NCBI GenBank assembly: GCA_937995515.1
Contig: CALKJZ010000018.1
Span: forward strand, 50,048-114,047
Origin: an uncultured Sphingomonadaceae bacterium
GTDB taxonomy: Bacteria > Pseudomonadota > Alphaproteobacteria > Sphingomonadales > Sphingomonadaceae
Direction of reading: 5' to 3'
DNA length: 64,000 nucleotides
The notes beneath the pieces are model-generated. The model had not been told where the DNA came from. It did not search any database and worked only from the letters and a program-made list of their open reading frames with translations. Position numbers and translations under genes: made by a program. Shown piece by piece: positions 1 through 64,000 of this stretch (the first letter of the stretch is position 1; each line of letters begins with the position of its first letter).

Positions 1-318
1 GCCGGTGAGGGCGGCCTCGATCGTCTCGAGCCAGCGCGCGCCGGAGGCAAGTGCGGCCACATCGCTCTCGGTCCGGCGCAGGCTGTCGGCGCGGAGCAGG
101 TCGGTCGCCCGTGTGACCCCTGTCAGCTGCACCCCGCTTCCGGTCAACAGGTCGCGTTCGAGGGGCGACAGCGAGCCGCCGCCCGCGGTCGGCGCAAGCA
201 CGGGCAGGCGCCGCACATGGCCGGGGTTTGCGGCATTGGCGACATTGTCGGCCACCGTCTCGAGCGCGCCCTGGTAGGCCCTGACGCCGCTCAGCGCGAT
301 GCCAAGAAGGTTGCTCAT
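1..318 (-). CDS. flgK: Flagellar hook-associated protein FlgK, N-terminal part (truncated by window edge)
   Basis: Minus-strand translation from ATG at 318: MSNLLGIALSGVRAYQGALETVADNVANAANPGHVRR..., typical rod/hook/HAP N-terminus; ATGA overlap with the upstream flgJ stop; not in the ORF track because it is open at the edge. Confidence 0.85.
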   Translation of the reverse strand, partial: MSNLLGIALSGVRAYQGALETVADNVANAANPGHVRRLPVLAPTAGGGSLSPLERDLLTGSGVQLTGVTRATDLLRADSLRRTESDVAALASGARWLETIEAALTG

Positions 319-617
319 CTTGCTGTCCGCTCCTCCGCCGCGGCGGCGCGGGCAAGCAGCTGCGCAAGACCGAGCGGGCTCGTGGCAGCAAGCGCCCGCG
401 CGGCCTCGCGTTCGGCAAGCTCGCGCCACGCAGCTCCGGTCTCGGCGTCGGGGCCGCCCGGGCCGGCCATCTCGGCGCTGTGGCGCGAAGCCTTCAGCAT
501 TTGCGCGAGCACCAGCGCCTCGAACGCGCGGCCCGCTGCCTCGGGCGTCGCCGGCCGCCTGTCGGGCCCGTCGGGCAGGGCAAGGAGCAGGCCAGGCGGG
601 GAGAGCGCTTCCGGCAT
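315..617 (-). CDS. flgJ: FlgJ-like rod-binding protein (short, no muramidase domain)
   Basis: 100 aa MPEALSPPGLLL...AFEALVLAQMLKASR...; ATGA overlaps with flgI and flgK. Confidence 0.8.
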   Translation of the reverse strand: MPEALSPPGLLLALPDGPDRRPATPEAAGRAFEALVLAQMLKASRHSAEMAGPGGPDAETGAAWRELAEREAARALAATSPLGLAQLLARAAAAEERTAR

Positions 618-1717
618 CAGATCACCACGAGCTCGGCCCGGAGCGCGCCGGCCTGTTTCAGCGCCTCGAGGATCGCGACAAGATCGCCCGGTGCGGCACC
701 CAGGGCATTGACCGCATCCACGATGTCGGACAGGCGCGCGCCCGGCGCGAACAGGGCCATGCGCGCCTGCTCCTCGCCGACTGCGACCTCGGAGGAGGGG
801 GTTACCACCGTCTGCCCCCGGCCGAATGGCTGCGGCTGCGACACGCGCACATTCTCGCGGATGGCAACGGTGAGATTTCCGTGCGTGACGGCCGCGGGAA
901 GAATCTGGACATTGCCGCCAATCACGACCGTTCCCGTGCGGGCATTTACGACCACCCGCGCCGGCGGCTCGGCCGCGCGCACGCGCACATTCTCCAGCCG
1001 GGCCGCAAGCGCGACCTGCGCCTCGACGGCGGCGGGCGCCTCGATCCGCACCGAGACGGCATCCTGCGCGCGTGCGATCAGCCGGCCCTCGGCGGCATTG
1101 ATGGCGTCGGCCAGAGCCTGCGCAGTTGCAAAGCTCGGGGTGTGGAGATCGAGCACCAGCGGCCCGCCGCCGAAGGGCGAGGGCACCGGGCGCTCGACCA
1201 GCGCGCCGCCCGGGATCCGGCCCGAAGTCGGGATATTGACCACCACCCGGCTGCCATCCGCCCCCTCGGCGCCAAAACCGCCCACGGTCAGCTGCCCCTG
1301 GGCGAGCGCATAGGTCTCGCCATCGGCGCCCTTCAGCTGCGCAAGCAGCAGCGTGCCGCCGCGCAGCGACTTGGCACGGCCGAGCGCAGAGACCGTCACG
1401 TCGATGCGCTGGCCCGGCTTGGCAAAGGGCGGAAGCTCGGCTGCCAGCATCACCGCGGCCGTGTTCTTGAGCTGGGTGTTGACGCCCGGCGGCAGCTGCA
1501 CGCCGAGCGCTGCTGCGGCCGAGCGCATGGACTGGACGGTGTAGGCGAGATTGTCGTCTCCCGTACCCGGCAGGCCGACGACGAGGCCATAGCCGACCAG
1601 CTGGTTGGCACGGATGCCGCGAAAGCTTGCAAGATCGGTCACGCGCTCCGCGGCCAGCGCCGGCGGCGCCCACGAGACGACAAGCGCAGCAAAAAGGAGG
1701 CAAAGGCGGCAGCCCAT
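617..1717 (-). CDS. flgI: Flagellar P-ring protein FlgI
   Basis: ERVTDLASFRGIRANQLVGYGLVVGLPGTGDD... motif; internal ATG at 1717 overlapping the flgH stop; the longer 574-aa ORF start is spurious. Confidence 0.96.
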   Translation of the reverse strand: MGCRLCLLFAALVVSWAPPALAAERVTDLASFRGIRANQLVGYGLVVGLPGTGDDNLAYTVQSMRSAAAALGVQLPPGVNTQLKNTAAVMLAAELPPFAKPGQRIDVTVSALGRAKSLRGGTLLLAQLKGADGETYALAQGQLTVGGFGAEGADGSRVVVNIPTSGRIPGGALVERPVPSPFGGGPLVLDLHTPSFATAQALADAINAAEGRLIARAQDAVSVRIEAPAAVEAQVALAARLENVRVRAAEPPARVVVNARTGTVVIGGNVQILPAAVTHGNLTVAIRENVRVSQPQPFGRGQTVVTPSSEVAVGEEQARMALFAPGARLSDIVDAVNALGAAPGDLVAILEALKQAGALRAELVVI

Positions 1718-2391
1718 CAGAACGGGCTCACCCGGTCGAAGAAGCGCGACAGGAAGCCCTGTCGGGCCTGCGCGGCCACCTCGCCCGTGCCGGAAAAGCG
1801 CAGCCGCGCGTCGGCCACACGGGTGGAGGCAATGCGGTTGTCGGGGCCGATATCCTCGGGCCGCACAATGCCGGTCAGCTGGACCTGCTCCTCGCCGCGG
1901 GTGAGCAGCAGGCGCCGGTCGCCCCGGATCACGAGCGCACCATTGGGCAGCACCTCGGCCACCGTGACGGTGATCTCGCCCGAGATGCGGCTCGATTGCT
2001 GGGTGCGGCCCTGGCCCTGGAAAGCGGTGTCGGCAGACCCGGAGAAGAGCTCGTCGGGGATCCAGTTCAGAAACGGCACATCGGGCAGGGTGAGCTGGCG
2101 GTCGGCCTGCCGGCTGCTGTCCTGCCGGGTCGATTTCTGCGCGTCGATCCGCTCGACGAGCACCACCGTCAGTAAGTCTCCCACGCGGCGGGCCCGCCGG
2201 TCCTCGGCAAGAGTGAGGCGCTGGCCGGCAGCGGCGAAGATCGAGCCGGAGGCCACCTCCGGCCCGGGCGGCGCCGGCACCGGGGCCAGCGCTGCGGGAA
2301 TCGGCGCCACCCGTTCGGCAAGCGGATTGCCGACCTTGCACGCGGCAAGGAGGAGCAGCATGGCCAGTGCGCTAGATGGTCTGGTTGACAT
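1717..2391 (-). CDS. flgH: Flagellar L-ring lipoprotein FlgH
   Basis: Lipobox LLAAC; GSIFAAAG..., RRVGDLLTVVLVE..., FSGTGEV... motifs. Confidence 0.95.
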   Translation of the reverse strand: MSTRPSSALAMLLLLAACKVGNPLAERVAPIPAALAPVPAPPGPEVASGSIFAAAGQRLTLAEDRRARRVGDLLTVVLVERIDAQKSTRQDSSRQADRQLTLPDVPFLNWIPDELFSGSADTAFQGQGRTQQSSRISGEITVTVAEVLPNGALVIRGDRRLLLTRGEEQVQLTGIVRPEDIGPDNRIASTRVADARLRFSGTGEVAAQARQGFLSRFFDRVSPF

Positions 2392-3157
2392 AGCGCATCA
2401 TGTCGTCGGCCGCCGAAATCACCTTGGCGTTGATCTCATAGGCCCGCTGGGTCTCGATCATCTCCACCAGTTCCTGCACGGTCGAGACATTGGAGGCCTC
2501 GAGCGCCCCCTGGCGGATCCGGCCAAGGCCGCCCTCGGCCGGGTTGCCCTGCTGCGCGGGCCCCGAGCCGGCCGATTCGAGGAACAGGTTCTCGCCGATG
2601 GGCTCGAGGCCCGCCGGGTTGATGAAGCCCACCAGCGTCAGCCGGCCGATCTCGGTCGGCTGGGTTTCGCCGGGCAGCATGGCCGAGACCGTGCCGTCGG
2701 GCCCGACCGTGATTGCAGTCGCATTGTCGGGGATCTGGAGGCCCGGTGCCAGCGGGTAGCCCTGGGCGGTGACCAGCTGCCCCTCGCCATTGAGGGTGAA
2801 CTGGCCGGCGCGCGTGTAGGCCGGACGGCCGTCGGGCAGGGTGACCTCGAACAGCCCCTCGCCATCGATGGCAAGATCGAGTGCGTTGCCGGTGAGGGTG
2901 AAGCCGCCCTGCGCGTGGATCCGCTCGGCGCCTGCCACCCGCACGCCCGCGCCGGTGGCAAGCCCCATGCCGAAGCGCGCATCGGCGCCCGCGGGCGCGC
3001 CGGCGGGCCGCGTTGTCTGGTAGAGGAGGGTCTCGAACGCGGCGCGGTCGCGCTTGAAGCCGACAGTCTGTGCGTTGGCCAGGTTGTTGGAGATGGTCTT
3101 GAGGCGCTGGTCGAGCGCGTCGAGCCCGGAGCGGGCAATGTGCAGGGCACTGGGCAT
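2372..3157 (-). CDS. flgG: Flagellar distal rod protein FlgG
   Basis: MPSALHIARSGLDALDQRLKTISNNLANAQTVGFKRDRAAFE...; C-terminal SNVSTVQELVEMIETQRAYEINAKVI. Confidence 0.96.
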   Translation of the reverse strand: MPSALHIARSGLDALDQRLKTISNNLANAQTVGFKRDRAAFETLLYQTTRPAGAPAGADARFGMGLATGAGVRVAGAERIHAQGGFTLTGNALDLAIDGEGLFEVTLPDGRPAYTRAGQFTLNGEGQLVTAQGYPLAPGLQIPDNATAITVGPDGTVSAMLPGETQPTEIGRLTLVGFINPAGLEPIGENLFLESAGSGPAQQGNPAEGGLGRIRQGALEASNVSTVQELVEMIETQRAYEINAKVISAADDMMRYVNQTI

Positions 3158-3170
3158 GGCGGGCCTCCTT

Positions 3171-3917
3171 TCAGCCTTGGAGGCGCATCAGCCGTGCGGA
3201 GCTCTCGTCGAGCTCGCGCGCGGTGCTGATGAGCCGGGTCTGGAACTCGAAGCGGCGTGTCTGCTCGACGAGCTCGACGAGCGCAGCCGAAGGGCGCACG
3301 TTCGACCGCTCGAGCGCGCCGGCAGTCAGCGTCGCCGTCGGGTCGGCGGGCAGCGGCGCCGGGGTCCGGAACAGGCCGTCCTGCCCGCGCGCGAGGGTCG
3401 CCGGGTCGGGCGAGACCAGCCGGAGCCGCGCCACTGCGACAAACGGCGCCTCCGGCCCGGCCCGCGCCTCCAGCGTCCCATCGCGCGCGACCCGCACCGC
3501 GGCCGCGCCTGCGGCCACCTGGATGGGGCCGTCCTCGCCAAGCACGGGGTGCCCGTCGCCGGTGAACAGCCGGCCTTCGGCATCGAAGCGCAGGTCGCCG
3601 CGGCGGGTGAGGCCCTCGCCCCCGGCCGCATCGGCCACGGCAAGCCACGCGCCGCCGCCCAGCGCCACGTCGAGCGGGTTTCCGGTCATCTCGACCGGGC
3701 CGGCCTCCAGAAGGTCGTGCGGGGCCTCGCCGCCCGACTGCACGCGCGGAGCAAGCGGCGCGGATCCGGGCGGCGGCGCCAGCCAGCCATGGGCCAGCGC
3801 CGCCATCTCGCGCCGGAAGCCCGGCGTTGCCGCGTTGGCGAGGTTGTGCGCGGTCACCGCCTGCGCCTCCCACGACCGCTGGAGGCCGGTGAGCGCGGTG
3901 TAGATGAGCCGGTCCAT
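3171..3917 (-). CDS. flgF: Flagellar rod protein FlgF
   Basis: MDRLIYTALTGLQRSWEAQAVTAHNLANAATPGFRREM...; ATG at 3917 within the longer ORF. Confidence 0.92.
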   Translation of the reverse strand: MDRLIYTALTGLQRSWEAQAVTAHNLANAATPGFRREMAALAHGWLAPPPGSAPLAPRVQSGGEAPHDLLEAGPVEMTGNPLDVALGGGAWLAVADAAGGEGLTRRGDLRFDAEGRLFTGDGHPVLGEDGPIQVAAGAAAVRVARDGTLEARAGPEAPFVAVARLRLVSPDPATLARGQDGLFRTPAPLPADPTATLTAGALERSNVRPSAALVELVEQTRRFEFQTRLISTARELDESSARLMRLQG

Positions 3918-3924
3918 GCGACGA

Positions 3925-5163
3925 TCAGGACCGCAGCTGGATGATCGTCTGGAGGAGGGTGGAGGCGGTATCGATCGCGCGCGCATTGGCTTGGAAGTTC
4001 CGCTGCGCGGAAATGAGGCCAACGAGCTCCTCGGTCAGGTCGACGTTCGAGCGTTCGAGCGCACCTCCGGTGATGGTGCCGAAGCCATCGCGACCAGCCT
4101 CGCCCACGGTCAGCGCCCCGGAGCTCGGGGCGAGCGTCCAGCTCACATTGCCGTTCTGCTTCAGGCCCTGCGGGTTGGGGACATTGCCGAGCGCCACCTT
4201 GCCGATGGCCAGCACCTCGCCGTTGGAGAAACTCGCGCGCACCACGCCGCCGAGATCCACCCCGATCCCCTCGAGGCGGCCGGGCGCATAGCCGTTCTGT
4301 TCGGTGAACGAGACGTTGAAGGGTTCCGCACGGCTCGTCGAGCCCGCGTGATCGATGGTGAAGCCCCCGGAGAAGGGAACGGGGCCGGGCGGGGTGAGCA
4401 GCACGCCATCCTCGTCGAACACCAGCTGCATCGGCACTGGCCCGGACGTCGGCACCAGTTCCGCATCGCCACGGAACACCCTTGCCTCCCAGTATTTTTC
4501 CGGGTCACCGGGAATCGGGTTCTCGACCCGCCGGTAGTAGATGGTGGCCGTCGAGGCGTTGCCGCTGGCATCGTAGACGGTGATCGATGTCGCCGTGTTG
4601 AAGCTTGCCGGATTGTCCCGGTTGAAGGCCGGGACGGGAACCGCGGCAGTGGCGGCAAGATTGGTGATGATCCGCGCCGCCGTGGTCGCGCGCGGCTCGC
4701 CCGAGCTCAGCGGCAGCCGAAGCGGCTGCAGCGCGGAAAGCCCGATCGCGGTTGGCGCCCCATCGGGGGTAACCGGCAGCACCTGGAGCCGCCGCCCCTC
4801 GTTGTCGACCACCCAGCGATCGGCATCGACCGAAAAGGCGCCGTTGCGCGAGAGGGCGAGGCTGTCGGCCTTGTCGCCGCCGCCGCGGACGAGGAAGAAA
4901 CCCTGGCCGCCGATCTGAAGGTCGAGCGCGTTGGAGGTCGTCTGCACGCCGCCCTGGCTGAACTGCTGGCGCACGGCCATGATGGCAACGCCCGCGCCGT
5001 TCACCCGGTTGGCCGCCTGGGTTGCCGAGCGGGCGACGATGTCGCCGAACTCGACCCGCGAGCGCTTGAAGCCCGAGGTGGCGACATTGGCGATATTGTT
5101 CGAAAGCGCGGCCAGCTCGTTCTGCGCGGCATTGAGGCCGGTCAGCGAAATGAAGAAGGTCAT
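3925..5163 (-). CDS. flgE: Flagellar hook protein FlgE
   Basis: MTFFISLTGLNAAQNELAALSNNIANVATSGFKRSRVEFGDIV...; C-terminal LVGLISAQRNFQANARAI. Confidence 0.95.
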   Translation of the reverse strand: MTFFISLTGLNAAQNELAALSNNIANVATSGFKRSRVEFGDIVARSATQAANRVNGAGVAIMAVRQQFSQGGVQTTSNALDLQIGGQGFFLVRGGGDKADSLALSRNGAFSVDADRWVVDNEGRRLQVLPVTPDGAPTAIGLSALQPLRLPLSSGEPRATTAARIITNLAATAAVPVPAFNRDNPASFNTATSITVYDASGNASTATIYYRRVENPIPGDPEKYWEARVFRGDAELVPTSGPVPMQLVFDEDGVLLTPPGPVPFSGGFTIDHAGSTSRAEPFNVSFTEQNGYAPGRLEGIGVDLGGVVRASFSNGEVLAIGKVALGNVPNPQGLKQNGNVSWTLAPSSGALTVGEAGRDGFGTITGGALERSNVDLTEELVGLISAQRNFQANARAIDTASTLLQTIIQLRS

Positions 5164-5585
5164 GGACGGGGGTCTCCCTCTGGGGCCCGGACGGAGGTGA
5201 CGGCCGCGAGCGGAACCTCGGTCGTGCCGTCGAGCGTGAGCACCGGGCCGGCTTCGGCAAGGCGGACGGCGGTGACGGTGCCGCTCGCGCCCGATGCGGT
5301 CACCTTGCGGCCGAGCCATTGCGGAGCCGCGGCCGTGTCGCTGCGCGCGGCCATCTCGAGCAGGCGCGCAAGGCTCCGGTTCATCTCGGTGATGCCCGAG
5401 ACGGTGGCGAACTGCGCAAGCTGGGCCACGAAGGCCTCGCTGTCGAGCGGCGACAGCGGGTTCTGGTTGCGCAGCTGGGCCGTCAGCAACGTGAGAAAGT
5501 CCTCCTGGCCCAGCTGCTGCCGGCGTTCGGGAACCCCGGCGGGCCGGGCGGTGCGCAGGCCGATGCCGGAAAGCGGATCGGTCAT
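5160..5585 (-). CDS. flgD: Flagellar hook capping protein FlgD
   Basis: QEDFLTLLTAQLRNQNPLSPLDSEAFVAQLAQFATVSGI motif. Confidence 0.95.
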   Translation of the reverse strand: MTDPLSGIGLRTARPAGVPERRQQLGQEDFLTLLTAQLRNQNPLSPLDSEAFVAQLAQFATVSGITEMNRSLARLLEMAARSDTAAAPQWLGRKVTASGASGTVTAVRLAEAGPVLTLDGTTEVPLAAVTSVRAPEGDPRP

Positions 5586-5980
5586 CGGCCGAGCCTCAGC
5601 GTCTCGAGCGTGAGCGACTTTGCGGTCTCCAGCACCTCGACACTGTTCTGGTACTGGCGGGCGGTCTCGACCAGCTCGACGAGCTCCGCGTTCACGTCGA
5701 CGGCGGCCGTGTGCACATAGCCATCGGCGTCGGCGAGCGGGTGGCCGGGCTCGTGCCGCCGGCCCGGCTCGGCGGCCGCCTTCACAACCCCCAGCACCCC
5801 CACCGTCGCGCGCCCGGAAGCGCCTTCATACAGCGTGGCAAAGACCGGCTTCAGCGGCCTGTAGGCGCTCGCCCGGTCTCCGGCGACGGCACCGGCATTG
5901 GCGAGGTTGGACGCGATGGTGTTGAGCCGGACGAGCTGCGCCGACATGGCGCGGCCGGCAATGTCGAAGATCCCGCCCAT
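5582..5980 (-). CDS. flgC: Flagellar basal-body rod protein FlgC
   Basis: MGGIFDIAGRAMSAQLVRLNTIASNLANAGAV...; C-terminal VNAELVELVETARQYQNSVEVLETAKSL. Confidence 0.94.
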   Translation of the reverse strand: MGGIFDIAGRAMSAQLVRLNTIASNLANAGAVAGDRASAYRPLKPVFATLYEGASGRATVGVLGVVKAAAEPGRRHEPGHPLADADGYVHTAAVDVNAELVELVETARQYQNSVEVLETAKSLTLETLRLGR

Positions 5981-6372
5981 CAATCGACCCGCATGGCGTT
6001 GCGCAGCGCCTCGATGCGCCCGTTCACCACGGAGAGCGAAAAGCGGTAGCGGAGCGCGTTTTCGGCAAACTGCACCTGCTCGGTTGCCAGCTCCACCGTG
6101 TTGCCGTCGAGCGACGGGCTGACGGGCAGGCGGTAGCGGAGCACCGGGCCCCCTGCCGCTTGCCCGGGCTGGAGATGGGCGGGCCGCGTGGTGGCAAGGG
6201 GCGGTTGCGACACGCCACCGAGCACGGCGGAGAAATCGAGATCGCGCGCGCGATAGTGCGGCGTGGCAGCATTGGCGATGTTGGAGGCCAGCACCGCCAT
6301 CCGCTCGGCACGATGGGCGAGCATCCGGCCCTCCAGCCCGAAATGTCGATCCAGCCGGTCCATCGGCGACAT
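5980..6372 (-). CDS. flgB: Flagellar basal-body rod protein FlgB
   Basis: MSPMDRLDRHFGLEGRMLAHRAERMAVLASNIANAATPHYRARDLDF... (130 aa). Confidence 0.93.
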   Translation of the reverse strand: MSPMDRLDRHFGLEGRMLAHRAERMAVLASNIANAATPHYRARDLDFSAVLGGVSQPPLATTRPAHLQPGQAAGGPVLRYRLPVSPSLDGNTVELATEQVQFAENALRYRFSLSVVNGRIEALRNAMRVD

Positions 6373-6409
6373 CTCCCACAAGCCCTGGTCCTCGTGTCGG
6401 ACCGGGCGG

Positions 6410-6425
6410 TGCAAAACTTGTGCCA
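6410..6425 (-). promoter_or_regulatory. Sigma-54-type -24/-12 promoter for the flgB operon
   Basis: Minus strand TGGCACA-AGTT-TTGCA versus consensus TGGCACG-N4-TTGCW; 37 nt upstream of the flgB ATG. Confidence 0.75.
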
Positions 6426-6560
6426 GGTTCCGCCGCACCGGTCGTCCGCACGGCGTGCGCACCCTTCGGCCGCGGGCTTGCGGCAGGCCTGTTCCGCAGG
6501 AGGCGGCAGTGCCCGGCACGATGGTGCCGGATCCCGGCGGGCGGGGCTTCGGCTGCGGCC

Positions 6561-6576
6561 TGGCACGGCGCATGCA
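6561..6576 (+). promoter_or_regulatory. Sigma-54-type -24/-12 promoter for flgA
   Basis: TGGCACG-GCGC-ATGCA, one mismatch to consensus; 42 nt upstream of the flgA ATG. Confidence 0.65.
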
Positions 6577-6618
6577 CGGCAGGCCCTGCACTCCCTTGCG
6601 CAACGAGGAGCCGATGCC

Positions 6619-7134
6619 ATGCCCGACGCCCGCCGGACGAGGCTGATGCCAAAGATGTTGCTGGCCGTCCTTTCGGCGGTGGCCGGGCCCCTTCCCGCAG
6701 CGCCGGCCGGCGCCGAGGGCGGGGAGGCGCTGCGGTTGCGGCTCGAGGCGATGGCGGGCGGGCCGGTGCGCCTCGACCCGCGGCTCGTCTCGCCCGCCTG
6801 CCCGGAGCCGCATGGCCTCGCATGGCGCGACACGCCCGGCAAGAGCCTGGTCGTGAGCTGCCCCGCGCTCGGTCGGCGGCTGGTCGTGCCCGTGGCCTCG
6901 GGCCCGCTGCCCCCGGGCAGCCGAAGCCCGGCGCCGCCGCTCGTGCGCCGGGGGGCGCGCGTGCGCGTGGCGGTGGAGGGGCCGGCGTTTCGCGTAAGCG
7001 TCGAGGCTGTCGCGGAAACAGAGGGCGCAGCCGGCGAGCGCATTGTCCTTCGCAACAGCAGCAGCGGGCAGCGATTTGCCGGGCTCGTGCAGGCGGATGG
7101 CGAAGTCGTGGCGCTGCCGCAACGCCTGCCATAG
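6619..7134 (+). CDS. flgA: Flagella basal-body P-ring formation protein FlgA
   Basis: Signal peptide plus SAF-type C-terminus VRVAVEGPAFRVSVEAVAETEGAAGERIVLRNSSSGQRFAGLVQADGEV; divergent from flgB. Confidence 0.88.
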   Translation: MPDARRTRLMPKMLLAVLSAVAGPLPAAPAGAEGGEALRLRLEAMAGGPVRLDPRLVSPACPEPHGLAWRDTPGKSLVVSCPALGRRLVVPVASGPLPPGSRSPAPPLVRRGARVRVAVEGPAFRVSVEAVAETEGAAGERIVLRNSSSGQRFAGLVQADGEVVALPQRLP

Positions 7135-7185
7135 GATTCGCGTCCGCCCGCCGTCCTCGCGCCGCTGAGGCGGTCCCCGTGCCGC

Positions 7186-7213
7186 TAAAGCGCTGGCCAT
7201 GCGCGGCCGTTAC
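7186..7213 (+). promoter_or_regulatory. Putative sigma-28 promoter upstream of flgM
   Basis: TAAA-N16-GCCGTTAC versus TAAA-N15-GCCGATAA. Confidence 0.4.
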
Positions 7214-7311
7214 CCTGTGGGCAGGTTGGCCAGGGCTTGCCCCGAAGGCCTTGCGCCTGCAGTGTCGGCTCGGTGCCCGCGCTGCCGGGCGGGGAAAGCT
7301 AGGAACAGTCG

Positions 7312-7734
7312 ATGGTCGAAGGGTTCAAAGGCGGCGTCGGGGGCGGCTTGGGGCCGGGTGGCGCACTCGGGGGCCAGGGCAAGGGCCTTGCCCCCGCGGC
7401 GCCGGCGAGCGCCCCGGGCGGCATCGCCCGCCTCGGCACGCCGCGCGCGGCCAATCTTCCGGCTGCGCAGGAGAGCGCGGTTCCGGTCCCGGTTGCAGCG
7501 AACATGCCCGCCCGGGTGTCGCAGGTATCGCAGGTATCGCCCGATGCCGCGCCGCGGCCCCAGGGCGTGGAGACAGGCGGCCTCGTGCGCGAGCTTGCCA
7601 GCGCCCCGCCGGTCGACAGCGCCCGGGTGGCGGAGCTCAGGGCGTGGATCGCAGCCGACCTCTACCGGCCCGATCCGGAGCGGATCGCATCGGCCATGAT
7701 TGCCTCCGAGCTGCTGCCAAACGACCGGATCTGA
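7312..7734 (+). CDS. flgM: Anti-sigma-28 factor FlgM
   Basis: C-terminal PPVDSARVAELRAWIAADLYRPDPERIASAMIASEL; flagellar context. Confidence 0.78.
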   Translation: MVEGFKGGVGGGLGPGGALGGQGKGLAPAAPASAPGGIARLGTPRAANLPAAQESAVPVPVAANMPARVSQVSQVSPDAAPRPQGVETGGLVRELASAPPVDSARVAELRAWIAADLYRPDPERIASAMIASELLPNDRI

Positions 7735-8399
7735 GCCTCGGCGGGCTCCCGCGCCCAGCCCGGAAAGCGCGCCGGAAGCGGCGCCCGCGCGACCGTGCGG
7801 CCTCCCTTCCATGGCAGCGAGAGGGCGCCGGCGTGGAGCATCAGCCCCCCTGGTGCGGCCCGGCCATAGATGCGATCCCCCACGATGGCGGCGCCGGGTG
7901 CGAGCAGGCCGGCGTGCACCCGCAGCTGGTGCGTCCGCCCGGTCTCCGGCCGGAAGGCGACCAGCGCCGCGCCCCCGCTTCGCGCCACGACCTGCCAGCT
8001 GGTCGAGGCCGGGGCCCCCTCGTGCGCGACCACCATGCGCCAGCCCGAGGCCGGATTGGAGATCTTGGCCAGCGGTGCCTCTATGCGCCCTGACGCGGCT
8101 TGCGGGGCCGGTGCGACGATTGCGAGATAGAGCTTTTCGGCCCTGCCGCAGGCAAAGGCGCCGCCCAGCGCGCGGAGGCTCGCGGGCCGGCAGGCGAGCA
8201 CGAGGCAGCCGCTGGTGTCCTGGTCGAGCCGGTGCACGGCGCGCGGTGCGCGGCCGGCAGGGCAGCCGCGGGCGAGAAGGGCCTCGACGCTCGGCCCGCC
8301 GCGCCGGCCTGGCGTGACGGGAAGGCCGGCCGGCTTGTCGACGACCAGGAGGTCGCCGTGGCGGAGCAGGGCGCAGAGAGGTTGACCCGAGACCATCAT
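7662..8399 (-). CDS. RluA-family pseudouridine synthase
   Basis: DLLVVDKPAGLPVTPGRRG, RAVHRLDQDTSGCLVLA, RPETGRTHQLRVHAGLLAPGAAIVGDRIYG motifs. Confidence 0.9.
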   Translation of the reverse strand: MMVSGQPLCALLRHGDLLVVDKPAGLPVTPGRRGGPSVEALLARGCPAGRAPRAVHRLDQDTSGCLVLACRPASLRALGGAFACGRAEKLYLAIVAPAPQAASGRIEAPLAKISNPASGWRMVVAHEGAPASTSWQVVARSGGAALVAFRPETGRTHQLRVHAGLLAPGAAIVGDRIYGRAAPGGLMLHAGALSLPWKGGRTVARAPLPARFPGWAREPAEAQIRSFGSSSEAIMADAIRSGSGR

Positions 8400-8419
8400 G
8401 AACTCCTCTCGCCGCCGGT

Positions 8420-8446
8420 TTAACTGCGGGCAAGCGCTGCCGTGAA
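8420..8446 (+). promoter_or_regulatory. Sigma-28-type promoter of the flagellin gene
   Basis: TTAA-N15-GCCGTGAA, 54 nt upstream of the flagellin ATG; close to TAAA-N15-GCCGATAA. Confidence 0.65.
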
Positions 8447-8500
8447 GTCGGCCGGGGCACGGCCGGGCGGCCGGCCCGCTCACAGGCGAAGGGTTCAGCA

Positions 8501-10663
8501 ATGACGATCATCAACACCAACCTCTCCGCGCTCAAGGCCCAGAACGGCGGCCGGACAGCGATGATGGGCATGGAGCGGGCCATGGAGCGGCTGTCGACCG
8601 GCCTGCGCATCAACAGCGCCAAGGACGATGCCGCCGGCCTTGCCATCGCCCAGCGCATGACGGCGGACGTGCGCGGTCTTACCGTTGCCATCCGCAATGC
8701 CGGCGACGGCATCAGCCTCGCCCAGACCGCCGAGACGGCGATGGGCGAGATCACCAACATGCTCCAGCGGATGCGCGAGCTCGCCGTGCAGGCGGCCAAC
8801 GGCACCATGTCGGCCGAGGACCGCGCCGCGCTGCAGGTGGAAGTGGCCCAGCTCAAGGGCGAGATCGAGAATGTCGCCCAGCGGACCAACTTCAACGGCA
8901 TCCGGCTGCTCGACGGCACGTCGAAGAACCTGACGCTGCAGACCGGGGCGCGTGCCGGCGAGACGGTGCGGCTGGGCATCAACTCCACCCGCACCAGCGA
9001 TCTGGGCACCGGCGAGGTCCCCGGCCTGTCGGCCACGGGCGCCAATGCGACAACGGCAGCGCTTCTGGCCTCGGACTTCAGCCTGCGCGCCGGCGACCTC
9101 TTCATCAACGGCGTCGCCATTGGCGCGTCCGTCGCCTCCGCCGACACCGTCTCGTCGGCGGCCAAGGAAGCCTCCGCGATCGCCAAGGCGGCTGCCATCA
9201 ACGCCAAGACGGCCGAAACCGGAGTCCGGGCCGTGGTGGGCACCACCGTGGCGCACGGCACGGCGATGACCTCGTTCACCGCGGTCAACGGCACAATCAC
9301 GGTCAATGGCGTGGCCACCCAGACGCTCGATTTCGCAGCGACCACCAATGCGGCCGATCGGCGGGCGCAGATTGTGAACGCGGTCAACGCCATTTCCGGC
9401 CAGACGGGCGTCGTCGCGGTCGACACCGGCGATGATCTGCTCGGCATCCGCTTCACCGCAGCCGACGGGCGCAACATCGTCGTCGGCCTCACCGGCACGC
9501 TGACTGCGGCCGAGAGCGGGGTCCGGGTCGGTGCCACCTCGGGCGTCTATTCGCTCGTGTCGGCCAATGGCGCTCCCATCACCGTCTCCGGGCCGGCCAC
9601 CAACGCGGCGTCCATTCCGGGCCAGCTGTCGCGCGCCGGGCTCCAGGCTGGCATCTTTGCAAGCGGGGTGTCGCAGACCGCCAGCGACACGCGCGCAGTG
9701 GCCGCCGTGGCCGCCGATATCCGCACCCTGCGCCTTGGTGACCTTGTCATCAACGGCACCGTCATCCGTGCCAGCCGCGCCGAGGACGACACGGTCTCCA
9801 ACACGGTGGCGGCGAGCAGCGGCAAGGCAGCGAGCGCGGTGGCGATTGCGGCGGCGATCAATGCCTCATCTGCCGAGACCGGGGTCTCCGCCCGGGTGAA
9901 CAGCCTCGCCATCGACGGCCAGGCCTTCACCTCGAGTGCCAACGCCTTCAACGTGACCATCAACGGCGTGGCCATCGCCATCCTCGCCAACTCCACCCGC
10001 GACCAGGTGGCCGCCCGCATCAACGAATATACCGGCATGACCGGGGTTTCGGTGACGGACAATGGCCAGGGGCTCTCATTCGAGGCCACCGATGGCCGCA
10101 ATGTTTCGATCTCGGTGGATGACGCAGCCGGCGTGGCCGGGATCGGTCTTGGCACGGCGGCCCGGATCCGCGGGAGCGCCACGACCTATACGGTGGTGAA
10201 CGGCGCCCACACCGGCGCCCAGACGGCCTATGCCACGGTGACCCTGGAGAGCGCGAAGTCCTTCACGGTCAATGCCGGAAGCCAGGGCTACACCCGCTTC
10301 CAGGAGCTCGGCTTCGAGGAAGGAACCTATGGCGCCGAGACCGGTGGCCTCAAGGTGAAGGACATCGACATCGGCACCCAGGCCGGCGCGGTCGAGGCGC
10401 TCACCTCGATCGACGAGGCGCTGCGGTCGGTCTCGATCAACCGGGCCGAACTGGGTGCGATCCAGAACCGGCTTGAGGCGACCATCAACAACCTCACGAG
10501 CGCCAACACCAACACCATCGCCTCGCGCTCGCGGATCCAGGATGCCGATTTCGCGATGGAAACGACCCAGCTGGCGCGCAGCCAGATCCTGCAGCAGGCA
10601 GCCCAGGCGATGCTGGCCCAGGCCAACCAGTCGCAGCAGGGCGTGCTGCAGCTGCTCCGCTAG
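8501..10663 (+). CDS. fliC: Flagellin, 720 aa, with duplicated central insert
   Basis: N-terminal MTIINTNLSALKAQN...RLSTGLRINSAKDDAAGLAIAQRM; C-terminal SRIQDADFAMETTQLARSQILQQAAQAMLAQANQSQQGVLQLLR. Confidence 0.97.
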   Translation: MTIINTNLSALKAQNGGRTAMMGMERAMERLSTGLRINSAKDDAAGLAIAQRMTADVRGLTVAIRNAGDGISLAQTAETAMGEITNMLQRMRELAVQAANGTMSAEDRAALQVEVAQLKGEIENVAQRTNFNGIRLLDGTSKNLTLQTGARAGETVRLGINSTRTSDLGTGEVPGLSATGANATTAALLASDFSLRAGDLFINGVAIGASVASADTVSSAAKEASAIAKAAAINAKTAETGVRAVVGTTVAHGTAMTSFTAVNGTITVNGVATQTLDFAATTNAADRRAQIVNAVNAISGQTGVVAVDTGDDLLGIRFTAADGRNIVVGLTGTLTAAESGVRVGATSGVYSLVSANGAPITVSGPATNAASIPGQLSRAGLQAGIFASGVSQTASDTRAVAAVAADIRTLRLGDLVINGTVIRASRAEDDTVSNTVAASSGKAASAVAIAAAINASSAETGVSARVNSLAIDGQAFTSSANAFNVTINGVAIAILANSTRDQVAARINEYTGMTGVSVTDNGQGLSFEATDGRNVSISVDDAAGVAGIGLGTAARIRGSATTYTVVNGAHTGAQTAYATVTLESAKSFTVNAGSQGYTRFQELGFEEGTYGAETGGLKVKDIDIGTQAGAVEALTSIDEALRSVSINRAELGAIQNRLEATINNLTSANTNTIASRSRIQDADFAMETTQLARSQILQQAAQAMLAQANQSQQGVLQLLR

Positions 10664-10969
10664 GGCCGCGCGGAACCGGGGCCGGCCCCGGCGGCCGGCC
10701 CCGGCAGCCGGCCCCGGTCCGCCCCGCTGGCGCAGGAGCGGCAAGGCGCGGGCCCTCGGTTCCGGGGCTGGAACGGAGGTTCGCGCCAAAGGCAGGCCCA
10801 GGCTGGCACGGGCGGCAGGGCCGGACACGAGGGTCGCCAACAGGAGAAGCCATGGGCGCGAGGGACCAGCGCCGGGCACAAGCCCGACGCACCAGCGCCG
10901 GGCACGAACGCCGGGCACGGGCAGCTGGCACAGGGTCGCAACACGAGGGTTGCAACACGCAACGCGAGG

Positions 10970-11006
10970 GCGGGGCCGGGCATCGTTCCCGGCCCCGCCG
11001 CTTTTT
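10970..11006 (+). terminator. Rho-independent terminator downstream of flagellin
   Basis: Perfect 11-bp stem GCGGGGCCGGG-catcgtt-CCCGGCCCCGC followed by CGCTTTTT. Confidence 0.8.
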
Positions 11007-11073
11007 CCGGGTGCAGATGTCATCGCAGGGCAGGGATCAGGCTGCACGAGGCTGTGCGACGGCGGGCCGGTCC

Positions 11074-11814
11074 TCAGTCCTCGTCCCAGCCGGCAAGCAG
11101 CTTGCGCACCCGGCCGAGCGCCACCTTCTTGATCTGGCAGATGCGCGCCGCGCCCACCCCCAGGATCTGGCCGATCTCCTCAAGGTTCATCTCCTCGACG
11201 AAATAGAGCTGGAGCACCATCGCCTCGCGCTCGGGCAGCTTGCGGATGGCGTCGGCAAGATGCGCCCGCAGCTCCGACGACTGCAGCCGCTCGAAGGCAT
11301 CCTCACTTTCGTCGGCAAACCAGATCGAATGGTCGGAATAGACGTCGTCGATCGACTCGTAGCGCACGCCGCGCGTGGCATTCAGGCTTTCCTGCAGCGC
11401 GGCCAGCGGCAGCCCCATGTGATCGGCCAGCTCGCTGTCGGTGGCGCTGCGGCCGAGTCGGCCTTCCAGCTCCGCCCGCGCGGCGTTGAGCTCGCGCCGC
11501 CGCCGGAGCGCGGAGCGGCACATGGTGGCCTGCTTGCGCAGCGCGTCGATCATCGCGCCGCGGATCCGCACCGTGGCATAGGTGGAAAAGGCCGCATGGC
11601 CGCGATCCTCGAAGGTGCGCGCGGCCTCGATGAGGGCGACCATGCCGATCTGCACCAGTTCCTCGATGTCGAGCGCTGTCGAGACGCGCGCGTGCACATG
11701 CCAGGCGATCTTGCGCACCAGCGCGACATGGTTGGCGATCAGCCGGTCGGGGTCTGTGCGGGCGAGCGCTGCGGGGGAATAGAGGCCGAGGTTGAAGCCG
11801 TGGCGTGCATCCAT
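11074..11814 (-). CDS. fliA: Flagellar sigma factor FliA (sigma-28)
   Basis: DIEELVQIGMVALIEAARTFEDRG..FSTYATVRIRGAMIDALRK; LPEREAMVLQLYFVEEMNLEEIGQILGVGAARICQI. Confidence 0.95.
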   Translation of the reverse strand: MDARHGFNLGLYSPAALARTDPDRLIANHVALVRKIAWHVHARVSTALDIEELVQIGMVALIEAARTFEDRGHAAFSTYATVRIRGAMIDALRKQATMCRSALRRRRELNAARAELEGRLGRSATDSELADHMGLPLAALQESLNATRGVRYESIDDVYSDHSIWFADESEDAFERLQSSELRAHLADAIRKLPEREAMVLQLYFVEEMNLEEIGQILGVGAARICQIKKVALGRVRKLLAGWDED

Positions 11815-11829
11815 GGGTCAGATCCTCCG

Positions 11830-13923
11830 TCAGGCTGGCACCGGCCCTTCGAGCGCCGGCTCGCCGATCACGGCGACCACCTCGATGGCACGGGAATCGG
11901 GAAGCTCCGGAAAGCCGAGCACGGGCAGCGGCACGGCGTTCGCGCGCATCAGCCGCCACAGGGCGCGCCGTGGCTGCGGCTGGGTCACCAGTGCCAGCTG
12001 ATAGCCCTGCGCGAGCAGCGGCGTGGCTGCCTCGCGCACCGATTCGACAAGCCGCGCGGCAAGCCCGGGCTCGAACGGGAAAGGGGCCCGGGGCGCGGCC
12101 TGGACGGCGGCCACCAGCAGCTGTTCGAGCCCGGGCCCCAGCGCGATCAGGCGCAGCGGCTGGCCGGGCGGGGCCAGCGGCGCAGTGATCAGGCCGCCGA
12201 TCAGCGGCCGCAGCGCCTCCACGAGTTCGGCCGGGTCCTGGCTTTGCGAGGCGACCTCGCCGAGTGCTGCTGCAATCCGGCCGAACTCGCGCAGCGGGAT
12301 CCCCTCCTCGAGAAGCGCGCGCAGAACCGCTGTCAGCACCGGCAGCGGCAGCACCTTGCTGCCGATGCTCTGCGCCAGCTGCGGGCTGCGCAGGCCCAGC
12401 TGCTCCAGCAGCGCATGGGCTTCATCCTGCCCGAACAGGATGGCCGCATGGTCGGTCATCAGCTTGTTGAGATGCGTGCCGATGACGGTTGCGGCATCAA
12501 CCACCGTATAGCCGGCGGCGAGCGCATCCTGCTCGAGCGCCGGGTCGATCCAGCGCGCCGGCAGGCCAAAGGCCGGGTCGCGCGTTTCGCGCCCGGGGAT
12601 CTCGGCCCGGATGGTCTCGGCTTCGAGCGCGAGGAGGTCGGAGGCGAAGGCCTCGCCAAGCCCGAGCGGCTCGCCCGCGATGCTGATCCGGTAGGCATGC
12701 GGGCTCAGCGTCACATCGTCGCGCACGCGCACCATGGGCATCACGAACCCGAGGTCGCGCGAGAGCTGCCTGCGGATGGCGGTGATCCGCGCCATCAGCC
12801 CGCCGCCCCGGGCCTCGTCGACAAGGCCGATGAGGCCATAGCCGATGTCGAGCGTGACGGCTGCGGTCTCTCCCACCTCCGACCAGGCGATGGTCGGGTC
12901 CGAGGGCGCGCGCGCGGGCTCGGGCGGCGCGGGCGGCGCCTTGCGCGAGAGCCGGTAGCCGATGGCGGCTGCAACCAGCGCTGCCGGAAGCAGCACCATG
13001 GCCGGCATGGCCGGCACAAGTGCCAGGAGACCGAGGATTACGGCAGCCGGCCACCAGGCGGGCGCGCTTGCAAACTGCTCGCGCACCTGCCGGGCAAGCC
13101 GGTTGTCGTCCGAGGTGCGCGTGACAAGGATGGCGGCTGCGATCGAAAGCAGAAGGGCCGGGATCTGCGCCACCAGCGCATCGCCGACCGACAGCAGCAG
13201 GTAGATGTTGGCGGCATCCCCAAGGGCGAGGTCGTGCGTGGCGGTGCCGATGATGAGCCCGCCCACGATGTTGATGAGGAGGATGAGGATCCCGGCCAGC
13301 GCGTCGCCCTTCACGAACTTCGAGGCGCCGTCCATTGCGCCGTAGAAATCGGCCTCCCGCGCGACCTCCGCGCGCCGTGCACGTGCCTCGTCGGCCGTCA
13401 GGATGCCGGCGGCAAGATCGGCATCGATCGCCATCTGCTTGCCCGGCAGGGCATCGAGGGTGAAACGGGCGGAGACCTCCGACACGCGCCCGGCGCCCTT
13501 GGCAATCACCACCATGTTGATGATGAGAAGGATGGCGAAGACGATCAGCCCGACGACGAAGTTGCCGCCGATGAGCGCGCGGCCGAAGGCCTCGATGATG
13601 CGCCCGGCCGCGTCCGTCCCCTCGTGGCCGGAGACCAGCACCACCCGGGTGGAGGCAACGTTGAGCGCCAGCCTCAGAAGGGTTGCGAACAGAAGCACGG
13701 TGGGGAAGGCGGAGAAATCGAGCGGCCGGCTTGCGTGCAGCACCACCATCAGCATCACCAGCGCCAGCAGGATGTTGCTGGTGAAGGCGATGTCGAGGAG
13801 TGCAGCCGGGATCGGCACGACCATCAGGCAGACGATGACGAGAATGGCCGCGGGCAGCAGGCTGGCCGAAATCGCCGGGCCCGCATCCCTGCGCAGCTGA
13901 GCCAGCCGGTCGCCGCCGGGCAT
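11830..13923 (-). CDS. flhA: Flagellar export protein FlhA
   Basis: PIPAALLDIAFTSNILLALVMLMVVLHASRPLDFSAFPTVLLFATLLRLALNVASTR... and KGDALAGILILLINIVGG. Confidence 0.97.
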   Translation of the reverse strand: MPGGDRLAQLRRDAGPAISASLLPAAILVIVCLMVVPIPAALLDIAFTSNILLALVMLMVVLHASRPLDFSAFPTVLLFATLLRLALNVASTRVVLVSGHEGTDAAGRIIEAFGRALIGGNFVVGLIVFAILLIINMVVIAKGAGRVSEVSARFTLDALPGKQMAIDADLAAGILTADEARARRAEVAREADFYGAMDGASKFVKGDALAGILILLINIVGGLIIGTATHDLALGDAANIYLLLSVGDALVAQIPALLLSIAAAILVTRTSDDNRLARQVREQFASAPAWWPAAVILGLLALVPAMPAMVLLPAALVAAAIGYRLSRKAPPAPPEPARAPSDPTIAWSEVGETAAVTLDIGYGLIGLVDEARGGGLMARITAIRRQLSRDLGFVMPMVRVRDDVTLSPHAYRISIAGEPLGLGEAFASDLLALEAETIRAEIPGRETRDPAFGLPARWIDPALEQDALAAGYTVVDAATVIGTHLNKLMTDHAAILFGQDEAHALLEQLGLRSPQLAQSIGSKVLPLPVLTAVLRALLEEGIPLREFGRIAAALGEVASQSQDPAELVEALRPLIGGLITAPLAPPGQPLRLIALGPGLEQLLVAAVQAAPRAPFPFEPGLAARLVESVREAATPLLAQGYQLALVTQPQPRRALWRLMRANAVPLPVLGFPELPDSRAIEVVAVIGEPALEGPVPA

Positions 13924-13926
13924 GGC

Positions 13927-14946
13927 CTAGCGCCCCAGGCCTGCAAGAAGCAGATAGGCCGCCTGCGCCGCCTCGGCTGCGGCTGGTGCTGCGACCGATG
14001 CGCGGCCGGGCGCGGCGGACCCGCGCGGCGGCAGCACCTGCCCGCCGGGGACCGGACGGCCATCACGGCCATCGGGGCGCAAGATGGCCGCAGGCGGCAG
14101 GGGCAGGAGGCCGGCCAGCGTGTCGGGGGCGCGACCGTCGTGCTGCGGCGGATCGATGGCAGCGGCCGAAACGACGGCCATGGCAAGGCGGGCCGCCAGC
14201 GCCGGCGACAGCCCCCGGTCGGTGGTGGCGGCTGGCGGGGCAGGGCGGCCGGGCGCATCGTCGGGTGCATCGTTTGGCGCGGCGTTGCCCCTCGGCCCGC
14301 CCGGCACGCCCGTGCCGGCCCCATGGGGGATGCCGGCGCCAGACGTGCCGCCCTCGGCGCCAAGCCGCCGGGCAAACAGGGCGTGGAGCTCGGCAAGCGA
14401 GCGGGGCACCCCGCCCGCGAAGAAGAGCGACCGGTTGGCCGCCGCTGCCCTTGGAAAGAGGTCGGCCGCCGCCCGGCCCGGCTCGGCGGCCATGGCGGCA
14501 AGGAAGCGCACCGCGCCGCCTGCGCCGAGAAAATGGGCAAGGTAAAGATCGGTGACCGAGACCGGGCGGCCGAGCGCGCCTTCAAGGGCACGGCGGTTTT
14601 CGGCCATGAACTCGGCGGCCATCAGGCTTGCCACCTGCGGATCGCGGCGCAGCGCCAGCGCCTGCGCACGGGTTTCCGGCGCGATCCCGTGCCTCGGCCC
14701 GTGCCGGCTCAGAAGGGCAAGCCAGGTGGAATCGATGAACTGGAACAGCCCTGTCGCCGAGGAGGTGGGTGCCCGCGCGGCGGTGTTGAAGCCGGACTCG
14801 AGGCGCGCGGTGTGCAACAGGGCGGCAAAATCCTCTCCCACCCGCCCGGCGGCCCGCGCGATGGCGGGCGCGACGCGCAGGGCCGCGGCGCCGAACTGCG
14901 CGGCGACGGACGGATCGAGGCGTGCGGCCGTGGCCTGGACGGACAT
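13927..14946 (-). CDS. Lytic transglycosylase (SLT domain), probable flagellar peptidoglycan hydrolase
   Basis: FAALLHTARLESGFNTAARAPTSSATGLFQFIDSTWLALL SLT-like motif; co-directional with flhA-fliA. Confidence 0.85.
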   Translation of the reverse strand: MSVQATAARLDPSVAAQFGAAALRVAPAIARAAGRVGEDFAALLHTARLESGFNTAARAPTSSATGLFQFIDSTWLALLSRHGPRHGIAPETRAQALALRRDPQVASLMAAEFMAENRRALEGALGRPVSVTDLYLAHFLGAGGAVRFLAAMAAEPGRAAADLFPRAAAANRSLFFAGGVPRSLAELHALFARRLGAEGGTSGAGIPHGAGTGVPGGPRGNAAPNDAPDDAPGRPAPPAATTDRGLSPALAARLAMAVVSAAAIDPPQHDGRAPDTLAGLLPLPPAAILRPDGRDGRPVPGGQVLPPRGSAAPGRASVAAPAAAEAAQAAYLLLAGLGR

Positions 14947-14958
14947 GCCCCAAGGTTA

Positions 14959-14974
14959 AGCAACCATCGTGCCA
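14959..14974 (-). promoter_or_regulatory. Sigma-54 promoter of the transglycosylase-flhA-fliA operon
   Basis: Minus strand TGGCACG-ATGG-TTGCT, exact match to TGGCACG-N4-TTGCW. Confidence 0.8.
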
Positions 14975-15118
14975 TGCGGGCGGGCAACTGCGGCCGGAAC
15001 GGATGGAATCGGGCCGCTTGCCTGCGTCGTCTGCGGCCTTCCGTTTTCGCCCGGTTGCGCTAGGGGCTGTTGGCAAGCCGGGTCGGGGGGCGCCGGGCAG
15101 CCACGGAACGGAGCGCCC

Positions 15119-17179
15119 ATGCGGATGAAGACCCTTGTTCGTGCCGGCATCCCCCTGTTCGCCCTGCTGGCGGGCGCGGCCGGTGCGGCGGCCGAGGCGG
15201 CCGGCGCACCGTCGGCCATGGCGGCGGTTCCGCTCATCCCGCGCGAGGCCCTGTTTGGCAACCCCACCCGCGCCCAAGGCCGGATTTCGCCCGATGGGCG
15301 ATGGCTGTCGTGGATCGCGCCGCACAGGGGCGTGCTCAACCTCTGGGTGGCGCCAGCCGATGCGCCGGATCGGGCGCGGCCGCTCACGGCCGAAACCGAA
15401 CGGCCGATCCGCCAGCATTTCTGGGCGCCCAACAGTTCGCTCGTGATGTTCATCAACGATCGCGGCGGCGATGAGGATTTCCTGCTCTACGGGGTCGCCC
15501 CGACTGGCGGCGAGGTGCGCAGCCTCACGCCCTTCCCGCGCACGACCGTGCGCCTCGTCGGCATCTCCAGCCGGGTGACCGACCGGATCCTCGTCGGGCT
15601 CAACAACCGCGATCCGCGCTGGCACGATGTGTACAGCCTCGATCTGAAGTCGGGCGCGCTCACGCTCGCGCAGCAGAACGATGGCTTTGCCGGGTTCCTT
15701 GCCGACGAGGACCTGCGCCTGCGCGTTGCCATCCGCCCCAACGCGGCAGGCGGGCAGGATTATTTCTGGATCCGCGACGGCCGGATCCTGCCCGCGCCAT
15801 TTCTCTCCCATGGCCTCGACGACAGCCAGACGACATCGCCGCTCGGATTTTCCGCCGATGGGCGCACCCTCTACTGGATCGATGCGCGCGGCCGGGACAC
15901 GGCGGCGCTCTTTGCCATGGACACGCAGACCGAACGCCTTGCCCTGCTCCACGCCGATCCGCGCGCCGATGTGCAGGGCACGCTTGTCAACCCGATGACG
16001 GGGCGGGTCGAGGCGGTCGCGGTGGACTACAAGATGCCGGAATGGACGGTGCTGGATCCGGCCGTGGCCGACGATCTGGCATTCCTCGACCGCGAGCTCG
16101 GCCAATGGCTGCTCGGAAGCCGCACGCGGGCAGATGACCGCTGGGTGGTGGCAACGATGAACTCGAACAGCCCTTCCGCCACCTTCCTCTACGACCGCAG
16201 GACCCGGCAGCTCACCAAGATGTTCGACAGCCGGCCCGAGCTCGTCGATGCGCCGCTCGCCCGCATGCGCCCGCTCGAGATCGGCACGCGCGATGGCAAG
16301 ACGATGGTCTCCTACCTCACGCTTCCGCCGTGGGTCGAGGAGCGGCCGGCCGTGCCCCTGCCCATGGTGCTGCTGGTGCATGGCGGGCCCTGGGCGCGGG
16401 ATTCCTACGGCTTCGACCGCGAGGTCCAGCTGCTGGCCAACCGCGGCTATGCCGTGCTCCAGCCGAACTTCCGTGGGTCCACCGGGTTCGGCAAGAGCTT
16501 CGTCAATGCCGGCGATGGCGAATGGGGCGGCCGGATGCACCACGACCTGATCGACGCCGTCGGCTGGGCGGTCGGACAGGGGATCGCCGACCCTGGGCGG
16601 GTGGCCATCATGGGCGGCTCCTACGGCGGCTATGCCACGCTTGCCGGGCTCGCCTTCACGCCCGAGACCTTCGCCTGCGGTGTCGACATCGTCGGCCCGT
16701 CGAACCTGATGACCCTGCTCGCCTCTGTTCCGCCCTATTGGGAAAGTTTCCGCAAGCAGCTGATCGGCCGGCTTGCAGACCCGGAGACGCCGGAAGGGCA
16801 GCAGTGGCTGAAGGAGCGCTCGCCGCTCACGCATGTGGACCGGATCCGCAGGCCGCTGCTGATCGGCCAGGGCGCCAATGATCCACGCGTCAGGCAGGCC
16901 GAAAGCGACCAGATCGTCGCCGCCATGCAGGCGCGGAACATTCCCGTCACCTATGTGCTCTTCCCCGACGAGGGCCATGGCTTTGCCCGGCCAGCCAACA
17001 CCATCGCCTTCATGGCCGTGGCCGAGAACTTCCTGAGCCAATGCCTCGGCGGGCGGGCCGAGCCGATCGGTGCGACGGTTGCGGCCTCTTCCGCGATCGT
17101 GCCGCACGGCGCGCAGTATGCGCCGGGCCTCGCCGAGGCGCTGGCGCTGCGGGAGAAGGCCCCAGACGCGGCCCGCTGA
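15119..17179 (+). CDS. S9 family (prolyl oligopeptidase/acylaminoacyl peptidase-like) peptidase
   Basis: Signal peptide; beta-propeller-like N-terminus; GRVAIMGGSYGGYATLAGLAF catalytic Ser motif; DEGHGFARPAN. Confidence 0.93.
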   Translation: MRMKTLVRAGIPLFALLAGAAGAAAEAAGAPSAMAAVPLIPREALFGNPTRAQGRISPDGRWLSWIAPHRGVLNLWVAPADAPDRARPLTAETERPIRQHFWAPNSSLVMFINDRGGDEDFLLYGVAPTGGEVRSLTPFPRTTVRLVGISSRVTDRILVGLNNRDPRWHDVYSLDLKSGALTLAQQNDGFAGFLADEDLRLRVAIRPNAAGGQDYFWIRDGRILPAPFLSHGLDDSQTTSPLGFSADGRTLYWIDARGRDTAALFAMDTQTERLALLHADPRADVQGTLVNPMTGRVEAVAVDYKMPEWTVLDPAVADDLAFLDRELGQWLLGSRTRADDRWVVATMNSNSPSATFLYDRRTRQLTKMFDSRPELVDAPLARMRPLEIGTRDGKTMVSYLTLPPWVEERPAVPLPMVLLVHGGPWARDSYGFDREVQLLANRGYAVLQPNFRGSTGFGKSFVNAGDGEWGGRMHHDLIDAVGWAVGQGIADPGRVAIMGGSYGGYATLAGLAFTPETFACGVDIVGPSNLMTLLASVPPYWESFRKQLIGRLADPETPEGQQWLKERSPLTHVDRIRRPLLIGQGANDPRVRQAESDQIVAAMQARNIPVTYVLFPDEGHGFARPANTIAFMAVAENFLSQCLGGRAEPIGATVAASSAIVPHGAQYAPGLAEALALREKAPDAAR

Positions 17180-17423
17180 GGGCGGCGGGCCGAGCGGCCG
17201 GGCCCATCCGGCTTCGCCATGCAAGCGCCCGATTTCCGCCCTGAATTCCGCCCCGATTCGCGCGCAGGTCGCGCCTTGCAGCGGGGGCGCCGGCCCGCAG
17301 GTCGCACGGCCCTCCGCCCGCCCCCGGCAAGGCGCCCGCCCGCCCGCCCCATGGACTTCGGCTGCACGCGGGGCCATGGGCCTGCCCGGGCAGGAAGAGG
17401 ACACGAAAGACCGACAAGACCCG

Positions 17424-18635
17424 ATGCTCGACCTTTCCTCACGTCTGCCCACCGGCGCGCCGGGGGAGGCCGGCACGGCCGGGCGGTCTGGCCCCCAGCT
17501 GCGCGTGGCGCTCTTCTCGGGCAATTACAATTGCGTGCGCGATGGGGCGAACAAGGCGCTCAACCGGCTTGTCCAGCACCTGATCGATCGGGGTCATGCG
17601 GTCCGGGTCTATTCCCCGACCGTTCCTGAACCAGCCTTCGAGCCGGCGGGCGATCTCGTCTCGGTGCCGTCGCTTCCGGTGCCGCTGCGGCCCGAATACC
17701 GGCTCTCCACCGGCCTTCCGGCTGCGATCGAGGCCGACATCCGGGCGTTTGCGCCCGATATTTTTCACCTCTCCGCGCCGGATCTCCTCTGTGTCCGCGC
17801 CGAGGCGCTTGCCCGGCGCATGGGCCGGCCGGTGGTGGCGAGCCTCCACACAAGGTTCGAGACCTACTTCGATTATTATGGCCTGGGCTTCGTGCGCGCC
17901 GGTGTCGAGCGCTGGCTGCGCCGCTTCTATTCGCGGGTTGACCGGGTGCTCGTGCCAAGCGCCGAAATGGGCCGCGAGCTCGCCGCAAGCGGGGTTGCCA
18001 CACCGGTCAGCATCTGGTCGCGCGGGGTCGATGCGCAGGCCTTCTCGCCCGCGCATCGCGACCTCGAATGGCGCCGCGCACAGGGCTTTGCCGATGCCGA
18101 GGCCGTGCCCCTGTTCTTCGGCCGCCTCGTGGCCGAAAAGGGGCTGGACATGTTCGAGGCAACCATCGCCCGCCTGCGCGCCGGGGGGCGCGAGGTGCGC
18201 CCGCTGCTGGTGGGCGAGGGCCCGGCGCGTGTGGCGCTGATGCGGCGGATCGGGAACGCCGTGTTCACCGGTCACCTCGACGGCGCCGAGCTTGCACGCG
18301 CGGTGGCAAGCGCCGACATCCTGCTCAACCCGAGCGTCACCGAGGCGTTCGGCAATGTGACGCTGGAGGCCATGGCGTCGGGCCTTGCGGTGATCGCCGC
18401 CGATGTGACGGCCACGCGGGCGCTGATCACCCACAAGGTCGAAGGCCTCGTCGTGCCACCGCGCGACCCTGAAGCCTATGCGGCAGCGGTGGTGCAGCTG
18501 CAGGATTCGCCCGCGCTCCGGCGCGCGCTCGGCGAGGCGGCGCGGGCCCGCGCGCTGCGCTTCGAATGGCAGACAATCCTCGACGCCGTGATCGAGGCCT
18601 ACAGCCAGACCATGGCCGGGGAGCGTGCGCCATGA
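17424..18635 (+). CDS. GT4-type glycosyltransferase (SqdX/MgtA-like)
   Basis: VALFSGNYNCVRDGANKALNRLVQHL; HTRFETYFDYYG; FFGRLVAEKGLDMFE; PSVTEAFGNVTLEAMASGLAVIA. Confidence 0.88.
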   Translation: MLDLSSRLPTGAPGEAGTAGRSGPQLRVALFSGNYNCVRDGANKALNRLVQHLIDRGHAVRVYSPTVPEPAFEPAGDLVSVPSLPVPLRPEYRLSTGLPAAIEADIRAFAPDIFHLSAPDLLCVRAEALARRMGRPVVASLHTRFETYFDYYGLGFVRAGVERWLRRFYSRVDRVLVPSAEMGRELAASGVATPVSIWSRGVDAQAFSPAHRDLEWRRAQGFADAEAVPLFFGRLVAEKGLDMFEATIARLRAGGREVRPLLVGEGPARVALMRRIGNAVFTGHLDGAELARAVASADILLNPSVTEAFGNVTLEAMASGLAVIAADVTATRALITHKVEGLVVPPRDPEAYAAAVVQLQDSPALRRALGEAARARALRFEWQTILDAVIEAYSQTMAGERAP

Positions 18636-19681
18636 CCGCGGGCCCCGCACGCAGGCTGGAGCCCGGCCCGCAGCCGGGCGCGGCGCGTGCGCCGCACCGC
18701 GCGACGCGGCCGGTCAAGCTCATCATCCAGATCCCCTGCTTCAACGAGGAGGAGAGCCTGCCGCTCGCGCTTGCCGACCTGCCGCGCGAGGTGCCCGGGG
18801 TCGACATCGTCGAATGGCTGGTCATCAACGACGGCAGCCGCGACCGCACGGTCGAGGTGGCGCTCGCGCACGGTGTCGATCACATCGTCGACCTGCCGGT
18901 CAACAAGGGGCTGGCCCATGCCTTCATGGCCGGGATCCAGCGCGCGCTTGCCGAAGGCGCCGACATCATCGTCAACACCGATGCCGACAATCAATATGCC
19001 GCCGCCGACATCCCGGCGCTGGTGGCCCCGATCCTCGGCCGGGAGGCGGAGTTCGTGGTGGGCGCGCGGCCGATCCCCGAGATCGCGCATTTCTCGCCGG
19101 TCAAGCGGGCCCTGCAGCGGCTTGGAAGCTGGGTGGTGCGCCAGGCCTCGGGCACCGCTGTGGCCGATGCGCCGAGCGGCTTCCGGGCGCTTTCGCGCGA
19201 TGCGGCGCTGCGGCTCAACATCTTCGACGAATATACCTACACGCTCGAATCGATCGTGCAGGCCGGGCTTTCGGGCATGCGCATCGTCTCGGTGCCCATC
19301 GGCGTCAACGGCGAGACCCGGCCGTCGCGCCTCGTGCGGTCGATCCCGGACTATCTGCGCCGCTCGACGAAATCGATCCTGCGCACGGCCTTCATCTACA
19401 AGCCCGGGCGGACGATGTTCCTGATGGGCCTGCCGCTGGCGCTGGCCGGCGCGCTTCTCGCCGCGCGCTGGCTGTGGCTGTTCCTCGATGGCACCGATCG
19501 CAGCCATGTGCCGAGCCTGCTGGCCGCTGCCGGACTGCTGCTGACGGCCGTCCTCCTGTGGGTGGGCGGGCTGATCGCCGAACTGCAGGGTATCAACCGG
19601 CGGCTGCTGCAGGATGTCCAGTACCGGCTTCGCAAAGCCGAGGCCGACCGGGCGGCCGCCGCGCGCGATGCCGGCGGCTGA
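18632..19681 (+). CDS. GT2-type glycosyltransferase (dolichol-phosphate mannosyltransferase-like) with C-terminal TM helices
   Basis: LIIQIPCFNEEESLPLALADL, VINDGSRDRT, IIVNTDADNQY; ATGA overlap with the previous gene. Confidence 0.9.
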   Translation: MTAGPARRLEPGPQPGAARAPHRATRPVKLIIQIPCFNEEESLPLALADLPREVPGVDIVEWLVINDGSRDRTVEVALAHGVDHIVDLPVNKGLAHAFMAGIQRALAEGADIIVNTDADNQYAAADIPALVAPILGREAEFVVGARPIPEIAHFSPVKRALQRLGSWVVRQASGTAVADAPSGFRALSRDAALRLNIFDEYTYTLESIVQAGLSGMRIVSVPIGVNGETRPSRLVRSIPDYLRRSTKSILRTAFIYKPGRTMFLMGLPLALAGALLAARWLWLFLDGTDRSHVPSLLAAAGLLLTAVLLWVGGLIAELQGINRRLLQDVQYRLRKAEADRAAAARDAGG

Positions 19682-21320
19682 GACAGGGCAGGCCGGAAGC
19701 GCCTGCCGCCCCGGCATGCGCGATCGTCTCGCCGCCGAGGCGCTCGCGCATGTCCCCCAGCTTCTCATCCAGCAGGACCGCACGCCCGTCTCGCGCACCT
19801 ATGGCTGTTTCGACCGGCTCTACTGGCATACCCGCGCAGCCGATTTCCCCTGCGGCATGAGCCAGGAATATGCCCTGCCGCTGGCCCTCGCATTCGCGCT
19901 GCCCGTGCCCGGCAACCCCTATTTCCGGCAGCCGGAGATCGCCCGCTGGGCCGAGGCCGGCGTTCGCTTCGCGGCCCGCTCTGCGCACCGCGACGGCTCG
20001 TGCGACGATTACTATCCCTTCGAGCGCGCGGCCGGCGCGGCGGCCTTCACGCTCTTTGCAGCGCTCGAGACCGCCGACATCCTCGGCCTCGGCGCCGACC
20101 CGGAGATTGCGCGCTTCCTCGACCGGCGCGCGAGCTGGCTTGCGCGTTACCGCGAAAGCGGCCGGCTGTCCAATCACGAGGCGCTGGTCGTGGCCTGCCT
20201 TGCCCGGATGAGCCGCCGCGACCCGGCACGCTGGGACGGAGCGCTTGCCGCACGGGTCAAGCGGCTTCTCTCCTGGCAGTCCGCCGAGGGCTGGTTCGAG
20301 GAATATGGCGGCGCCGATCCGGGCTACCTCACGCTCACCATCGGCATGATGGCACTGGCCGACCGCGACCGGCCCGATCTCGGCCTGCGCCCGGCCATCG
20401 ACCGGGCGATCGATTTCCTCGCCGCCATGGTCCACCCGGATGGCACGCTCGGAGGCGAATATGCCAGCCGTGCCACCGTCAACTTCTTTCCCCATGGTCT
20501 TGAACTGGCCGGCGCGTGGAACCGGCGCGCGCTCGGGCTTGCCGATCGTCTCTACCTGCGTTTTCCCCTTGCAACTGCACCGAGCCACGCCGACGACCGC
20601 ATCGTCGGCCATCATCTCTGGTCGCAGCTTCTGGCCTGGCGCGAATGGCAGGGCGCGCGGCCCGGGCCGCTGCCGCTCGCCGAGGGCCTCACCGACTTTC
20701 CCGCGGCCCGGCTGCGGGTGCAGCAGCAGGGCGGGCTCCGGCTTTATGCCGGCTGGTCGCGCGGGCTTGCGTTCCGCCTGTTCGATGGTGAGCGGCTGCT
20801 TCTGGCCGATACCGGCCCTGCGCTCAGGCTGCGCGGCCGGAAGGTGGCTGTCACCCACCTCGAGGGCGGCGCCGTCGTGGAACGGGGCCGATCCGTGCTC
20901 GAGGTCGAGGGGCCGATGCAGCTGGCCAAATCCGCGCTGCTCTCGCCGGGAAAGTCGATCCTGCTGCGCGCCTTCATGCTGAGCTTCGGGCGGTTCTTCC
21001 CAAATCTCGTGCGCCGCCTGCTGCAGGCCCTGCTGGTCACGGGCGCGAAGGCTGCGCCCTTCCGCTTCCGGCGGCGCATCGAATGGCTTGCAGACGGCGC
21101 GCTCGAGGTCACCGACGAGATCGCGCCCGCGGGCGCAGGCTGGGCAGAGGTCGAGGAAGCCGGGCGCGGCGGCTTCCAGGTCTCGATGACAACCGTGATG
21201 GCCCGGGTGTGGGAGCCGGCGCAGCTCCAGCCCTGGGAGGATCTGACCGCTTCGGTCCGCAAGCTGGAGCCGGGCGCGACATGGAGGGCGGTGCGCCGGT
21301 TTGCGCCGCAGCGGCCATGA
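19668..21320 (+). CDS. Predicted (alpha/alpha)-toroid/heparinase-like carbohydrate-active protein
   Basis: Helical N-terminal half with GYLTLTIGMMALADRDRPDL..AIDFLAAMVHPDGTLGGEYASRATVNFFPHGLE, beta-rich C-terminus; family assignment tentative; start 19668 or 19716. Confidence 0.55.
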   Translation: MPAAETGQAGSACRPGMRDRLAAEALAHVPQLLIQQDRTPVSRTYGCFDRLYWHTRAADFPCGMSQEYALPLALAFALPVPGNPYFRQPEIARWAEAGVRFAARSAHRDGSCDDYYPFERAAGAAAFTLFAALETADILGLGADPEIARFLDRRASWLARYRESGRLSNHEALVVACLARMSRRDPARWDGALAARVKRLLSWQSAEGWFEEYGGADPGYLTLTIGMMALADRDRPDLGLRPAIDRAIDFLAAMVHPDGTLGGEYASRATVNFFPHGLELAGAWNRRALGLADRLYLRFPLATAPSHADDRIVGHHLWSQLLAWREWQGARPGPLPLAEGLTDFPAARLRVQQQGGLRLYAGWSRGLAFRLFDGERLLLADTGPALRLRGRKVAVTHLEGGAVVERGRSVLEVEGPMQLAKSALLSPGKSILLRAFMLSFGRFFPNLVRRLLQALLVTGAKAAPFRFRRRIEWLADGALEVTDEIAPAGAGWAEVEEAGRGGFQVSMTTVMARVWEPAQLQPWEDLTASVRKLEPGATWRAVRRFAPQRP

Positions 21321-22255
21321 AGCGCGCGCTTGCGCTTGCGGTCAGCCTGCTGCTGCTCGCGCTCATCTGGTGGCAGGTGGAGCCGGCAGACATCCTTGCC
21401 GCCATCGGGGCTGCGGATCCCGGCTGGCTTGCGGCCGCTGTGCTCATGGTCGTGCCACTCACGGCGGCCGCCGCGCTCCGCTTCCGCGCACTTGCGCGGG
21501 GCGCCGTTGGCCTCGGCGAGGCGGTGCGGCTGGTGCTCTCCGCCTCGTCGCTCAACCTCGTGCTGCCCTCGAAGATGGGCGATCTCGCCAAGGCGATCGT
21601 GCTCAGGTCGCGCCACGGCATGGGGGGCGGACGCGCCGTCTCGGTGGTGGTGCTCGAGAAGCTTCTCGACCTGATGGCGCTGATGCTCGTGGGCGCTGTC
21701 CTGCTGGCGGTCGCGCAGCCGCCGGTGCCGGCGCCAGGCCTGTGGGTGGCAGGAAGCAGCGGTGCAGCCCTTCTTCTTCTGGCCTTCATCCTGCCGGGAA
21801 GCCCCGCGCCACGCGCGGCGCGGGCCCTTGCCGGCCGGCTGGGCGGTGCGTTGGCCGGCCGGGTTGGCGCCCTGCTCGACGGGTGGGAGGAGCTGCTCGC
21901 CTGGTTCTGGGGGCAGCGCCTGCTCGCGCTAGGCGTGGTTGCGGCCTCGCTGCTCCTCTGGGCCGCGCATCTCTTCCAGATGTGGCTGTTTGCGCGGGCC
22001 ATCTCCGGAGCGGTGCCACCCGTGCCCGCCATGGCGCTGGCGTTTCTTGCGATCCTCGCGGGGCTTCTGCCGCTGACCTTTGCCGGCGTGGGCACGCGCG
22101 ATGCCGCGCTCATCCTGCTGTTTGCACCCTGGCTGACGCCCGCCGAGGGTGCGCTCCTTGGCCTCTTTGCAACGCTCCGCTACGTGCTGCCGGCGATCGG
22201 CGGGCTGCCCTTCATCGGCGACTACTGGGCGGGGCGGCGGGCGCCGGAGGGCTGA
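21317..22255 (+). CDS. Flippase-like / lysylphosphatidylglycerol synthase TM region family (UPF0104) membrane protein
   Basis: SSLNLVLPSKMGDLAKAIVLR...VVLEKLLDL...LLPLTFAGVGTRDAALILLF; multiple TM; ATGA overlap with the previous CDS. Confidence 0.8.
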   Translation: MKRALALAVSLLLLALIWWQVEPADILAAIGAADPGWLAAAVLMVVPLTAAAALRFRALARGAVGLGEAVRLVLSASSLNLVLPSKMGDLAKAIVLRSRHGMGGGRAVSVVVLEKLLDLMALMLVGAVLLAVAQPPVPAPGLWVAGSSGAALLLLAFILPGSPAPRAARALAGRLGGALAGRVGALLDGWEELLAWFWGQRLLALGVVAASLLLWAAHLFQMWLFARAISGAVPPVPAMALAFLAILAGLLPLTFAGVGTRDAALILLFAPWLTPAEGALLGLFATLRYVLPAIGGLPFIGDYWAGRRAPEG

Positions 22256-23978
22256 GCCGGGCACGAAGGCAGGAGGCGTCGAGCAGCACCACGGCACCGG
22301 TGCCGGGCAGCTCGCACCCGGCCCATGCGCGCTGCAGCGCGGTCGCACCCCCGGCAAACCGCAGTGCGGCGTCGCGGGCAAGCTCCGGGTGCACGCGCGC
22401 ATAGCCTGCTGCCAGGCGGCCTTCCTCCAGAAGCGCGCGGTCCATCAGCAGGATGTCGGTTCGGGTGACATCGAGGAAGGCGGCAGCGGCGGCAGGATCA
22501 GGACTTGAGAGCGCGGCAAGCGAGATTGCCAGCCGGTCCTCGATCTGCGCGCCATAGCCCCGGTGAAAGGGGATGGCGTGCTCGACCGTTGCAAGCGTCG
22601 CAAGGCCAAGCAGCGCGGGCACGAAATCGAGATCGGCCGAAAGGCCGGCGATCCGGGTCTGTGGCGGCTGTGCGTTGAGCAGGCGGAAGGCGGCCGGATC
22701 CTCCGGGCGCCGGTAGCCGGGCAGGGGCGTTGCAAAGAGCGCAACAAGGCCGATGCCGAGCGCCGTCATGGCAGCCCCACCCGTCCGGCCGTCGCGCAGG
22801 CGCATGCGGGCGAGCCACAGGCCGAGGATCTGGCCGATCGCCAGCCACTCGAGCGGCCCGAGCAGGCGCTGGGCATAGCGGCTCGGCAGGTGCAGCTGGA
22901 AGGCAGCGGCGATTGCAACCGGATACCAGAAGGCGGCAGCCACGAGCGCCCAGAGGTAGATGCGGTTCCAGCCGCAGGGGTCGAGCCAGCCATTGCCGCG
23001 CGCCGCGCGCACCGCAAGGACGACAAGCGGCAGCAGCAGCAGGATGTTCGGAAGCGGCGCAAGGGGCAGCGAGGGCCAGCACGGCACCACCTCGGGCACG
23101 AACCCCATGCGCTGGTTGCACACCCAGCCGATGTCGCCGCGCGGGTTCACCAGCGTGCTGCGGCCGGCGGGTTCCATGAGGTTGGGAAGGCTGCGCGCCT
23201 CGGCGAGCGTCAGCGTCGGGCCCCAGTCCGTACCCGAGGGGCCAAGAACGAGCGCCGAGGCGACAATCGCACCGGCAGCGCTCGCAACGGTCAGAACCGC
23301 GGAGCGCGAAAGATCGATCCCGGGCGTGGGCTGCAGCCGGATCTTCGACAGGCCGAGCATGGTGAAGCCCAGGATGGCGCTCGTCGGGTAGATGGCGGCG
23401 AGCGCCGCAAGGCTTGCAACGGCGGGCGCGGCGCGCCCGCGCATCAGCATGTCGAGAAAGACGAGGAACAGCGGCATGGAAAAGGCGCGCGGGGTTGCCG
23501 AGAAGATCGAATCCTCGTGCACGAGGAACGCCAGGAGCAGGGCGGCAGCGACAAAGGCCGGAAAGGGCGCGCCCGCAAGCCGCAGCGCGACCCGCCACGC
23601 GAAGATCGAGGAAAGGACGAGGAGCGGCACGGGAAGCAGGCGGTGGAACAGCAGCGGATCGAGCCCCACGGCTGCCGCCGCGCCATAAAGAAGGGCATAG
23701 GGCTTGGGCGCGACATTGAACCAGTAGTCGGCGATCAGATCGTCGTTCGCCCCGGTGCCGCCGATCCTGTGCATCCAGGCCAGAAACTGCCGGGCATCGT
23801 CCTGGATGGTGAAGGGAGCGGCCGTGAGGGTCCACGGCAGGAAGAAGGCCTGGTGCAGCGCCACCACGGCCGACAGGGCGACGAGTGCGAGAAGGGCCGT
23901 CCGCCAGCGGCGGGCTTCGGCAACAGGATCGTTCACCAGCCGGCTGCTATCGCATCGCCGGGCCCGAGGGAAAGGCAA
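22212..23978 (-). CDS. Large multi-pass membrane protein, possible GT-C-like glycosyltransferase or conserved membrane protein
   Basis: 588 aa with many hydrophobic helices; hydrophilic loop FTIQDDARQFLAWMHRIG in the first extracytoplasmic region. Confidence 0.65.
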   Translation of the reverse strand: MPFPRARRCDSSRLVNDPVAEARRWRTALLALVALSAVVALHQAFFLPWTLTAAPFTIQDDARQFLAWMHRIGGTGANDDLIADYWFNVAPKPYALLYGAAAAVGLDPLLFHRLLPVPLLVLSSIFAWRVALRLAGAPFPAFVAAALLLAFLVHEDSIFSATPRAFSMPLFLVFLDMLMRGRAAPAVASLAALAAIYPTSAILGFTMLGLSKIRLQPTPGIDLSRSAVLTVASAAGAIVASALVLGPSGTDWGPTLTLAEARSLPNLMEPAGRSTLVNPRGDIGWVCNQRMGFVPEVVPCWPSLPLAPLPNILLLLPLVVLAVRAARGNGWLDPCGWNRIYLWALVAAAFWYPVAIAAAFQLHLPSRYAQRLLGPLEWLAIGQILGLWLARMRLRDGRTGGAAMTALGIGLVALFATPLPGYRRPEDPAAFRLLNAQPPQTRIAGLSADLDFVPALLGLATLATVEHAIPFHRGYGAQIEDRLAISLAALSSPDPAAAAAFLDVTRTDILLMDRALLEEGRLAAGYARVHPELARDAALRFAGGATALQRAWAGCELPGTGAVVLLDASCLRARLSPPAPAAPPSSRR

Positions 23979-24145
23979 AAGGGCACCCGGGATGCCGCAC
24001 CGGTCGGCGATCGCTTCGGGTCCGGCTCTGTCCTCAGGGCTCGGGGCTGCCGGGTCGCGCGTCGCTGCAGGCTTGACATCTCGGCCCCGGCTGCACTTGT
24101 GCCGCCCCGGTCAGGGCCCGATCGCCGACGCCGAAATAGCTTGCG

Positions 24146-24784
24146 ATGGAGCACGCCCTGACACAAGGCCTCGCATCCAGCCAGCCGCGGGGTGGCAATC
24201 TCTACGACAAATATCATAGCCGCAACCCCATCGCCCGCATGCTGATGCGGGGGTTTCTTGCCTCCTTCGACCGGCTGTGTGCCGCGGTTCCCATCGGCTC
24301 GGCCTTCGAGGTGGGCTGCGGCGAGGGCGAGCTTGCCGCCCGGCTGATGCGGCGCGGCGTCCGGGTCGGGGGCATCGATATCGATGCTGCGACGGTTGCA
24401 GAGGCAAACCGCCGCCACGCACCGGCTGGCGCCGGCCCGATCTTCCATGCTGGCAACATCTACGATCTTCAGCCCGGCCAGATCCGGGCAGACCTGCTCA
24501 TCTGCTGCGAGGTTCTGGAACATGTGGCCGACCCGGAGCTGGCGCTGGCGCGGCTCGCCGCGCAACAGGCGCCCTTCCTGCTGCTCAGTGTCCCCAATGA
24601 GCCGCTGTGGCGGATGCTCAACATGGCCCGCCTCGCCTATCTCAAGGACTGGGGCAACACGCCCGGCCACATCCAGCACTGGAGCCGGGCGGGGTTCGTG
24701 CGGATGGTTGGCCGCCTCTTCGACGTGCGCGCGGTGGAAACCCCGATCCCGTGGACGGTGGTGCTCGCCAGCCGTCGGGCTTGA
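24146..24784 (+). CDS. Class I SAM-dependent methyltransferase
   Basis: SAFEVGCGEGELAARLMRRGVRVGGIDIDAATV; ICCEVLEHVADPELALARL. Confidence 0.88.
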   Translation: MEHALTQGLASSQPRGGNLYDKYHSRNPIARMLMRGFLASFDRLCAAVPIGSAFEVGCGEGELAARLMRRGVRVGGIDIDAATVAEANRRHAPAGAGPIFHAGNIYDLQPGQIRADLLICCEVLEHVADPELALARLAAQQAPFLLLSVPNEPLWRMLNMARLAYLKDWGNTPGHIQHWSRAGFVRMVGRLFDVRAVETPIPWTVVLASRRA

Positions 24785-24860
24785 CCGGCGCTGCGCCGCG
24801 GAGCAGCGATGCGGATAAAGACCGCAACGGACGAGCGACGGGAGAGAGACGGAGACAGAC

Positions 24861-25877
24861 ATGGCCGCAGCCCTCGACAGGCGGATGCTTCTGGCGGGTG
24901 CAACGGCTGCAGCCCTGGCCGGGCGGGGCCGCGCGGAGGTGCCGGGCGGGCGCTGGCTGCGCGGCGGCGACCTGCCGTTCGCCGTGCAGGAAATCTACCC
25001 CGCGCTGTTCGACGAGCGGATCGTTGTGGCCGGAGGCTTCCGCCAGCGCGCCGGGCCGATCATCTGGCCGACCACCAGCGTGGTGGCCTGGGAGGGCGGG
25101 CAATGGCGCCCGCTTGCCGACCTTCCGGAGCGCCGGCACCATCTGATGCTCGTCGCCAGCGCCCGGCCCCTCGTTGCGATCGGTGGCTTCACGTCGCGGC
25201 CTGGCGCGCTGTGGGAGGGCCGGCGCGAGGTGTGGCGGCTCGGCGCGCCGGACGGGCGCTGGGAGCCGGGCCCGCCGCTGCCCACGCCGCAGGCGGAAAG
25301 CGCGGCCGGCGCATGTGCAGGGCTCGTCGTTCTCGCCGGCGGCCGCGTTCCCGCCCGGGCCGCCAATGCCTCCTATGACGATCACCAGGATACGGGCCGC
25401 ACGCTGGTGCTCCGCGACGGCGCGGGGCAATGGCTGGAGGCCGCGCCCATGCCGGTCGCGCGCAACAGCAGCGCCTTCGGCGTGCTGGCCGGGCGGCTGC
25501 ACGTGGTGGGCGGGCGGCGGAGCCTCGGGCAGGGGCGGATCGTGAACCTTGCCGACCATCACGCCTGGGATCCGGCAACGGACCGGTGGGAGGCGCGGGC
25601 GCCGCTTCCGGCCCCGCGCGGCGGCCACGCGGCGGCCGTGCTTGGCGGGCGGCTCCACGTGCTGGGCGGCGAGGCCTTCGGCGACGCGCCAACCGTCTTC
25701 CGCGAGCACTGGAGCTACGACCCGGCCGCCGACCGCTGGCAGGAGGAGCCGCCAATGCCCGAGGCGCGGCACGGACTTGGCGCGGTGGCCCTCGGCGGGC
25801 GCGTGCACGTGGTTGGCGGGGCAAGCGCACCAGGTGGCCGCGGCACCAGCGCCCGGCACGATATCTTCTCGCCCTGA
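24861..25877 (+). CDS. Kelch-repeat protein with Tat-like signal
   Basis: Repeated VVAGG/LHVVGGRRS/LHVLGGEAF/VHVVGGASA blades; N-terminal DRRMLLAGATAAALAG. Confidence 0.85.
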   Translation: MAAALDRRMLLAGATAAALAGRGRAEVPGGRWLRGGDLPFAVQEIYPALFDERIVVAGGFRQRAGPIIWPTTSVVAWEGGQWRPLADLPERRHHLMLVASARPLVAIGGFTSRPGALWEGRREVWRLGAPDGRWEPGPPLPTPQAESAAGACAGLVVLAGGRVPARAANASYDDHQDTGRTLVLRDGAGQWLEAAPMPVARNSSAFGVLAGRLHVVGGRRSLGQGRIVNLADHHAWDPATDRWEARAPLPAPRGGHAAAVLGGRLHVLGGEAFGDAPTVFREHWSYDPAADRWQEEPPMPEARHGLGAVALGGRVHVVGGASAPGGRGTSARHDIFSP

Positions 25878-25884
25878 AAAATGG

Positions 25885-26385
25885 TTATGAGCTCTTCCTG
25901 CGCTCGAATATGAAGTTGCGCACGGCCGCGATCAGCTCGGGCGAGGCATGGGGTGCAATGGCTCCGGCCGCGCCGCCGCCTGCGCGCGCGGCCGCGATCG
26001 CGGCTTCGAGCCCTGTTTCATCATCGGCGACAAACACGCCCGGGCGGCCGCGGAACTTCGCAGCGGTTGCCAGCTGGTGCTCGTTGCGGTGCTCACCCAG
26101 CGAGGCCTTGCGCGGCATGACAACGATGGGCTTTGCCTGTGCCAGCGCGGCGATGATCGAGCCCATGCCGGCATGCGCGATCACGAGCGGCGCGGCGGCA
26201 AAGCGGGCCTCGAACTCGGCAGCCGGCAAGAGGTCCGCCCATTCGAAGTGGCAGGGGCGATAGCTTTCGGGGCCGAGCCGGCCGAGCTGGCCAAAGACCG
26301 GCCCGCCGCCGCCTGCAACCCAGGCATCCACCGCGCGCACCAGCCGGTCGAACGGCTCCTGCGTGCCGCAGGCCAGCAGGATCAC
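25885..26385 (-). CDS. PssE/Alg13-like glycosyltransferase C-terminal half
   Basis: GTG start VILLACGTQEPFDRLVRAVDAW...APLVIAHAGMGSIIAALAQAKPIVVMPR; GTGA overlap with the partner. Confidence 0.85.
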   Translation of the reverse strand: MILLACGTQEPFDRLVRAVDAWVAGGGGPVFGQLGRLGPESYRPCHFEWADLLPAAEFEARFAAAPLVIAHAGMGSIIAALAQAKPIVVMPRKASLGEHRNEHQLATAAKFRGRPGVFVADDETGLEAAIAAARAGGGAAGAIAPHASPELIAAVRNFIFERRKSS

Positions 26386-26864
26386 AGCACCGCGCCGCGG
26401 TAATGCGGCCCCTCGGGCCGGGCGACATCCGGCCATTGTGTGAGAAAGAGGTCGGCATGCGGGCCGGCAAGGCGGCCGGAGAGGCTGAGTTCCGCAGCAT
26501 TGGCGATGCTGTCGATCCAGCAGGTGCGCGCGCCCAGAAGCCGGCCCAGCCGCAGCGCCACGAAGCCGGGTGCGGCGCCGGTTGTCACGATCACCTCCGG
26601 CCGCACCTTCAGGAGGATGCCGGCAATCTCGCCGGTCATCCGGAGTATCCGCACCTTCTCGTTGCGGTTGGCATCGGTGCAGACATGAAACCCGGCCACG
26701 GCCTCGCCACGCGCGGCGACGCGCGCCTCCAGCCCCGCGCGCTGGTCGGCCGAGGTGGTCAGCCAGTGCGTCTCGCAGCCGTCGAAGGCGGGCATCAGCC
26801 GGTTGAGCTGGATCCAGTGCCCGCCGGTCGAGGCGACCGCGAGCACGCGCGGCCGGCTGCTCAC
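26382..26864 (-). CDS. PssD/Alg14-like glycosyltransferase N-terminal half
   Basis: VLAVASTGGHWIQLNRLMPAF...VRPEVIVTTGAAPGFVALRLGRLLGARTCWIDSIANAAELSLSGRL. Confidence 0.87.
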   Translation of the reverse strand: MSSRPRVLAVASTGGHWIQLNRLMPAFDGCETHWLTTSADQRAGLEARVAARGEAVAGFHVCTDANRNEKVRILRMTGEIAGILLKVRPEVIVTTGAAPGFVALRLGRLLGARTCWIDSIANAAELSLSGRLAGPHADLFLTQWPDVARPEGPHYRGAVL

Positions 26865-27808
26865 CTGCTGGCCCGCGGCGCGCAGCCGCCGCCCGGGCGG
26901 CCGTCGGCGTCCGGGCTCCGGCGCCGCACGTCGTCGATGGCGGTCACAATGGCGTCTGGTGCATCGAACATCATCATGTGGCCCGAATCTGCCACGAGGC
27001 GTGCCTCCCCGCGCAGGAAGCGGGCGGCGATCTCGCGGTGCAGACCGTGCCAGACGTCGCGTGCCGGCCCCTCGGGATAGCTCCGTCCTGCCGTGAGCAG
27101 CACGACGGGTGCATCGGCCGGGGTGGCAGGCGCGGACTCGATGGCATCCGATGTGCCGGCAAACAGGGTCTTGATCTCCGAAAGCCTGGCCTCCCAGCGC
27201 TCGGCGGCCCGTTCAGGTGGCGTGGTCAGGCAGGGTTTCAGGGCCGGGTCCGCAGGGTCGATCGGCCCGGCGCGGGCCGCGGCAAGGCATCGTGTTGCGC
27301 GGTCGAGGAATGGCTGGACCGAGCCGGCACCCGGACCGGCGACAGCCTCGAATCGCCGTGGCTGGTGCGGCACGGCGCTGTCCACGAAGACCATGCCGGC
27401 AATCTCGCGCGGGCGGTCGATGGCGAACTGGCGGATGTAGAGCCCGCCCGCGGAATGGCCGACGAGGATGTAGGGCCCGCCGATGCCGGCCGACTGAAGT
27501 GCCAGGGCGAGGTCGCGCGCGATGGCCCGCCCGTCGCGCGGCAGCGGCCCGGGGCTTGAGCGGCCGGCACCTGCGCGGTCGTAGGCGCAGGTGCGGCTGC
27601 GCTGCGAAAGCGGGCCCATCAGCCGCCCCCACGCCCGGCTGTCGGCCGCCCAGCCGCTCTCCAGGAGAATGGTGGGGCTGCCGGAGCCGGCGCACCAGAG
27701 GTTGATCGTGCGCCCGTCGGGCAGGCGCGCGGCGATGTCGCGCGGCATGGGCGCGGCCGCGGCGAGGAGCAGGGCCGCGCCCATGAGCGCTGCGCCGTGC
27801 CAGCGCAT
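26861..27808 (-). CDS. Alpha/beta hydrolase (secreted)
   Basis: Signal peptide; TCAYDRAGAGRSSPGPLPRD; GPYILVGHSAGGLYIRQFA. Confidence 0.88.
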   Translation of the reverse strand: MRWHGAALMGAALLLAAAAPMPRDIAARLPDGRTINLWCAGSGSPTILLESGWAADSRAWGRLMGPLSQRSRTCAYDRAGAGRSSPGPLPRDGRAIARDLALALQSAGIGGPYILVGHSAGGLYIRQFAIDRPREIAGMVFVDSAVPHQPRRFEAVAGPGAGSVQPFLDRATRCLAAARAGPIDPADPALKPCLTTPPERAAERWEARLSEIKTLFAGTSDAIESAPATPADAPVVLLTAGRSYPEGPARDVWHGLHREIAARFLRGEARLVADSGHMMMFDAPDAIVTAIDDVRRRSPDADGRPGGGCAPRASR

Positions 27809-27813
27809 GGCCC

Positions 27814-30087
27814 TCAGACCGCCGTCACGAAGCTGTCGAGCACCATCTTGGTGCCGGCGTGGTCGAACGCCACTTCGAGCCTGTTGGCGTGCTGGGCGGT
27901 GATCGTGCCCGTTCCGAACTTCTGGTGGAACACCCGGTCGCCAACGCCGAGATCTCCGCGCGGCATGGCGCCAATGGTGGTGGCGGTGGCCCGCGCCTCG
28001 ATGGTGGCCGGGCGCTGGACCCCATGCCGCGCCGCGCGCTGCCACCCCGCGCCGCGGCCCGCGGCGCGCCCGGCATCGGCAAAGGGTGCATCGGGCGCAA
28101 ACACGGCCGCGCGCCACAGGCTGGCGCCGCCGGTCATCGTCGTGTGCTGCGCGACATGCTCGGGCGGAAGCTCGGCGATGAACCGCGAGGGGATGGCGCT
28201 CGTCCACTGGCCGTAGATCCGCCGGTTGGCCGCGTGGAGGATGGCGGCGGTGCGCCGGGCGCGGGTGATGCCGACATAGGCGAGGCGCCGCTCCTCCTCG
28301 AGGGCGGCCGCGCCGCCTTCGTCGAGCGCCCGCTGCGAGGGGAACAGGCCTTCCTCCCAGCCGGGCAGGAACACATGGTCGAACTCCAGCCCCTTGCTGG
28401 CATGGAGGGTCATCAGCGTCACCTTCGGGCTTTCGGTGTCGCGCTCATTGTCCATCACCAGCGCCACATGGTCGAGAAAGGCGGTCAGATCCGGCCAGTC
28501 CTCCATCGCCCGGCCGAGTTCGCGCAGGTTCTCGATCCGGCCCTGCGATTCGGGCGCGCGGTCGGCCTCGAGCATTGCGAGATAGCCCGATTCGGCAAGC
28601 ACCAGCTCGAGAAGGGCGGCCGGGGCGAGCTTGGGTGCGGCGGCCCGCCAGCGCCTGAGATCTGCCAGCAGCCGGGCAAGGCTCCGCCGCGCCTGCGGGG
28701 CAAGCTCGTCGGTCTCGGTGAGCGCCTGCGCGGCCTGGGGCAGTGTCGTGCCCGTCTGCCGCGCATGCCGGATGATCCGCTCGAGCGCCCGGTCGCCGAG
28801 GCCGCGCTTCGGGCGGTTGAGGATCCGCTCGAAGGCCAGCGCATCGTCGCCCTGCTGGACGAGCCTCAGGTAGGCGATGAGGTCGCGGATCTCGGCGCGT
28901 TCATAAAAGCGCATGCCGGCCAGCACGCGGTAGGGAAGGCCGGTGGCGATGAACCTGTCCTCGAACTCGCGGGTCTGGAACTGGGCGCGCACAAGGATGG
29001 CGATCGAATCGGCCGGGGCGCCCCCGGCAAGGAGGCCCGCGATCCGCTCGCCGACGAGGCGCGCCTCCTCCGGCCCGTCCCACACGCCGATCACCTCGAC
29101 CTTCTCGCCGTCGCCCGCTTGGGTCCACAGCGTCTTGCCAAGCCGCGCGCCGTTGCGGGCGATCACGCCGCCCGCGGCCGAGAGGATATGCTGGGTGGAG
29201 CGGTAGTTCTGCTCGAGGCGGATGACCCGTGCGCCGGGAAAATCCGTCTCGAACGACAGGATGTTGCCCACATCTGCGCCGCGCCAGGAATAGATCGACT
29301 GGTCGTCGTCGCCCACGCAGCAGATGTTGCCGTGGCCGCCGTGGGCGGGCGCGGCCAGCAGGCGCAGCCACGCATTCTGCGCGGCGTTGGTATCCTGATA
29401 TTCGTCGACCAGAACATAGCGCAGCCGCCGCTGCCAGCCCGAGAGCACATCGGGATGGCTGCGCAGGATGGTGAGCATGTGCAGCAGCAGGTCGCCGAAA
29501 TCGGCGGTGTTGAGGGCTCTGAGCGCCTGCTGGTAGGCAGCATAGAGCGCCGCCCCCCTGCCATTGGCGAACGCGAAGGATTCGCCCGGCGGCACGTCAT
29601 CCGGGCTCCAGCCGCGGTTCTTCCAGCGGTCGACCAGGGCGGCGAGATGGCGGGCCTGCCAGCGCCGCTCGTCGAGCCCCGCCTCGCCGATCAGGCGCTT
29701 GAGCAGCCGCTCGACATCATCCGGGTCGATGATCGTGAAGCCCGGGGTGAGGCCGACGAGCTCGGCGTGGCGGCGCAGCATGCGGGCTGCTGTGGCGTGG
29801 AAGGTGCCAAGCCACGGCATGCCCTCGGCCTCGGCGCCGATCATGGCGGCAAGCCGGTCCCGCATCTCGCGCGCGGCCTTGTTGGTGAATGTGACGGCCA
29901 GGATCTCCGACGGCCACGCGCGGCGCTGGCCGAGGATCACGGCCAGCCGCGCGGTGAGCGCGCTGGTCTTGCCCGTGCCGGCGCCGGCCAGCACGAGAAG
30001 CGGCCCTTCGGTTGTGAGCGCGGCCTCGCGCTGCGCCGGGTTGAGGCCTGCCAGCCAGGCAGGTTCCGAGGCGGGAAGGGTGGCCAT
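27814..30087 (-). CDS. uvrD: UvrD/PcrA-type ATP-dependent DNA helicase
   Basis: LNPAQREAALTTEGPLLVLAGAGTGKTSALTARLA; VDEYQDTNAAQNAWL; VTLMTLHASKGLEFDHVFLPGWEEGLFP. Confidence 0.95.
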   Translation of the reverse strand: MATLPASEPAWLAGLNPAQREAALTTEGPLLVLAGAGTGKTSALTARLAVILGQRRAWPSEILAVTFTNKAAREMRDRLAAMIGAEAEGMPWLGTFHATAARMLRRHAELVGLTPGFTIIDPDDVERLLKRLIGEAGLDERRWQARHLAALVDRWKNRGWSPDDVPPGESFAFANGRGAALYAAYQQALRALNTADFGDLLLHMLTILRSHPDVLSGWQRRLRYVLVDEYQDTNAAQNAWLRLLAAPAHGGHGNICCVGDDDQSIYSWRGADVGNILSFETDFPGARVIRLEQNYRSTQHILSAAGGVIARNGARLGKTLWTQAGDGEKVEVIGVWDGPEEARLVGERIAGLLAGGAPADSIAILVRAQFQTREFEDRFIATGLPYRVLAGMRFYERAEIRDLIAYLRLVQQGDDALAFERILNRPKRGLGDRALERIIRHARQTGTTLPQAAQALTETDELAPQARRSLARLLADLRRWRAAAPKLAPAALLELVLAESGYLAMLEADRAPESQGRIENLRELGRAMEDWPDLTAFLDHVALVMDNERDTESPKVTLMTLHASKGLEFDHVFLPGWEEGLFPSQRALDEGGAAALEEERRLAYVGITRARRTAAILHAANRRIYGQWTSAIPSRFIAELPPEHVAQHTTMTGGASLWRAAVFAPDAPFADAGRAAGRGAGWQRAARHGVQRPATIEARATATTIGAMPRGDLGVGDRVFHQKFGTGTITAQHANRLEVAFDHAGTKMVLDSFVTAV

Positions 30088-30148
30088 GCGCCCGAACGGA
30101 TAGCGACCCCCGGGTGCGGCCGGCAAGCCCCGCGCAGGGTCTCACCTG

Positions 30149-30733
30149 CTAGGCGCCTTGCCGGTCGGCTCCGGTGCGCGCGGCCACGGGCCCTGAAGGC
30201 CGCAGCAGGCGCAGCCGGGCGCGGCCCACGTCGCGCACCGTCTCCAGCTGCAGCCCCGGAACGTCGAGCGGGTCGGTCCGCGCCGTCTCCACGGCAATCC
30301 AGGCCGCAGGCGCGATCCAGCCCTGGGCCAGCGCCGAGGCGAGCGCCGGCTCGGCAAGCCCGCGCGCATAGGGAGGGTCTGCGAAGACGAGATCGAACCC
30401 GCGCGGGGCGTGCGGCAGCCGGGTTGCATCAAACGGCAGCACCGATGCGCGCGCGCCGGCGTTCAGCCGGGCGATATTGGCCTCGGCGGCAGCGCGGGCT
30501 GCGCGGTCGTGGTCGATGAGCAGGGCGGTTGCCGCCCCGCGCGAGAGGGCCTCGAGCGCCAGCGCCCCCGATCCGGCAAAGAGATCGAGCACGGCGAGAT
30601 CCGCAAAGCTGCCAAGACGGCTCACCAGCATCGAGAACAGCGTCTCGCGCGTGCGGTCCGCCGTCGGGCGGACGGCATGGCCCTGCGGCGCGTCGAGAAG
30701 GCGGCTCCGCCAGCTGCCGGCAATGATCCGCAT
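30149..30733 (-). CDS. rsmD: 16S rRNA (guanine966-N2)-methyltransferase RsmD
   Basis: MRIIAGSWRSRLLDAPQG..VRPTADRTRETLFSML; LDLFAGSGALALEALSRG; DLVFADPPY. Confidence 0.94.
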   Translation of the reverse strand: MRIIAGSWRSRLLDAPQGHAVRPTADRTRETLFSMLVSRLGSFADLAVLDLFAGSGALALEALSRGAATALLIDHDRAARAAAEANIARLNAGARASVLPFDATRLPHAPRGFDLVFADPPYARGLAEPALASALAQGWIAPAAWIAVETARTDPLDVPGLQLETVRDVGRARLRLLRPSGPVAARTGADRQGA

Positions 30734-30740
30734 CGCCAGC

Positions 30741-31586
30741 TCAGGGCTCCCGTGCGCCGGGGCGGCGTCCGGGCCCGGCGCGCGAACGGTTGCCGGGCCC
30801 GAGCGAGGCGACGATGCCGGCGGGCACCTCCTCGAGCGCGCGGGGGGCAAGGTCGCCCAGCACCAGCGGGCCGTAGGCGGTGCGGATGAGCCGCGAAACC
30901 CTGAGCCCCATCGCCTCGCACAGGCGGCGGACCTCGCGGTTCTTGCCCTCTGTCAGCCGCATGGTGAGCCAGATGTTGGCAGCCCCGCGGCTGGCCCGGC
31001 GGTCGATCGACGCCTCGACGGGGCCATAGCGCACGCCATCGATGGTGATCCCCTCGGCGAGCGCCTCGAGATCGGCCATGCGCACCTGCCCCTGCGCGCG
31101 CACGCGGTAGGTGCGCGGGACTGCGTTGGCCGGAAGCTCGAGGTGGCGCTTCAGCGCGCCATCGTTGGTCAGAAGCAGAAGCCCCTCGGTGTTGAGGTCG
31201 AGGCGGCCGACGGGCATCAGGCGCGGCAGCCCGCCCGTGCCGGGCAGCGGCAGAATGTCGAAGATCGTCGGCCGCCCGGCCGGATCGCGCGTGGTCGTGA
31301 GAAATCCGGCGGGCTTGTGAAAGCGGAACAGGCGGCTCGGCCCGGCGGGGGCGACCGGTGCGCCGTCGACCTCCACGCCCTCGAGCGAGACGAGGCATGT
31401 GGCCGGTGTCGTTACCGGCCGGCCGTGGACCGCCACCCGGCCCTCGGCGATCATCCGCTCCGCATCCCGGCGGGAGGCGATGCCGGCGCGCGCGAGCAGC
31501 TTGGCGATCCGCTCGCCCGCTGCGGGCGGCTCGGCCGGCGACCGGGCCGATGCTCGGCGTTCGGGCCTGCGGCGAAGGGCGCGCAC
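30741..31586 (-). CDS. rluB: Pseudouridine synthase (RluB/RsuA family)
   Basis: S4 domain ERIAKLLARAGIASRRDAERMI; MPVGRLDLNTEGLLLLTNDG; EGKNREVRRLCEAMGLRVSRLIRTAYGP. Confidence 0.93.
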   Translation of the reverse strand: MRALRRRPERRASARSPAEPPAAGERIAKLLARAGIASRRDAERMIAEGRVAVHGRPVTTPATCLVSLEGVEVDGAPVAPAGPSRLFRFHKPAGFLTTTRDPAGRPTIFDILPLPGTGGLPRLMPVGRLDLNTEGLLLLTNDGALKRHLELPANAVPRTYRVRAQGQVRMADLEALAEGITIDGVRYGPVEASIDRRASRGAANIWLTMRLTEGKNREVRRLCEAMGLRVSRLIRTAYGPLVLGDLAPRALEEVPAGIVASLGPGNRSRAGPGRRPGAREP

Positions 31587-31593
31587 GCCGCGC

Positions 31594-32088
31594 TCAGCCG
31601 CTCACGGGCACGCCCGGGAGCGCCTTGGAGGTGCGGATGGTCAGCGAGGTCTTCACGCTTGCCACATTGGCCGCGCTTGTCAGGTGCGCGGTCAGGAACC
31701 GCTGGAAATCCTGCAGGTCGCGAGCGACGACCTTCAGCAGGAAGTCGATCTCCCCGTTCAGCATGTGGCACTCCCGCACCTGGGGCAGGGCCGCCACATG
31801 GGCCTCGAAGGCGCGCAGGTCGGCCTCGGCCTGGCTCTTCAGCGAGACCATGGCAAAGACCGTGACGGGCCAGCCAAGCGCCTCGGCAGACAGCGCTGCA
31901 TGATAGCCGGTGATCACGCCCGCCTCCTCGAGCGCGCGGATCCGGCGCAGGCTCGGCGGCGCGGTCAGCCCCACCCGGGCTGCGACATCGACATTCGTCA
32001 TCCGGCCATCCTCCTGCAGCAGTTCAAGGATTTTCCGGTCGATGGCGTCGATCTGGTGCGTGCGCGCGCGCGGGAGCTCAATGGTCAT
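31594..32088 (-). CDS. Lrp/AsnC family transcriptional regulator
   Basis: IDAIDRKILELLQEDGRMTNVDVAARVGLTAPPSLRRIRALEEAGVI. Confidence 0.95.
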   Translation of the reverse strand: MTIELPRARTHQIDAIDRKILELLQEDGRMTNVDVAARVGLTAPPSLRRIRALEEAGVITGYHAALSAEALGWPVTVFAMVSLKSQAEADLRAFEAHVAALPQVRECHMLNGEIDFLLKVVARDLQDFQRFLTAHLTSAANVASVKTSLTIRTSKALPGVPVSG

Positions 32089-32227
32089 GCGGCCTCTTCT
32101 CGCAACCTGACGTCCCTACAGGAGGGAGGCCTGCCGGCTCAAGGGCGGGCTGGCACCCGCGCTTGCGCCCCGCGCCCCGGCCGCCTAGCACATCGGCCGT
32201 GCCGGAAGGAAACGCGGGAGACAGGAC

Positions 32228-33190
32228 ATGGCCGAGGCTCGGCATGCGCGACTGATCATCATCGGCTCCGGCCCCGCAGGGTATACGGCAGCTGTCTATG
32301 CCGCCCGCGCCGCGCTCGAACCCGTGCTGTTCCAGGGGCTCCAGCCTGGCGGCCAGCTCACCATCACCACCGAGGTGGAAAACTGGCCGGGCGACATCCG
32401 CGTGCAGGGTCCGGAGCTCATGGCCCGCATGGAGGCGCACGCCCGGGCGCTCGGAACCGAGCTCGTGCAGGATATCGTCACCCAGGTCGACCTCGGCCGC
32501 CGCCCGTTCCGTCTCGAGACCGACGCCGGCCAGGCATGGCTTGCCGATGCCCTGATCCTTGCAACGGGTGCGACCGCACGCTGGCTTGGCGTGCCCGGCG
32601 AGGAAGCGCTGCGCGGGCACGGGGTTTCGGCCTGCGCCACCTGCGACGGCTTCTTCTTCCGCAACCGGCGTGTTGCGGTGGTGGGCGGCGGCAACTCGGC
32701 TGCGGAAGAGGCGCTGTTCCTCACCAACTTCGCCGCCGAGGTCACCCTCATCCACCGCCGCGACACGCTGCGCGCGGACAAGACCAACCAGGCGCGGCTC
32801 CTGGCCAGCCCGAAGATCCGGCTGCTGTGGAACCATGTGGTCGAGGAAGTGCTGCCCGATGCCAGCGGGCGCGCCGTCGGCGCGCTTCGCCTGCGCCATA
32901 CGGTCTCGGGTGCGGAACAGCGGCTGGAGGTCGACGGCCTGTTCGTTGCCATCGGCCACGATCCGGCAACCGGGCTCGTCCGCGGCCAGCTCGCCATGGA
33001 CGCAGACGGCTATCTGCTCACCCGGCCCGACAGCACCGAGACCAGCATCGCCGGCGTGTTTGCCGCCGGCGACGTCAGGGACAAGGTGTTCCGGCAGGCG
33101 GTGACCTCTGCCGGCATGGGGTGCATGGCAGCACTCGAGGCGGAGCGCTTTCTTGCCGGGGCAGGCCACGCGCAGGCCAAGGCGGCCTGA
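32228..33190 (+). CDS. trxB: Thioredoxin reductase
   Basis: IIIGSGPAGYTAAVYAARA; CATCDG active site; VVGGGNSAAEEALFLTNFA; GVFAAGDV. Confidence 0.97.
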   Translation: MAEARHARLIIIGSGPAGYTAAVYAARAALEPVLFQGLQPGGQLTITTEVENWPGDIRVQGPELMARMEAHARALGTELVQDIVTQVDLGRRPFRLETDAGQAWLADALILATGATARWLGVPGEEALRGHGVSACATCDGFFFRNRRVAVVGGGNSAAEEALFLTNFAAEVTLIHRRDTLRADKTNQARLLASPKIRLLWNHVVEEVLPDASGRAVGALRLRHTVSGAEQRLEVDGLFVAIGHDPATGLVRGQLAMDADGYLLTRPDSTETSIAGVFAAGDVRDKVFRQAVTSAGMGCMAALEAERFLAGAGHAQAKAA

Positions 33191-33204
33191 GGGCGGGCCT
33201 CTCC

Positions 33205-34122
33205 ATGTTGCAGGACTGGGACAAGCTGCGGCTGTTTCACGCAGTGGCACTCGCCGGCTCGTTCACCGAGGCGGCGCGGCGGCTGCGCATGTCGCAGCCG
33301 GCCCTGTCCCGCCAGATCATTGCGCTCGAGGAGGCGCTTGGCGCCAAGCTGTTCCACCGCCATGCCCGCGGGCTCGCGCTTACCAACGAGGGCGAGCAGC
33401 TGTTCCAGACAACCGCGCAGATGCTCGATTCGCTCGAGCAGGCCCGCGCGCGCATCGAGGCCACCCGCAACCGGCCGACGGGCGAGATCCGCCTGACCAC
33501 CACCGTCAGCTTCGGCTCCACCTGGCTCAGCCGGCAACTGGCCGATTTCCTCGCGCTCTACCCCGATATCCGCGTGAGCCTTCTGCTTTCGGACGAGGAC
33601 ATCGACCTCTCCCGCCGCGAGGCCGACTGCGCGATCCGCTTCCACAAGCCGCACCAGGCGGAAATCGTGCAGCGGCCGCTGGCGCAGATCCGGCACTGGC
33701 TGTGCGCCTCGCCTGCCTATCTCGACCGGCACGGCCGCCCGAGGGCCGCCGAAGACCTGCTCGGCCATCGGCTCATCGCCTATGGTCCGGCCGCGCCGGC
33801 CTATCTGCGCGCGATCAACTGGGTGCTCGAACTCGGCCACGACGGCCCGCCGCGCGAGCCGGTACTTTCGGTCAACAGCAGCATCGGCGTGCTGCAGGCA
33901 GTGGAAAGCGGCGCAGGGATCGCAGCCCTTCCCACCTATCTCATCCAGCAGAGCCGGGGCCGCGTCGAAATTCTCCTGCCGCACGTGGAAGGCGCGGTGT
34001 TCCAGACCTATTTCGCCTATCCGTCGGAGCTGCGCGGTTCAGTCCGCGTCGGCGTGCTGCGGGACTTTCTCGTCGAACGCATGACAACCGCAGCGCTGGG
34101 AGGGCCGCGCCCGCCGATCTGA
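33205..34122 (+). CDS. LysR family transcriptional regulator
   Basis: LRLFHAVALAGSFTEAARRLRMSQPALSRQIIALEEALGAKLFHR. Confidence 0.95.
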   Translation: MLQDWDKLRLFHAVALAGSFTEAARRLRMSQPALSRQIIALEEALGAKLFHRHARGLALTNEGEQLFQTTAQMLDSLEQARARIEATRNRPTGEIRLTTTVSFGSTWLSRQLADFLALYPDIRVSLLLSDEDIDLSRREADCAIRFHKPHQAEIVQRPLAQIRHWLCASPAYLDRHGRPRAAEDLLGHRLIAYGPAAPAYLRAINWVLELGHDGPPREPVLSVNSSIGVLQAVESGAGIAALPTYLIQQSRGRVEILLPHVEGAVFQTYFAYPSELRGSVRVGVLRDFLVERMTTAALGGPRPPI

Positions 34123-34183
34123 GCGGCAGCGCCGCCCCGGCGCCATGCACCTGCTGCATGGCAGATGTCCGGTCATTTCGCAG

Positions 34184-34212
34184 TTGCACAATGACGGCCC
34201 GTGCGCTATCTC
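34184..34212 (+). promoter_or_regulatory. Candidate sigma-70 promoter for a downstream small RNA
   Basis: TTGCAC-N16-CTATCT, the -10 being a 5/6 match to the alphaproteobacterial CTATAT-like element; GTCATT/AATGAC inverted repeat spans the -35. Confidence 0.4.
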
Positions 34213-34214
34213 CA

Positions 34215-34360
34215 CGTTGTTGCTGCACTGCAGCGCGCTCAGTCCGCTCCTTCCTCCCCGGAGTGGTGCTGAAGATCGGCCCCCTTCTCCCTCCCTCCCT
34301 CGAGGGCCGATCAAAATCTGGGCCGGGGTCGAGCGTCGCTCCCCCGGCCCTCTTTTTTTT
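34215..34360 (+). ncRNA. Candidate trans-acting small RNA with CU-rich (anti-SD-like) loops
   Basis: No coding ORF of expected composition; hairpin CTCC-ttcctcccc-GGAG, 9-bp hairpin GATCGGCCC-ccttctccctccctccctcga-GGGCCGATC, then terminator hairpin plus U tract. Confidence 0.5.
34321..34360 (+). terminator. Rho-independent terminator
   Basis: GGCCGGGG-loop-CCCCGGCC followed by TCTTTTTTTT. Confidence 0.85.
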
Positions 34361-34392
34361 GACGCTTTCGGCCTGTAGGCCCAGCCGGGGTG

Positions 34393-34467
34393 GGGCCTGT
34401 AGCTCAACGGTAGAGCTGGCCGCTCATAACGGCTTGGTTGCGGGTTCGAATCCTGCCGGGCCCACCA
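34393..34467 (+). tRNA. tRNA with CAU anticodon (tRNA-Ile2 lysidine type or elongator tRNA-Met)
   Basis: GGGCCTG...CGGGCCC acceptor, D-arm GCTCAACGGTAGAGC, anticodon loop CTCATAA, GGTTCGAATCC T-arm, encoded CCA. Confidence 0.92.
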
Positions 34468-34504
34468 GTTGCTGCAGCGGGCCCCGAAACCGGGCGGGAA
34501 GGCA

Positions 34505-36496
34505 TCAGCCGCTACCGTCGCCCGGAGCGGGAGCCACCGGCGACCCGGGCGGGTCGGCGGCCTCCGCAAGGCCCAGATACTGGCGTGCGCCGCGCTGCCA
34601 CATCCGCGCGGTTCCCGGGTCAGGCGCTGGCGCGTCGATGGGGGGCGCGCGCTCCCGCTCCTCGGCGAATCGGGCAACCAGCGCCTCCGGGGTGATGGCC
34701 GCGAGGGCGGCAAAGCTGCCAAGGCCCGCGCGGATGAGCACCAGCGCCTGTGGCCCGGTCATGCCGCGGAGCGTGAGCAGCAGCGCCTGCTGCGCCCATT
34801 CGGCGAGCCGCCGCCGCTCCACGCCGAGGAAGGATTCGAGCCAAACCTGGGCGCGGGCGCGCCCCCCCACCTGCAGATATTCGCCGATCGCGTAGAGGCC
34901 AGCGCGCTCGAACCGCTCGAGAAGGTCGGCGGTCATGCCGGGAAGCACGGCGAGCGGCCGGTCGGGTGCGAACAGGTCGCGGGAAAAGACGCCGGCAAGC
35001 GTTTCCTTGGGCAGGGGCACGAGCTCGAGGCTGAGCCTCGAGATCGCCTCGGGCGCGATCGTCTCTCCCGGCTGCAGGAACCGGTACCCGATCCGCCCGA
35101 GCGGCGAGACCTCGACGGCAACGCCCGCCTCGAGCCGGATCTGGCGCACCGCGAAGTTGGAGGTGGCGTTGCGCATGGCCGCCATGCGCGCCTGCAGCTC
35201 ATCCAGGCTCTGCTGCAGTCCGCTCGCAAAATCCTCCGGTGCGGCGGGTCGTTCGCGCAGGGTCCTCAGCTCCTGCTCGAGCTTCAGGTTCCTCGCCTGC
35301 AGGTCTGTCACCTCGCGGCGGAGCTGGTCGACAATGGCCAGGAGGTTGCGCTTTTCCTCCTCTGACATCGCCGCCTCGCGGCCGCTTGCAATCGGTGTGA
35401 AGAGGCCAAGCACGCCGTCGACCGCCACCACCCGGTCCTGCCCGATCCGGGTGATCGTGCGGGCCTCGATGTGCGGCGCCGGGCGGGGGGCGGGGTCTCG
35501 TGCGGGTTCCACCCCGACCCGGATGGGCCTGCCGTGTGGCCGGCCCGTTTCAGCGTCCCACAGCCGCACGAACCGGTCACGGCCCAGGGTGGCGACGAGT
35601 CGGCCCTGCGGGTCGAAGCTGGCCGCAAGCGCGCCGCCTTCGTGCCTCAGCGTGGCCACCAGATGCGCGCCGTCGCCGGCGAAGATCGAGACCAGCCCGT
35701 CGGCCGTCAGCACAAGCCCACGCCCGGCTGCCGGCGCGGCCCGCACAGCCTGGACAGCCGCACCGGCGTGCAGCGGCTCGGCCCACGCCTCCTCGCCCGA
35801 GGGGAGTTTCCAGGCACGGATGGTGCCATCGCGGCTGCCGGTCAGCAGCAGCTTGCCGGCCGAGATGGCCGCAGTTGCGTGCTTCAGGGCAAGGCCGCGC
35901 GGCTGGTCCTGACCGCGCATGTCGAACAGCTGCACGAGCCCGTCGTCGCCCAGCGTCCACAGGCAGCCGGGCCCGAGGCCGAGATCGAGGACCGGTGCGC
36001 CATGCCGATATTCCGCGCCCAGCCTGCCGCGCCTCAGGTCGAACAGGCGCGCGACCCCGTCTGCTGCGGCGGTGATCACCAGCTCCCCGCGCGCTGCGGG
36101 CGGGGCGAGGATCCGCGTGACCGCCGCCTGGTGCGTCAGCGTCTCCCCTGCCACATCGCCCCTGTCGGCGGAAAAGGCCGAGACATGGTGGTCGGCATCT
36201 GCCACCAGCAGCAGCGTGCCATCCTCGGATGGCTCCGCGTGGGCGAGGCTCCGCCCGTGCGCGACCGTGGCGACCGGCTCGAGACCGGCGCTGTCGAACA
36301 GGTGCAGCCCGCCCGCCGAGGTGGCCGCAAACACCCGCTTGCCGTCGAGGAGGAGGCCGCAGGCAATCGCCCGCCCCTTGAGCGGTTGCGGACCGGCCAG
36401 CCGGGCGCCATCGGTGCCCCATAGCGAGAGCGTGTCGTCGTCGTGGGCGAGCAGCAAGCGCCGGCCTTCCTCGAGGAAGCTGCGGGGAGACAGCAC
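34505..36496 (-). CDS. WD40-repeat / coiled-coil protein with uncharacterized C-terminal helical domain
   Basis: Repeated WD40-like blades (ATLGRDRFVRLWDAETG, LLTGSRDGTIRAWKLPSGE), coiled coil EEKRNLLAIVDQLRREVTDLQARNLKLEQELRTLRE, C-terminal LLERFERAGLYAIGEYLQVGG HhH-like segment. Confidence 0.75.
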   Translation of the reverse strand: MLSPRSFLEEGRRLLLAHDDDTLSLWGTDGARLAGPQPLKGRAIACGLLLDGKRVFAATSAGGLHLFDSAGLEPVATVAHGRSLAHAEPSEDGTLLLVADADHHVSAFSADRGDVAGETLTHQAAVTRILAPPAARGELVITAAADGVARLFDLRRGRLGAEYRHGAPVLDLGLGPGCLWTLGDDGLVQLFDMRGQDQPRGLALKHATAAISAGKLLLTGSRDGTIRAWKLPSGEEAWAEPLHAGAAVQAVRAAPAAGRGLVLTADGLVSIFAGDGAHLVATLRHEGGALAASFDPQGRLVATLGRDRFVRLWDAETGRPHGRPIRVGVEPARDPAPRPAPHIEARTITRIGQDRVVAVDGVLGLFTPIASGREAAMSEEEKRNLLAIVDQLRREVTDLQARNLKLEQELRTLRERPAAPEDFASGLQQSLDELQARMAAMRNATSNFAVRQIRLEAGVAVEVSPLGRIGYRFLQPGETIAPEAISRLSLELVPLPKETLAGVFSRDLFAPDRPLAVLPGMTADLLERFERAGLYAIGEYLQVGGRARAQVWLESFLGVERRRLAEWAQQALLLTLRGMTGPQALVLIRAGLGSFAALAAITPEALVARFAEERERAPPIDAPAPDPGTARMWQRGARQYLGLAEAADPPGSPVAPAPGDGSG

Positions 36497-36505
36497 GGGC
36501 GCGGC

Positions 36506-36896
36506 TCAGCCCCGCTCGCCTCGCGCCGGCAGGGCAGGGGGGATGGCAGTGCCCGTCTCGCGCGGGGCGATCTGCAGCCGCACGCGGACCCCGGTCGAGG
36601 CCTCCTGGCCGAAGAGGGTGGCCGAGGTCGGCGTGAGCAGGCGCGCCTCGAGGAGGATCCGCCCGGCGCGTGCAGGCCCGATGCGGACCGCCCTGACCGC
36701 CATTTCGGCGAGGATCTCGGCCTTGGCCACCGTATACCACAGCGGCGAAAGCACGATCTCGCCCTCGCCCGTCTCCACGATGTCAGCAAGGCGCGCGCGC
36801 ATCGGTGTCGAGCGCGCGCTGGGCCTTGATGATCCCTTCAACCGTTCCCGCGAGCAAGGCGCCAAGCGGCGCCCGCTGCCCGATCGCCTCCGTCAC
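36506..36896 (-). pseudogene. Small uncharacterized protein gene, apparently frameshifted at a (GC)5 tract
   Basis: Frame 1 from GTG at 36896: VTEAIGQRAPLGALLAGTVEGIIKAQRALDTDAR|; continues after the tract in another frame as |ARLADIVETGEGEIVLSPLWYTVAKAEILAEMAVRAVRIG...; similarity to neighbouring paralogs spans the break. Confidence 0.5.
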
Positions 36897-36899
36897 GGG

Positions 36900-37841
36900 C
36901 TAGAGCGAAAGGACGGTCGTCGAGGAGACGAGGCCGAGGCGTACCGTCACCTTCACGTCGACCGGCGTCCGGTCCGGATCCGTTCCGCCGGCTGCGACGG
37001 GGAGCATGCGCGACACCGTGAGGAACACCCGGCCATTGCCGTCGGTCGTGGTGCCCGCGTTTGGGTCGGTGAAGCTCCACATCGCCCCCTCGACCTCGAT
37101 CGAGAGCGGCAGGCCTATGTTCGCATTGGGCGTGCCGTCGCGCCGATAGGCCATGATGGTGACGGCCTTGCTGACCGTGGTCATGCCGCCATCCACCTCA
37201 TCGGGCAGGTTTGCGCCCACGAGAATGCCAAGTGCGGGCGCATCGATGAGCTGGCGCGGCCTCGACACGCCAACATCGGCCTTGGGCTGCAGCAGCGCAT
37301 GCGCCCGGATGTTGCCGAAGCTCGACTCCCGCGACGTGTCCACATCGGTGCTGCGGGTGCCGATGGCGAGCGACTGTCGGCTGCGGCCGAAGCCGAGCCC
37401 GAACCCGCCGAAGATGCCGGTGTTCGAAAGGCTTGACGAGCCGGAGACCGAGGTCGCGCCGGTCTCGGTGCTGGCGACGAACTCGGTCGCGAAGAAGCGG
37501 CCTTGCAGACGCACCTGCGTCCACTCGTAGAACACCGGGTCGATGAAGTTGATGAGCGGCAGCCTGGAACTGATTGTCCGGCTGGCGTCGGTGGGATTGC
37601 CATTGTCGTCATAGGTGTTCACCTGCACCGCGATCACGTCGACGAGCGTCGCGGCGAGCGCGGACGTGGTGGCGGCTCCCACTTCGTTGAGCTGCCGCGA
37701 GGATTCGGCAACCGCAAGGCCGGTGGTCTCGAGGAGCTTGGCGAAGCTCATCCCGGCCTTTTTCACGGCCTCGTTCACATCGGCTGTGCCGGGCAGGTCG
37801 AAGGTCTCGATCTCCGGCATGATCGGCGGGTTGCTGGCCAT
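36900..37841 (-). CDS. Uncharacterized protein, paralog of the neighbouring gene (possibly DUF2589-like)
   Basis: MASNPPIMPEIETFDLPGTADVNEAVKKAGMSFAKLLETTGLAVAE...LPLINFIDPVFYEWTQVRLQGRFFATEF; shared layout with 37868..39112. Confidence 0.7.
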   Translation of the reverse strand: MASNPPIMPEIETFDLPGTADVNEAVKKAGMSFAKLLETTGLAVAESSRQLNEVGAATTSALAATLVDVIAVQVNTYDDNGNPTDASRTISSRLPLINFIDPVFYEWTQVRLQGRFFATEFVASTETGATSVSGSSSLSNTGIFGGFGLGFGRSRQSLAIGTRSTDVDTSRESSFGNIRAHALLQPKADVGVSRPRQLIDAPALGILVGANLPDEVDGGMTTVSKAVTIMAYRRDGTPNANIGLPLSIEVEGAMWSFTDPNAGTTTDGNGRVFLTVSRMLPVAAGGTDPDRTPVDVKVTVRLGLVSSTTVLSL

Positions 37842-37867
37842 GCTGTCTCTCCCCTTTTCCCCGTTTA

Positions 37868-39112
37868 TCAGAGGTCGACCGCGAAACGCCGGACGATGGC
37901 GCCCAGCCGGACGGTGACCGGGAATGAGGCGAAGGGCGCGGGGCGACCGTAGAACCGGCGCAGGCGGTAGACGACCTTGCCCCTTGCATTGGTGGCGCCG
38001 CCGGCCATGGCTTCCCGCAACAGGCCCGGTGCCTCGATCACGGGGTTGCGCCCGCCATTGGCCTCGCCATTGGCCTTGAGAATGGTGATGGTGACCTCCA
38101 CCTGCCGCTCGACCAGCGGCGCATTGGCGCGAGTGCCGTCCCGCACGTCCGTGGTCCGCCCCTGGGTCACAAAGATCTGCGGGCCGACCTCGACCGAGGC
38201 CGGCACGGGAAACTTGGTGGTGCGGCGCGGCGCCAGCAGCGAATCCAGTTGCACCTGGCCTTCCGCCCACTCGCTTTCCCGCTCGATAGTGGCGCGGACA
38301 GTGGAGAAGTCGGAGTTGAGCGACGTGCTGCCCACACCCACGAAGCCCAAATAAGCCCCGGCCGACCCCTGCCCGGCGCGCATCGAGAAGCTGTTGAAGC
38401 TCATGCCGGTCTTTTCGTTGAAGCCGGCCACAGTCAGGTCCATCGAAAGCGCCACATATTTCCATTCATGGACTGTCGGCGTGACGAAGTTGAGAACCGA
38501 GAGCTGCTGCTTGACGAGATCGGTGTCAGGGTTGGGGGCTTCGGGAAGGCCGGTGTCGTCATTGATGCGCTGGATGACGTCGGTCACCACGTCGATCTTG
38601 GTGTCGGCAAGGCGCCTTGCGGTGGCAACGACGCTGGCATCAAGCGCCCGCTGGGCTGCAGCGACACCTGTTCCCACCGACTTCAGGATCTCCCCGAAGG
38701 TGGGCGCGATGGAATCGAGCTTGCCTGCGACATCGGTTGCGACATCCATCGCCTCAAGGCCGCCGTCTGCCCCGCCGCCGCCCTCGGCGTCGGGAAGATC
38801 GACGCCGCCTGCCGTCACGGCCGCAGGCACCTGCGTGTCGGAGGCGCTCCCGATGGTGGCACCGCCCCTCTTTCCCGTCCGGGTTTCGGGCTTACGCTCA
38901 TCTGCGATGGTCGTCCGCTCCTGCCCGCCCTGTGTGTGTCCGCGCGGCGTGCCCGTTGCACCCCGGCCGAAAAGCCGGTGGACGCGGCCACGCGTTGCAG
39001 CGGCAAAGGTTTTCCGGCGACCCGTTGCGGATTGAGCGCCTGCCCGCGCGTGCGGCGTGGCGCTCTCCTTTTTGATGAACAAGAAGTTAACAGAGGGGCG
39101 CGGCACCGTCAA
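37868..39112 (-). CDS. Uncharacterized protein, first gene of the cassette; true start probably downstream of 39112
   Basis: AAAQRALDASVVATARRLADTKIDVVTDVIQ...VLNFVTPTVHEWKYVALSMDLTVAGFNEKTG; annotated N-terminus overlaps a TTGACG-N17-TAACTT promoter-like sequence. Confidence 0.65.
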   Translation of the reverse strand: MTVPRPSVNFLFIKKESATPHARAGAQSATGRRKTFAAATRGRVHRLFGRGATGTPRGHTQGGQERTTIADERKPETRTGKRGGATIGSASDTQVPAAVTAGGVDLPDAEGGGGADGGLEAMDVATDVAGKLDSIAPTFGEILKSVGTGVAAAQRALDASVVATARRLADTKIDVVTDVIQRINDDTGLPEAPNPDTDLVKQQLSVLNFVTPTVHEWKYVALSMDLTVAGFNEKTGMSFNSFSMRAGQGSAGAYLGFVGVGSTSLNSDFSTVRATIERESEWAEGQVQLDSLLAPRRTTKFPVPASVEVGPQIFVTQGRTTDVRDGTRANAPLVERQVEVTITILKANGEANGGRNPVIEAPGLLREAMAGGATNARGKVVYRLRRFYGRPAPFASFPVTVRLGAIVRRFAVDL

Positions 39113-39160
39113 GAACGGGGCCCGCGCCGCCGCCCGGCCTGCCCATGCGGCCTCGATGGT

Positions 39161-42100
39161 TCAGCTGGAGGAGTGTCCGGGCGGCCCATACCCGCCGCCG
39201 CCGGGCGTCAGGATTTCCACTGCGTCGCCCGGCCCCACCTCGGCCAGCGCTGTTGGTCCGAACGGCTCGCGCGTGCCGTCGCTGCGGAGGATCCATCCCG
39301 CGCCGGGAAGGCCCGCGCCGCCGCCGGCAAGGCCCGGTGGCGCATGGCGGCGCCGGCCGGAAAGGAGCGCCACACGCATGGGGGCAAGGAAGCGCAGCCT
39401 CCGGATTGTGCCATCGCCGCCGCGCCACCTGCCAGCGCCACCCGAGCCGCGGCGGATGGCAAAGGCCTCCACCCTGACCGGATAGCCGAGCTCGAGCACT
39501 TCCGGGTCGGTCAGCCGGCTGTTGGTCATGTGGGATTGCACGGCGCTCGCCCCGTCAAAGCCGGGCCCGGCGCCCGTGCCGCCAGCGATCGTCTCGTAAT
39601 ACTGGTGGGTGCCGTCGCCGAAGGTGAGGTTGTTCATCGTGCCCTGCGCGGCGGCCATGGCGCCCAAGGCGATGAACAGCGCATCGGTCACGATCTGGCT
39701 TGTTTCCACATTGCCGGCGACGACGGCCGCAGGCGGCTGCGCGGCCAGCATCGAGCCTTCGGGGATGACGAGGTCCACCGGCCCAAGCGCGCCATCGTTG
39801 AGCGGGATGGGCGAATCGACGAGGCAGCGCAGCACGTAGAGCAGGGCCGCGCGGGTGACCGAGACGGGGGCGTTGAAATTGTCGGGTTGCAGCGGCGAGG
39901 TGCCGGTGAAATCGACCTTGAGGCGGCCGGCCTCGCGCGCAACCCGCACAGCGACCCTGATCCGGGCGCCATTGTCCATCGGGAGTTCGGCGGTTCCGTC
40001 CTCGAGGCGGGTGATGAGCCGGGCGACCGCTGCGGCGGCATTGGCCTGCACCCGCTGCATGGCGTGCCGCACGGTTTCGAGGCCTTCGGCGGCCACCAGC
40101 CTTGCAAGCGCATCCGCGCCGCGCGCGCAGGCCGCCACCTGGGCCACGAGGTCGGCGACGTTCTGGTCCGGGTTGCGCGCCGGAAAGGTGCCGGCGGCAA
40201 GGCAGGCGCGAAGCTCGGCCTCGCGCAGCCGCCCGCCCTCGACCAGCAGGAAATTGTCAAATAGCACACCCTCTTCGCCGATGTGCCGGCTCTGCGGCGG
40301 CATCGAGCCGGGGGTGATGCCGCCGACATCGGCATGGTGGCCGCGCGCGGCGACAAAGAAGGCCGGCTGCCGGCAGCCGGCAACGAAACAGGGCTGGATG
40401 ACGGTGATGTCGGGCAGGTGGGTGCCGCCGTTCCAGGGGGTGTTGAGAGCATAGACATCGCCCGGTTGCAGCCCGCGGCCGTCGCGGAGGCGCGCGGCGA
40501 CAACGGCCGCAACGCCGGCGCCCATCGAGCCCAGATGCACCGGAATGTGCGGCGCGTTTGCCACAAGCCGCCCCTCGGCATCGAACAGTGCACAGGAAAA
40601 ATCCAGCCGCTCCCTGATGTTGACCGACCGCGCGCTGGCTCTGAGCGCCTCGCCCATCTCAGTGGCAATCCCCATGAAGCGCGCGTGGTAGAGTTCGAGC
40701 CGCGCGGGATCATCGGCGGCTCCCACGCGCGCGAGCAGGCGGCCGGCGGCGCGGCGGAGCACGAGCGTCCGGTCGGCTGCGACTTCGGCTGTCCACCCGG
40801 GTGCCACGAGCGTGGTCGCACCATCCTCGGCGACAAGTGCCGGGCCCCGAACCCTGGCGCCCGGCGCGAGCGCTGCGCGGCTGTGCAGCTCCGCATCGGT
40901 GGTGCGGCCATTGAACCGCAAGGCGACCCGCTCTGGCGGGGCCGGCGCGCAGCCGGCCGCCGGCGGCGGATCGGCATCCTGCCGGCCGGCAGGCGTTCCG
41001 ATCGCCTCTGCCGAAAGCCGCTCGACGACGAGCGGCGCCTCGGGCGTTGCAAAGCCGAAGCGGGCGAGGTGGGCGTCGGCAAACGCGCGCGCGAGGCCTT
41101 CGGCCGGGCCGAACGGGAGCTCAAGCGTGGTGTCCGAGCCGCGGTAGCGCACGTGCGCCGTCACCTCCGTGCGGATGCGCCCGATCGGCGCCTGCTGGGC
41201 TTCGAGCGCCTGCCGGGCCTCGCTCGCAAGCGCCTCGGCTGCAGCGCCCAGTGCCGGATCGGATCCGGCAGCAAGCGGCAGCCCCAGCGTGCGCACGCGC
41301 GTGGCCACAAGGTCTGCCACGCCGATCCCGAGAGCCGAGAGGAACCCGGCCAGCGGATGCACGAGAATGGTCCGGATGCCGAGCGATTCGGCAAGCGCGC
41401 AGGCATGCTGGCCGCCCGCGCCGCCGAAGGCGACAAGGGCATGGTCTGCGGGATCGTGCCCGCGGGCAATCGAGATGTGGCGGATGGCCGCGGCCATCTG
41501 GCTGTTGGCGATTGCCAGCAGCCCCTCGGCAAGATCGAGCGGGTCTGGCCGGGGCTCGCCCTCGGCCGCGATGGCATCGGCAAGCCGCTCGAGCGCGGCA
41601 AGCGCGGCCGAAGGGTCGATCGGCTGGTTGCCGGCCGGGCCGAACAGGCGCGGAAACTGCTCCGGCCGCAGGCGGCCGAGCACGAGATTGCAGTCGGTCA
41701 CCGTGAGCGGCCCGCCCATTCGGTAGCATGCCGGGCCGGGCAGGGCGCCGGCCGACTGCGGGCCGACCAGCAGCCGGCCGGCCTCGAACCGGCAGATGGA
41801 GCCACCGCCGGCTGCCACTGTGTGGATGTCAAGCATCGGCGCCTGGAGGCGCACGCCGGCGATCTCCGTCTCGGCGCGGTGGGCCGGGCGGCCCTCCACC
41901 TGCGCCACATCGGTGGATGTCCCGCCCATGTCGAAGCCGATCAGCCTGCGATAGCCGAGCCTGCGGCCCACCTCGGCCATGCCGATGACCCCGCCCGCCG
42001 GGCCGGAGAGAAGCGCGTCGCGGCCGCGAAAGCCGGAGGCGGCGGCAAGCCCGCCATTCGACTGCATGAAGAGAATGGTCGCGTCGGGGAAGGCTTCGCA

Positions 42101-42763
42101 GACCCGGCGGACATAGGTGGCAAGCCCGGGCGAGAGATAGGCATCGGCAACCGTCGTGTCGCCGCGGGGCACCAGCCGGACAAGCGGGGAGACCTCGTGG
42201 CTTGCCGAAACCTGGGCAAACCCGGCCTCGCGCGCGAGCATGGCCAGCGCCTCCTCGTGCGCAGGGAAGCGCCAGCCGTGCATGAGGAGGATCGCCACCG
42301 CCTCGAAGCCGTCGGCCCGGGCTGCGGCGAGCGCGTCCCGGACCGGTCCGGCATCGAGCGGGGAGATGATCGTGCCATCGGCGCCGACCCGCTCGTCTAC
42401 CTCGACCACACGCTCGGGGAGCTGCCCGGGAAGGCGGATCTTTCGTGCAAAGATGTCGGGGCGCGCCTGGTGGCCGATCTGAAGCGCGTCGGCAAACCCG
42501 CGTGTGACAAGAAGCAGCGTGCGCGCGCCCTTGCGTTCGAGCAGCGCGTTGGTGGCAACGGTCGTGCCCATCTTCACGACCAGGGGGCCGCGATGCCCTG
42601 CCGCGAGGTGCCGGATCGCCCGCACGGCTGCATCCTCGGCCTCGCCCGGGCTGCGGCTCAGGAGCTTCAGCGTGCGGATGCCGCCATCGGCGCCGCGTGC
42701 GATGGCATCGGTGAAGGTGCCACCCCGGTCGATCCAGATTTCGAGCGGCAGCGGTTCGTCCAT
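39161..42763 (-). CDS. Fused hydantoinase A/B / 5-oxoprolinase
   Basis: [35 protein letters not shown]-terminal HyuB half ...[45 protein letters not shown]. Confidence 0.95.
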
Positions 42764-42892
42764 GCCGGCCTGCTGCCACGGCATGGGGTCCCGGTCACCC
42801 CCCTTGCAGGGCTGCGCTGGCGGTGCGCGCGCCGGCGCTGTATCGGGGCTTCGTGCCTCTCCTGCCCACCGCCCATTGCCGGCCCTTGGCGC

Positions 42893-43606
42893 ATGGCATC
42901 TGAGCGCGCGGCATCGGCGCTTGCGCGCGCCCTGCCGCGGCTGGCGCTGCTCGGACTGCTCGCGGGCGCCATCGCCCTCTTCTTCGCGCTGGGCCTTTCG
43001 GATGTGCTGACATTCGAGGCGCTGAAGGCCGAGGCAGCCCGGTTTGAGGCGCTGCGCGCGGCCCGGCCGGGCCTTGTCGCGCTGGTGTTCTTCCTTCTCT
43101 ACGTCGCCCTCACGGGCCTGTCGCTGCCGGGCGCCGCGCTGATGACGCTTGCGGCCGGCGCGCTGTTCGGCCTGGTGACGGGAACGGTCCTCGTCTCCTT
43201 CGCCTCGACGATCGGCGCGACATGCGCCTTCCTTGCCGCGCGCTTCCTGTTTCGCGAGGCGGTCCGGCGCCGGCTGGGCGGCCGGCTTGCGGCCGTCGAG
43301 GCGGGCATGGCGAGGGACGGCGCCCTCTACCTCTTCACCCTGCGCCTCGTGCCGATCGTGCCCTTCTTCCTTGTGAACCTGGTGATGGGGCTGACGCCGG
43401 TGCGCACGCGCACCTTCGCACTCGTGAGCCAGGCCGGAATGCTGCCGGGGACAATCGTCTATGTGAATGCCGGCACCGAGCTTGCGGCGATCGAAAGCGC
43501 CGGCGACATCCTCTCGCCCCGGCTGCTCGTTGCGTTCCTGCTTCTTGGCCTCTTCCCCTGGGCCGCGCGCTGGGTGGCCGGGCGCCTGCGGGCGGCGCGC
43601 GCCTGA
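42893..43606 (+). CDS. TVP38/TMEM64 (DedA-like) membrane protein
   Basis: LTGLSLPGAALMTLAAGALFGLVTGTVLVSFASTIGATCAFLAARFLFRE; LRLVPIVPFFLVNLVMGLT. Confidence 0.9.
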   Translation: MASERAASALARALPRLALLGLLAGAIALFFALGLSDVLTFEALKAEAARFEALRAARPGLVALVFFLLYVALTGLSLPGAALMTLAAGALFGLVTGTVLVSFASTIGATCAFLAARFLFREAVRRRLGGRLAAVEAGMARDGALYLFTLRLVPIVPFFLVNLVMGLTPVRTRTFALVSQAGMLPGTIVYVNAGTELAAIESAGDILSPRLLVAFLLLGLFPWAARWVAGRLRAARA

Positions 43607-44865
43607 TGGTAGCCCTGCAGCAGCTGCAGGGCCTCCTCGGCCTTGCCCTCATCGTTGGCCTTGCACGGCTGGCAGCGCCGCGCGGCGCTTCCGGGCCGGG
43701 ATGGCGGTTCGTTGCCGGTGCCCTTCTCATGCAGCTGATGCTTGCGCTTCTCGTCCTGCGCGTGCCGCCTGTCTGGGCCGCGATGCAGTGGCTGAACCGG
43801 GGAGTCGAGGCCATCGAGCGGGCAACGCTGGTCGGCTCGTCCTACATGTTCGGCTGGGTGGGCGGCGCGCCCGTGCCCTTTCCCACCCTCGAGGGCGGAG
43901 AGGCGCCCATCATCATCGCCTTCCGGATCCTGCCACTCGTGATCGTGCTGTCGGCCCTGTCGGCGCTGCTGTGGCACTGGGGTGTCCTGCGCGCGGCGGT
44001 CAGGGGCCTTGGCTGGGCGCTGGAGCGCACGCTCGGCGTCTCGGGCGTCGTTGGCCTCGGCGCGGGGGCGAGCCTGTTCCTTGGCGTCGTCGAGGCGCCG
44101 CTGGTCCTGCGCGCCTTCCTCGCGCGCGTCTCGCGCGCGGAGCTGTTCCAGATCATGGTGCTCGCGATGGCCACCATCTCCGGGGCGCTGCTCGTGCTCT
44201 ATGCAACCACCATCCGGCCCGTGGTGCCGGATGCGGTGGGGCACATGGTCTCGGCCTCGCTCATCTCGCTGCCCGCCGCGCTGCTGGTTGCGCGGCTGAT
44301 GGAACCGGGCGCGGAGCGGCTTCCCGCTGCGGGCGAGGCGGGGCTGCGCTACCATGGCACGATGGATGCCATCGTTGCGGGCACGACCGAGGGGGTGAAG
44401 CTGTTCCTCGCCGTCATCGGGATCATCATCGTCGTCTTCGCGCTCGTTGCCCTGGCGGACGAGGCGCTCGGCCTGCTGCCGCCGGTGGCCGGCGTGCCGC
44501 TTTCCCTGCGGCGCCTGTTTGGGTGGCTGTTTGCGCCCCTCATGTTTGCAGTCGGCGTGCCCTGGGGCGAGGCGGCGGTCGCAGGCCAGCTGATGGGCAC
44601 CAAGGCCATCCTCAACGAATATGTGGCCTTTCTTGAACTCGCCGCGCTGCCGGCAGGAAGCCTTGCGCCGCGCAGCCTTCTCATCCTCACCTATGCGCTG
44701 TGCGGGGTTGCCAACCTCGCCTCGGTTGGCCTCCTCGTCTCCACCATCGGCACGCTGGCGCCGGCCCGGCGCGCCGAAGTGGCAGCGCTTGGCATGCGGT
44801 CGTGGGCCGCGGGCAACGGCGCCACGCTGATGACAGGCGCCGTCATCGGCCTGTTGGCCAGCTGA
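43606..44865 (+). CDS. NupC-family concentrative nucleoside transporter
   Basis: GSSYMFGWVGG; FRILPLVIVLSALSALLWHWGVL; ASLFLGVVEAPLVLRAFL; LTYALCGVANLASVGLLV. Confidence 0.92.
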   Translation: MVALQQLQGLLGLALIVGLARLAAPRGASGPGWRFVAGALLMQLMLALLVLRVPPVWAAMQWLNRGVEAIERATLVGSSYMFGWVGGAPVPFPTLEGGEAPIIIAFRILPLVIVLSALSALLWHWGVLRAAVRGLGWALERTLGVSGVVGLGAGASLFLGVVEAPLVLRAFLARVSRAELFQIMVLAMATISGALLVLYATTIRPVVPDAVGHMVSASLISLPAALLVARLMEPGAERLPAAGEAGLRYHGTMDAIVAGTTEGVKLFLAVIGIIIVVFALVALADEALGLLPPVAGVPLSLRRLFGWLFAPLMFAVGVPWGEAAVAGQLMGTKAILNEYVAFLELAALPAGSLAPRSLLILTYALCGVANLASVGLLVSTIGTLAPARRAEVAALGMRSWAAGNGATLMTGAVIGLLAS

Positions 44866-45518
44866 TGTTCGACGCACGGCTCCGCCCGCTCATCAATCCA
44901 CCGCTCGATGCCGCAGGGCGCTGGCTGGCCGCGCGCGGCATCGGCGCCAATGCCGTCACGCTTGCCGGGATCCTCGCCGGCCTCGGCGCAGCCCTTGCCA
45001 TTGCGGGCGGGGCCTTCCTTCCTGCGCTTGCGCTCATCCTTCTCTCGCGGCTTCTCGACGGGCTGGACGGGGCCGTTGCACGGGCGACGAGGCTTACCCC
45101 GTTCGGTGCCTATCTCGATATTCTCGGCGACTTTTTCTTCTATGCCGCCATTCCGCTGGCCTTCGGGCTCGTGACGGAAGAAAACCTGCTCCCCGCGCTT
45201 GTGCTGGTGGCAAGCTTCACCCTCACCGGGGTCAGCTTCCTCGCGTTCGCGGCCGTTGCCGCCGGCGAGGGTCTTGCCACCGAGGCGCACGGCAGGAAGG
45301 GGCTGTTCTATTCGACGGGCATCGCCGAGGGGGCGGAGACGATCCTCGTCTTCTGCCTCATGTGCCTGTGGCCAGCGGCCTTCCCGGCGATGGCGTTCGC
45401 ATACGCCGGGCTGTGCCTGCTCACGGTCGGCCAGCGCAGCCTGTGGGCCGCCCGCCTCTTCCGCACCCGCCATCCCGGTGGCAAGAGGCAGGAGACGGGT
45501 GGCAGGCCGCCGGACTAG
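44865..45518 (+). CDS. CDP-alcohol phosphatidyltransferase family protein
   Basis: LLDGLDGAVARATRLTPFGAYLDILGD matching DG-N-AR-N8-G-N3-D-N3-D. Confidence 0.93.
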   Translation: MFDARLRPLINPPLDAAGRWLAARGIGANAVTLAGILAGLGAALAIAGGAFLPALALILLSRLLDGLDGAVARATRLTPFGAYLDILGDFFFYAAIPLAFGLVTEENLLPALVLVASFTLTGVSFLAFAAVAAGEGLATEAHGRKGLFYSTGIAEGAETILVFCLMCLWPAAFPAMAFAYAGLCLLTVGQRSLWAARLFRTRHPGGKRQETGGRPPD

Positions 45519-45526
45519 GAGGGGGC

Positions 45527-46069
45527 ATGGGCAGGGTGATCGGCTGGGTTCTCGGGCTTCTTTTGGCAACCGCCATCGCGTTTGGGCTGTTCGTGCGCTT
45601 TGCGCCGCACCCGGCGGCCGAATGGCATGCCGACCCGCTCACCCTTGCCGACCCTGAGTCGCCCAACTGGTACCGCCTCGTTCCCTCCGGAACCCCGGTT
45701 CCCCCGGGCGCCACGCGGGTCATGGAGGCACCGGCCTATGCCGTGCCGCCCGATGCGCTGGCCCGCGCCTTTCACGCGCACGCGCTGGGCCAGCCGCGCA
45801 CCGTCGCCCTTGCCGGCAGCCCGGAAGAGGGCTGGATGAGCTATGTGCAGCGCACACCGCTCATGCGCTACCCGGATACGGTCTCGGTGCGGATCGTTGA
45901 TCTCGGCAATGGCCGGTCGAGCCTCGCGCTCATCTCCCGCTCGCGGTTTGGCGAAAGCGATCTCGGCGTGAACGAGGAGCGGGTGAAGACATGGATGCGA
46001 ACGCTTCCCGTTCCGATTGCGGGCAAGCCGGATACGCAAGGGGATGCGCGCGCCGGCCTTGCCGGCTGA
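45527..46069 (+). CDS. DUF1499-like protein
   Basis: SPNWYRLVPSGT...YVQRTPLMRYPDTVSVRIVD..RSSLALISRSRFGESDLGVNEERVKTW. Confidence 0.75.
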   Translation: MGRVIGWVLGLLLATAIAFGLFVRFAPHPAAEWHADPLTLADPESPNWYRLVPSGTPVPPGATRVMEAPAYAVPPDALARAFHAHALGQPRTVALAGSPEEGWMSYVQRTPLMRYPDTVSVRIVDLGNGRSSLALISRSRFGESDLGVNEERVKTWMRTLPVPIAGKPDTQGDARAGLAG

Positions 46070-46163
46070 AGGGGGGCTGCCACTCCTCTCCATCCCGCCA
46101 GTCTGGCCGCGGCGGGCCGGCTGCGCCATGGAGCGGGCACGGCAGGCGGGAGGAGGACAGCCA

Positions 46164-46547
46164 ATGTTCAGCCACATCATGGTCGGCGCCGACGATCTCG
46201 AGGCCTCGAAGCGCTTCTACGACGCAACGCTCGGGGCGCTCGGCCACCCGCCCGGCTTTGCCGACGACAGGGGCCGGGTCTTCTGGGTCACGCCGACGGG
46301 CGTCTTTGCCATCAGCAGGCCCATCGACGGTCGGCCGGCCAGCTGCGGCAACGGCAGCACCATCGGCTTTGCAGCGCCCTCGCCCGAGGCGGCCGACGCC
46401 TGGCACGCAGCCGGCGTCGCCAACGGCGGGACCAGCATCGAGGATCCGCCCGGCATCCGCGAGGGGGCCATGGGCCCGCTCTATCTCGCCTATCTGCGCG
46501 ACCCGGCGGGCAACAAGCTGTGCGCGCTGCACCGCATGGGGGGCTGA
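46164..46547 (+). CDS. VOC (glyoxalase/bleomycin resistance-like) family protein
   Basis: MFSHIMVGADDLEASKRFYDATLGALG...LRDPAGNKLCALHR. Confidence 0.92.
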   Translation: MFSHIMVGADDLEASKRFYDATLGALGHPPGFADDRGRVFWVTPTGVFAISRPIDGRPASCGNGSTIGFAAPSPEAADAWHAAGVANGGTSIEDPPGIREGAMGPLYLAYLRDPAGNKLCALHRMGG

Positions 46548-46556
46548 GCCCGCCTG

Positions 46557-47162
46557 CTAGTCGGCGCGGCGGACAGAGAGGATCGCAACCGGCCTTTCGA
46601 TCATCTGGCCCTTCATCGCGCCTTCGCCGGCGGTTGGCGAAACCGGGGCCGCAAGGATCCTCTGCACCGTCTCCATGCCATCCTCCACCTGGCCGAACAC
46701 GGCAAAGCCCTGGGCGTCGCCGTCGGCCTTCGGGTTGGCATCGAGCGAGGGGAGGGCGCCCACGATGATGAAGAAATCGCCCTGGGCGCTTCCCGGGCTC
46801 CCGCGCGCCATGGAAATCGCGCCATGCGTGTGCGAGAGGCCCGTCTCGCTCGTCGGCTCGTGGCGCACCGGGGGCAGGGCGCGCTTCGGGTCGGCGCGGA
46901 TCCCGCCCTGGATGAGCCCGAGGTCGGAGCGCCCGCCGACCTGCAGCGCGCGGTAGAAGGTGGTGCCGTCGAACCGGCGTGCGTCGACATAGCGCAGGAA
47001 GTTCGCAACCGTGGCGGGCGCCCGGTCTGCCGCCAGCCGCACGCGGATCGGCCCTTCCGATGTCGTGATCACAACCGCAGGCTGCGGCGCGGGAGCCTCC
47101 GCATGGGCGGGCATGAGCGCCGTGGCAAGCGCAGGGAGGAGGGCGAGGGCGGCACGGCGCAT
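46557..47162 (-). CDS. Cyclophilin-type peptidyl-prolyl isomerase, periplasmic
   Basis: Signal peptide; ITTSEGPIRVRLAADRAPATVANFLRYVDARRFDGTTFYRA. Confidence 0.93.
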   Translation of the reverse strand: MRRAALALLPALATALMPAHAEAPAPQPAVVITTSEGPIRVRLAADRAPATVANFLRYVDARRFDGTTFYRALQVGGRSDLGLIQGGIRADPKRALPPVRHEPTSETGLSHTHGAISMARGSPGSAQGDFFIIVGALPSLDANPKADGDAQGFAVFGQVEDGMETVQRILAAPVSPTAGEGAMKGQMIERPVAILSVRRAD

Positions 47163-47290
47163 GGGCCATACCCTAGCATGCCCCGGGGTGTGCGAAAATG
47201 GCGGGGGGTCTTCCGTTCATCGGGTGTTAGGGTGAAAAGGTCAACGGGCGCGCCCGCGCTGCCTTCCTCTCCTGATCCGGATCCATTATC

Positions 47291-50176
47291 ATGCCCCAAT
47301 CCTACGCCGTCTCGCTGGCCGTGCTTGCCCTGCTGGTCGCGCCATGGCCGGCCGCGGCAGCCGGCGGCGAGGCAGGCGACAAGACCGCCGAGCCCGGGCA
47401 GGCCGATGTGCCCGGGCAGGCCGGAAGGCCGCGCGGCGCCGCCCCGCCCATCGACGACATGATGATGGACGAGGAAATCGTGGTGAGTGCCGGTCGGCCG
47501 CCCGGGCAGGTGATCGGCACCGTCCGGCCCGAGATCGAGCTGGGCCCGCGCGACATCCGCGCATTCGGCGCCTCCTCGCTCGCCGACCTCCTGCAGCAGC
47601 TGGGGCCGCAGCTGCAGAGCGGGGCAGGGCGGGGCGCCGGGCCGCCGCTCGTGCTGCTGAACGGCCAGCGGGTCTCGGGCTTCCGCGAGATCCGCAACTA
47701 TCCGCCCGAAGCCATCCTGCGCGTGGATATTCTGCCGGAGGAGGCGGCGCTTGCCTATGGCGCCCGGCCGAACCAGCGGGTGATCAACTTCGTGCTGCGA
47801 CCGCGCTTCCGCTCGGAGACGGCCGAAGCGCGCGCCGGTGCCACCACCGCCGGCGGCCGGGAAGAAGGCGAGGTGGAACTCAACCTGCTGCGCATCCGCT
47901 CCGGCGTGCGCATGAGCCTCGATGCCGAGCACCAGCGGGCAGCGCGCCTGCTCGAGTCCGAGCGCGCGGTGGCCGACCGCGCAGCCGGCCAGCCCTTCGC
48001 GGTTGGCGGCAACATCGTCTCGACGGTGCCCGGCGGCGAGATCGACCCGGCGCTCTCCGCGCTTGCCGGAGCGCGTGTCACGGTCGCGGCCGTCCCGTCG
48101 TCGGCCGCCTCCGCCGCGCCTGGCCTTGCCGATTTCGTGCCCGGCGCCGGCCGGCCCGCCGCAACCGACCAGCGCGATGTGCGCACCCTCCTGCCCGAGA
48201 CCCGCCGCACGGTCCTCGGCGGCACCATCGCCGGGCAGATCGGGGGCGGCACCGGCGCCTCGCTCAACGGCCGGCTGGAACTGGGAAGCAGTCTGTCGCT
48301 TCTCGGCCTTGCGCCTGCCGCACTGGTCGTGCCGGCCGGCAATCCCTTCTCGCCCTTTGCCGCCGATGTCGCGCTGCTGCGGCTGGACCCGGCGCGGCCT
48401 CTTGTCCGCCAGAGCGACACGGCGAATGCGCGCCTCGGCGTTGCGCTCGATGGCCGGCTCGGCGGGTGGCGCTGGTCGTTCACCGGTTCGTTCGAGCACG
48501 ACCGGGCCGATACGCTGACCGACCGGCGGCTGGAGGTGGCGGCCGTGCAGCAGCGGCTGCGCGATGGCGACCCGGACCTGAACCCGTTTGGCCCGGCGGT
48601 GCTCGGCTCGCCTGCCGCGCAGGCGCTCGCGCGCAGCCGCGCCGACACGCTGGGCGGCGAGCTGGTTCTGAACGGCGGCCTGTTCCGCCTGCCTGCGGGC
48701 GAGGTGAGCGCGTCGCTCAAGGCCGGCGGCGAGACCCGGCGGATCGCCTCGGATGCCGTGCGCGAGGGCGAGGTTTCCCGCACTCGGCTGGGGCGCGACG
48801 CAGGGCGCGCGCAGGCGAGCCTCGATCTGCCGCTTGCCTCTCGCCGCGAGGGGGTGCTGGAGGCGCTCGGCAACCTCACGCTCAATGCCAATCTGGCGGC
48901 GGAGACCCTCTCCGATTTTGGCACGCTCCTCACGTTCGGCGGCGGGCTGAACTGGTCGCCCGGGAGGCCGCTTGCAATCAACGCCTCCTGGTCGCGCGAG
49001 GAGGGAGCACCCACCATCGGCCAGCTCGGCAACCCGCCTGTTGAAACACCCAATGTGCGGGTGTTCGACCAGCTGACCGGTGAAACCGTGGACGTAACCC
49101 GGCTGGATGGCGGCAACCCCGACCTCCTGGCCGACCGCCGCGACGTGCTGCGGGTCGGCCTTTCGCTGCGGCCGTTCGAGAGGCGCAATCTCACGCTTTC
49201 GGCCACCTATGTCGGAAGCCGCCTGGAGAATCCGGTCAATGCCCTGCCCGCACTCTCGCCCGAGATCGAGGCGGCCTTTCCCGACCGGTTCGTGCGCGAT
49301 TCCACCGGCAGGCTCGTCCGGATCGATGCCCGCCCGGTCAACTTCGAACGCGCAGACCGCGAAGAAATCCGTTATGGCTTCAGCCTGTTCCAGCAGCTTC
49401 CTCCAACGAGGGCCGAGCGTGCCCGCACCGAGGCGCTGCGCGCGGAGATCCTGCGCCGCCGCGAGGCCGCCGAGGCGGCAGCGCGCCGCGAGGGCGGCGA
49501 GGCAGCGGGCACGCCGCCCGCAGCTGGCGCCCTCCCGTCCGGGTCAACGGCCGGCGGAGCCCCGGGCGGGATCGGTGTCCCAGGCGGGGTTAGTGTCCCG
49601 GGCGGGTTCGGCGGCGGCGGCCGCGGCGGTCCGCCGCCCGGGGTCGGGCCGGGCGGGGGGCTGCAGCTGTCGCTCTTTCATACCGTGCGCCTGAGGGAGG
49701 TCATCCTCGTCCGCGAGGGCGTGCCGGTGCTCGACCTGCTCGACGGGTCGGCCGTGGGCGACCGGGGCGGCCAGCCGCGGCATGAGGTGCAGCTGCGTGC
49801 CGGGCTCAACCGGGGTGGGCTTGGGGCGCGGGTGGATCTGAACTGGCAGAGCGGAACCGAAGTCCGGGTCAATCCGTCGGGCGGAGTCTCGCCGGGGGAT
49901 CTCCTCTGGTCGAGCCTTGGCACGGTGAACCTGCGCCTGTTTGTCGATCTTGGCCAGGCCACCGGGCGGGGATTTACGGACCCATGGCTGCGCGGGCTGC
50001 GCGTGACGCTGCGGGTGGACAATCTCTTCGATGCAAGGCCACAGGTTGAAAGCCGGCTGGGCGAGACACCCGCGGGGCTCGAACCCGACAGGCTCGACCC
50101 GGCCGGGCGGCGGGTTCTCCTTTCGGTCCGCAAGCTGTTCGTGCCGGTGCCGGCCTTCCTGCGCCGCCCGGCCTGA
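47291..50176 (+). CDS. TonB-dependent receptor-like outer membrane protein with Gly/Pro-rich insert
   Basis: Signal peptide; plug-like SSLADLLQQLGPQLQ..GPPLVLLNGQRVSGFREIRNYPPEAILRVDILPEEAALAYG; beta-rich C-terminus. Confidence 0.85.
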   Translation: MPQSYAVSLAVLALLVAPWPAAAAGGEAGDKTAEPGQADVPGQAGRPRGAAPPIDDMMMDEEIVVSAGRPPGQVIGTVRPEIELGPRDIRAFGASSLADLLQQLGPQLQSGAGRGAGPPLVLLNGQRVSGFREIRNYPPEAILRVDILPEEAALAYGARPNQRVINFVLRPRFRSETAEARAGATTAGGREEGEVELNLLRIRSGVRMSLDAEHQRAARLLESERAVADRAAGQPFAVGGNIVSTVPGGEIDPALSALAGARVTVAAVPSSAASAAPGLADFVPGAGRPAATDQRDVRTLLPETRRTVLGGTIAGQIGGGTGASLNGRLELGSSLSLLGLAPAALVVPAGNPFSPFAADVALLRLDPARPLVRQSDTANARLGVALDGRLGGWRWSFTGSFEHDRADTLTDRRLEVAAVQQRLRDGDPDLNPFGPAVLGSPAAQALARSRADTLGGELVLNGGLFRLPAGEVSASLKAGGETRRIASDAVREGEVSRTRLGRDAGRAQASLDLPLASRREGVLEALGNLTLNANLAAETLSDFGTLLTFGGGLNWSPGRPLAINASWSREEGAPTIGQLGNPPVETPNVRVFDQLTGETVDVTRLDGGNPDLLADRRDVLRVGLSLRPFERRNLTLSATYVGSRLENPVNALPALSPEIEAAFPDRFVRDSTGRLVRIDARPVNFERADREEIRYGFSLFQQLPPTRAERARTEALRAEILRRREAAEAAARREGGEAAGTPPAAGALPSGSTAGGAPGGIGVPGGVSVPGGFGGGGRGGPPPGVGPGGGLQLSLFHTVRLREVILVREGVPVLDLLDGSAVGDRGGQPRHEVQLRAGLNRGGLGARVDLNWQSGTEVRVNPSGGVSPGDLLWSSLGTVNLRLFVDLGQATGRGFTDPWLRGLRVTLRVDNLFDARPQVESRLGETPAGLEPDRLDPAGRRVLLSVRKLFVPVPAFLRRPA

Positions 50177-50181
50177 GCCGC

Positions 50182-51327
50182 TCAGGCCGCCTCGGCGGAG
50201 ATCGCCTCCTCGATCCGGCCGAAGTGGAAGTCGGCATCGCCAAAGGCCGATTCCAGCATCGTCAGCCGCTTGAAATAATGGCCCGCGGCGAGCTCGTTGG
50301 TAATCCCGATTCCCCCGTGGATCTGCACGGCCGACTGGCCGAGGAAGCGGGCTCCGCGCGCGATCCGGGCCTTGGCCTGCGAGACGGCCCGCGCCCGCTC
50401 GGGCGCCGGCAGGCCGAGCTTCAATGTCGCCATGTAGGTGAGCGAGACCGCCTGCTCGACCTCCATGAACATGTCGACCAGCCGGTGCTGGATCACCTGG
50501 AACTTTCCGATCGGCTGCCCGAACTGGGTGCGCTGCCGCGCATAGTCGAGCGTCAGCTCGTGGAGCCGGCGCATGGTGCCGGCCGCTTCCGCGCAGGTGG
50601 CCGCCGCGGCCCGGTCGAACAGCTCTTCCAGAAGCGGCAGGGCATGGCCTTCGGCGCCGATCAGCGCGTCGGCACCGGCCTTGGCATTCTCGAAGCTCAG
50701 TTCCGAGGCGAGGTGGCCATCGACCGTCAGATAGTCTCGCCGCGCGATTCCGGGCGCATCAGCCGGCACGAGGAGCAGCGAGACACCGGCCGCCTCGTCG
50801 TCGGTCCCGCCGGTGCGCGCGCTCACGAGGAAGTGGGTGGCATAGGGGGCACCGATCACCACCGCCTTTTCGCCCGAGAGCGCCCAGCCCGCCCCATCGG
50901 CCGAGGCGCGCGTGCGGAGGTTGGCAATGTTGTAGCGGGCCTGGCGCTCGGCCCAGGCAAAGGCGATGATGATGTCGCCGGAGATGATCCCCGGGATAAG
51001 CGAATCGCCAAGCGGTCCGCCGGCAAGCTCGAGCGCGCCGCCGCCGATCACCACCGTGGGCAGATAGGGCTCGCAGGCGATCGCCCGGCCCAGCTCTTCC
51101 ATGATCACCATCGAGTCGACCGGCCCGCCACCGAAGCCGCCGTGCCGCTCCGCAAAGGGCGCACCAAGGATTCCAAGCTCGGTTGCAAGCGCTTTCCAGA
51201 TGCCCGGATCGCGCCGTACCGGCGAGGCCAGCATGGCCTGCCGCCGGTCGAAATCATAGGCCTCTGCCAGATAGCGGCGCAGCGTGTCGCGCAGCATCGA
51301 TTGCGTTTCGCTGAAGTTGAAATCCAC
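50182..51327 (-). CDS. Acyl-CoA dehydrogenase
   Basis: MDFNFSETQSMLRDTLRRYLAEAYDFDRR; RQRTQFGQPIGKFQVIQHRLVDM; QIHGGIGITNEL. Confidence 0.95.
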   Translation of the reverse strand: MDFNFSETQSMLRDTLRRYLAEAYDFDRRQAMLASPVRRDPGIWKALATELGILGAPFAERHGGFGGGPVDSMVIMEELGRAIACEPYLPTVVIGGGALELAGGPLGDSLIPGIISGDIIIAFAWAERQARYNIANLRTRASADGAGWALSGEKAVVIGAPYATHFLVSARTGGTDDEAAGVSLLLVPADAPGIARRDYLTVDGHLASELSFENAKAGADALIGAEGHALPLLEELFDRAAAATCAEAAGTMRRLHELTLDYARQRTQFGQPIGKFQVIQHRLVDMFMEVEQAVSLTYMATLKLGLPAPERARAVSQAKARIARGARFLGQSAVQIHGGIGITNELAAGHYFKRLTMLESAFGDADFHFGRIEEAISAEAA

Positions 51328-51453
51328 CCCGTCCTCCCCTTGTGTGGCCCTCTTCCCGATCGTGCGGCGCTCTTTTTGCGGCCCGTGCGCGGGGCCGCTT
51401 CAGGCCCCGGCTCTGGCCGGGCCCGCAGCTGCGTGGCGGGCACCTCGAGCCTC

Positions 51454-52650
51454 CTAGAGGCCCAGCACCATCTTGGCGATGATGTTGCGCTGGATCTCGT
51501 TGGAACCTCCGTAGATCGAGGTCTTGCGCATGTTGAAATAGGTGGGTGCGGCACGATGGGCAAAGCCGGGCCCGATCGGATATTCGTTGTGCCCCTCGGG
51601 AAAGGTGCGGAAATAGGGCGCGGCATAGTGGCCGGCGGCCTCGAGGGTCAGCTCGGTCAGCCGCTGCTGGATTTCCGTGCCCTTGATCTTGAGGAGGGAT
51701 GATTCGGGCCCCGGCCCACGACCCGATGCCTCGCTGGCAAGCGTGCGAAGCTCGGTATATTCGAGCGCTGCAAGATCGACTTCCACCTCGGCCAGCTTGC
51801 GGCGGAAGAAGGGGTTGCGGATGAGCGGCTGCCCGTGGCTGTCGGGTTCGGCCGCGGCCAGCCCCTTCAGCCGCTCGAGCCCGCGCTTGGAGCGCGCGAC
51901 CCCGGCAATGCCGGTGCGCTCGTGGGCCAGCAGGAACTTCGCACAGGTCCAGCCCCGGTTTTCCTCATAAACCCGGTTTTCCACCGGCACGCGCACATTC
52001 TCGAGCCACACCTCGTTGACCTCGTGCTCGCCGCCCAGCGTGATGATGGGGCGCACCGTGATGCCGGGCGACTTCATGTCGATGAGGAGGAACGAGATGC
52101 CCTCCTGGGGCTTTGCCGCCGGGTCGGTGCGGACGAGAAAGAAGCCCCAGTCGGCGTGCTGGGCGAGCGTCGTCCACGTCTTCTGGCCGTTCACGATGTA
52201 ATGGTCGCCGTCGCGCTCGGCGCGGGTCCTAAGCGAGGCGAGATCGGAGCCGGCACCGGGCTCGGAATAGCCCTGGCACCACCAGTCCTCGCCGGAGAGG
52301 ATCCGCGGCAGGAAGCGGGCCTTCTGCGCATCCGTGCCGAAGGTGTAGATGACAGGGCCAACCATGTTGATGCCAAATGGCAGCACGGGCACGGTATCGG
52401 CGCGCGCCAGCTCTTCCGAGAAGATGTAGCGCTGCGTCGCGTTCCAGCCCGGGCCGCCATACTCCTTGGGCCAGGCGGGTGCGACCCAGCCCCTCGCGTG
52501 GAGCACGCGGTGCCAGAGCAGATAGTCCTCCCGCCCGAGCTCCTCGCCCAAGTCTTGCTTGCCGCGCAGCGCCGCCGGGTAGTTCTCCGCGATGAACGCG
52601 CGCACCTCGTCGCGGAATGCCAGTTCGTCGCTGCTGAATGCCAAATCCAT
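51454..52650 (-). CDS. Acyl-CoA dehydrogenase
   Basis: MDLAFSSDELAFRDEVRAFIAENYP; WCQGYSEPGAGSDLASLRTRAERDGDHYIVNGQKTWTTLAQHADW; IYGGSNEIQRNIIAKMVLGL. Confidence 0.95.
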   Translation of the reverse strand: MDLAFSSDELAFRDEVRAFIAENYPAALRGKQDLGEELGREDYLLWHRVLHARGWVAPAWPKEYGGPGWNATQRYIFSEELARADTVPVLPFGINMVGPVIYTFGTDAQKARFLPRILSGEDWWCQGYSEPGAGSDLASLRTRAERDGDHYIVNGQKTWTTLAQHADWGFFLVRTDPAAKPQEGISFLLIDMKSPGITVRPIITLGGEHEVNEVWLENVRVPVENRVYEENRGWTCAKFLLAHERTGIAGVARSKRGLERLKGLAAAEPDSHGQPLIRNPFFRRKLAEVEVDLAALEYTELRTLASEASGRGPGPESSLLKIKGTEIQQRLTELTLEAAGHYAAPYFRTFPEGHNEYPIGPGFAHRAAPTYFNMRKTSIYGGSNEIQRNIIAKMVLGL

Positions 52651-52741
52651 CGGGCCCTCTCCTTGTGGACGTTGTGCTATCAGGCCTCCTTCCCCTGGCC
52701 AAGCTGGCACAATGGCGCAACTTCGCTAAGGAGATGGGCTG

Positions 52742-53407
52742 ATGTGGCGCCTGCACCAGTTCCCGCTCTGCCCCTTTTCGCGCGCCGTGCGCTTCGGGCT
52801 TGCGGAAAAGGGCGAGGTGGTGGAGCTGGTCGAGGCGCGTCCATGGGAGCGGCCGGACCAGCTGTTCGCGCTCAATCCCGCCTGCCAGACGCCCGCGCTC
52901 GAGAATGGCGCACTCGTGCTTGCCGACAGCACGGCGATCCTCGAATATGTGGAGGAGACGATCGAGCGCCCGCCGATCATTGGCGCATCGGCAGCCGAGC
53001 GGGCCGAGGCACGGCGGCTGGCGGCATGGTTCAAAGAGCGCTTCTATGCCGAGGTGACGGCGCCCCTCCTGTCGGAGCGGCTTATCAAGCGGATTGTCAC
53101 CCGCGAGATGCCCGATGGCCGGGTGCTGCGCAGCGCCGCCCGCGCCGCCGAAACCCACCTCCAGTATGTGGAATATCTGCTCGACCACAACCGCTGGCTG
53201 GCCGGCCCCACCTTCTCGATCGCCGACATTCACGCAGCCGCGCAGATTTCGGTTGCCGACTATCTTTCGGGCGTGGACTGGGCCGGCCACGCCCAGGCCA
53301 AGATGTGGTACTCGGCGCTGAAATCCCGCCCCAGCTTCCGGGCGATGCTGGCCGACCGGATGGAGGGCGTGCGCCCGCCGGCGCATTATGACAAGCTCGA
53401 TTTCTGA
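52742..53407 (+). CDS. Glutathione S-transferase family protein
   Basis: [69 protein letters not shown]. Confidence 0.93.
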
Positions 53408-54485
53408 CCATTCCCGGCTCGCGGACGATCTGCGGCGCGAGGCCGAACGCCTGGGCTTTGCAGCCTTCGGCATCTGCCCGGCCGGAGCCGCACCCCGCGC
53501 GGCGGCACGGCTCGAGGCCTGGCTTCGGGCCGGCATGCACGGGCAGATGCTCTGGATGGAACGGCCCGAGCGGGCAAGCCCGCAGGCGCTCTGGCCGGAC
53601 GTGCGCTCGGTGATCGTCCTCGGTCTTGCCTATACCCCGTCGGTCGATCCGTTCCGCCACCGCCATGCCGCCGATATCGGAACCATCTCGGTCTATGCAC
53701 TCGGCGCCGACTATCACGCGGTGGTAAGGAAGCGGGCGAAGGCGCTGGCGCGCTGGCTGGTGGCGCGCACGCCCCATGCACTCAAGGTCTTTGTCGATAC
53801 CGCGCCGGTGATGGAAAAGCCGCTCGCCGAGGCGGCCGGGCTGGGCTGGCAGGGCAAACACTCCAACCTTGTCTCAAGAAAACACGGCAACTGGCTGTTT
53901 CTATCTGTAATATATACCGAACTTGCGCTGCCGCCGACGACCGACCGCAGCGCCGTGGGCGCATGCGGGCGCTGCACCCGCTGCATCGACGCCTGCCCCA
54001 CGGGCGCGATCGTCGCCGAAGGGGTCGTCGATGCGCGGCTGTGCATCTCCTATCTCACGATCGAGCACAGGGGCCCGGTGCCCGAGCATCTGCGGCCGCT
54101 GCTTGGCAACCGGATCTATGGCTGTGACGACTGCCTTGCCGTGTGCCCCTGGAACCGCTTTGCCCATGTGCCGGCAGACCCGGCGCTGGCGCCGCGCGAG
54201 GCCCTGGTGGCGCCGCGCCTTGCCGGGCTTCTGGCGCTCGACGACGCCGGCTTTCGCGCCCTGTTCCGTGGCTCCCCGATCAGGCGCATCGGCCGCAACA
54301 GGTTTGTGCGCAACTGCCTTTATGCAAGCGGCAACAGCGGGATGGCGGAGCTTCTTGCGCCCGTGCGGCGCCTGCTCCTCGATCCGGATCCGGCGGTGGC
54401 GGATGCCGCGCGCTGGGCGGCCGCGCGGCTCGCCGGAGCCGAAGCCGCGCTCAGTCCCAGCGCGCCTCTGGCGGCAGGCTCATGA
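53388..54485 (+). CDS. queG: Epoxyqueuosine reductase QueG
   Basis: [16 protein letters not shown] and [11 protein letters not shown] 4Fe-4S motifs; [19 protein letters not shown]. Confidence 0.96.
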
Positions 54486-55347
54486 GGATGGCGTCGATGT
54501 TGCCCCCGGTCTTCAGGCCGAACAGCGTGCCCCGGTCGTAGACGAGGTTGAACTCGGCATAGAGGCCGCGGTAGCGCAGCAGCGCCAGCCGCTCGTCCGC
54601 GGTCCAGGGTGTTGCCATGCGCCGGCGCACGATCTCCGGGAAGGCGGCGAGAAAGGCCTCGCCCACGTCGCGCGTATAGGCGAAGTGCGCCTCGAAGCCG
54701 GCTTCGTCGTTGAACTCCAGCCAGTCGTAGAAGATGCCGCCCACGCCGCGCGCGCGGTTGCGGTGGCGGTTAAAGAAATATTCGTCGCACCAGGCCGAAT
54801 GCCGCGCCCAATGGTCCGGATGGTGGCGGTCGCAGGCCGCCTTCAGATGCGCCTTGAAGCTCGCCTCGTCCTCCGCGCGGGGCAGGGCGGGGTTGAGATC
54901 CGCGCCGCCGCCAAACCAGCGCCTGGTGGTGGCGAGCATCCGCGTGTTCATGTGCACGGCCGGCACATGCGGGTTGGCCATGTGCGCAACGAGGCTGATG
55001 CCGGTGGCGAAGAAGCGCGGATCCTCTTCCGCGCCGGGGATCGATGCTGCGAAATCCGGGCTGAACTGGCCGAAGACGGTCGAGCAGTTGACCCCCACCT
55101 TCTCGAAGACCCGGCCCTTCATCACCGCCATCACCCCGCCGCCGCCCGGCCTGCCGCTGTGGTCGGTCCGCTCCCATGCGGTGCGGACGAACCGGCCCGG
55201 CGACCGGGGCGCGTCGGGAAGGGCGGGGAGCTCCGAGCCTTCGTCTTCCAGCGCCTCGAACGCGGCGCAAATGCGGTCGCGGAGCGCCTGGAACCAGCGT
55301 TCGGCAGCAAGCTGCTGCGGGTCGGGGGTGAAATGCGCGTCGGCCAT
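54451..55347 (-). CDS. hemF: Oxygen-dependent coproporphyrinogen III oxidase
   Basis: [68 protein letters not shown]. Confidence 0.97.
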
Positions 55348-55399
55348 ACGGCATCTTGCCCGGCTCCGGGAAAGGCTTCAAGGAGCCCTTCGTGGGAGG

Positions 55400-56311
55400 A
55401 TGGCAGCCATGCAGATCCTGCGCACCCCCGAGGATCGGTTTTCCGGCCTCGAGGACTGGCCGTTCGCGCCGCACCATGTCGACATCACCGACCCGAGGCT
55501 CGGGACGCTGCGGGTCGCCCATGCGGAAGCCGGGCCCGCCGGGGGGCCGGTCGTCCTTTGCCTCCACGGCGAGCCGACCTGGTCCTATCTCTACCGGCGC
55601 ATGCTGCCACCGCTGGCTGCCGCCGGGTTTCGCGCCATCGCGCCCGATCTCGTCGGCTTCGGCCGGTCCGACAAGCCGGCCGGCCGCGAGGCGTTCAGCT
55701 ATGCCGCCCATGTGCACTGGCTCGTGCAATGGTTCGACCGGCTCGACCTCCACCGCGTGACCCTGTTCTGCCAGGACTGGGGCGGGCTTCTGGGCCTGCG
55801 GCTGGTGGCAGCACGGCCAGACCGCTTTGCCCGGGTTGCGGTTGCCAACACCTGGCTTCCGACCGGCGAGCCGCCTTCCGAGGCGTTTCTGGCCTGGCAG
55901 GCCTACAGCCAGCGCGTACCCCTGTTCGACTGCGGCTGGATCGTGAACGGCGGAACTGCGCGCGGCATCAGCGCCAGCGCGAAGGCCGCCTACGATGCGC
56001 CCTTTCCCGACGAGCGCTTCAAGGCCGGCGCGCGCGCCTTCCCGATGCTCGTGCCCACGAGCCCCACGATGGAGGGCGCAGCCGAAAACCGCAAGGCGTG
56101 GGTGGTCCTCGAGCAGTGGACGAAGCCGTTCCTCACGCTCTTCGGCGATTCGGACCCGGTCACGGCGGGGGCCGAGCGCGCCTTCCAGGCCCGCGTTCCG
56201 GGCGCGCGCGGCCAGCCGCACCGCCTCATGCAGCGCGCCGGGCATTTCCTGCAGGAGGATGTGGGGCCCGAGCTCGCCGAGGCCCTCATCGGCTGGTGTG
56301 GCCAGTCCTGA
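55400..56311 (+). CDS. Haloalkane dehalogenase (DhlA/DhmA-type alpha/beta hydrolase)
   Basis: LCLHGEPTWSYLYRRMLPPLAAAGFRAIAPDLVGFGRSDKP; nucleophile FCQDWGGLLGLR; start 55400 or 55409. Confidence 0.85.
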   Translation: MAAMQILRTPEDRFSGLEDWPFAPHHVDITDPRLGTLRVAHAEAGPAGGPVVLCLHGEPTWSYLYRRMLPPLAAAGFRAIAPDLVGFGRSDKPAGREAFSYAAHVHWLVQWFDRLDLHRVTLFCQDWGGLLGLRLVAARPDRFARVAVANTWLPTGEPPSEAFLAWQAYSQRVPLFDCGWIVNGGTARGISASAKAAYDAPFPDERFKAGARAFPMLVPTSPTMEGAAENRKAWVVLEQWTKPFLTLFGDSDPVTAGAERAFQARVPGARGQPHRLMQRAGHFLQEDVGPELAEALIGWCGQS

Positions 56312-56363
56312 GCGGAGAAACGGTTGACACGCCGGAGCGGCAGACCTAGCTGCCGGCTTCCAC

Positions 56364-56440
56364 GCGGGTGTAGCTCAGTCGGTTAGAGCGCCGGCCTGTC
56401 ACGCCGGAGGTCGCGGGTTCGAGCCCCGTCACTCGCGCCA
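56364..56440 (+). tRNA. tRNA-Asp (GTC)
   Basis: GCGGGTG TA GCTC..GAGC, anticodon loop CTGTCAC, T-arm GGTTCGAGC, CACTCGC acceptor, encoded CCA. Confidence 0.95.
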
Positions 56441-56826
56441 TCTGGAGGCTGGCCGGCTGCACCCTCGCGATCGCAGGGTCCCCCGCGCCCGCGTCGGTGG
56501 GGGCCCGACGCGGTTCCGGCATCCGCCCGCAGCCGGTCCCACGCGCGCAACTCGTGGGCGATCGAGGCTTCGACCAGCCTGTCCCACAGCGCGTGCAGCA
56601 GGGCCGGATCCAGCCCGAGCCGCGTGCCTTCGCGGAGCACATTGGCAAGCACCTCGCGCTTGCGCGCCTCGTCGCGCACGCTCGCGCGGCACGGCTTGAT
56701 GCGGGCCGCCGCATCCATGAACGCGAACCGCTCGGCAAGGAGCGCAACAAGCGCCCGGTCGATGGCATCGACCCCGGCCCGCACTTCGGTCATGGTGGTG
56801 GCCCGCTCAGGTTCGATCCGGCTCAT
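56383..56826 (-). CDS. Chorismate mutase
   Basis: VRAGVDAIDRALVALLAERFAFMDAAARIKPCRASVRDEARKREVLANVLREG...LHALWDRLVEASIAHE; C-terminal tail runs antisense into tRNA-Asp. Confidence 0.85.
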   Translation of the reverse strand: MSRIEPERATTMTEVRAGVDAIDRALVALLAERFAFMDAAARIKPCRASVRDEARKREVLANVLREGTRLGLDPALLHALWDRLVEASIAHELRAWDRLRADAGTASGPHRRGRGGPCDREGAAGQPPDGASDGARTRDLRRDRPAL

Positions 56827-57041
56827 GGGCGGTGGCCCGTGCGCCCCGTCTCGATCCAGATGAGCACCGGGCGCATGGGAAAGACCCACGCGACCCCGAG
56901 GACCAGCCAGATGGGCGCCTGCAGGAGCGGGTGCAACCCGAGGACCGGTTCGGCAAGCCACGCGACAACGAGCGCGTAGACCGCAAGGAACAGGAGGAGG
57001 CCGAGGATTCCAAGGGGGCGGCGCAGGCTCATGGCGCCCAT
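56823..57041 (-). CDS. DUF2842-like small membrane protein
   Basis: 72 aa, two TM helices ILGLLLFLAVYALVVAWLAE and APIWLVLGVAWVFPMRPVLIWIETGR. Confidence 0.75.
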   Translation of the reverse strand: MGAMSLRRPLGILGLLLFLAVYALVVAWLAEPVLGLHPLLQAPIWLVLGVAWVFPMRPVLIWIETGRTGHRP

Positions 57042-57619
57042 CTAGGCGCCGCAGGCGTCCAGTAAAAGCGTGACGGGGTCGCAATTGCGTCAAGCGGCTG
57101 GTCGTGCGGCGCCACCGGCACCTGCGGGCGGATCTGCATGTCCCATGCGATGCCGATCGCAAGGACTGGCCCGGCCGCGCGGAGGGTGGCGAGCGTGCGG
57201 TCGTAGTGCCCGCCGCCCTGCCCGAGCCGATGGCCCGACGGATCGACAGCAAGAAGCGGCACCAGCACCACGTCGGGCCGCGCTTCGGGAAGGCCCGGAT
57301 CCGGCTCGGGGATGCCGCGATGCCCGGGCCGAAGCCCGTCCGGGCCGGCGAGGTGGAAGGAGAGGGGGGCAGCCCCGGCCACACGCGGGAAGGCCAGCCG
57401 CCAGCCGGCCAGCCGGGCTGCCTGCGCGGCCGGCTCGGGGCTGCATTCGTCTCCCACGGCAGCATAGCAGCCGAGGATTCCGCCCGTTCCGGGCAGGTGG
57501 GCAAGCAGCCGCCCTGCAAGCGCCCGCTCGAGCGCGCGGCGCACCGGCAGGGCGATGGTGCCGGCAAGGGCGGCCCGCGCATCGCGCATCTCGCGCCGCA
57601 GGGACCGCCGGCTCGTCAT
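57029..57619 (-). CDS. 5-formyltetrahydrofolate cyclo-ligase
   Basis: LRREMRDARAAL; VLVPLLAVDPSGHRLGQGGGHYDRTLA; next to the zapA/6S RNA locus. Confidence 0.94.
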   Translation of the reverse strand: MTSRRSLRREMRDARAALAGTIALPVRRALERALAGRLLAHLPGTGGILGCYAAVGDECSPEPAAQAARLAGWRLAFPRVAGAAPLSFHLAGPDGLRPGHRGIPEPDPGLPEARPDVVLVPLLAVDPSGHRLGQGGGHYDRTLATLRAAGPVLAIGIAWDMQIRPQVPVAPHDQPLDAIATPSRFYWTPAAPRWAP

Positions 57620-57684
57620 CAGGCCATTGCCCCCGCCATCAGGCCCCCACCATCAGGCCATCGCGATGGCGCGCCCCGGCGCCG

Positions 57685-57850
57685 GGTGGCGGGGCCGGTG
57701 CGACCGTTTGCCAGAAGATCCGCTGACGCCAGGAACGTCAGGTGGGAACCATGTGCGACGGGCCACGACCCGCACAGGGACAGTCCCCTTCGGATGATGT
57801 ATCGCCTCAGGGATGCTCGTGAGCGCGCATCGCCCAGCACCCGCCGCGCC
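57685..57850 (-). ncRNA. ssrS: 6S RNA (boundaries approximate)
   Basis: Non-coding gap between zapA and the formyl-THF cyclo-ligase gene, the classical 6S location; minus strand contains TCCCTGTGCGGGTCGTGGCCC...CACATGGTTCCCACCTGACGTTCCTGGCGTCAGCGGATC. Confidence 0.8.
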
Positions 57851-57855
57851 CTCAT

Positions 57856-58257
57856 CTAGGCCGTCCCCGGGGTGCTCTCAACCCCGGCGGCGGCCTCGAG
57901 CCGCGCGGCAAGCCGTTCCAGCTGATCGGCCAGCGCTGAAAGCGCCAAGGGCTCGCCTGCGTGCGGTGTGGCCGGCGCCGGCGGTGCGGCCGAATGTTCC
58001 GGGCCCTGGCGCGCGGCGTCCAAATGCGCCACGGCCGCGCCGGCAGGGCTGCGCTCCTCCTCCTCGATGAGCTGGCCGGTCACCAGCAGTGCTGCCATCA
58101 GCAGCAGCCGGTTCTCGGCCACGCCGCCGAGGTTCCGGGTGAGCTGTGTCGCCGTCGCGTCGAGGCGGGCGGCCGCGGCGAGCAGGCCGGGCTCGTCGCC
58201 ATCGCGGCACGCAAGGCGATAGGCGCGCCCGGCCACCTCGACCGACACCTCAGCCAC
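57856..58257 (-). CDS. zapA: Cell division protein ZapA
   Basis: GTG start; VAEVSVEVAGRAYRLACRDGDEPGLLAAAARLD...NRLLLMAALLVTGQLIE. Confidence 0.88.
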   Translation of the reverse strand: MAEVSVEVAGRAYRLACRDGDEPGLLAAAARLDATATQLTRNLGGVAENRLLLMAALLVTGQLIEEEERSPAGAAVAHLDAARQGPEHSAAPPAPATPHAGEPLALSALADQLERLAARLEAAAGVESTPGTA

Positions 58258-58453
58258 GGGCCGCCCCGCCGGCTGCTGCAAGGAGCGAGTCCAGCTCGAA
58301 AAGCGCGGCGCGCACCTCGCGCTCGAGGGCGCGATGCCGCTCGGCAAGCCGCGCAAGACGGTCGGCTGCGGCCTCGCAGCGCGCAAGCGCGGCGGCGATC
58401 CGGGCCTCGGCCGGGTTCGGCCCCAGTGGGACCTCGGGCGTATCTGCGGTCAT
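58250..58453 (-). CDS. Small coiled-coil protein upstream of zapA
   Basis: 68 aa, ATG at 58453; ARIAAALARCEAAADRLARLAERHRALEREVRAALFELDSLLA; overlaps the zapA start. Confidence 0.7.
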   Translation of the reverse strand: MTADTPEVPLGPNPAEARIAAALARCEAAADRLARLAERHRALEREVRAALFELDSLLAAAGGAARG

Positions 58454-58698
58454 GGTGCCGGTCCTTCCTGCTGCATCGCGCGTGTGAAGCCTGCTTCTGT
58501 TGTCTGGCCAAATGTTTGCGGCCGCATGATAAGAGCATGTCTTGCGCAAAGGTCAACGCCCGCAGGGTGCGCCGGGCGGCGGGCTGACGGGCCCAGCCGT
58601 TGATTTCCCGGGGCAGCTTTGCAAGGAGGCCGGTGCGACCACCAATCACCGGGGGCGGCCGACTCGGGCTTGCCCGGTTCCATGGGAAGATCTGCTCC

Positions 58699-60699
58699 GT
58701 GCCATCTGCCGTGCCCGAGACCGACGCGCCCCGCCGGCCCGGGGTCCGCGACATGGCCAATGCGATCCGGGTGCTCGCCATCGATGCAGTGGAGGAAGCG
58801 CGCTCCGGCCACCCGGGCATGCCGATGGGCATGGCCGATGTGGCGACCGTGCTGTTCACAACCGTACTGAAGTTCGACGCGCAGGCGCCTGACTGGCCGG
58901 ACCGCGACCGGTTCATCCTTTCGGCGGGGCATGGGTCGATGCTGCTCTACGCCCTTCTCTGCCTTACGGGCCACGACCGGCCGACCCTCGATGACATCCG
59001 GCACTTCCGCCAGCTTCATTCGCCCTGCGCCGGCCATCCGGAATCGCACCTTCTGCCGGCCGTCGAGGTCACCACCGGGCCGCTCGGGCAGGGGCTTGCC
59101 ATGGCGGTCGGCATGGCGATGGCCGAGGCGCACCTTGCCGCCATCTTCGGGCGGGAGATTGTCGACCACCGCACCTTCGTGATCGCCGGCGATGGCTGCC
59201 TGATGGAGGGGGTTTCGCACGAGGCCGCCGGCCTTGCCGGCCATCTCCGGCTCGGCCGTCTCGTCGTGCTCTGGGACGACAATGGCATCTCGATCGACGG
59301 GCCGGTGGCCCTTGCCTCGTCGGAGGATGTGGGTGCGCGCTTTGCGGCGGCCGGCTGGCACGTGACGGCCTGCGACGGCCACGATCCGGCCGACATCGCC
59401 TGCGCGTTGGCCGAGGCCGTGGCCGACCCCCGCCCGTCGCTGGTGCGCTGCCGCACCATCATCGGCTTTGGCGCGCCGACCCTGGCAGGCACCGCAAGAA
59501 CGCATGGCAGCCCGCTCGGGCCGGAAGAAGCGGCCGGCGCCCGGCGCGCGCTCGGCTGGGACCTGCCGCCGTTCGAAGTGCCCGAAGAGCTGCTGGTGGA
59601 ATGGCGCAAGGCCGGCGCGCGCGGGCATGCGGACCGGCTGGCGTGGGAGCGCCGGCTTGCCGGGCACCCGCGGGCGGCCGAGTTCCGGCGCCGGATGTCG
59701 GGGGCGCTGCCCCGCCTCAACCTCGAGGGGCTGAAGGCGGAACTCCTTGCCCACCCAAGGCCCATGGCAACCCGCAAGGCCTCCGAACGCGTGCTGGAGG
59801 CCGTTAACGCGCAGCTGCCCGAGACGGTTGGCGGGTCGGCAGACCTGACCGGCTCCAACAACACGCGGACCCACGGCATGGGCCTTTTCACCGCCGATGA
59901 TCCGTCGGGCCGCTATGTCCACTATGGCATCCGCGAGTTCGGCATGGCCGCAGCGATGAATGGCATGGCGCTCCACGGCGGGATCATCCCCTACGGCGGC
60001 ACCTTCCTCGTCTTTTCCGACTATTCCCGCCCGGCCATCCGCCTGGCCGCGCTGCAGCACGCGCACGTTGTGCATGTGCTCACGCACGATTCGATCGGGC
60101 TCGGCGAGGATGGACCCACCCACCAGCCGGTCGAGCATCTGGCCTCGCTGCGCGCGATCCCCGGCCTTGCCGTCTACCGGCCGGCTGACGCGATCGAGAC
60201 GGCTGAATGCTGGGAGCTGGCGCTGGCTGACCGGCACCGCCCCGCCGTCCTTGCGCTCAGCCGCCAGGATCTGCCGCCGGTGAGGAGCGAGGCAGGCGAA
60301 AACCGCTGCGCGGCGGGTGCCTACCGGCTGCGCGCCGCCGTGGCGCCGCGGCAGGTGGTGCTGGTCGGCACCGGCTCCGAGGTGCAGGTCGCGCTCGAGG
60401 CGGCGGGGTTGCTGGAGGCCGACGGCATTGGCGCCGATGTCGTCTCCATGCCGTGCTGGGAGCGCTTTGCCGAGCGGCCCGTTGCCGAGCAGGACGCGCT
60501 GCTGCCCCCGGGCCTCCTCAAGGTCTCGATCGAGGCGGCAAGCAGCTTTGGCTGGCACCGCTTTGTGGATATGGCCATTGGCCTCGACGAGTTTGGCGCA
60601 TCCGCGCCCGGTGCGGTGCTGATGGCTCGGTTCGGGTTCGATGGCGCAACCGTTGCCGAGAAGGTGCGCGTGGCGCTGGCCGGCAGGAAGGGAAGCTGA
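58699..60699 (+). CDS. tkt: Transketolase
   Basis: VEEARSGHPGMPMGMADVATVLF; FILSAGHGSMLLYALL; THDSIGLGEDGPTHQPVEHLASLRAIP; start (GTG) uncertain. Confidence 0.95.
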   Translation: MPSAVPETDAPRRPGVRDMANAIRVLAIDAVEEARSGHPGMPMGMADVATVLFTTVLKFDAQAPDWPDRDRFILSAGHGSMLLYALLCLTGHDRPTLDDIRHFRQLHSPCAGHPESHLLPAVEVTTGPLGQGLAMAVGMAMAEAHLAAIFGREIVDHRTFVIAGDGCLMEGVSHEAAGLAGHLRLGRLVVLWDDNGISIDGPVALASSEDVGARFAAAGWHVTACDGHDPADIACALAEAVADPRPSLVRCRTIIGFGAPTLAGTARTHGSPLGPEEAAGARRALGWDLPPFEVPEELLVEWRKAGARGHADRLAWERRLAGHPRAAEFRRRMSGALPRLNLEGLKAELLAHPRPMATRKASERVLEAVNAQLPETVGGSADLTGSNNTRTHGMGLFTADDPSGRYVHYGIREFGMAAAMNGMALHGGIIPYGGTFLVFSDYSRPAIRLAALQHAHVVHVLTHDSIGLGEDGPTHQPVEHLASLRAIPGLAVYRPADAIETAECWELALADRHRPAVLALSRQDLPPVRSEAGENRCAAGAYRLRAAVAPRQVVLVGTGSEVQVALEAAGLLEADGIGADVVSMPCWERFAERPVAEQDALLPPGLLKVSIEAASSFGWHRFVDMAIGLDEFGASAPGAVLMARFGFDGATVAEKVRVALAGRKGS

Positions 60700-60702
60700 A
60701 CG

Positions 60703-61707
60703 ATGACAAGGGTGGCCATCAACGGGTTCGGACGGATCGGCAGGCTGGTCTTGCGCGCCATTCTCGAATCCGGCCGGAAGGATGTGACCGTGGTTGCCAT
60801 CAACGACCTTGCCGATGCGGCTGCCAACGCCCGGCTGTTCGCGCGCGATTCGGTGCACGGGCCCTACCGCGGCGCGGTATCGGCCGAGGAAGACCGGCTG
60901 GTGATCGACGGCACGGCGATCCGCGTGACGGCCGAGCGGGACCCGGCGCGGCTTCCGCACCGCGAGCTCGGGGTCGACATCGCGCTCGAATGCACCGGCC
61001 TTTTCACCAGCGCCGACAAGGCCCGCGCGCATCTCGATGCGGGGGCAAGGCGGGTGCTGGTCTCCGCACCGGCCAAGGGCGCCGACATCACGGTGGTCTA
61101 CGGGGTCAACCACGAACGGCTGACCGCCGACCATCGGATCGTCTCCAACGCCTCATGCACCACTAACTGCCTCGCGCCCGTTGCCAAGGTGATGCACGAG
61201 ACCGTGGGCATCGAGCGCGGGCTGATGACCACCATCCACGCCTACACCAACGACCAGCGGATCCTCGACCAGATCCACGGCGACCCGCGGCGGGCGCGGG
61301 CCGCTGCCATGTCGATGATTCCGACGACAACAGGCGCTGCGCGGGCGGTGGCCGAGGTGCTGCCCGAGCTCCGCGGCAAGCTCGATGGCTCTGCCGTCCG
61401 CGTGCCGACCCCGAACGTGAGCCTTGTCGACCTGACCTTCGTGCCCGGGCGCGAGACCTCGGTGGACGAGGTGAACGGCGCCCTGCGCGCGGCTGCCCGG
61501 GGGCCGCTTGCGGGGATCCTCGACGTGAGCGACGAGCCGCTCGTTTCGATCGACTTCAACCATTGCCCGGCCTCGTCCACCGTCGACAGCCTCGAGACGG
61601 CGGTGCTGGAGGGGCGCCTTGTCCGCATTGTCGCCTGGTACGACAATGAATGGGGCTTCTCCAACCGCATGGCCGACACGGCGGCCGCCATGGGCCGGCT
61701 TCTGTGA
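60703..61707 (+). CDS. gap: Glyceraldehyde-3-phosphate dehydrogenase
   Basis: [48 protein letters not shown]. Confidence 0.97.
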
Positions 61708-62927
61708 GCTTCCGCACGCTCGACGACATGCCGGTCGACCTGCGCGGTCGGCGGGTGCTTCTGCGTGCAGACCTGAACCTGCCGGTGCACGATGGCCGGG
61801 TGATCGATGCCACGCGGCTCGAGGCGGTGCTGCCGACGCTCGGCGAGCTCGTCTCGCGCGGGGCGGCCGTGCTGCTGCTGTCGCACTTCGGGCGCCCCAA
61901 GGGCCGGCCCGAGCCGTCGCTTTCGCTTGCCCCGGTGGCCGCGGCCCTCGGCGAGCGCCTTGCCCGCGAGATCCGCTTCGTGCCCGCCTCCGTCGGACCA
62001 GAGGCGGAGCAGGCCGCCGCCGAGCTCCACGCGGGCGACATTGCGATGTTCGAGAACCTGCGCTTCCATCCGGGCGAGGAGGCCAACGACCCCGGCTTCG
62101 CCGCCGCGCTCGCCCGGCTCGGGGATTTCTACGTGAACGACGCCTTTTCGGCCGCGCACCGGGCCCATGCCTCAACCGAGGGGCTCGCGCATCTTCTGCC
62201 CGCCTTTGCCGGCCGCGCCATGGAGGCGGAGGTCAAGGCTCTGAAGGCGGTGCTCGGCGAGCCCGAGCGTCCGGTGCTTGCAGTGGTGGGCGGGGCCAAG
62301 GTTTCAACCAAGATCGACGCGCTGCGCCATCTCGTCTCCCGGGTCGATCACCTTGCCATCGGCGGCGCCATGGCCAACAGCTTCCTCGCTGCCAAGGGGA
62401 TCGACGTTGGCCGCTCGCTCGCCGAGCACGACCAAGCCGAGACCGTCCGCGCCATCCTCGCGGCTGCCGAGGCGGCGGGCTGCACCGTGCACCTGCCCTA
62501 TGAGGTGGTGGTCGCCCGCGAGCTTCGTGCGGGCGCCGAGCATCGCGTGGCCAACATCCACGAGGTGGGGGCCGGGGAGATGATCCTCGATCTCGGGCCT
62601 GCCGCAGTCGAGGCGCTGGGCGACGTGCTGAAGGGCTGCCGCACCATGATCTGGAACGGGCCGGTCGGCGCCTTCGAGGTGCCGCCGTTCGATCGCGCGA
62701 CGCTGGCCCTCGCCCGGATGGTGGCCGCCCAGACGGTGGCCGGGGCGCTGGTATCGGTGGTCGGCGGCGGCGACACGGTCGCCGCCCTCAACCGCGCCGG
62801 CGTGGCCGACCGCGTCAGCCATGTCTCGACCGCAGGCGGCGCGTTTCTCGAATGGATGGAGGGCCGGATCCTCCCCGGGGTGGCCGTGCTGGAGGCGGCC
62901 GGTGAGACAGAAGCTGAGGGAGCCTGA
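61704..62927 (+). CDS. pgk: Phosphoglycerate kinase
   Basis: GTG start overlapping the gap stop; [44 protein letters not shown]. Confidence 0.97.
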
Positions 62928-62932
62928 GCGAC

Positions 62933-63847
62933 ATGCGCATCACGCGGACCGTCAAGAAGATCCTCGACAGATACGAGGGCGACAATCCCGGCACCAAGGC
63001 CAATCTGGCCCGCATCCTCTCAACCGGCCGGCTCTCCGGGACGGGGAGGATGGTGATCCTGCCGGTCGACCAGGGCTTCGAACACGGCCCGGCGCGCAGC
63101 TTCGCCGTGAACCCGCCGGCCTACGACCCCCACTATCACTACCAGCTTGCCATCGATGCCGGCCTCAATGCCTATGCCGCCCCGCTCGGGGCTCTCGAGG
63201 CGGGCGCTGACAGCTTTGCCGGCGCCATTCCCACCATCCTCAAGGTCAACTCCTCGAACAGCTGGAGCGTGCACAAGGACCAGGCAGTGACCGCGGGCAT
63301 CGACGATGCGCTGCGCCTTGGCTGCGCAGCGATCGGGCTGACCATCTACCCGGGCTCGGAAAGCTTCGACGAAATGCTCGAGGAAGCACGCGAGCTCATC
63401 GCCGAGGCCAGGTCGGTCGGGCTGGCGGCGGTCGTCTGGTCCTACCCGCGCGGCGGCCGCCTTTCCAAGGAGGGCGAACTGGCGCTCGATGTCGGCGCCT
63501 ATGCCGCACATCTCGCCGCGCTGATCGGCGCGCACATCATCAAGGTCAAGCTGCCCACCGACCACATCGAGCAGCCCGATGCACGCAAGGCCTATGAGGG
63601 CCTCGACATCTCCACCCAGGCAAGCCGCGTGGCCCACATCATGCAGGCGGCATTCGCCGGGCGGCGGCTCGTGGTCTTCTCCGGCGGCGCCACCAAGGGG
63701 GCCGATGCCGTCTACGACGATGCGCGCGCGATTGCCGCGGGCGGCGGCAACGGTTCGATCATCGGCCGCAACAGCTTCCAGCGCCCGCGCGAGGAGGCGC
63801 TGGCGCTGCTCGACCGGATCATCCGCATCTATCTGGGCAAGGCCTAG
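62933..63847 (+). CDS. Class I fructose-bisphosphate aldolase (DhnA type)
   Basis: RMVILPVDQGFEHGPARSF; GLAAVVWSYPRGG; IIKVKLPTDHIEQ; VVFSGGATKGADAVYDDARAIAAGGGNGSIIGRNSFQRP. Confidence 0.95.
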   Translation: MRITRTVKKILDRYEGDNPGTKANLARILSTGRLSGTGRMVILPVDQGFEHGPARSFAVNPPAYDPHYHYQLAIDAGLNAYAAPLGALEAGADSFAGAIPTILKVNSSNSWSVHKDQAVTAGIDDALRLGCAAIGLTIYPGSESFDEMLEEARELIAEARSVGLAAVVWSYPRGGRLSKEGELALDVGAYAAHLAALIGAHIIKVKLPTDHIEQPDARKAYEGLDISTQASRVAHIMQAAFAGRRLVVFSGGATKGADAVYDDARAIAAGGGNGSIIGRNSFQRPREEALALLDRIIRIYLGKA

Positions 63848-64000
63848 CCCCCGCTGACGAGGGATTCGAGCCACAAGCTTGCGGCGGCGAGCTTGGGGGT
63901 GCGGGCGAACGAGCGGGCGGTCCTGTCGTCTCCGGTGGCGATGGGGCGTTCGTGTTTCAGGCTGCCGGACATGCGCTCGATGCCAGTGCGATCCCGGTAG
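63844..64000 (-). mobile_element. IS5-family-like transposase C-terminal fragment (open at window edge)
   Basis: Minus-strand translation YRDRTGIERMSGSLKHERPIATGDDRTARSFARTPKLAAASLWLESLVSGG*, matching the IS5 transposase C-terminus pattern YRDR..IERM...LK..R.IATR.DK. Confidence 0.75.

Follow-up and report, generated by a model that had tools for sequence, protein, structure and literature searches.

The window, by which we mean the whole 64,000-nucleotide stretch of DNA that was analysed, encodes a conserved and previously uncatalogued small RNA (sRNA) that carries two hairpins with CU-rich loops of the anti-Shine-Dalgarno type. Synteny and covariation lend strong support to the proposal of such an sRNA in a preliminary description of the locus, and this function is separate from, and better supported than, membership of any Rfam family. 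The best explanation of the whole, which we hold to be somewhat more probable than its negation, is that the RNA is an anti-Shine-Dalgarno trans-acting sRNA with a suhB-type promoter that would be controlled by the PhaR regulator and released by polyhydroxybutyrate (PHB) granules.

How is the locus organized? All features named here lie on the forward strand unless stated otherwise. The ~142-nt candidate transcript would run from its own sigma-70-type promoter, from a start (+1) at about 34219 to 34360; the start is placed by analogy with the promoter spacing of suhB, so that the 5' end is expected near GTTGCTGC. The promoter comprises a suhB-type -35 element, TTTCGCAGTTGCACAA (34176-34191), which encloses the hexamer TTGCAC (34184-34189), and, after a 16-nt spacer, the -10-like hexamer CTATCT (34206-34211), where the relatives are TA-rich at the equivalent place. 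The region 34219-34362 folds into four hairpins with a free energy of -68.4 kcal/mol. The first is a short 5' hairpin, GCTGC-ACT-GCAGC (within 34219-34236), that was absent from the preliminary description and is the most informative element of the locus; it coincides with an invariant palindrome, TTGCTGCACTGCAGC (34220-34234, no strand assigned), which is a candidate PhaR operator over the start site and could also act as an RNA hairpin. CU hairpin 1 (34239-34272) exposes a 9-nt anti-Shine-Dalgarno loop, UUCCUCCCC, on a 12-bp stem with one bulge; its presence had been recognized correctly, while its size had been understated as a 4-bp CTCC/GGAG stem. CU hairpin 2 (34274-34312) has a perfect 9-bp stem formed by GATCGGCCC (34274-34282) and GGGCCGATC (34304-34312) around the 21-nt loop CCTTCTCCCTCCCTCCCTCGA, which contains the anti-Shine-Dalgarno sequence CCUUCUCCCUCCCUCCCUCGA. 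The intrinsic terminator (34320-34360) consists of a GC-rich stem and U8, and its T8 run (34353-34360) is the only T8 in the window. The TTGCAC-N16-CTATCT promoter, the 9-bp hairpin with its 21-nt loop and the T8 terminator lie where the preliminary description had placed them.

The sRNA is preceded by a thioredoxin-reductase-like (trxB-like) gene (32228-33190) and a LysR-family regulator gene (33205-34122). Downstream of the terminator, a tRNA with the anticodon CAU (34393-34467) forms a unit of its own and adjoins the sRNA in several, though not all, relatives; it was called tRNA-Met, and we presume from its sequence type that it may be a lysidine-type tRNA-Ile. A reading of the sRNA as a leader of this tRNA was rejected because a terminator separates the two and because several relatives have the tRNA at another place or on the opposite strand. 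Farther downstream, positions 34505-36496 of the minus strand encode a protein that combines WD40-type repeats with a DUF4332 region at its C terminus and has no counterpart in the relatives' loci examined.

Orthologues of the sRNA are found in several genera. A DNA search located it beside the same CAU tRNA in four genomes (G001, G003, G011 and G067). A covariance model built from 11 sequences, with G002, G004, G017 and G027 left out of the building, detected the sRNA in all five Thermaurantiacus genomes and in genus g8 (Sandarakinorhabdus/Sandaracinobacter), together with lower-scoring matches in several further genera; several orthologues were thereby recovered from outside the model-building set. 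A combined promoter and palindrome pattern gave eight matches among 85,462 named species genomes, all of them in Sphingomonadales, and the sRNA is present in all eight. The thioredoxin-reductase-like gene is a conserved neighbour, lying upstream of the sRNA at the loci of 17 of 19 genomes.

The hairpins covary across the orthologous intergenic regions, a property that had been named as a check on the proposal. With the unrefined MAFFT alignment as input, RNAalifold paired hairpin 1 and the terminator wrongly, and the structure was therefore taken from single-sequence folds and the alignment refitted to it. The resulting alignment comprises 14 orthologues. Pairing is seen in 96.4% of its base-pair cells (80.6% for shuffles), and double changes, on both sides, occur in 25 of the 36 base pairs, a number matched by none of 500 shuffles; these counts are biased towards the assumed structure because the alignment was fitted to that structure. 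Despite this fitting, the contrast with slid versions is large: shifting the pairing partners by 1-3 columns abolishes the covariation signal. The loops stay CU-rich across orthologues, and hairpin 2 retains CUCCCUCCCUCC in all 11 of the first sequences. Given that both the hairpins and the CU loops are conserved in relatives, the proposal survived the test of conservation by which it was to be refuted.

The sRNA shares its promoter with suhB. The aligned sRNA promoters read TTTCGCA[C/G]TTGCACAA, a spacer of ~16-17 nt, a TA-rich -10 region and then GT[T/C]GCTGCNNTGCAGC, and throughout the family TTTCGCA[C/G]TTGCACAA is also the element that lies 35-37 nt 5' of suhB/mmgR. Of the 151 family genomes, 71 contain the 15-mer TTCGCACTTGCACAA, most of them in single copy, and a reversed-pattern control yielded one match in the 151 genomes. 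Among the 88 sites of the 15-mer, 46 are followed at 35-37 nt by a listed suhB/mmgR (RF00519), and five are found 42 nt 5' of the sRNA; further sites include several that precede suhB genes recognized by eye and others that precede unrelated genes. The window copy of the -35 element differs at one position, where it has G instead of C, and TTCGCA[C/G]TTGC occurs only once in the window, at the sRNA promoter. The sRNA promoter is therefore of the suhB type, a shared feature rather than part of a published family definition. In the promoter alignment, G017 and G027 do not retain the -35 element. A second conserved block, tgcatggcag (34155-34164, within 34151-34167), lies upstream of the -35 element, with a consensus of about TGCATRGCTG in the relatives (13 promoters aligned by eye); it is kept even in G017 and G027 and weakly resembles a PhaR half-palindrome. 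A generic scan for sigma-70 promoters and terminators detected neither the promoter nor the terminator of the sRNA, as the scan sets narrow limits on hexamers and loops, and the promoter claim therefore stands on the comparative data.

The promoter looks as if it were switched by PhaR, the sensor of the PHB store. The palindrome contains CTGCNNNGCAG, the published PhaR site of R. sphaeroides, and in S. meliloti PhaR binds and represses the mmgR promoter (PMC12542648, PMC8401924). The two sequence features of a PhaR regulon member, a promoter palindrome of the CTGCNNNGCAG type and a phaR gene in the genome, are both found: phaR is present in all 13 sRNA genomes tested, and a phasin gene in 12. 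By a PhaR matrix that was derived solely from 20 phasin-promoter sites of the same genomes, chosen by the published core pattern, the palindrome is the top site of the window (12.66; runner-up, 7.66) and ranks first in 12 of 13 orthologous loci, whereas the phasin sites themselves score 19-28 and shuffled 64-kb sequences attain the palindrome's score in four of 20 cases. Elsewhere in these genomes the same motif lies upstream of phasin in G001 and, with genes named by eye from their first residues, upstream of a 3-ketoacid CoA-transferase-like gene in G027 and a 3-hydroxyacyl-CoA dehydrogenase-like gene in G130. PhaR bound to the palindrome at the +1 position would repress transcription of the sRNA, and accumulating PHB granules would sequester PhaR and thus free the sRNA. 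We infer this step from the identity of the motif, its conservation and the known biology of PhaR.

Does the palindrome function as DNA or as RNA? The sRNA may be real and PhaR irrelevant to it, in which case the palindrome would act only as a hairpin at the 5' end of the RNA and shield the transcript, a role that the short 5' hairpin of suhB may also have. This alternative is unlikely but should be taken seriously: the palindrome can form a 5-bp hairpin and is placed at the inferred +1 or immediately downstream of it, suhB likewise starts with a short hairpin, and the 5' hairpin of G007 is GCTGC-TTCG-GCAGC, a typical stable RNA tetraloop. However, a stem that acts solely as RNA should covary like the other helices, and none of the five pairs of the palindrome stem varies in the 14 sequences, which makes it the sole helix without variation, as expected of a DNA site. 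Furthermore, the palindrome matches the sites of phasin promoters and of the other PHB-type genes, and G007 has a separate PhaR-like palindrome that lies upstream of its hairpin instead.

The hairpins could also belong to the 3' UTR of lysR or to an RNA processed from the lysR mRNA, given that the element lies ~60 nt after lysR on the same strand and that 3'-UTR CU-loop RNAs are known in R. sphaeroides, namely CcsR (PMC10253847). We consider this origin improbable. The suhB-shared promoter element stands at a constant spacing in at least 12 genomes, and the RNA is conserved where LysR is not: the protein is weakly conserved (43-58% over part of its length), is represented by a diverged homologue at the upstream position in some relatives and is undetected at some loci.

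Exposed C/U-rich loops can, to judge from their sequence, mask ribosome-binding sites, and the two loops of the sRNA would pair with the Shine-Dalgarno regions of several mRNAs and stop their translation, probably with the assistance of Hfq. Alternatively, the loops may bind a purine-rich RNA rather than mRNAs, with the sRNA acting as a sponge or as the target of one; in Caulobacter, the sponge CrfA base-pairs with the CU cores of SisA-D, which are alpha-R8 RNAs (PMC12559287). Such a role is very unlikely here, since no purine-rich partner RNA was identified and since, in the cases tested, NfeR1, SuhB and SisA target the regions where translation starts (PMC7143759, PMC6563040, PMC12559287). 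Finally, high-G+C sequence folds readily, but that the hairpins and the terminator came together by chance and regulate nothing is scarcely credible in view of the fold z-score of -6.06 (none of 200 shuffles is equally stable), the compensatory changes conserved across genera and the uniqueness of the CU-hairpin pair, which makes this the sole 144-nt stretch with at least two CU-loop hairpins on either strand of the window, compared with none of 7983 in dinucleotide shuffles.

To which known family does this anti-Shine-Dalgarno sRNA belong? At gathering cut-offs, an Rfam scan of the window returned tRNAs only. The preliminary description had raised the MmgR/alpha-r8 family, but the window sRNA scores 18.6 bits against the RF00519 (alpha-r8/mmgR/suhB) cut-off of 41, and its relatives score 27.7 (G001), 27.9 (G017) and 25.4 bits (G002), the values for the Thermaurantiacus genomes G001 and G002 being the best RF00519 matches in these genomes. 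Likewise, the RF02344 (ar14) score is 31.1 bits against a cut-off of 58.8, with 33.7-38.9 bits in relatives. Both scores are sub-threshold, and the sRNA is therefore a member of neither ar14 nor mmgR/suhB. Many further low-scoring ar14 matches in relatives were dropped, being antisense or coding by appearance. What holds of the MmgR lead is the promoter of the sphingomonad suhB/mmgR type and the PhaR-like operator. In common with SuhB, MmgR and SisA-D (RF00519), the sRNA has the -35 element, and its spacing to the short 5' hairpin is nearly equal to that of sphingomonad suhB. It also shares with alpha-R8 a CU-rich anti-Shine-Dalgarno stretch and a terminator, and loop 1 (CUUCCUCCCC) has eight contiguous bases of the alpha-R8 core UUUCCUCCCU. 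However, that 10-mer is internal and single-stranded in alpha-R8, on the 3' side of a weak hairpin, whereas loop 1 is held in a closed hairpin; the sRNA has two CU regions in covarying hairpins rather than one single-stranded stretch, and its length is ~142 nt in contrast to 61-77 nt.

The architecture is, though, ar14/cuckoo-like. The sRNA matches positions 1-123 of the RF02344 model, its full length, and has the conserved anti-Shine-Dalgarno loops, hypervariable stems and terminator of NfeR1/Smr14C2 (alpha-r14, RF02344) and the cuckoo family (PMC7143759). It differs from alpha-r14, described as a rhizobial family with three hairpins that each carry a CCUCCUCCC loop, in having two CU hairpins and a different 5' hairpin; exact CCUCCUCCC is in neither window loop, and loop 1 of G001 has CCUCCUCC. 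The CcsR type, also raised previously, did not hold. CcsR1-4 of the Rhodobacter sphaeroides CIN1 locus are likewise CU-loop sRNAs, but their hallmark, an adjacent DUF1127 gene co-transcribed with the array, was absent among the five flanking proteins scanned, and the sRNA has its own suhB-type promoter in contrast to the RpoH promoter of CcsR. None of the findings has a bearing on oxidative stress. The four-copy array of CcsR is also lacking; tandem copies occur only in G085 (L185), where two copies of a related CU-loop RNA lie ~175 bases apart.

On the grounds of its promoter, its layout and its sub-threshold similarity, the sRNA is best seen as a reshaped suhB/mmgR-type gene, or as a gene that acquired a suhB promoter, within the sphingomonad lineages of Thermaurantiacus and Sandarakinorhabdus. 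The CU region of a suhB/mmgR-type gene would have been turned into two hairpins, or the suhB promoter would have been taken over. RF00519 lies above cut-off in 120 of the 151 family genomes and in none of 25 genomes examined more closely, which are sRNA carriers, close kin of carriers or genomes without suhB in a first pass and are thus not independent samples. Strict mutual exclusion of the sRNA and suhB was rejected, since five sRNA-bearing genomes (G191, G007, G017, G195 and G081) still contain suhB-like genes below the cut-off, the majority of them with PhaR-like sites. The genomic positions differ: suhB lies beside a CoA-transferase-like gene in many relatives, and the sRNA lies elsewhere. 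By eye, suhB is divergent to a 3-ketoacid CoA-transferase-like gene at L236, L237, L238, L240, L249, L255 and L259, and at loci of this type a PhaR-like site is often found ~150-180 nt 5' of suhB.

SuhB is the catabolite-repression sRNA of Sphingopyxis granuli; PHB granules raise the transcription of suhB in this species, and the route by which they do so is depicted as unknown (PMC6563040). Titration of PhaR would explain this effect, and palindromes at suhB promoters could account for it. A PhaR-like site is present in S. meliloti mmgR and, with a score above 10 at -20 to +10, in 11 of the 30 suhB promoters examined; suhB/mmgR promoters with PhaR-like palindromes at -10/+1 include L238, L239, L243, L244, L245 and L253, and others with such palindromes are L262, L264, L315-L317 and L321. 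PhaR-like operators at the start sites of the sRNA and of roughly one in three of these suhB promoters provide a directly testable answer on the PHB mechanism. In addition, the sRNA points to a way in which a regulator with a single-stranded CU stretch might be connected to a multi-hairpin RNA of the cuckoo type, a kinship that sequence comparison can hardly settle given the hypervariable stems.

A broader and tentative reading, which we would sooner doubt than accept, is that the output of CU-loop RNA in sphingomonads may be tied to PHB via PhaR in three interchangeable genomic forms. With equal reserve, these would be suhB with a PhaR site, the reshaped stand-alone sRNA and a CU hairpin in the 3' UTR of a PhaR-controlled phasin gene. 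If true, this reading would supply the missing mechanism for PHB-stimulated suhB transcription and would bridge the alpha-r8 and cuckoo/alpha-r14 RNAs in evolution.

The phasin 3' UTRs are a lead outside the main claim. Four weaker model matches lie directly 3' of phasin genes (L186, L187, L190 and L197). A simple rule found a CU-rich-loop hairpin in 27 of 104 sphingomonad phasin 3' UTRs, with at least one positive doubtful by position (G092) and one of the four model matches (G215) missed. For 24 of the positives, the sequence immediately 3' of the stop codon contains the hairpin in 23, compared with 2.5% of shuffles. These hairpins sit between the stop codon and the terminator, differ in their stems and include those at L225, L335, L349, L364 and L367; none occurs in 12 genomes with the stand-alone sRNA. 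They are possibly regulatory RNAs derived from the 3' UTR and co-expressed with phasin. The phasin mRNA as a direct target of the sRNA was unsupported, being a poor predicted target in eight genomes.

Two other RNA-like elements were observed. A match to the Caulobacter sRNA CC2171 (L082:2856-3017; 60.3 bits against a cut-off of 75, E = 3.7e-10) lies ~1.2 kb 3' of the sRNA orthologue. A second CU-rich element, with the loop CCCCCTTT followed by CTCCCTCCCTGAACCCTGGCC and a terminator, is kept in Thermaurantiacus, Sandarakinorhabdus-type and other genomes (L267, L268, L269, L272, L276, L283, L288, L291, L006 and L007).

What the first reader, a model, noticed from the sequence alone, without database searches (positions are those of the whole stretch)
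34505..39112. Uncharacterized four-gene cassette: three related small proteins plus a WD40/coiled-coil protein
Seen: four consecutive minus-strand genes. 37868..39112, 36900..37841 and the frameshifted 36506..36896 share a layout: a helical segment (e.g. AAAQRALDASVVATARRLAD / IIKAQRALDTDARARLAD) followed by a hydrophobic/aromatic strand segment (VLNFVTPTVHEWKYVALSMDLTV / LPLINFIDPVFYEWTQVRLQGRF / IVLSPLWYTVAKAEILAEMAV). The fourth gene (34505..36496) has WD40 blades, a coiled coil and a segment SNFAVRQIRLEAGVAVEV that may be a further copy of the module. Inference: paralogous subunits assembling with a WD40 scaffold. The 36900 protein loosely resembles DUF2589, and such modules sit beside Trypco-type domains in proposed conflict systems. 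I cannot assign a function; this is the best candidate here for an undescribed system.
Basis: partly seen in the sequence, partly recalled or inferred. Interest (0 to 1): 0.78.

Follow-up and report, generated by a model that had tools for sequence, protein, structure and literature searches.

The report
Undescribed cross-phylum protease-linked gene cassette
Four neighbouring bacterial genes of unknown function turn out to be one copy of a rare gene set, found in three bacterial phyla and usually next to a subtilisin-type protease gene; it looks like an undescribed protein complex, possibly for defence, although this particular copy has lost the protease and may be damaged.

Summary
Genes A (37868..~38908), B (36900..37841), C (36506..36896, one frame shift) and D (34505..36496) form a tight minus-strand operon. 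A and B are ancient paralogues (profile E 3e-31; each a 100/100 clade). C belongs to the same superfamily through a bridging family in Burkholderiaceae (AB-bridge 9e-14, C-bridge 8e-9, bridge-DUF2589 1e-5 to 5e-5; reversed controls >=0.1). D's strand segment matches Trypco2 only below threshold. D's WD40 half is a fusion specific to this copy; D's conserved core is coiled coil plus DUF4332.

A degenerate DNA motif found A-B-C-D, in the same order, in Planctomycetota, Actinomycetota and Proteobacteria. In three of those genomes an S8 subtilase (43-47% identical across phyla) sits directly upstream of A. None of 120 close relatives has the cassette; it lies beside a tRNA-Met at a synteny break. 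The window copy lacks the subtilase, has a frame shift in C and no canonical start where A's conserved N-terminus begins.

Best reading (0.4): adaptor/scaffold subunits of a cytosolic subtilase-centred complex, probably a conflict system; this copy is a derived or decaying variant. Nothing searched here describes it.

The parts
37868..38908 (-). Gene A (about 340 aa; start uncertain: the conserved N-terminus aligns with ATC at 38908; canonical in-frame candidates are GTG 38830, GTG 38818 and ATG 38749). Basic low-complexity N-tail, helix, DUF2589-like beta module (VLNFVTPTVHEWKYVALSMDL), C-terminal beta domain
   Evidence: one-to-one relatives in L058, L068, L073, L077, L081
36900..37841 (-). 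Gene B (313 aa), paralogue of A: helix aa 33-64, beta hairpin aa 66-95, Ser/Gly-rich disordered aa 109-192, Ig-like beta-sandwich aa 196-312
36506..36896 (-). Gene C (about 130 aa), DUF2589-like module only (LGALLAGTVEGIIKAQRALD ... PLWYTVAKAEILAEMAV); interrupted by a frame shift in a GC-dinucleotide run near 36789-36800; open in relatives
34505..36496 (-). Gene D (663 aa): WD40 propeller fused to the conserved D core
35537..36496 (-). WD40 half of D (aa 1-320), peculiar to this copy; D proteins of relatives start after it
   Evidence: Pfam; relatives lack it; no WD40 match in the flanks of relatives
35162..35371 (-). Coiled coil of D (aa 376-445)
35003..35161 (-). Conserved strand segment of D (SNFAVRQIRLEAGVAVEV...LVPLPK, aa 446-498), Trypco2-like below threshold in relatives
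34658..34942 (-). DUF4332 (helix-hairpin-helix-like) domain of D (aa 519-613)
   Evidence: 33.2 bits; 32.6 to 72.2 bits in relatives
34393..34467 (+). tRNA-Met (cat) 38 nt from the end of D; trxB-lysR-tRNA-Met is syntenic in four congeners and the synteny breaks here

Best explanation
Shown: A, B, C and D are one copy of a rare, scattered operon whose fuller form is S8 subtilase - A - B - C - D. A, B and C are built on one module (amphipathic helix, then a beta segment) that is distantly related to DUF2589. A and B add a C-terminal Ig-like beta-sandwich. D adds a coiled coil, a strand segment and a DUF4332 helix-hairpin-helix-like domain. Inferred: the module proteins are non-enzymatic adaptors that pair with each other and with D to form a cytosolic assembly which holds and regulates the subtilase. 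The Ig-like domains of A and B (in the window also the WD40 propeller on D) act as the sensing or binding surface, and the protease is the output, most likely in a conflict or defence response. In the window genome the protease is gone and the propeller has been added, so this copy either works with another output or is decaying (frame shift in C, no canonical start at A's conserved N-terminus).
For: Same gene order A-B-C-D in L058/L078 (Planctomycetaceae), L068/L080 (Intrasporangium), L072/L081 (Paucibacter) and L073/L082 (a proteobacterium), and A-B in L077. Flanks differ in every genome and there is one A-B pair per genome. An S8 subtilase lies directly upstream of A in three of the five loci with a readable upstream flank (Pfam E 2e-40 to 4e-32); the three are 43-47% identical. 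The pattern search found Asp, His and Ser motifs in two of them and the His motif in the third. One of them carries a C-terminal HHH_5, recalling DUF4332 of D. A and B each form a 100/100 clade, so the two subunits diverged before the copies in different phyla did. Module kinship: with reversed controls. Trypco2, a domain reported beside trypsin-like peptidases in proposed conflict systems (PMC7159879), matches at sub-threshold level in D of L068 and L072 and in the third gene of the bridging operons. The gene next to L058's cassette is the PADLOC candidate PDC-S65 (E 5e-127). The cassette abuts a tRNA at a synteny break.
Against: No protein contact, protease activity or phage phenotype was tested. 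The window and Paucibacter copies have no subtilase nearby, and no S8 rang in the window genome (without a positive control). No MoxR, vWA, STAND or other NTPase was recognised in the cassette. Only one locus (L058) abuts a known defence candidate. The bridging operons with the same module show no protease that I recognised within the stretches looked at, so the module need not serve proteases. The AF2 model is of low confidence over much of B outside aa 196-312.
Confidence: 0.4

Rival explanations
1. Structural or display assembly: A, B and C are shell or filament subunits with Ig-like domains, D is a coiled-coil scaffold, and the subtilase is a maturation protease (as in capsid-like or surface assemblies).
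For: Paralogous beta-rich subunits with Ser/Gly-rich loops and an Ig-like domain; protease beside structural genes is a common arrangement (general knowledge); the bridging operons also consist of module proteins plus a coiled-coil protein, without a recognised protease.
Against: No signal peptide or membrane segment was seen in A-D by eye (no predictor was run); no PHROGs match for A, B or C; Foldseek finds no match at E <= 0.001 in PDB or viral models.
Confidence: 0.25
2. Housekeeping regulated proteolysis: a cytosolic subtilase with its own adaptor/inhibitor set that processes cell proteins under stress.
For: The S8 proteins have long N-terminal extensions before the catalytic domain and no evident signal peptide by eye; stable A/B paralogy.
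Against: Very sporadic distribution: 0 of 120 relatives, 0 of 338 other genomes of the Intrasporangium phylum, no other complete A/B pair among 345 genomes of the Paucibacter family. This fits accessory rather than housekeeping genes.
Confidence: 0.2
3. The window copy is a decaying remnant: it lost its protease, C is frame-shifted, A lost its start codon, and it does nothing now. (This concerns the state of this copy and can be true beside any of the other readings.)
For: Frame shift in C against open relatives; ATC where relatives have ATG at A's conserved start; no S8 found in window or genome.
Against: A, B and D are long open frames with coding-like composition and conserved cores; D carries a WD40 region; the lesions could be assembly errors in a draft genome, and A may start at GTG 38830/38818 or ATG 38749 with its module intact.
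Confidence: 0.4
4. Part of the little-known DUF2589 world, where the module packages or delivers hydrolytic effectors; the subtilase would be the cargo rather than a regulated enzyme.
For: Bridge-to-DUF2589 profile match E 1e-5 to 5e-5 over up to 165 columns; DUF2589 pairs lie beside a GH19-like chitinase, an M57-like metalloprotease and a DUF2235-like hydrolase (neighbours named by eye).
Against: DUF2589 itself has no known function that I could find (one paper in the library mentions it); no secretion or injection genes next to the cassettes were recognised.
Confidence: 0.15

Closest known systems
DUF2589 (PF11655)
   Same: N-terminal amphipathic helix followed by a P-containing turn and a strand of the type V-x-[IL]-x-[FM]-[DE]-[ML]-x-V; genes often in tandem pairs; distant profile match
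   Different: No Pfam hit in A, B or C; A/B have an added Ig-like domain; the DUF2589 operons seen lack D and the subtilase
Trypco1/Trypco2-peptidase units of MoxR-vWA-VMAP ternary conflict systems (Kaur et al. 2020, PMC7159879)
   Same: Small non-enzymatic module beside a serine peptidase; propellers and coiled coils recur there as scaffolds; Trypco2 sub-threshold in D relatives
   Different: Subtilase instead of trypsin fold; no MoxR, vWA or VMAP in the cassette; Trypco2 not significant
Bridging module operons of Burkholderiaceae (L097, L098, L101; found here, unnamed)
   Same: Module proteins plus a coiled-coil protein in one operon; strong kinship to A/B (9e-14) and C (8e-9)
   Different: No Ig-like domain on the modules, and no DUF4332, subtilase or WD40 recognised
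PADLOC generic 'subtilase' and IetS
   Same: S8 peptidase in a candidate defence context
   Different: Hits are to the peptidase only and weak for IetS; no IetA-type partner was identified next to the cassettes
DUF4332 (PF14229)
   Same: Passes the Pfam cut-off in every complete D
   Different: Function unknown; here joined to a coiled coil, and in the window to WD40

Membership tests
DUF2589 (PF11655) | Pfam gathering score of 23 bits | tested here: not met
   No PF11655 match for A, B, C or D; genome-wide none in G000
DUF2589 (PF11655) | Profile-level homology of the helix + strand module | tested here: met
   AB 5e-4, C 6e-4, bridge 1e-5 to 5e-5, pairwise hhalign; reversed controls 0.07-0.7. 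Distant kin, not a member
Trypco2 (PF19631) | Pfam score of 24.2 bits | tested here: not met
   13.6 and 14.2 bits in L068 and L072 D; not among the 25 families shown for window D
VMAP / MoxR-vWA ternary conflict system | MoxR, vWA and a third (VMAP, iSTAND or FtsH) component in the locus | tested here: not met
   None recognised in the cassettes. In Intrasporangium MoxR-like and vWA-like genes (named by eye) lie about 4 kb away behind other genes, a single case
S8 subtilase - A - B - C - D cassette (this work) | A-B-C-D in order on one strand | tested here: met
   Window plus L058/L078, L068, L072/L081, L073
S8 subtilase - A - B - C - D cassette (this work) | Subtilase directly upstream of A | tested here: not met
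   Hydantoinase-like gene instead; no S8 match in window or genome. Also none recognised within about 10 kb in Paucibacter
WD40 proteins | WD40 repeats over the Pfam cut-off | tested here: met
   PF00400, 49 bits against 27
Known anti-phage defence system | Match to a PADLOC system with its partner genes, or protection against phage | tested here: inconclusive
   No PADLOC match for A or B; D matches HEAT-ARM_XIII over its WD40 part and LmuB weakly over its coiled coil. Protection is not testable here

The most novel reading that the evidence does not exclude
Subtilase-A-B-C-D is an undescribed defence system: a cytosolic subtilisin-like protease controlled by paired DUF2589-like/Ig subunits and a coiled-coil/DUF4332 hub. 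The same module forms a large unrecognised superfamily of multi-subunit adaptor arrays (A/B/C, bridging operons, DUF2589), and the window copy has swapped the protease for a WD40 propeller.
Probability: 0.28. Interest if true: 0.78.

Novelty: new variant of a known kind. Interest (0 to 1): 0.6.

Why it matters
It joins several orphan families (A/B, C, DUF2589, and perhaps Trypco2) into one module class and ties part of it to a specific protease, with an operon conserved in three phyla. That makes a function testable: one can ask what A-D do to the subtilase and whether the set protects against phage. It would add an adaptor-controlled subtilase to the short list of protease-centred bacterial responses.

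Tried and rejected
(1) Single-sequence look-ups with B (genome contigs; plasmids; phages) found nothing. A hand-made degenerate DNA pattern of the A/B motif NF[VI]xPxxxEW then found the relatives (5 of its 20 stretches of DNA were real, the rest chance or out of frame).

(2) Window proteins as plain DUF2589 or Trypco2 members: rejected, below cut-off.

(3) Phage or plasmid origin: no match to A, B or D in the collections searched with each and no PHROGs match to A, B or C.

(4) Direct repeats marking integration between the tRNA-Met and the far side: none convincing.

(5) The small gene upstream of the bridging operons as a stand-alone subtilase propeptide: not supported (hhalign E 0.08).

(6) CHAT protein near the Paucibacter cassette as its effector: other genes lie between and it is on the opposite strand; not pursued.

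(7) D as a further copy of the module: profile comparisons not significant.

(8) A first AF2 model of B with only two rows was poor. Foldseek hits of the better model are mostly generic Ig folds at E >= 0.01.

(9) Programmed frame shifting in C: unlikely, since relatives read C in one frame.

Full report
WHAT IS THERE. On the minus strand four genes follow each other with gaps of 26, 3 and 9 nt: A (37868..~38908), B (36900..37841), C (36506..36896) and D (34505..36496). Codon-position GC is coding-like in all. Canonical in-frame codons lie at 38830, 38818 and 38749, all before the conserved module. C has one frame shift in a GC-dinucleotide run; four relatives read C in a single frame.

RELATIVES. 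Ordinary searches found nothing: 120 relatives of the genome, the 85,488-species collection by peptide words, plasmids and phages, 394 other genomes of the class (one weak match to D's C-terminus only). In 398 others of the phylum two weak matches (E 0.004 and 0.006) were taken as chance. A degenerate DNA pattern built from the most strongly shared A/B stretch gave 20 hit stretches in the species collection. Five of them hold true relatives, with E 4e-57 or better to the A/B profile: a planctomycete (L058, both A and B), Intrasporangium flavum (L068), Paucibacter (L072), a soil proteobacterium (L073) and a betaproteobacterial fragment (L077). Because the pattern fixes codons, this is a lower bound. 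In L058/L078, L068, L072/L081 and L073 the order is A-B-C-D, one A-B pair per genome, with unrelated flanks. L058, L068 and L073 have an S8 subtilase immediately upstream of A, 43-47% identical to each other. Paucibacter and the window do not. D in the relatives starts where the window's WD40 half ends, so the propeller is a local fusion.

ONE MODULE. A and B are ancient paralogues: hhalign 2.9e-31, each a clade with 100/100 support. The ten-row A/B profile also rang in six Burkholderiaceae genomes, on the N-terminal module only, in small proteins (mostly tandem) without a Pfam family. This bridging family matches A/B at 9e-14 to 1e-13, C at 2e-7 to 8e-9 and DUF2589 at 1e-5 to 5e-5; the same profiles reversed give 0.1 or worse. 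Direct A/B-to-DUF2589 and C-to-DUF2589 comparisons give 5e-4 and 6e-4. These are pairwise E-values from some dozens of comparisons and shallow alignments, so the DUF2589 link is good but not proof. D shares gene position and a coiled coil with the last gene of the bridging operons but not significant sequence. Its strand segment resembles Trypco2 below threshold in two relatives.

STRUCTURE. AF2 with ten rows: helix 33-64, hairpin 66-95, disordered Ser/Gly loop, and a C-terminal beta-sandwich at pLDDT about 80-85 whose Foldseek neighbours are mostly Ig-type folds, none better than E 0.01.

SETTING. trxB-lysR-tRNA-Met is syntenic in four congeners; the cassette and the hydantoinase-like gene follow the tRNA only here, while G004 has its counterpart of that gene elsewhere. 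With the scattered distribution this points to horizontal acquisition. No att-like repeat was found.

MECHANISM. Shown: conserved operon, shared module, subtilase in three of five checkable loci. Inferred: A, B and C are adaptors and D a hub that control the subtilase. The parallel is the Trypco-peptidase pairing described in predicted conflict systems (PMC7159879; PMC10907252), but no MoxR, vWA or VMAP component was recognised in the cassette, so it is not filed as a member of that system. One relative abuts the defence candidate PDC-S65. The window copy lacks the subtilase and has two possible lesions, so it may be a derived form with WD40 or a remnant.

NOVELTY. Pfam, NCBIfam, PHROGs and PADLOC have no model for A or B, and the first three none for C (C was not run against PADLOC). 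The operon is undescribed as far as these libraries and the held papers go. I file it as a new variant of a known kind because its best reading, an adaptor-regulated peptidase, is an established theme; if the function proves unrelated to that theme the category would rise.

LIMITS. The survey of members is a lower bound. The search for an S8 in the window genome had no positive control. Gene calls in relatives were made with a simple script, and neighbours were named by eye unless a Pfam or PADLOC call is cited. The library holds only open-licence papers; DUF2589 and DUF4332 are each named in one of them.

Noticed in passing
L097 5441-8199 (+), L098 7310-10056 (-), L101 9588-11244 (+): Burkholderiaceae operons of DUF2589-like module proteins plus a coiled-coil protein (in L097 and L098 also an upstream protein of about 100 aa); no Pfam family for the modules.
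   Followed up: partly
L025 6842-8373, L026 6857-9124, L027 6843-8273, L029 6254-7886, L030 3515-5183: DUF2589 genes come as a long/short pair, often with a third gene of about 90 aa (LxDMRFVKRIVVGxxNP...), in some cases beside GH19-like, M57-like or DUF2235-like hydrolases (named by eye). About 2.5% of Pseudomonadota sampled carry them.
   Followed up: no
L058 5927-7843: SIR2-like gene divergent from the planctomycete cassette matches PADLOC candidate PDC-S65 (E 5e-127).
   Followed up: no
L080 39-5737: In Intrasporangium flavum a DUF5691-like, MoxR-like, DUF5682-like and vWA-like gene set (named by eye) lies about 4 kb beyond D of the cassette.
   Followed up: partly
L099 8837-11524: A 713-aa protein starting with the same module (LADTNVATFLSELGLGIARAQTALDENSL) sits in tandem with a 168-aa module protein.
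   Followed up: no
window 39161-42784: Hydantoinase/oxoprolinase-like gene upstream of A; its counterpart in G004 lies on a different contig from trxB-lysR, so it may have moved with or before the cassette.
   Followed up: partly
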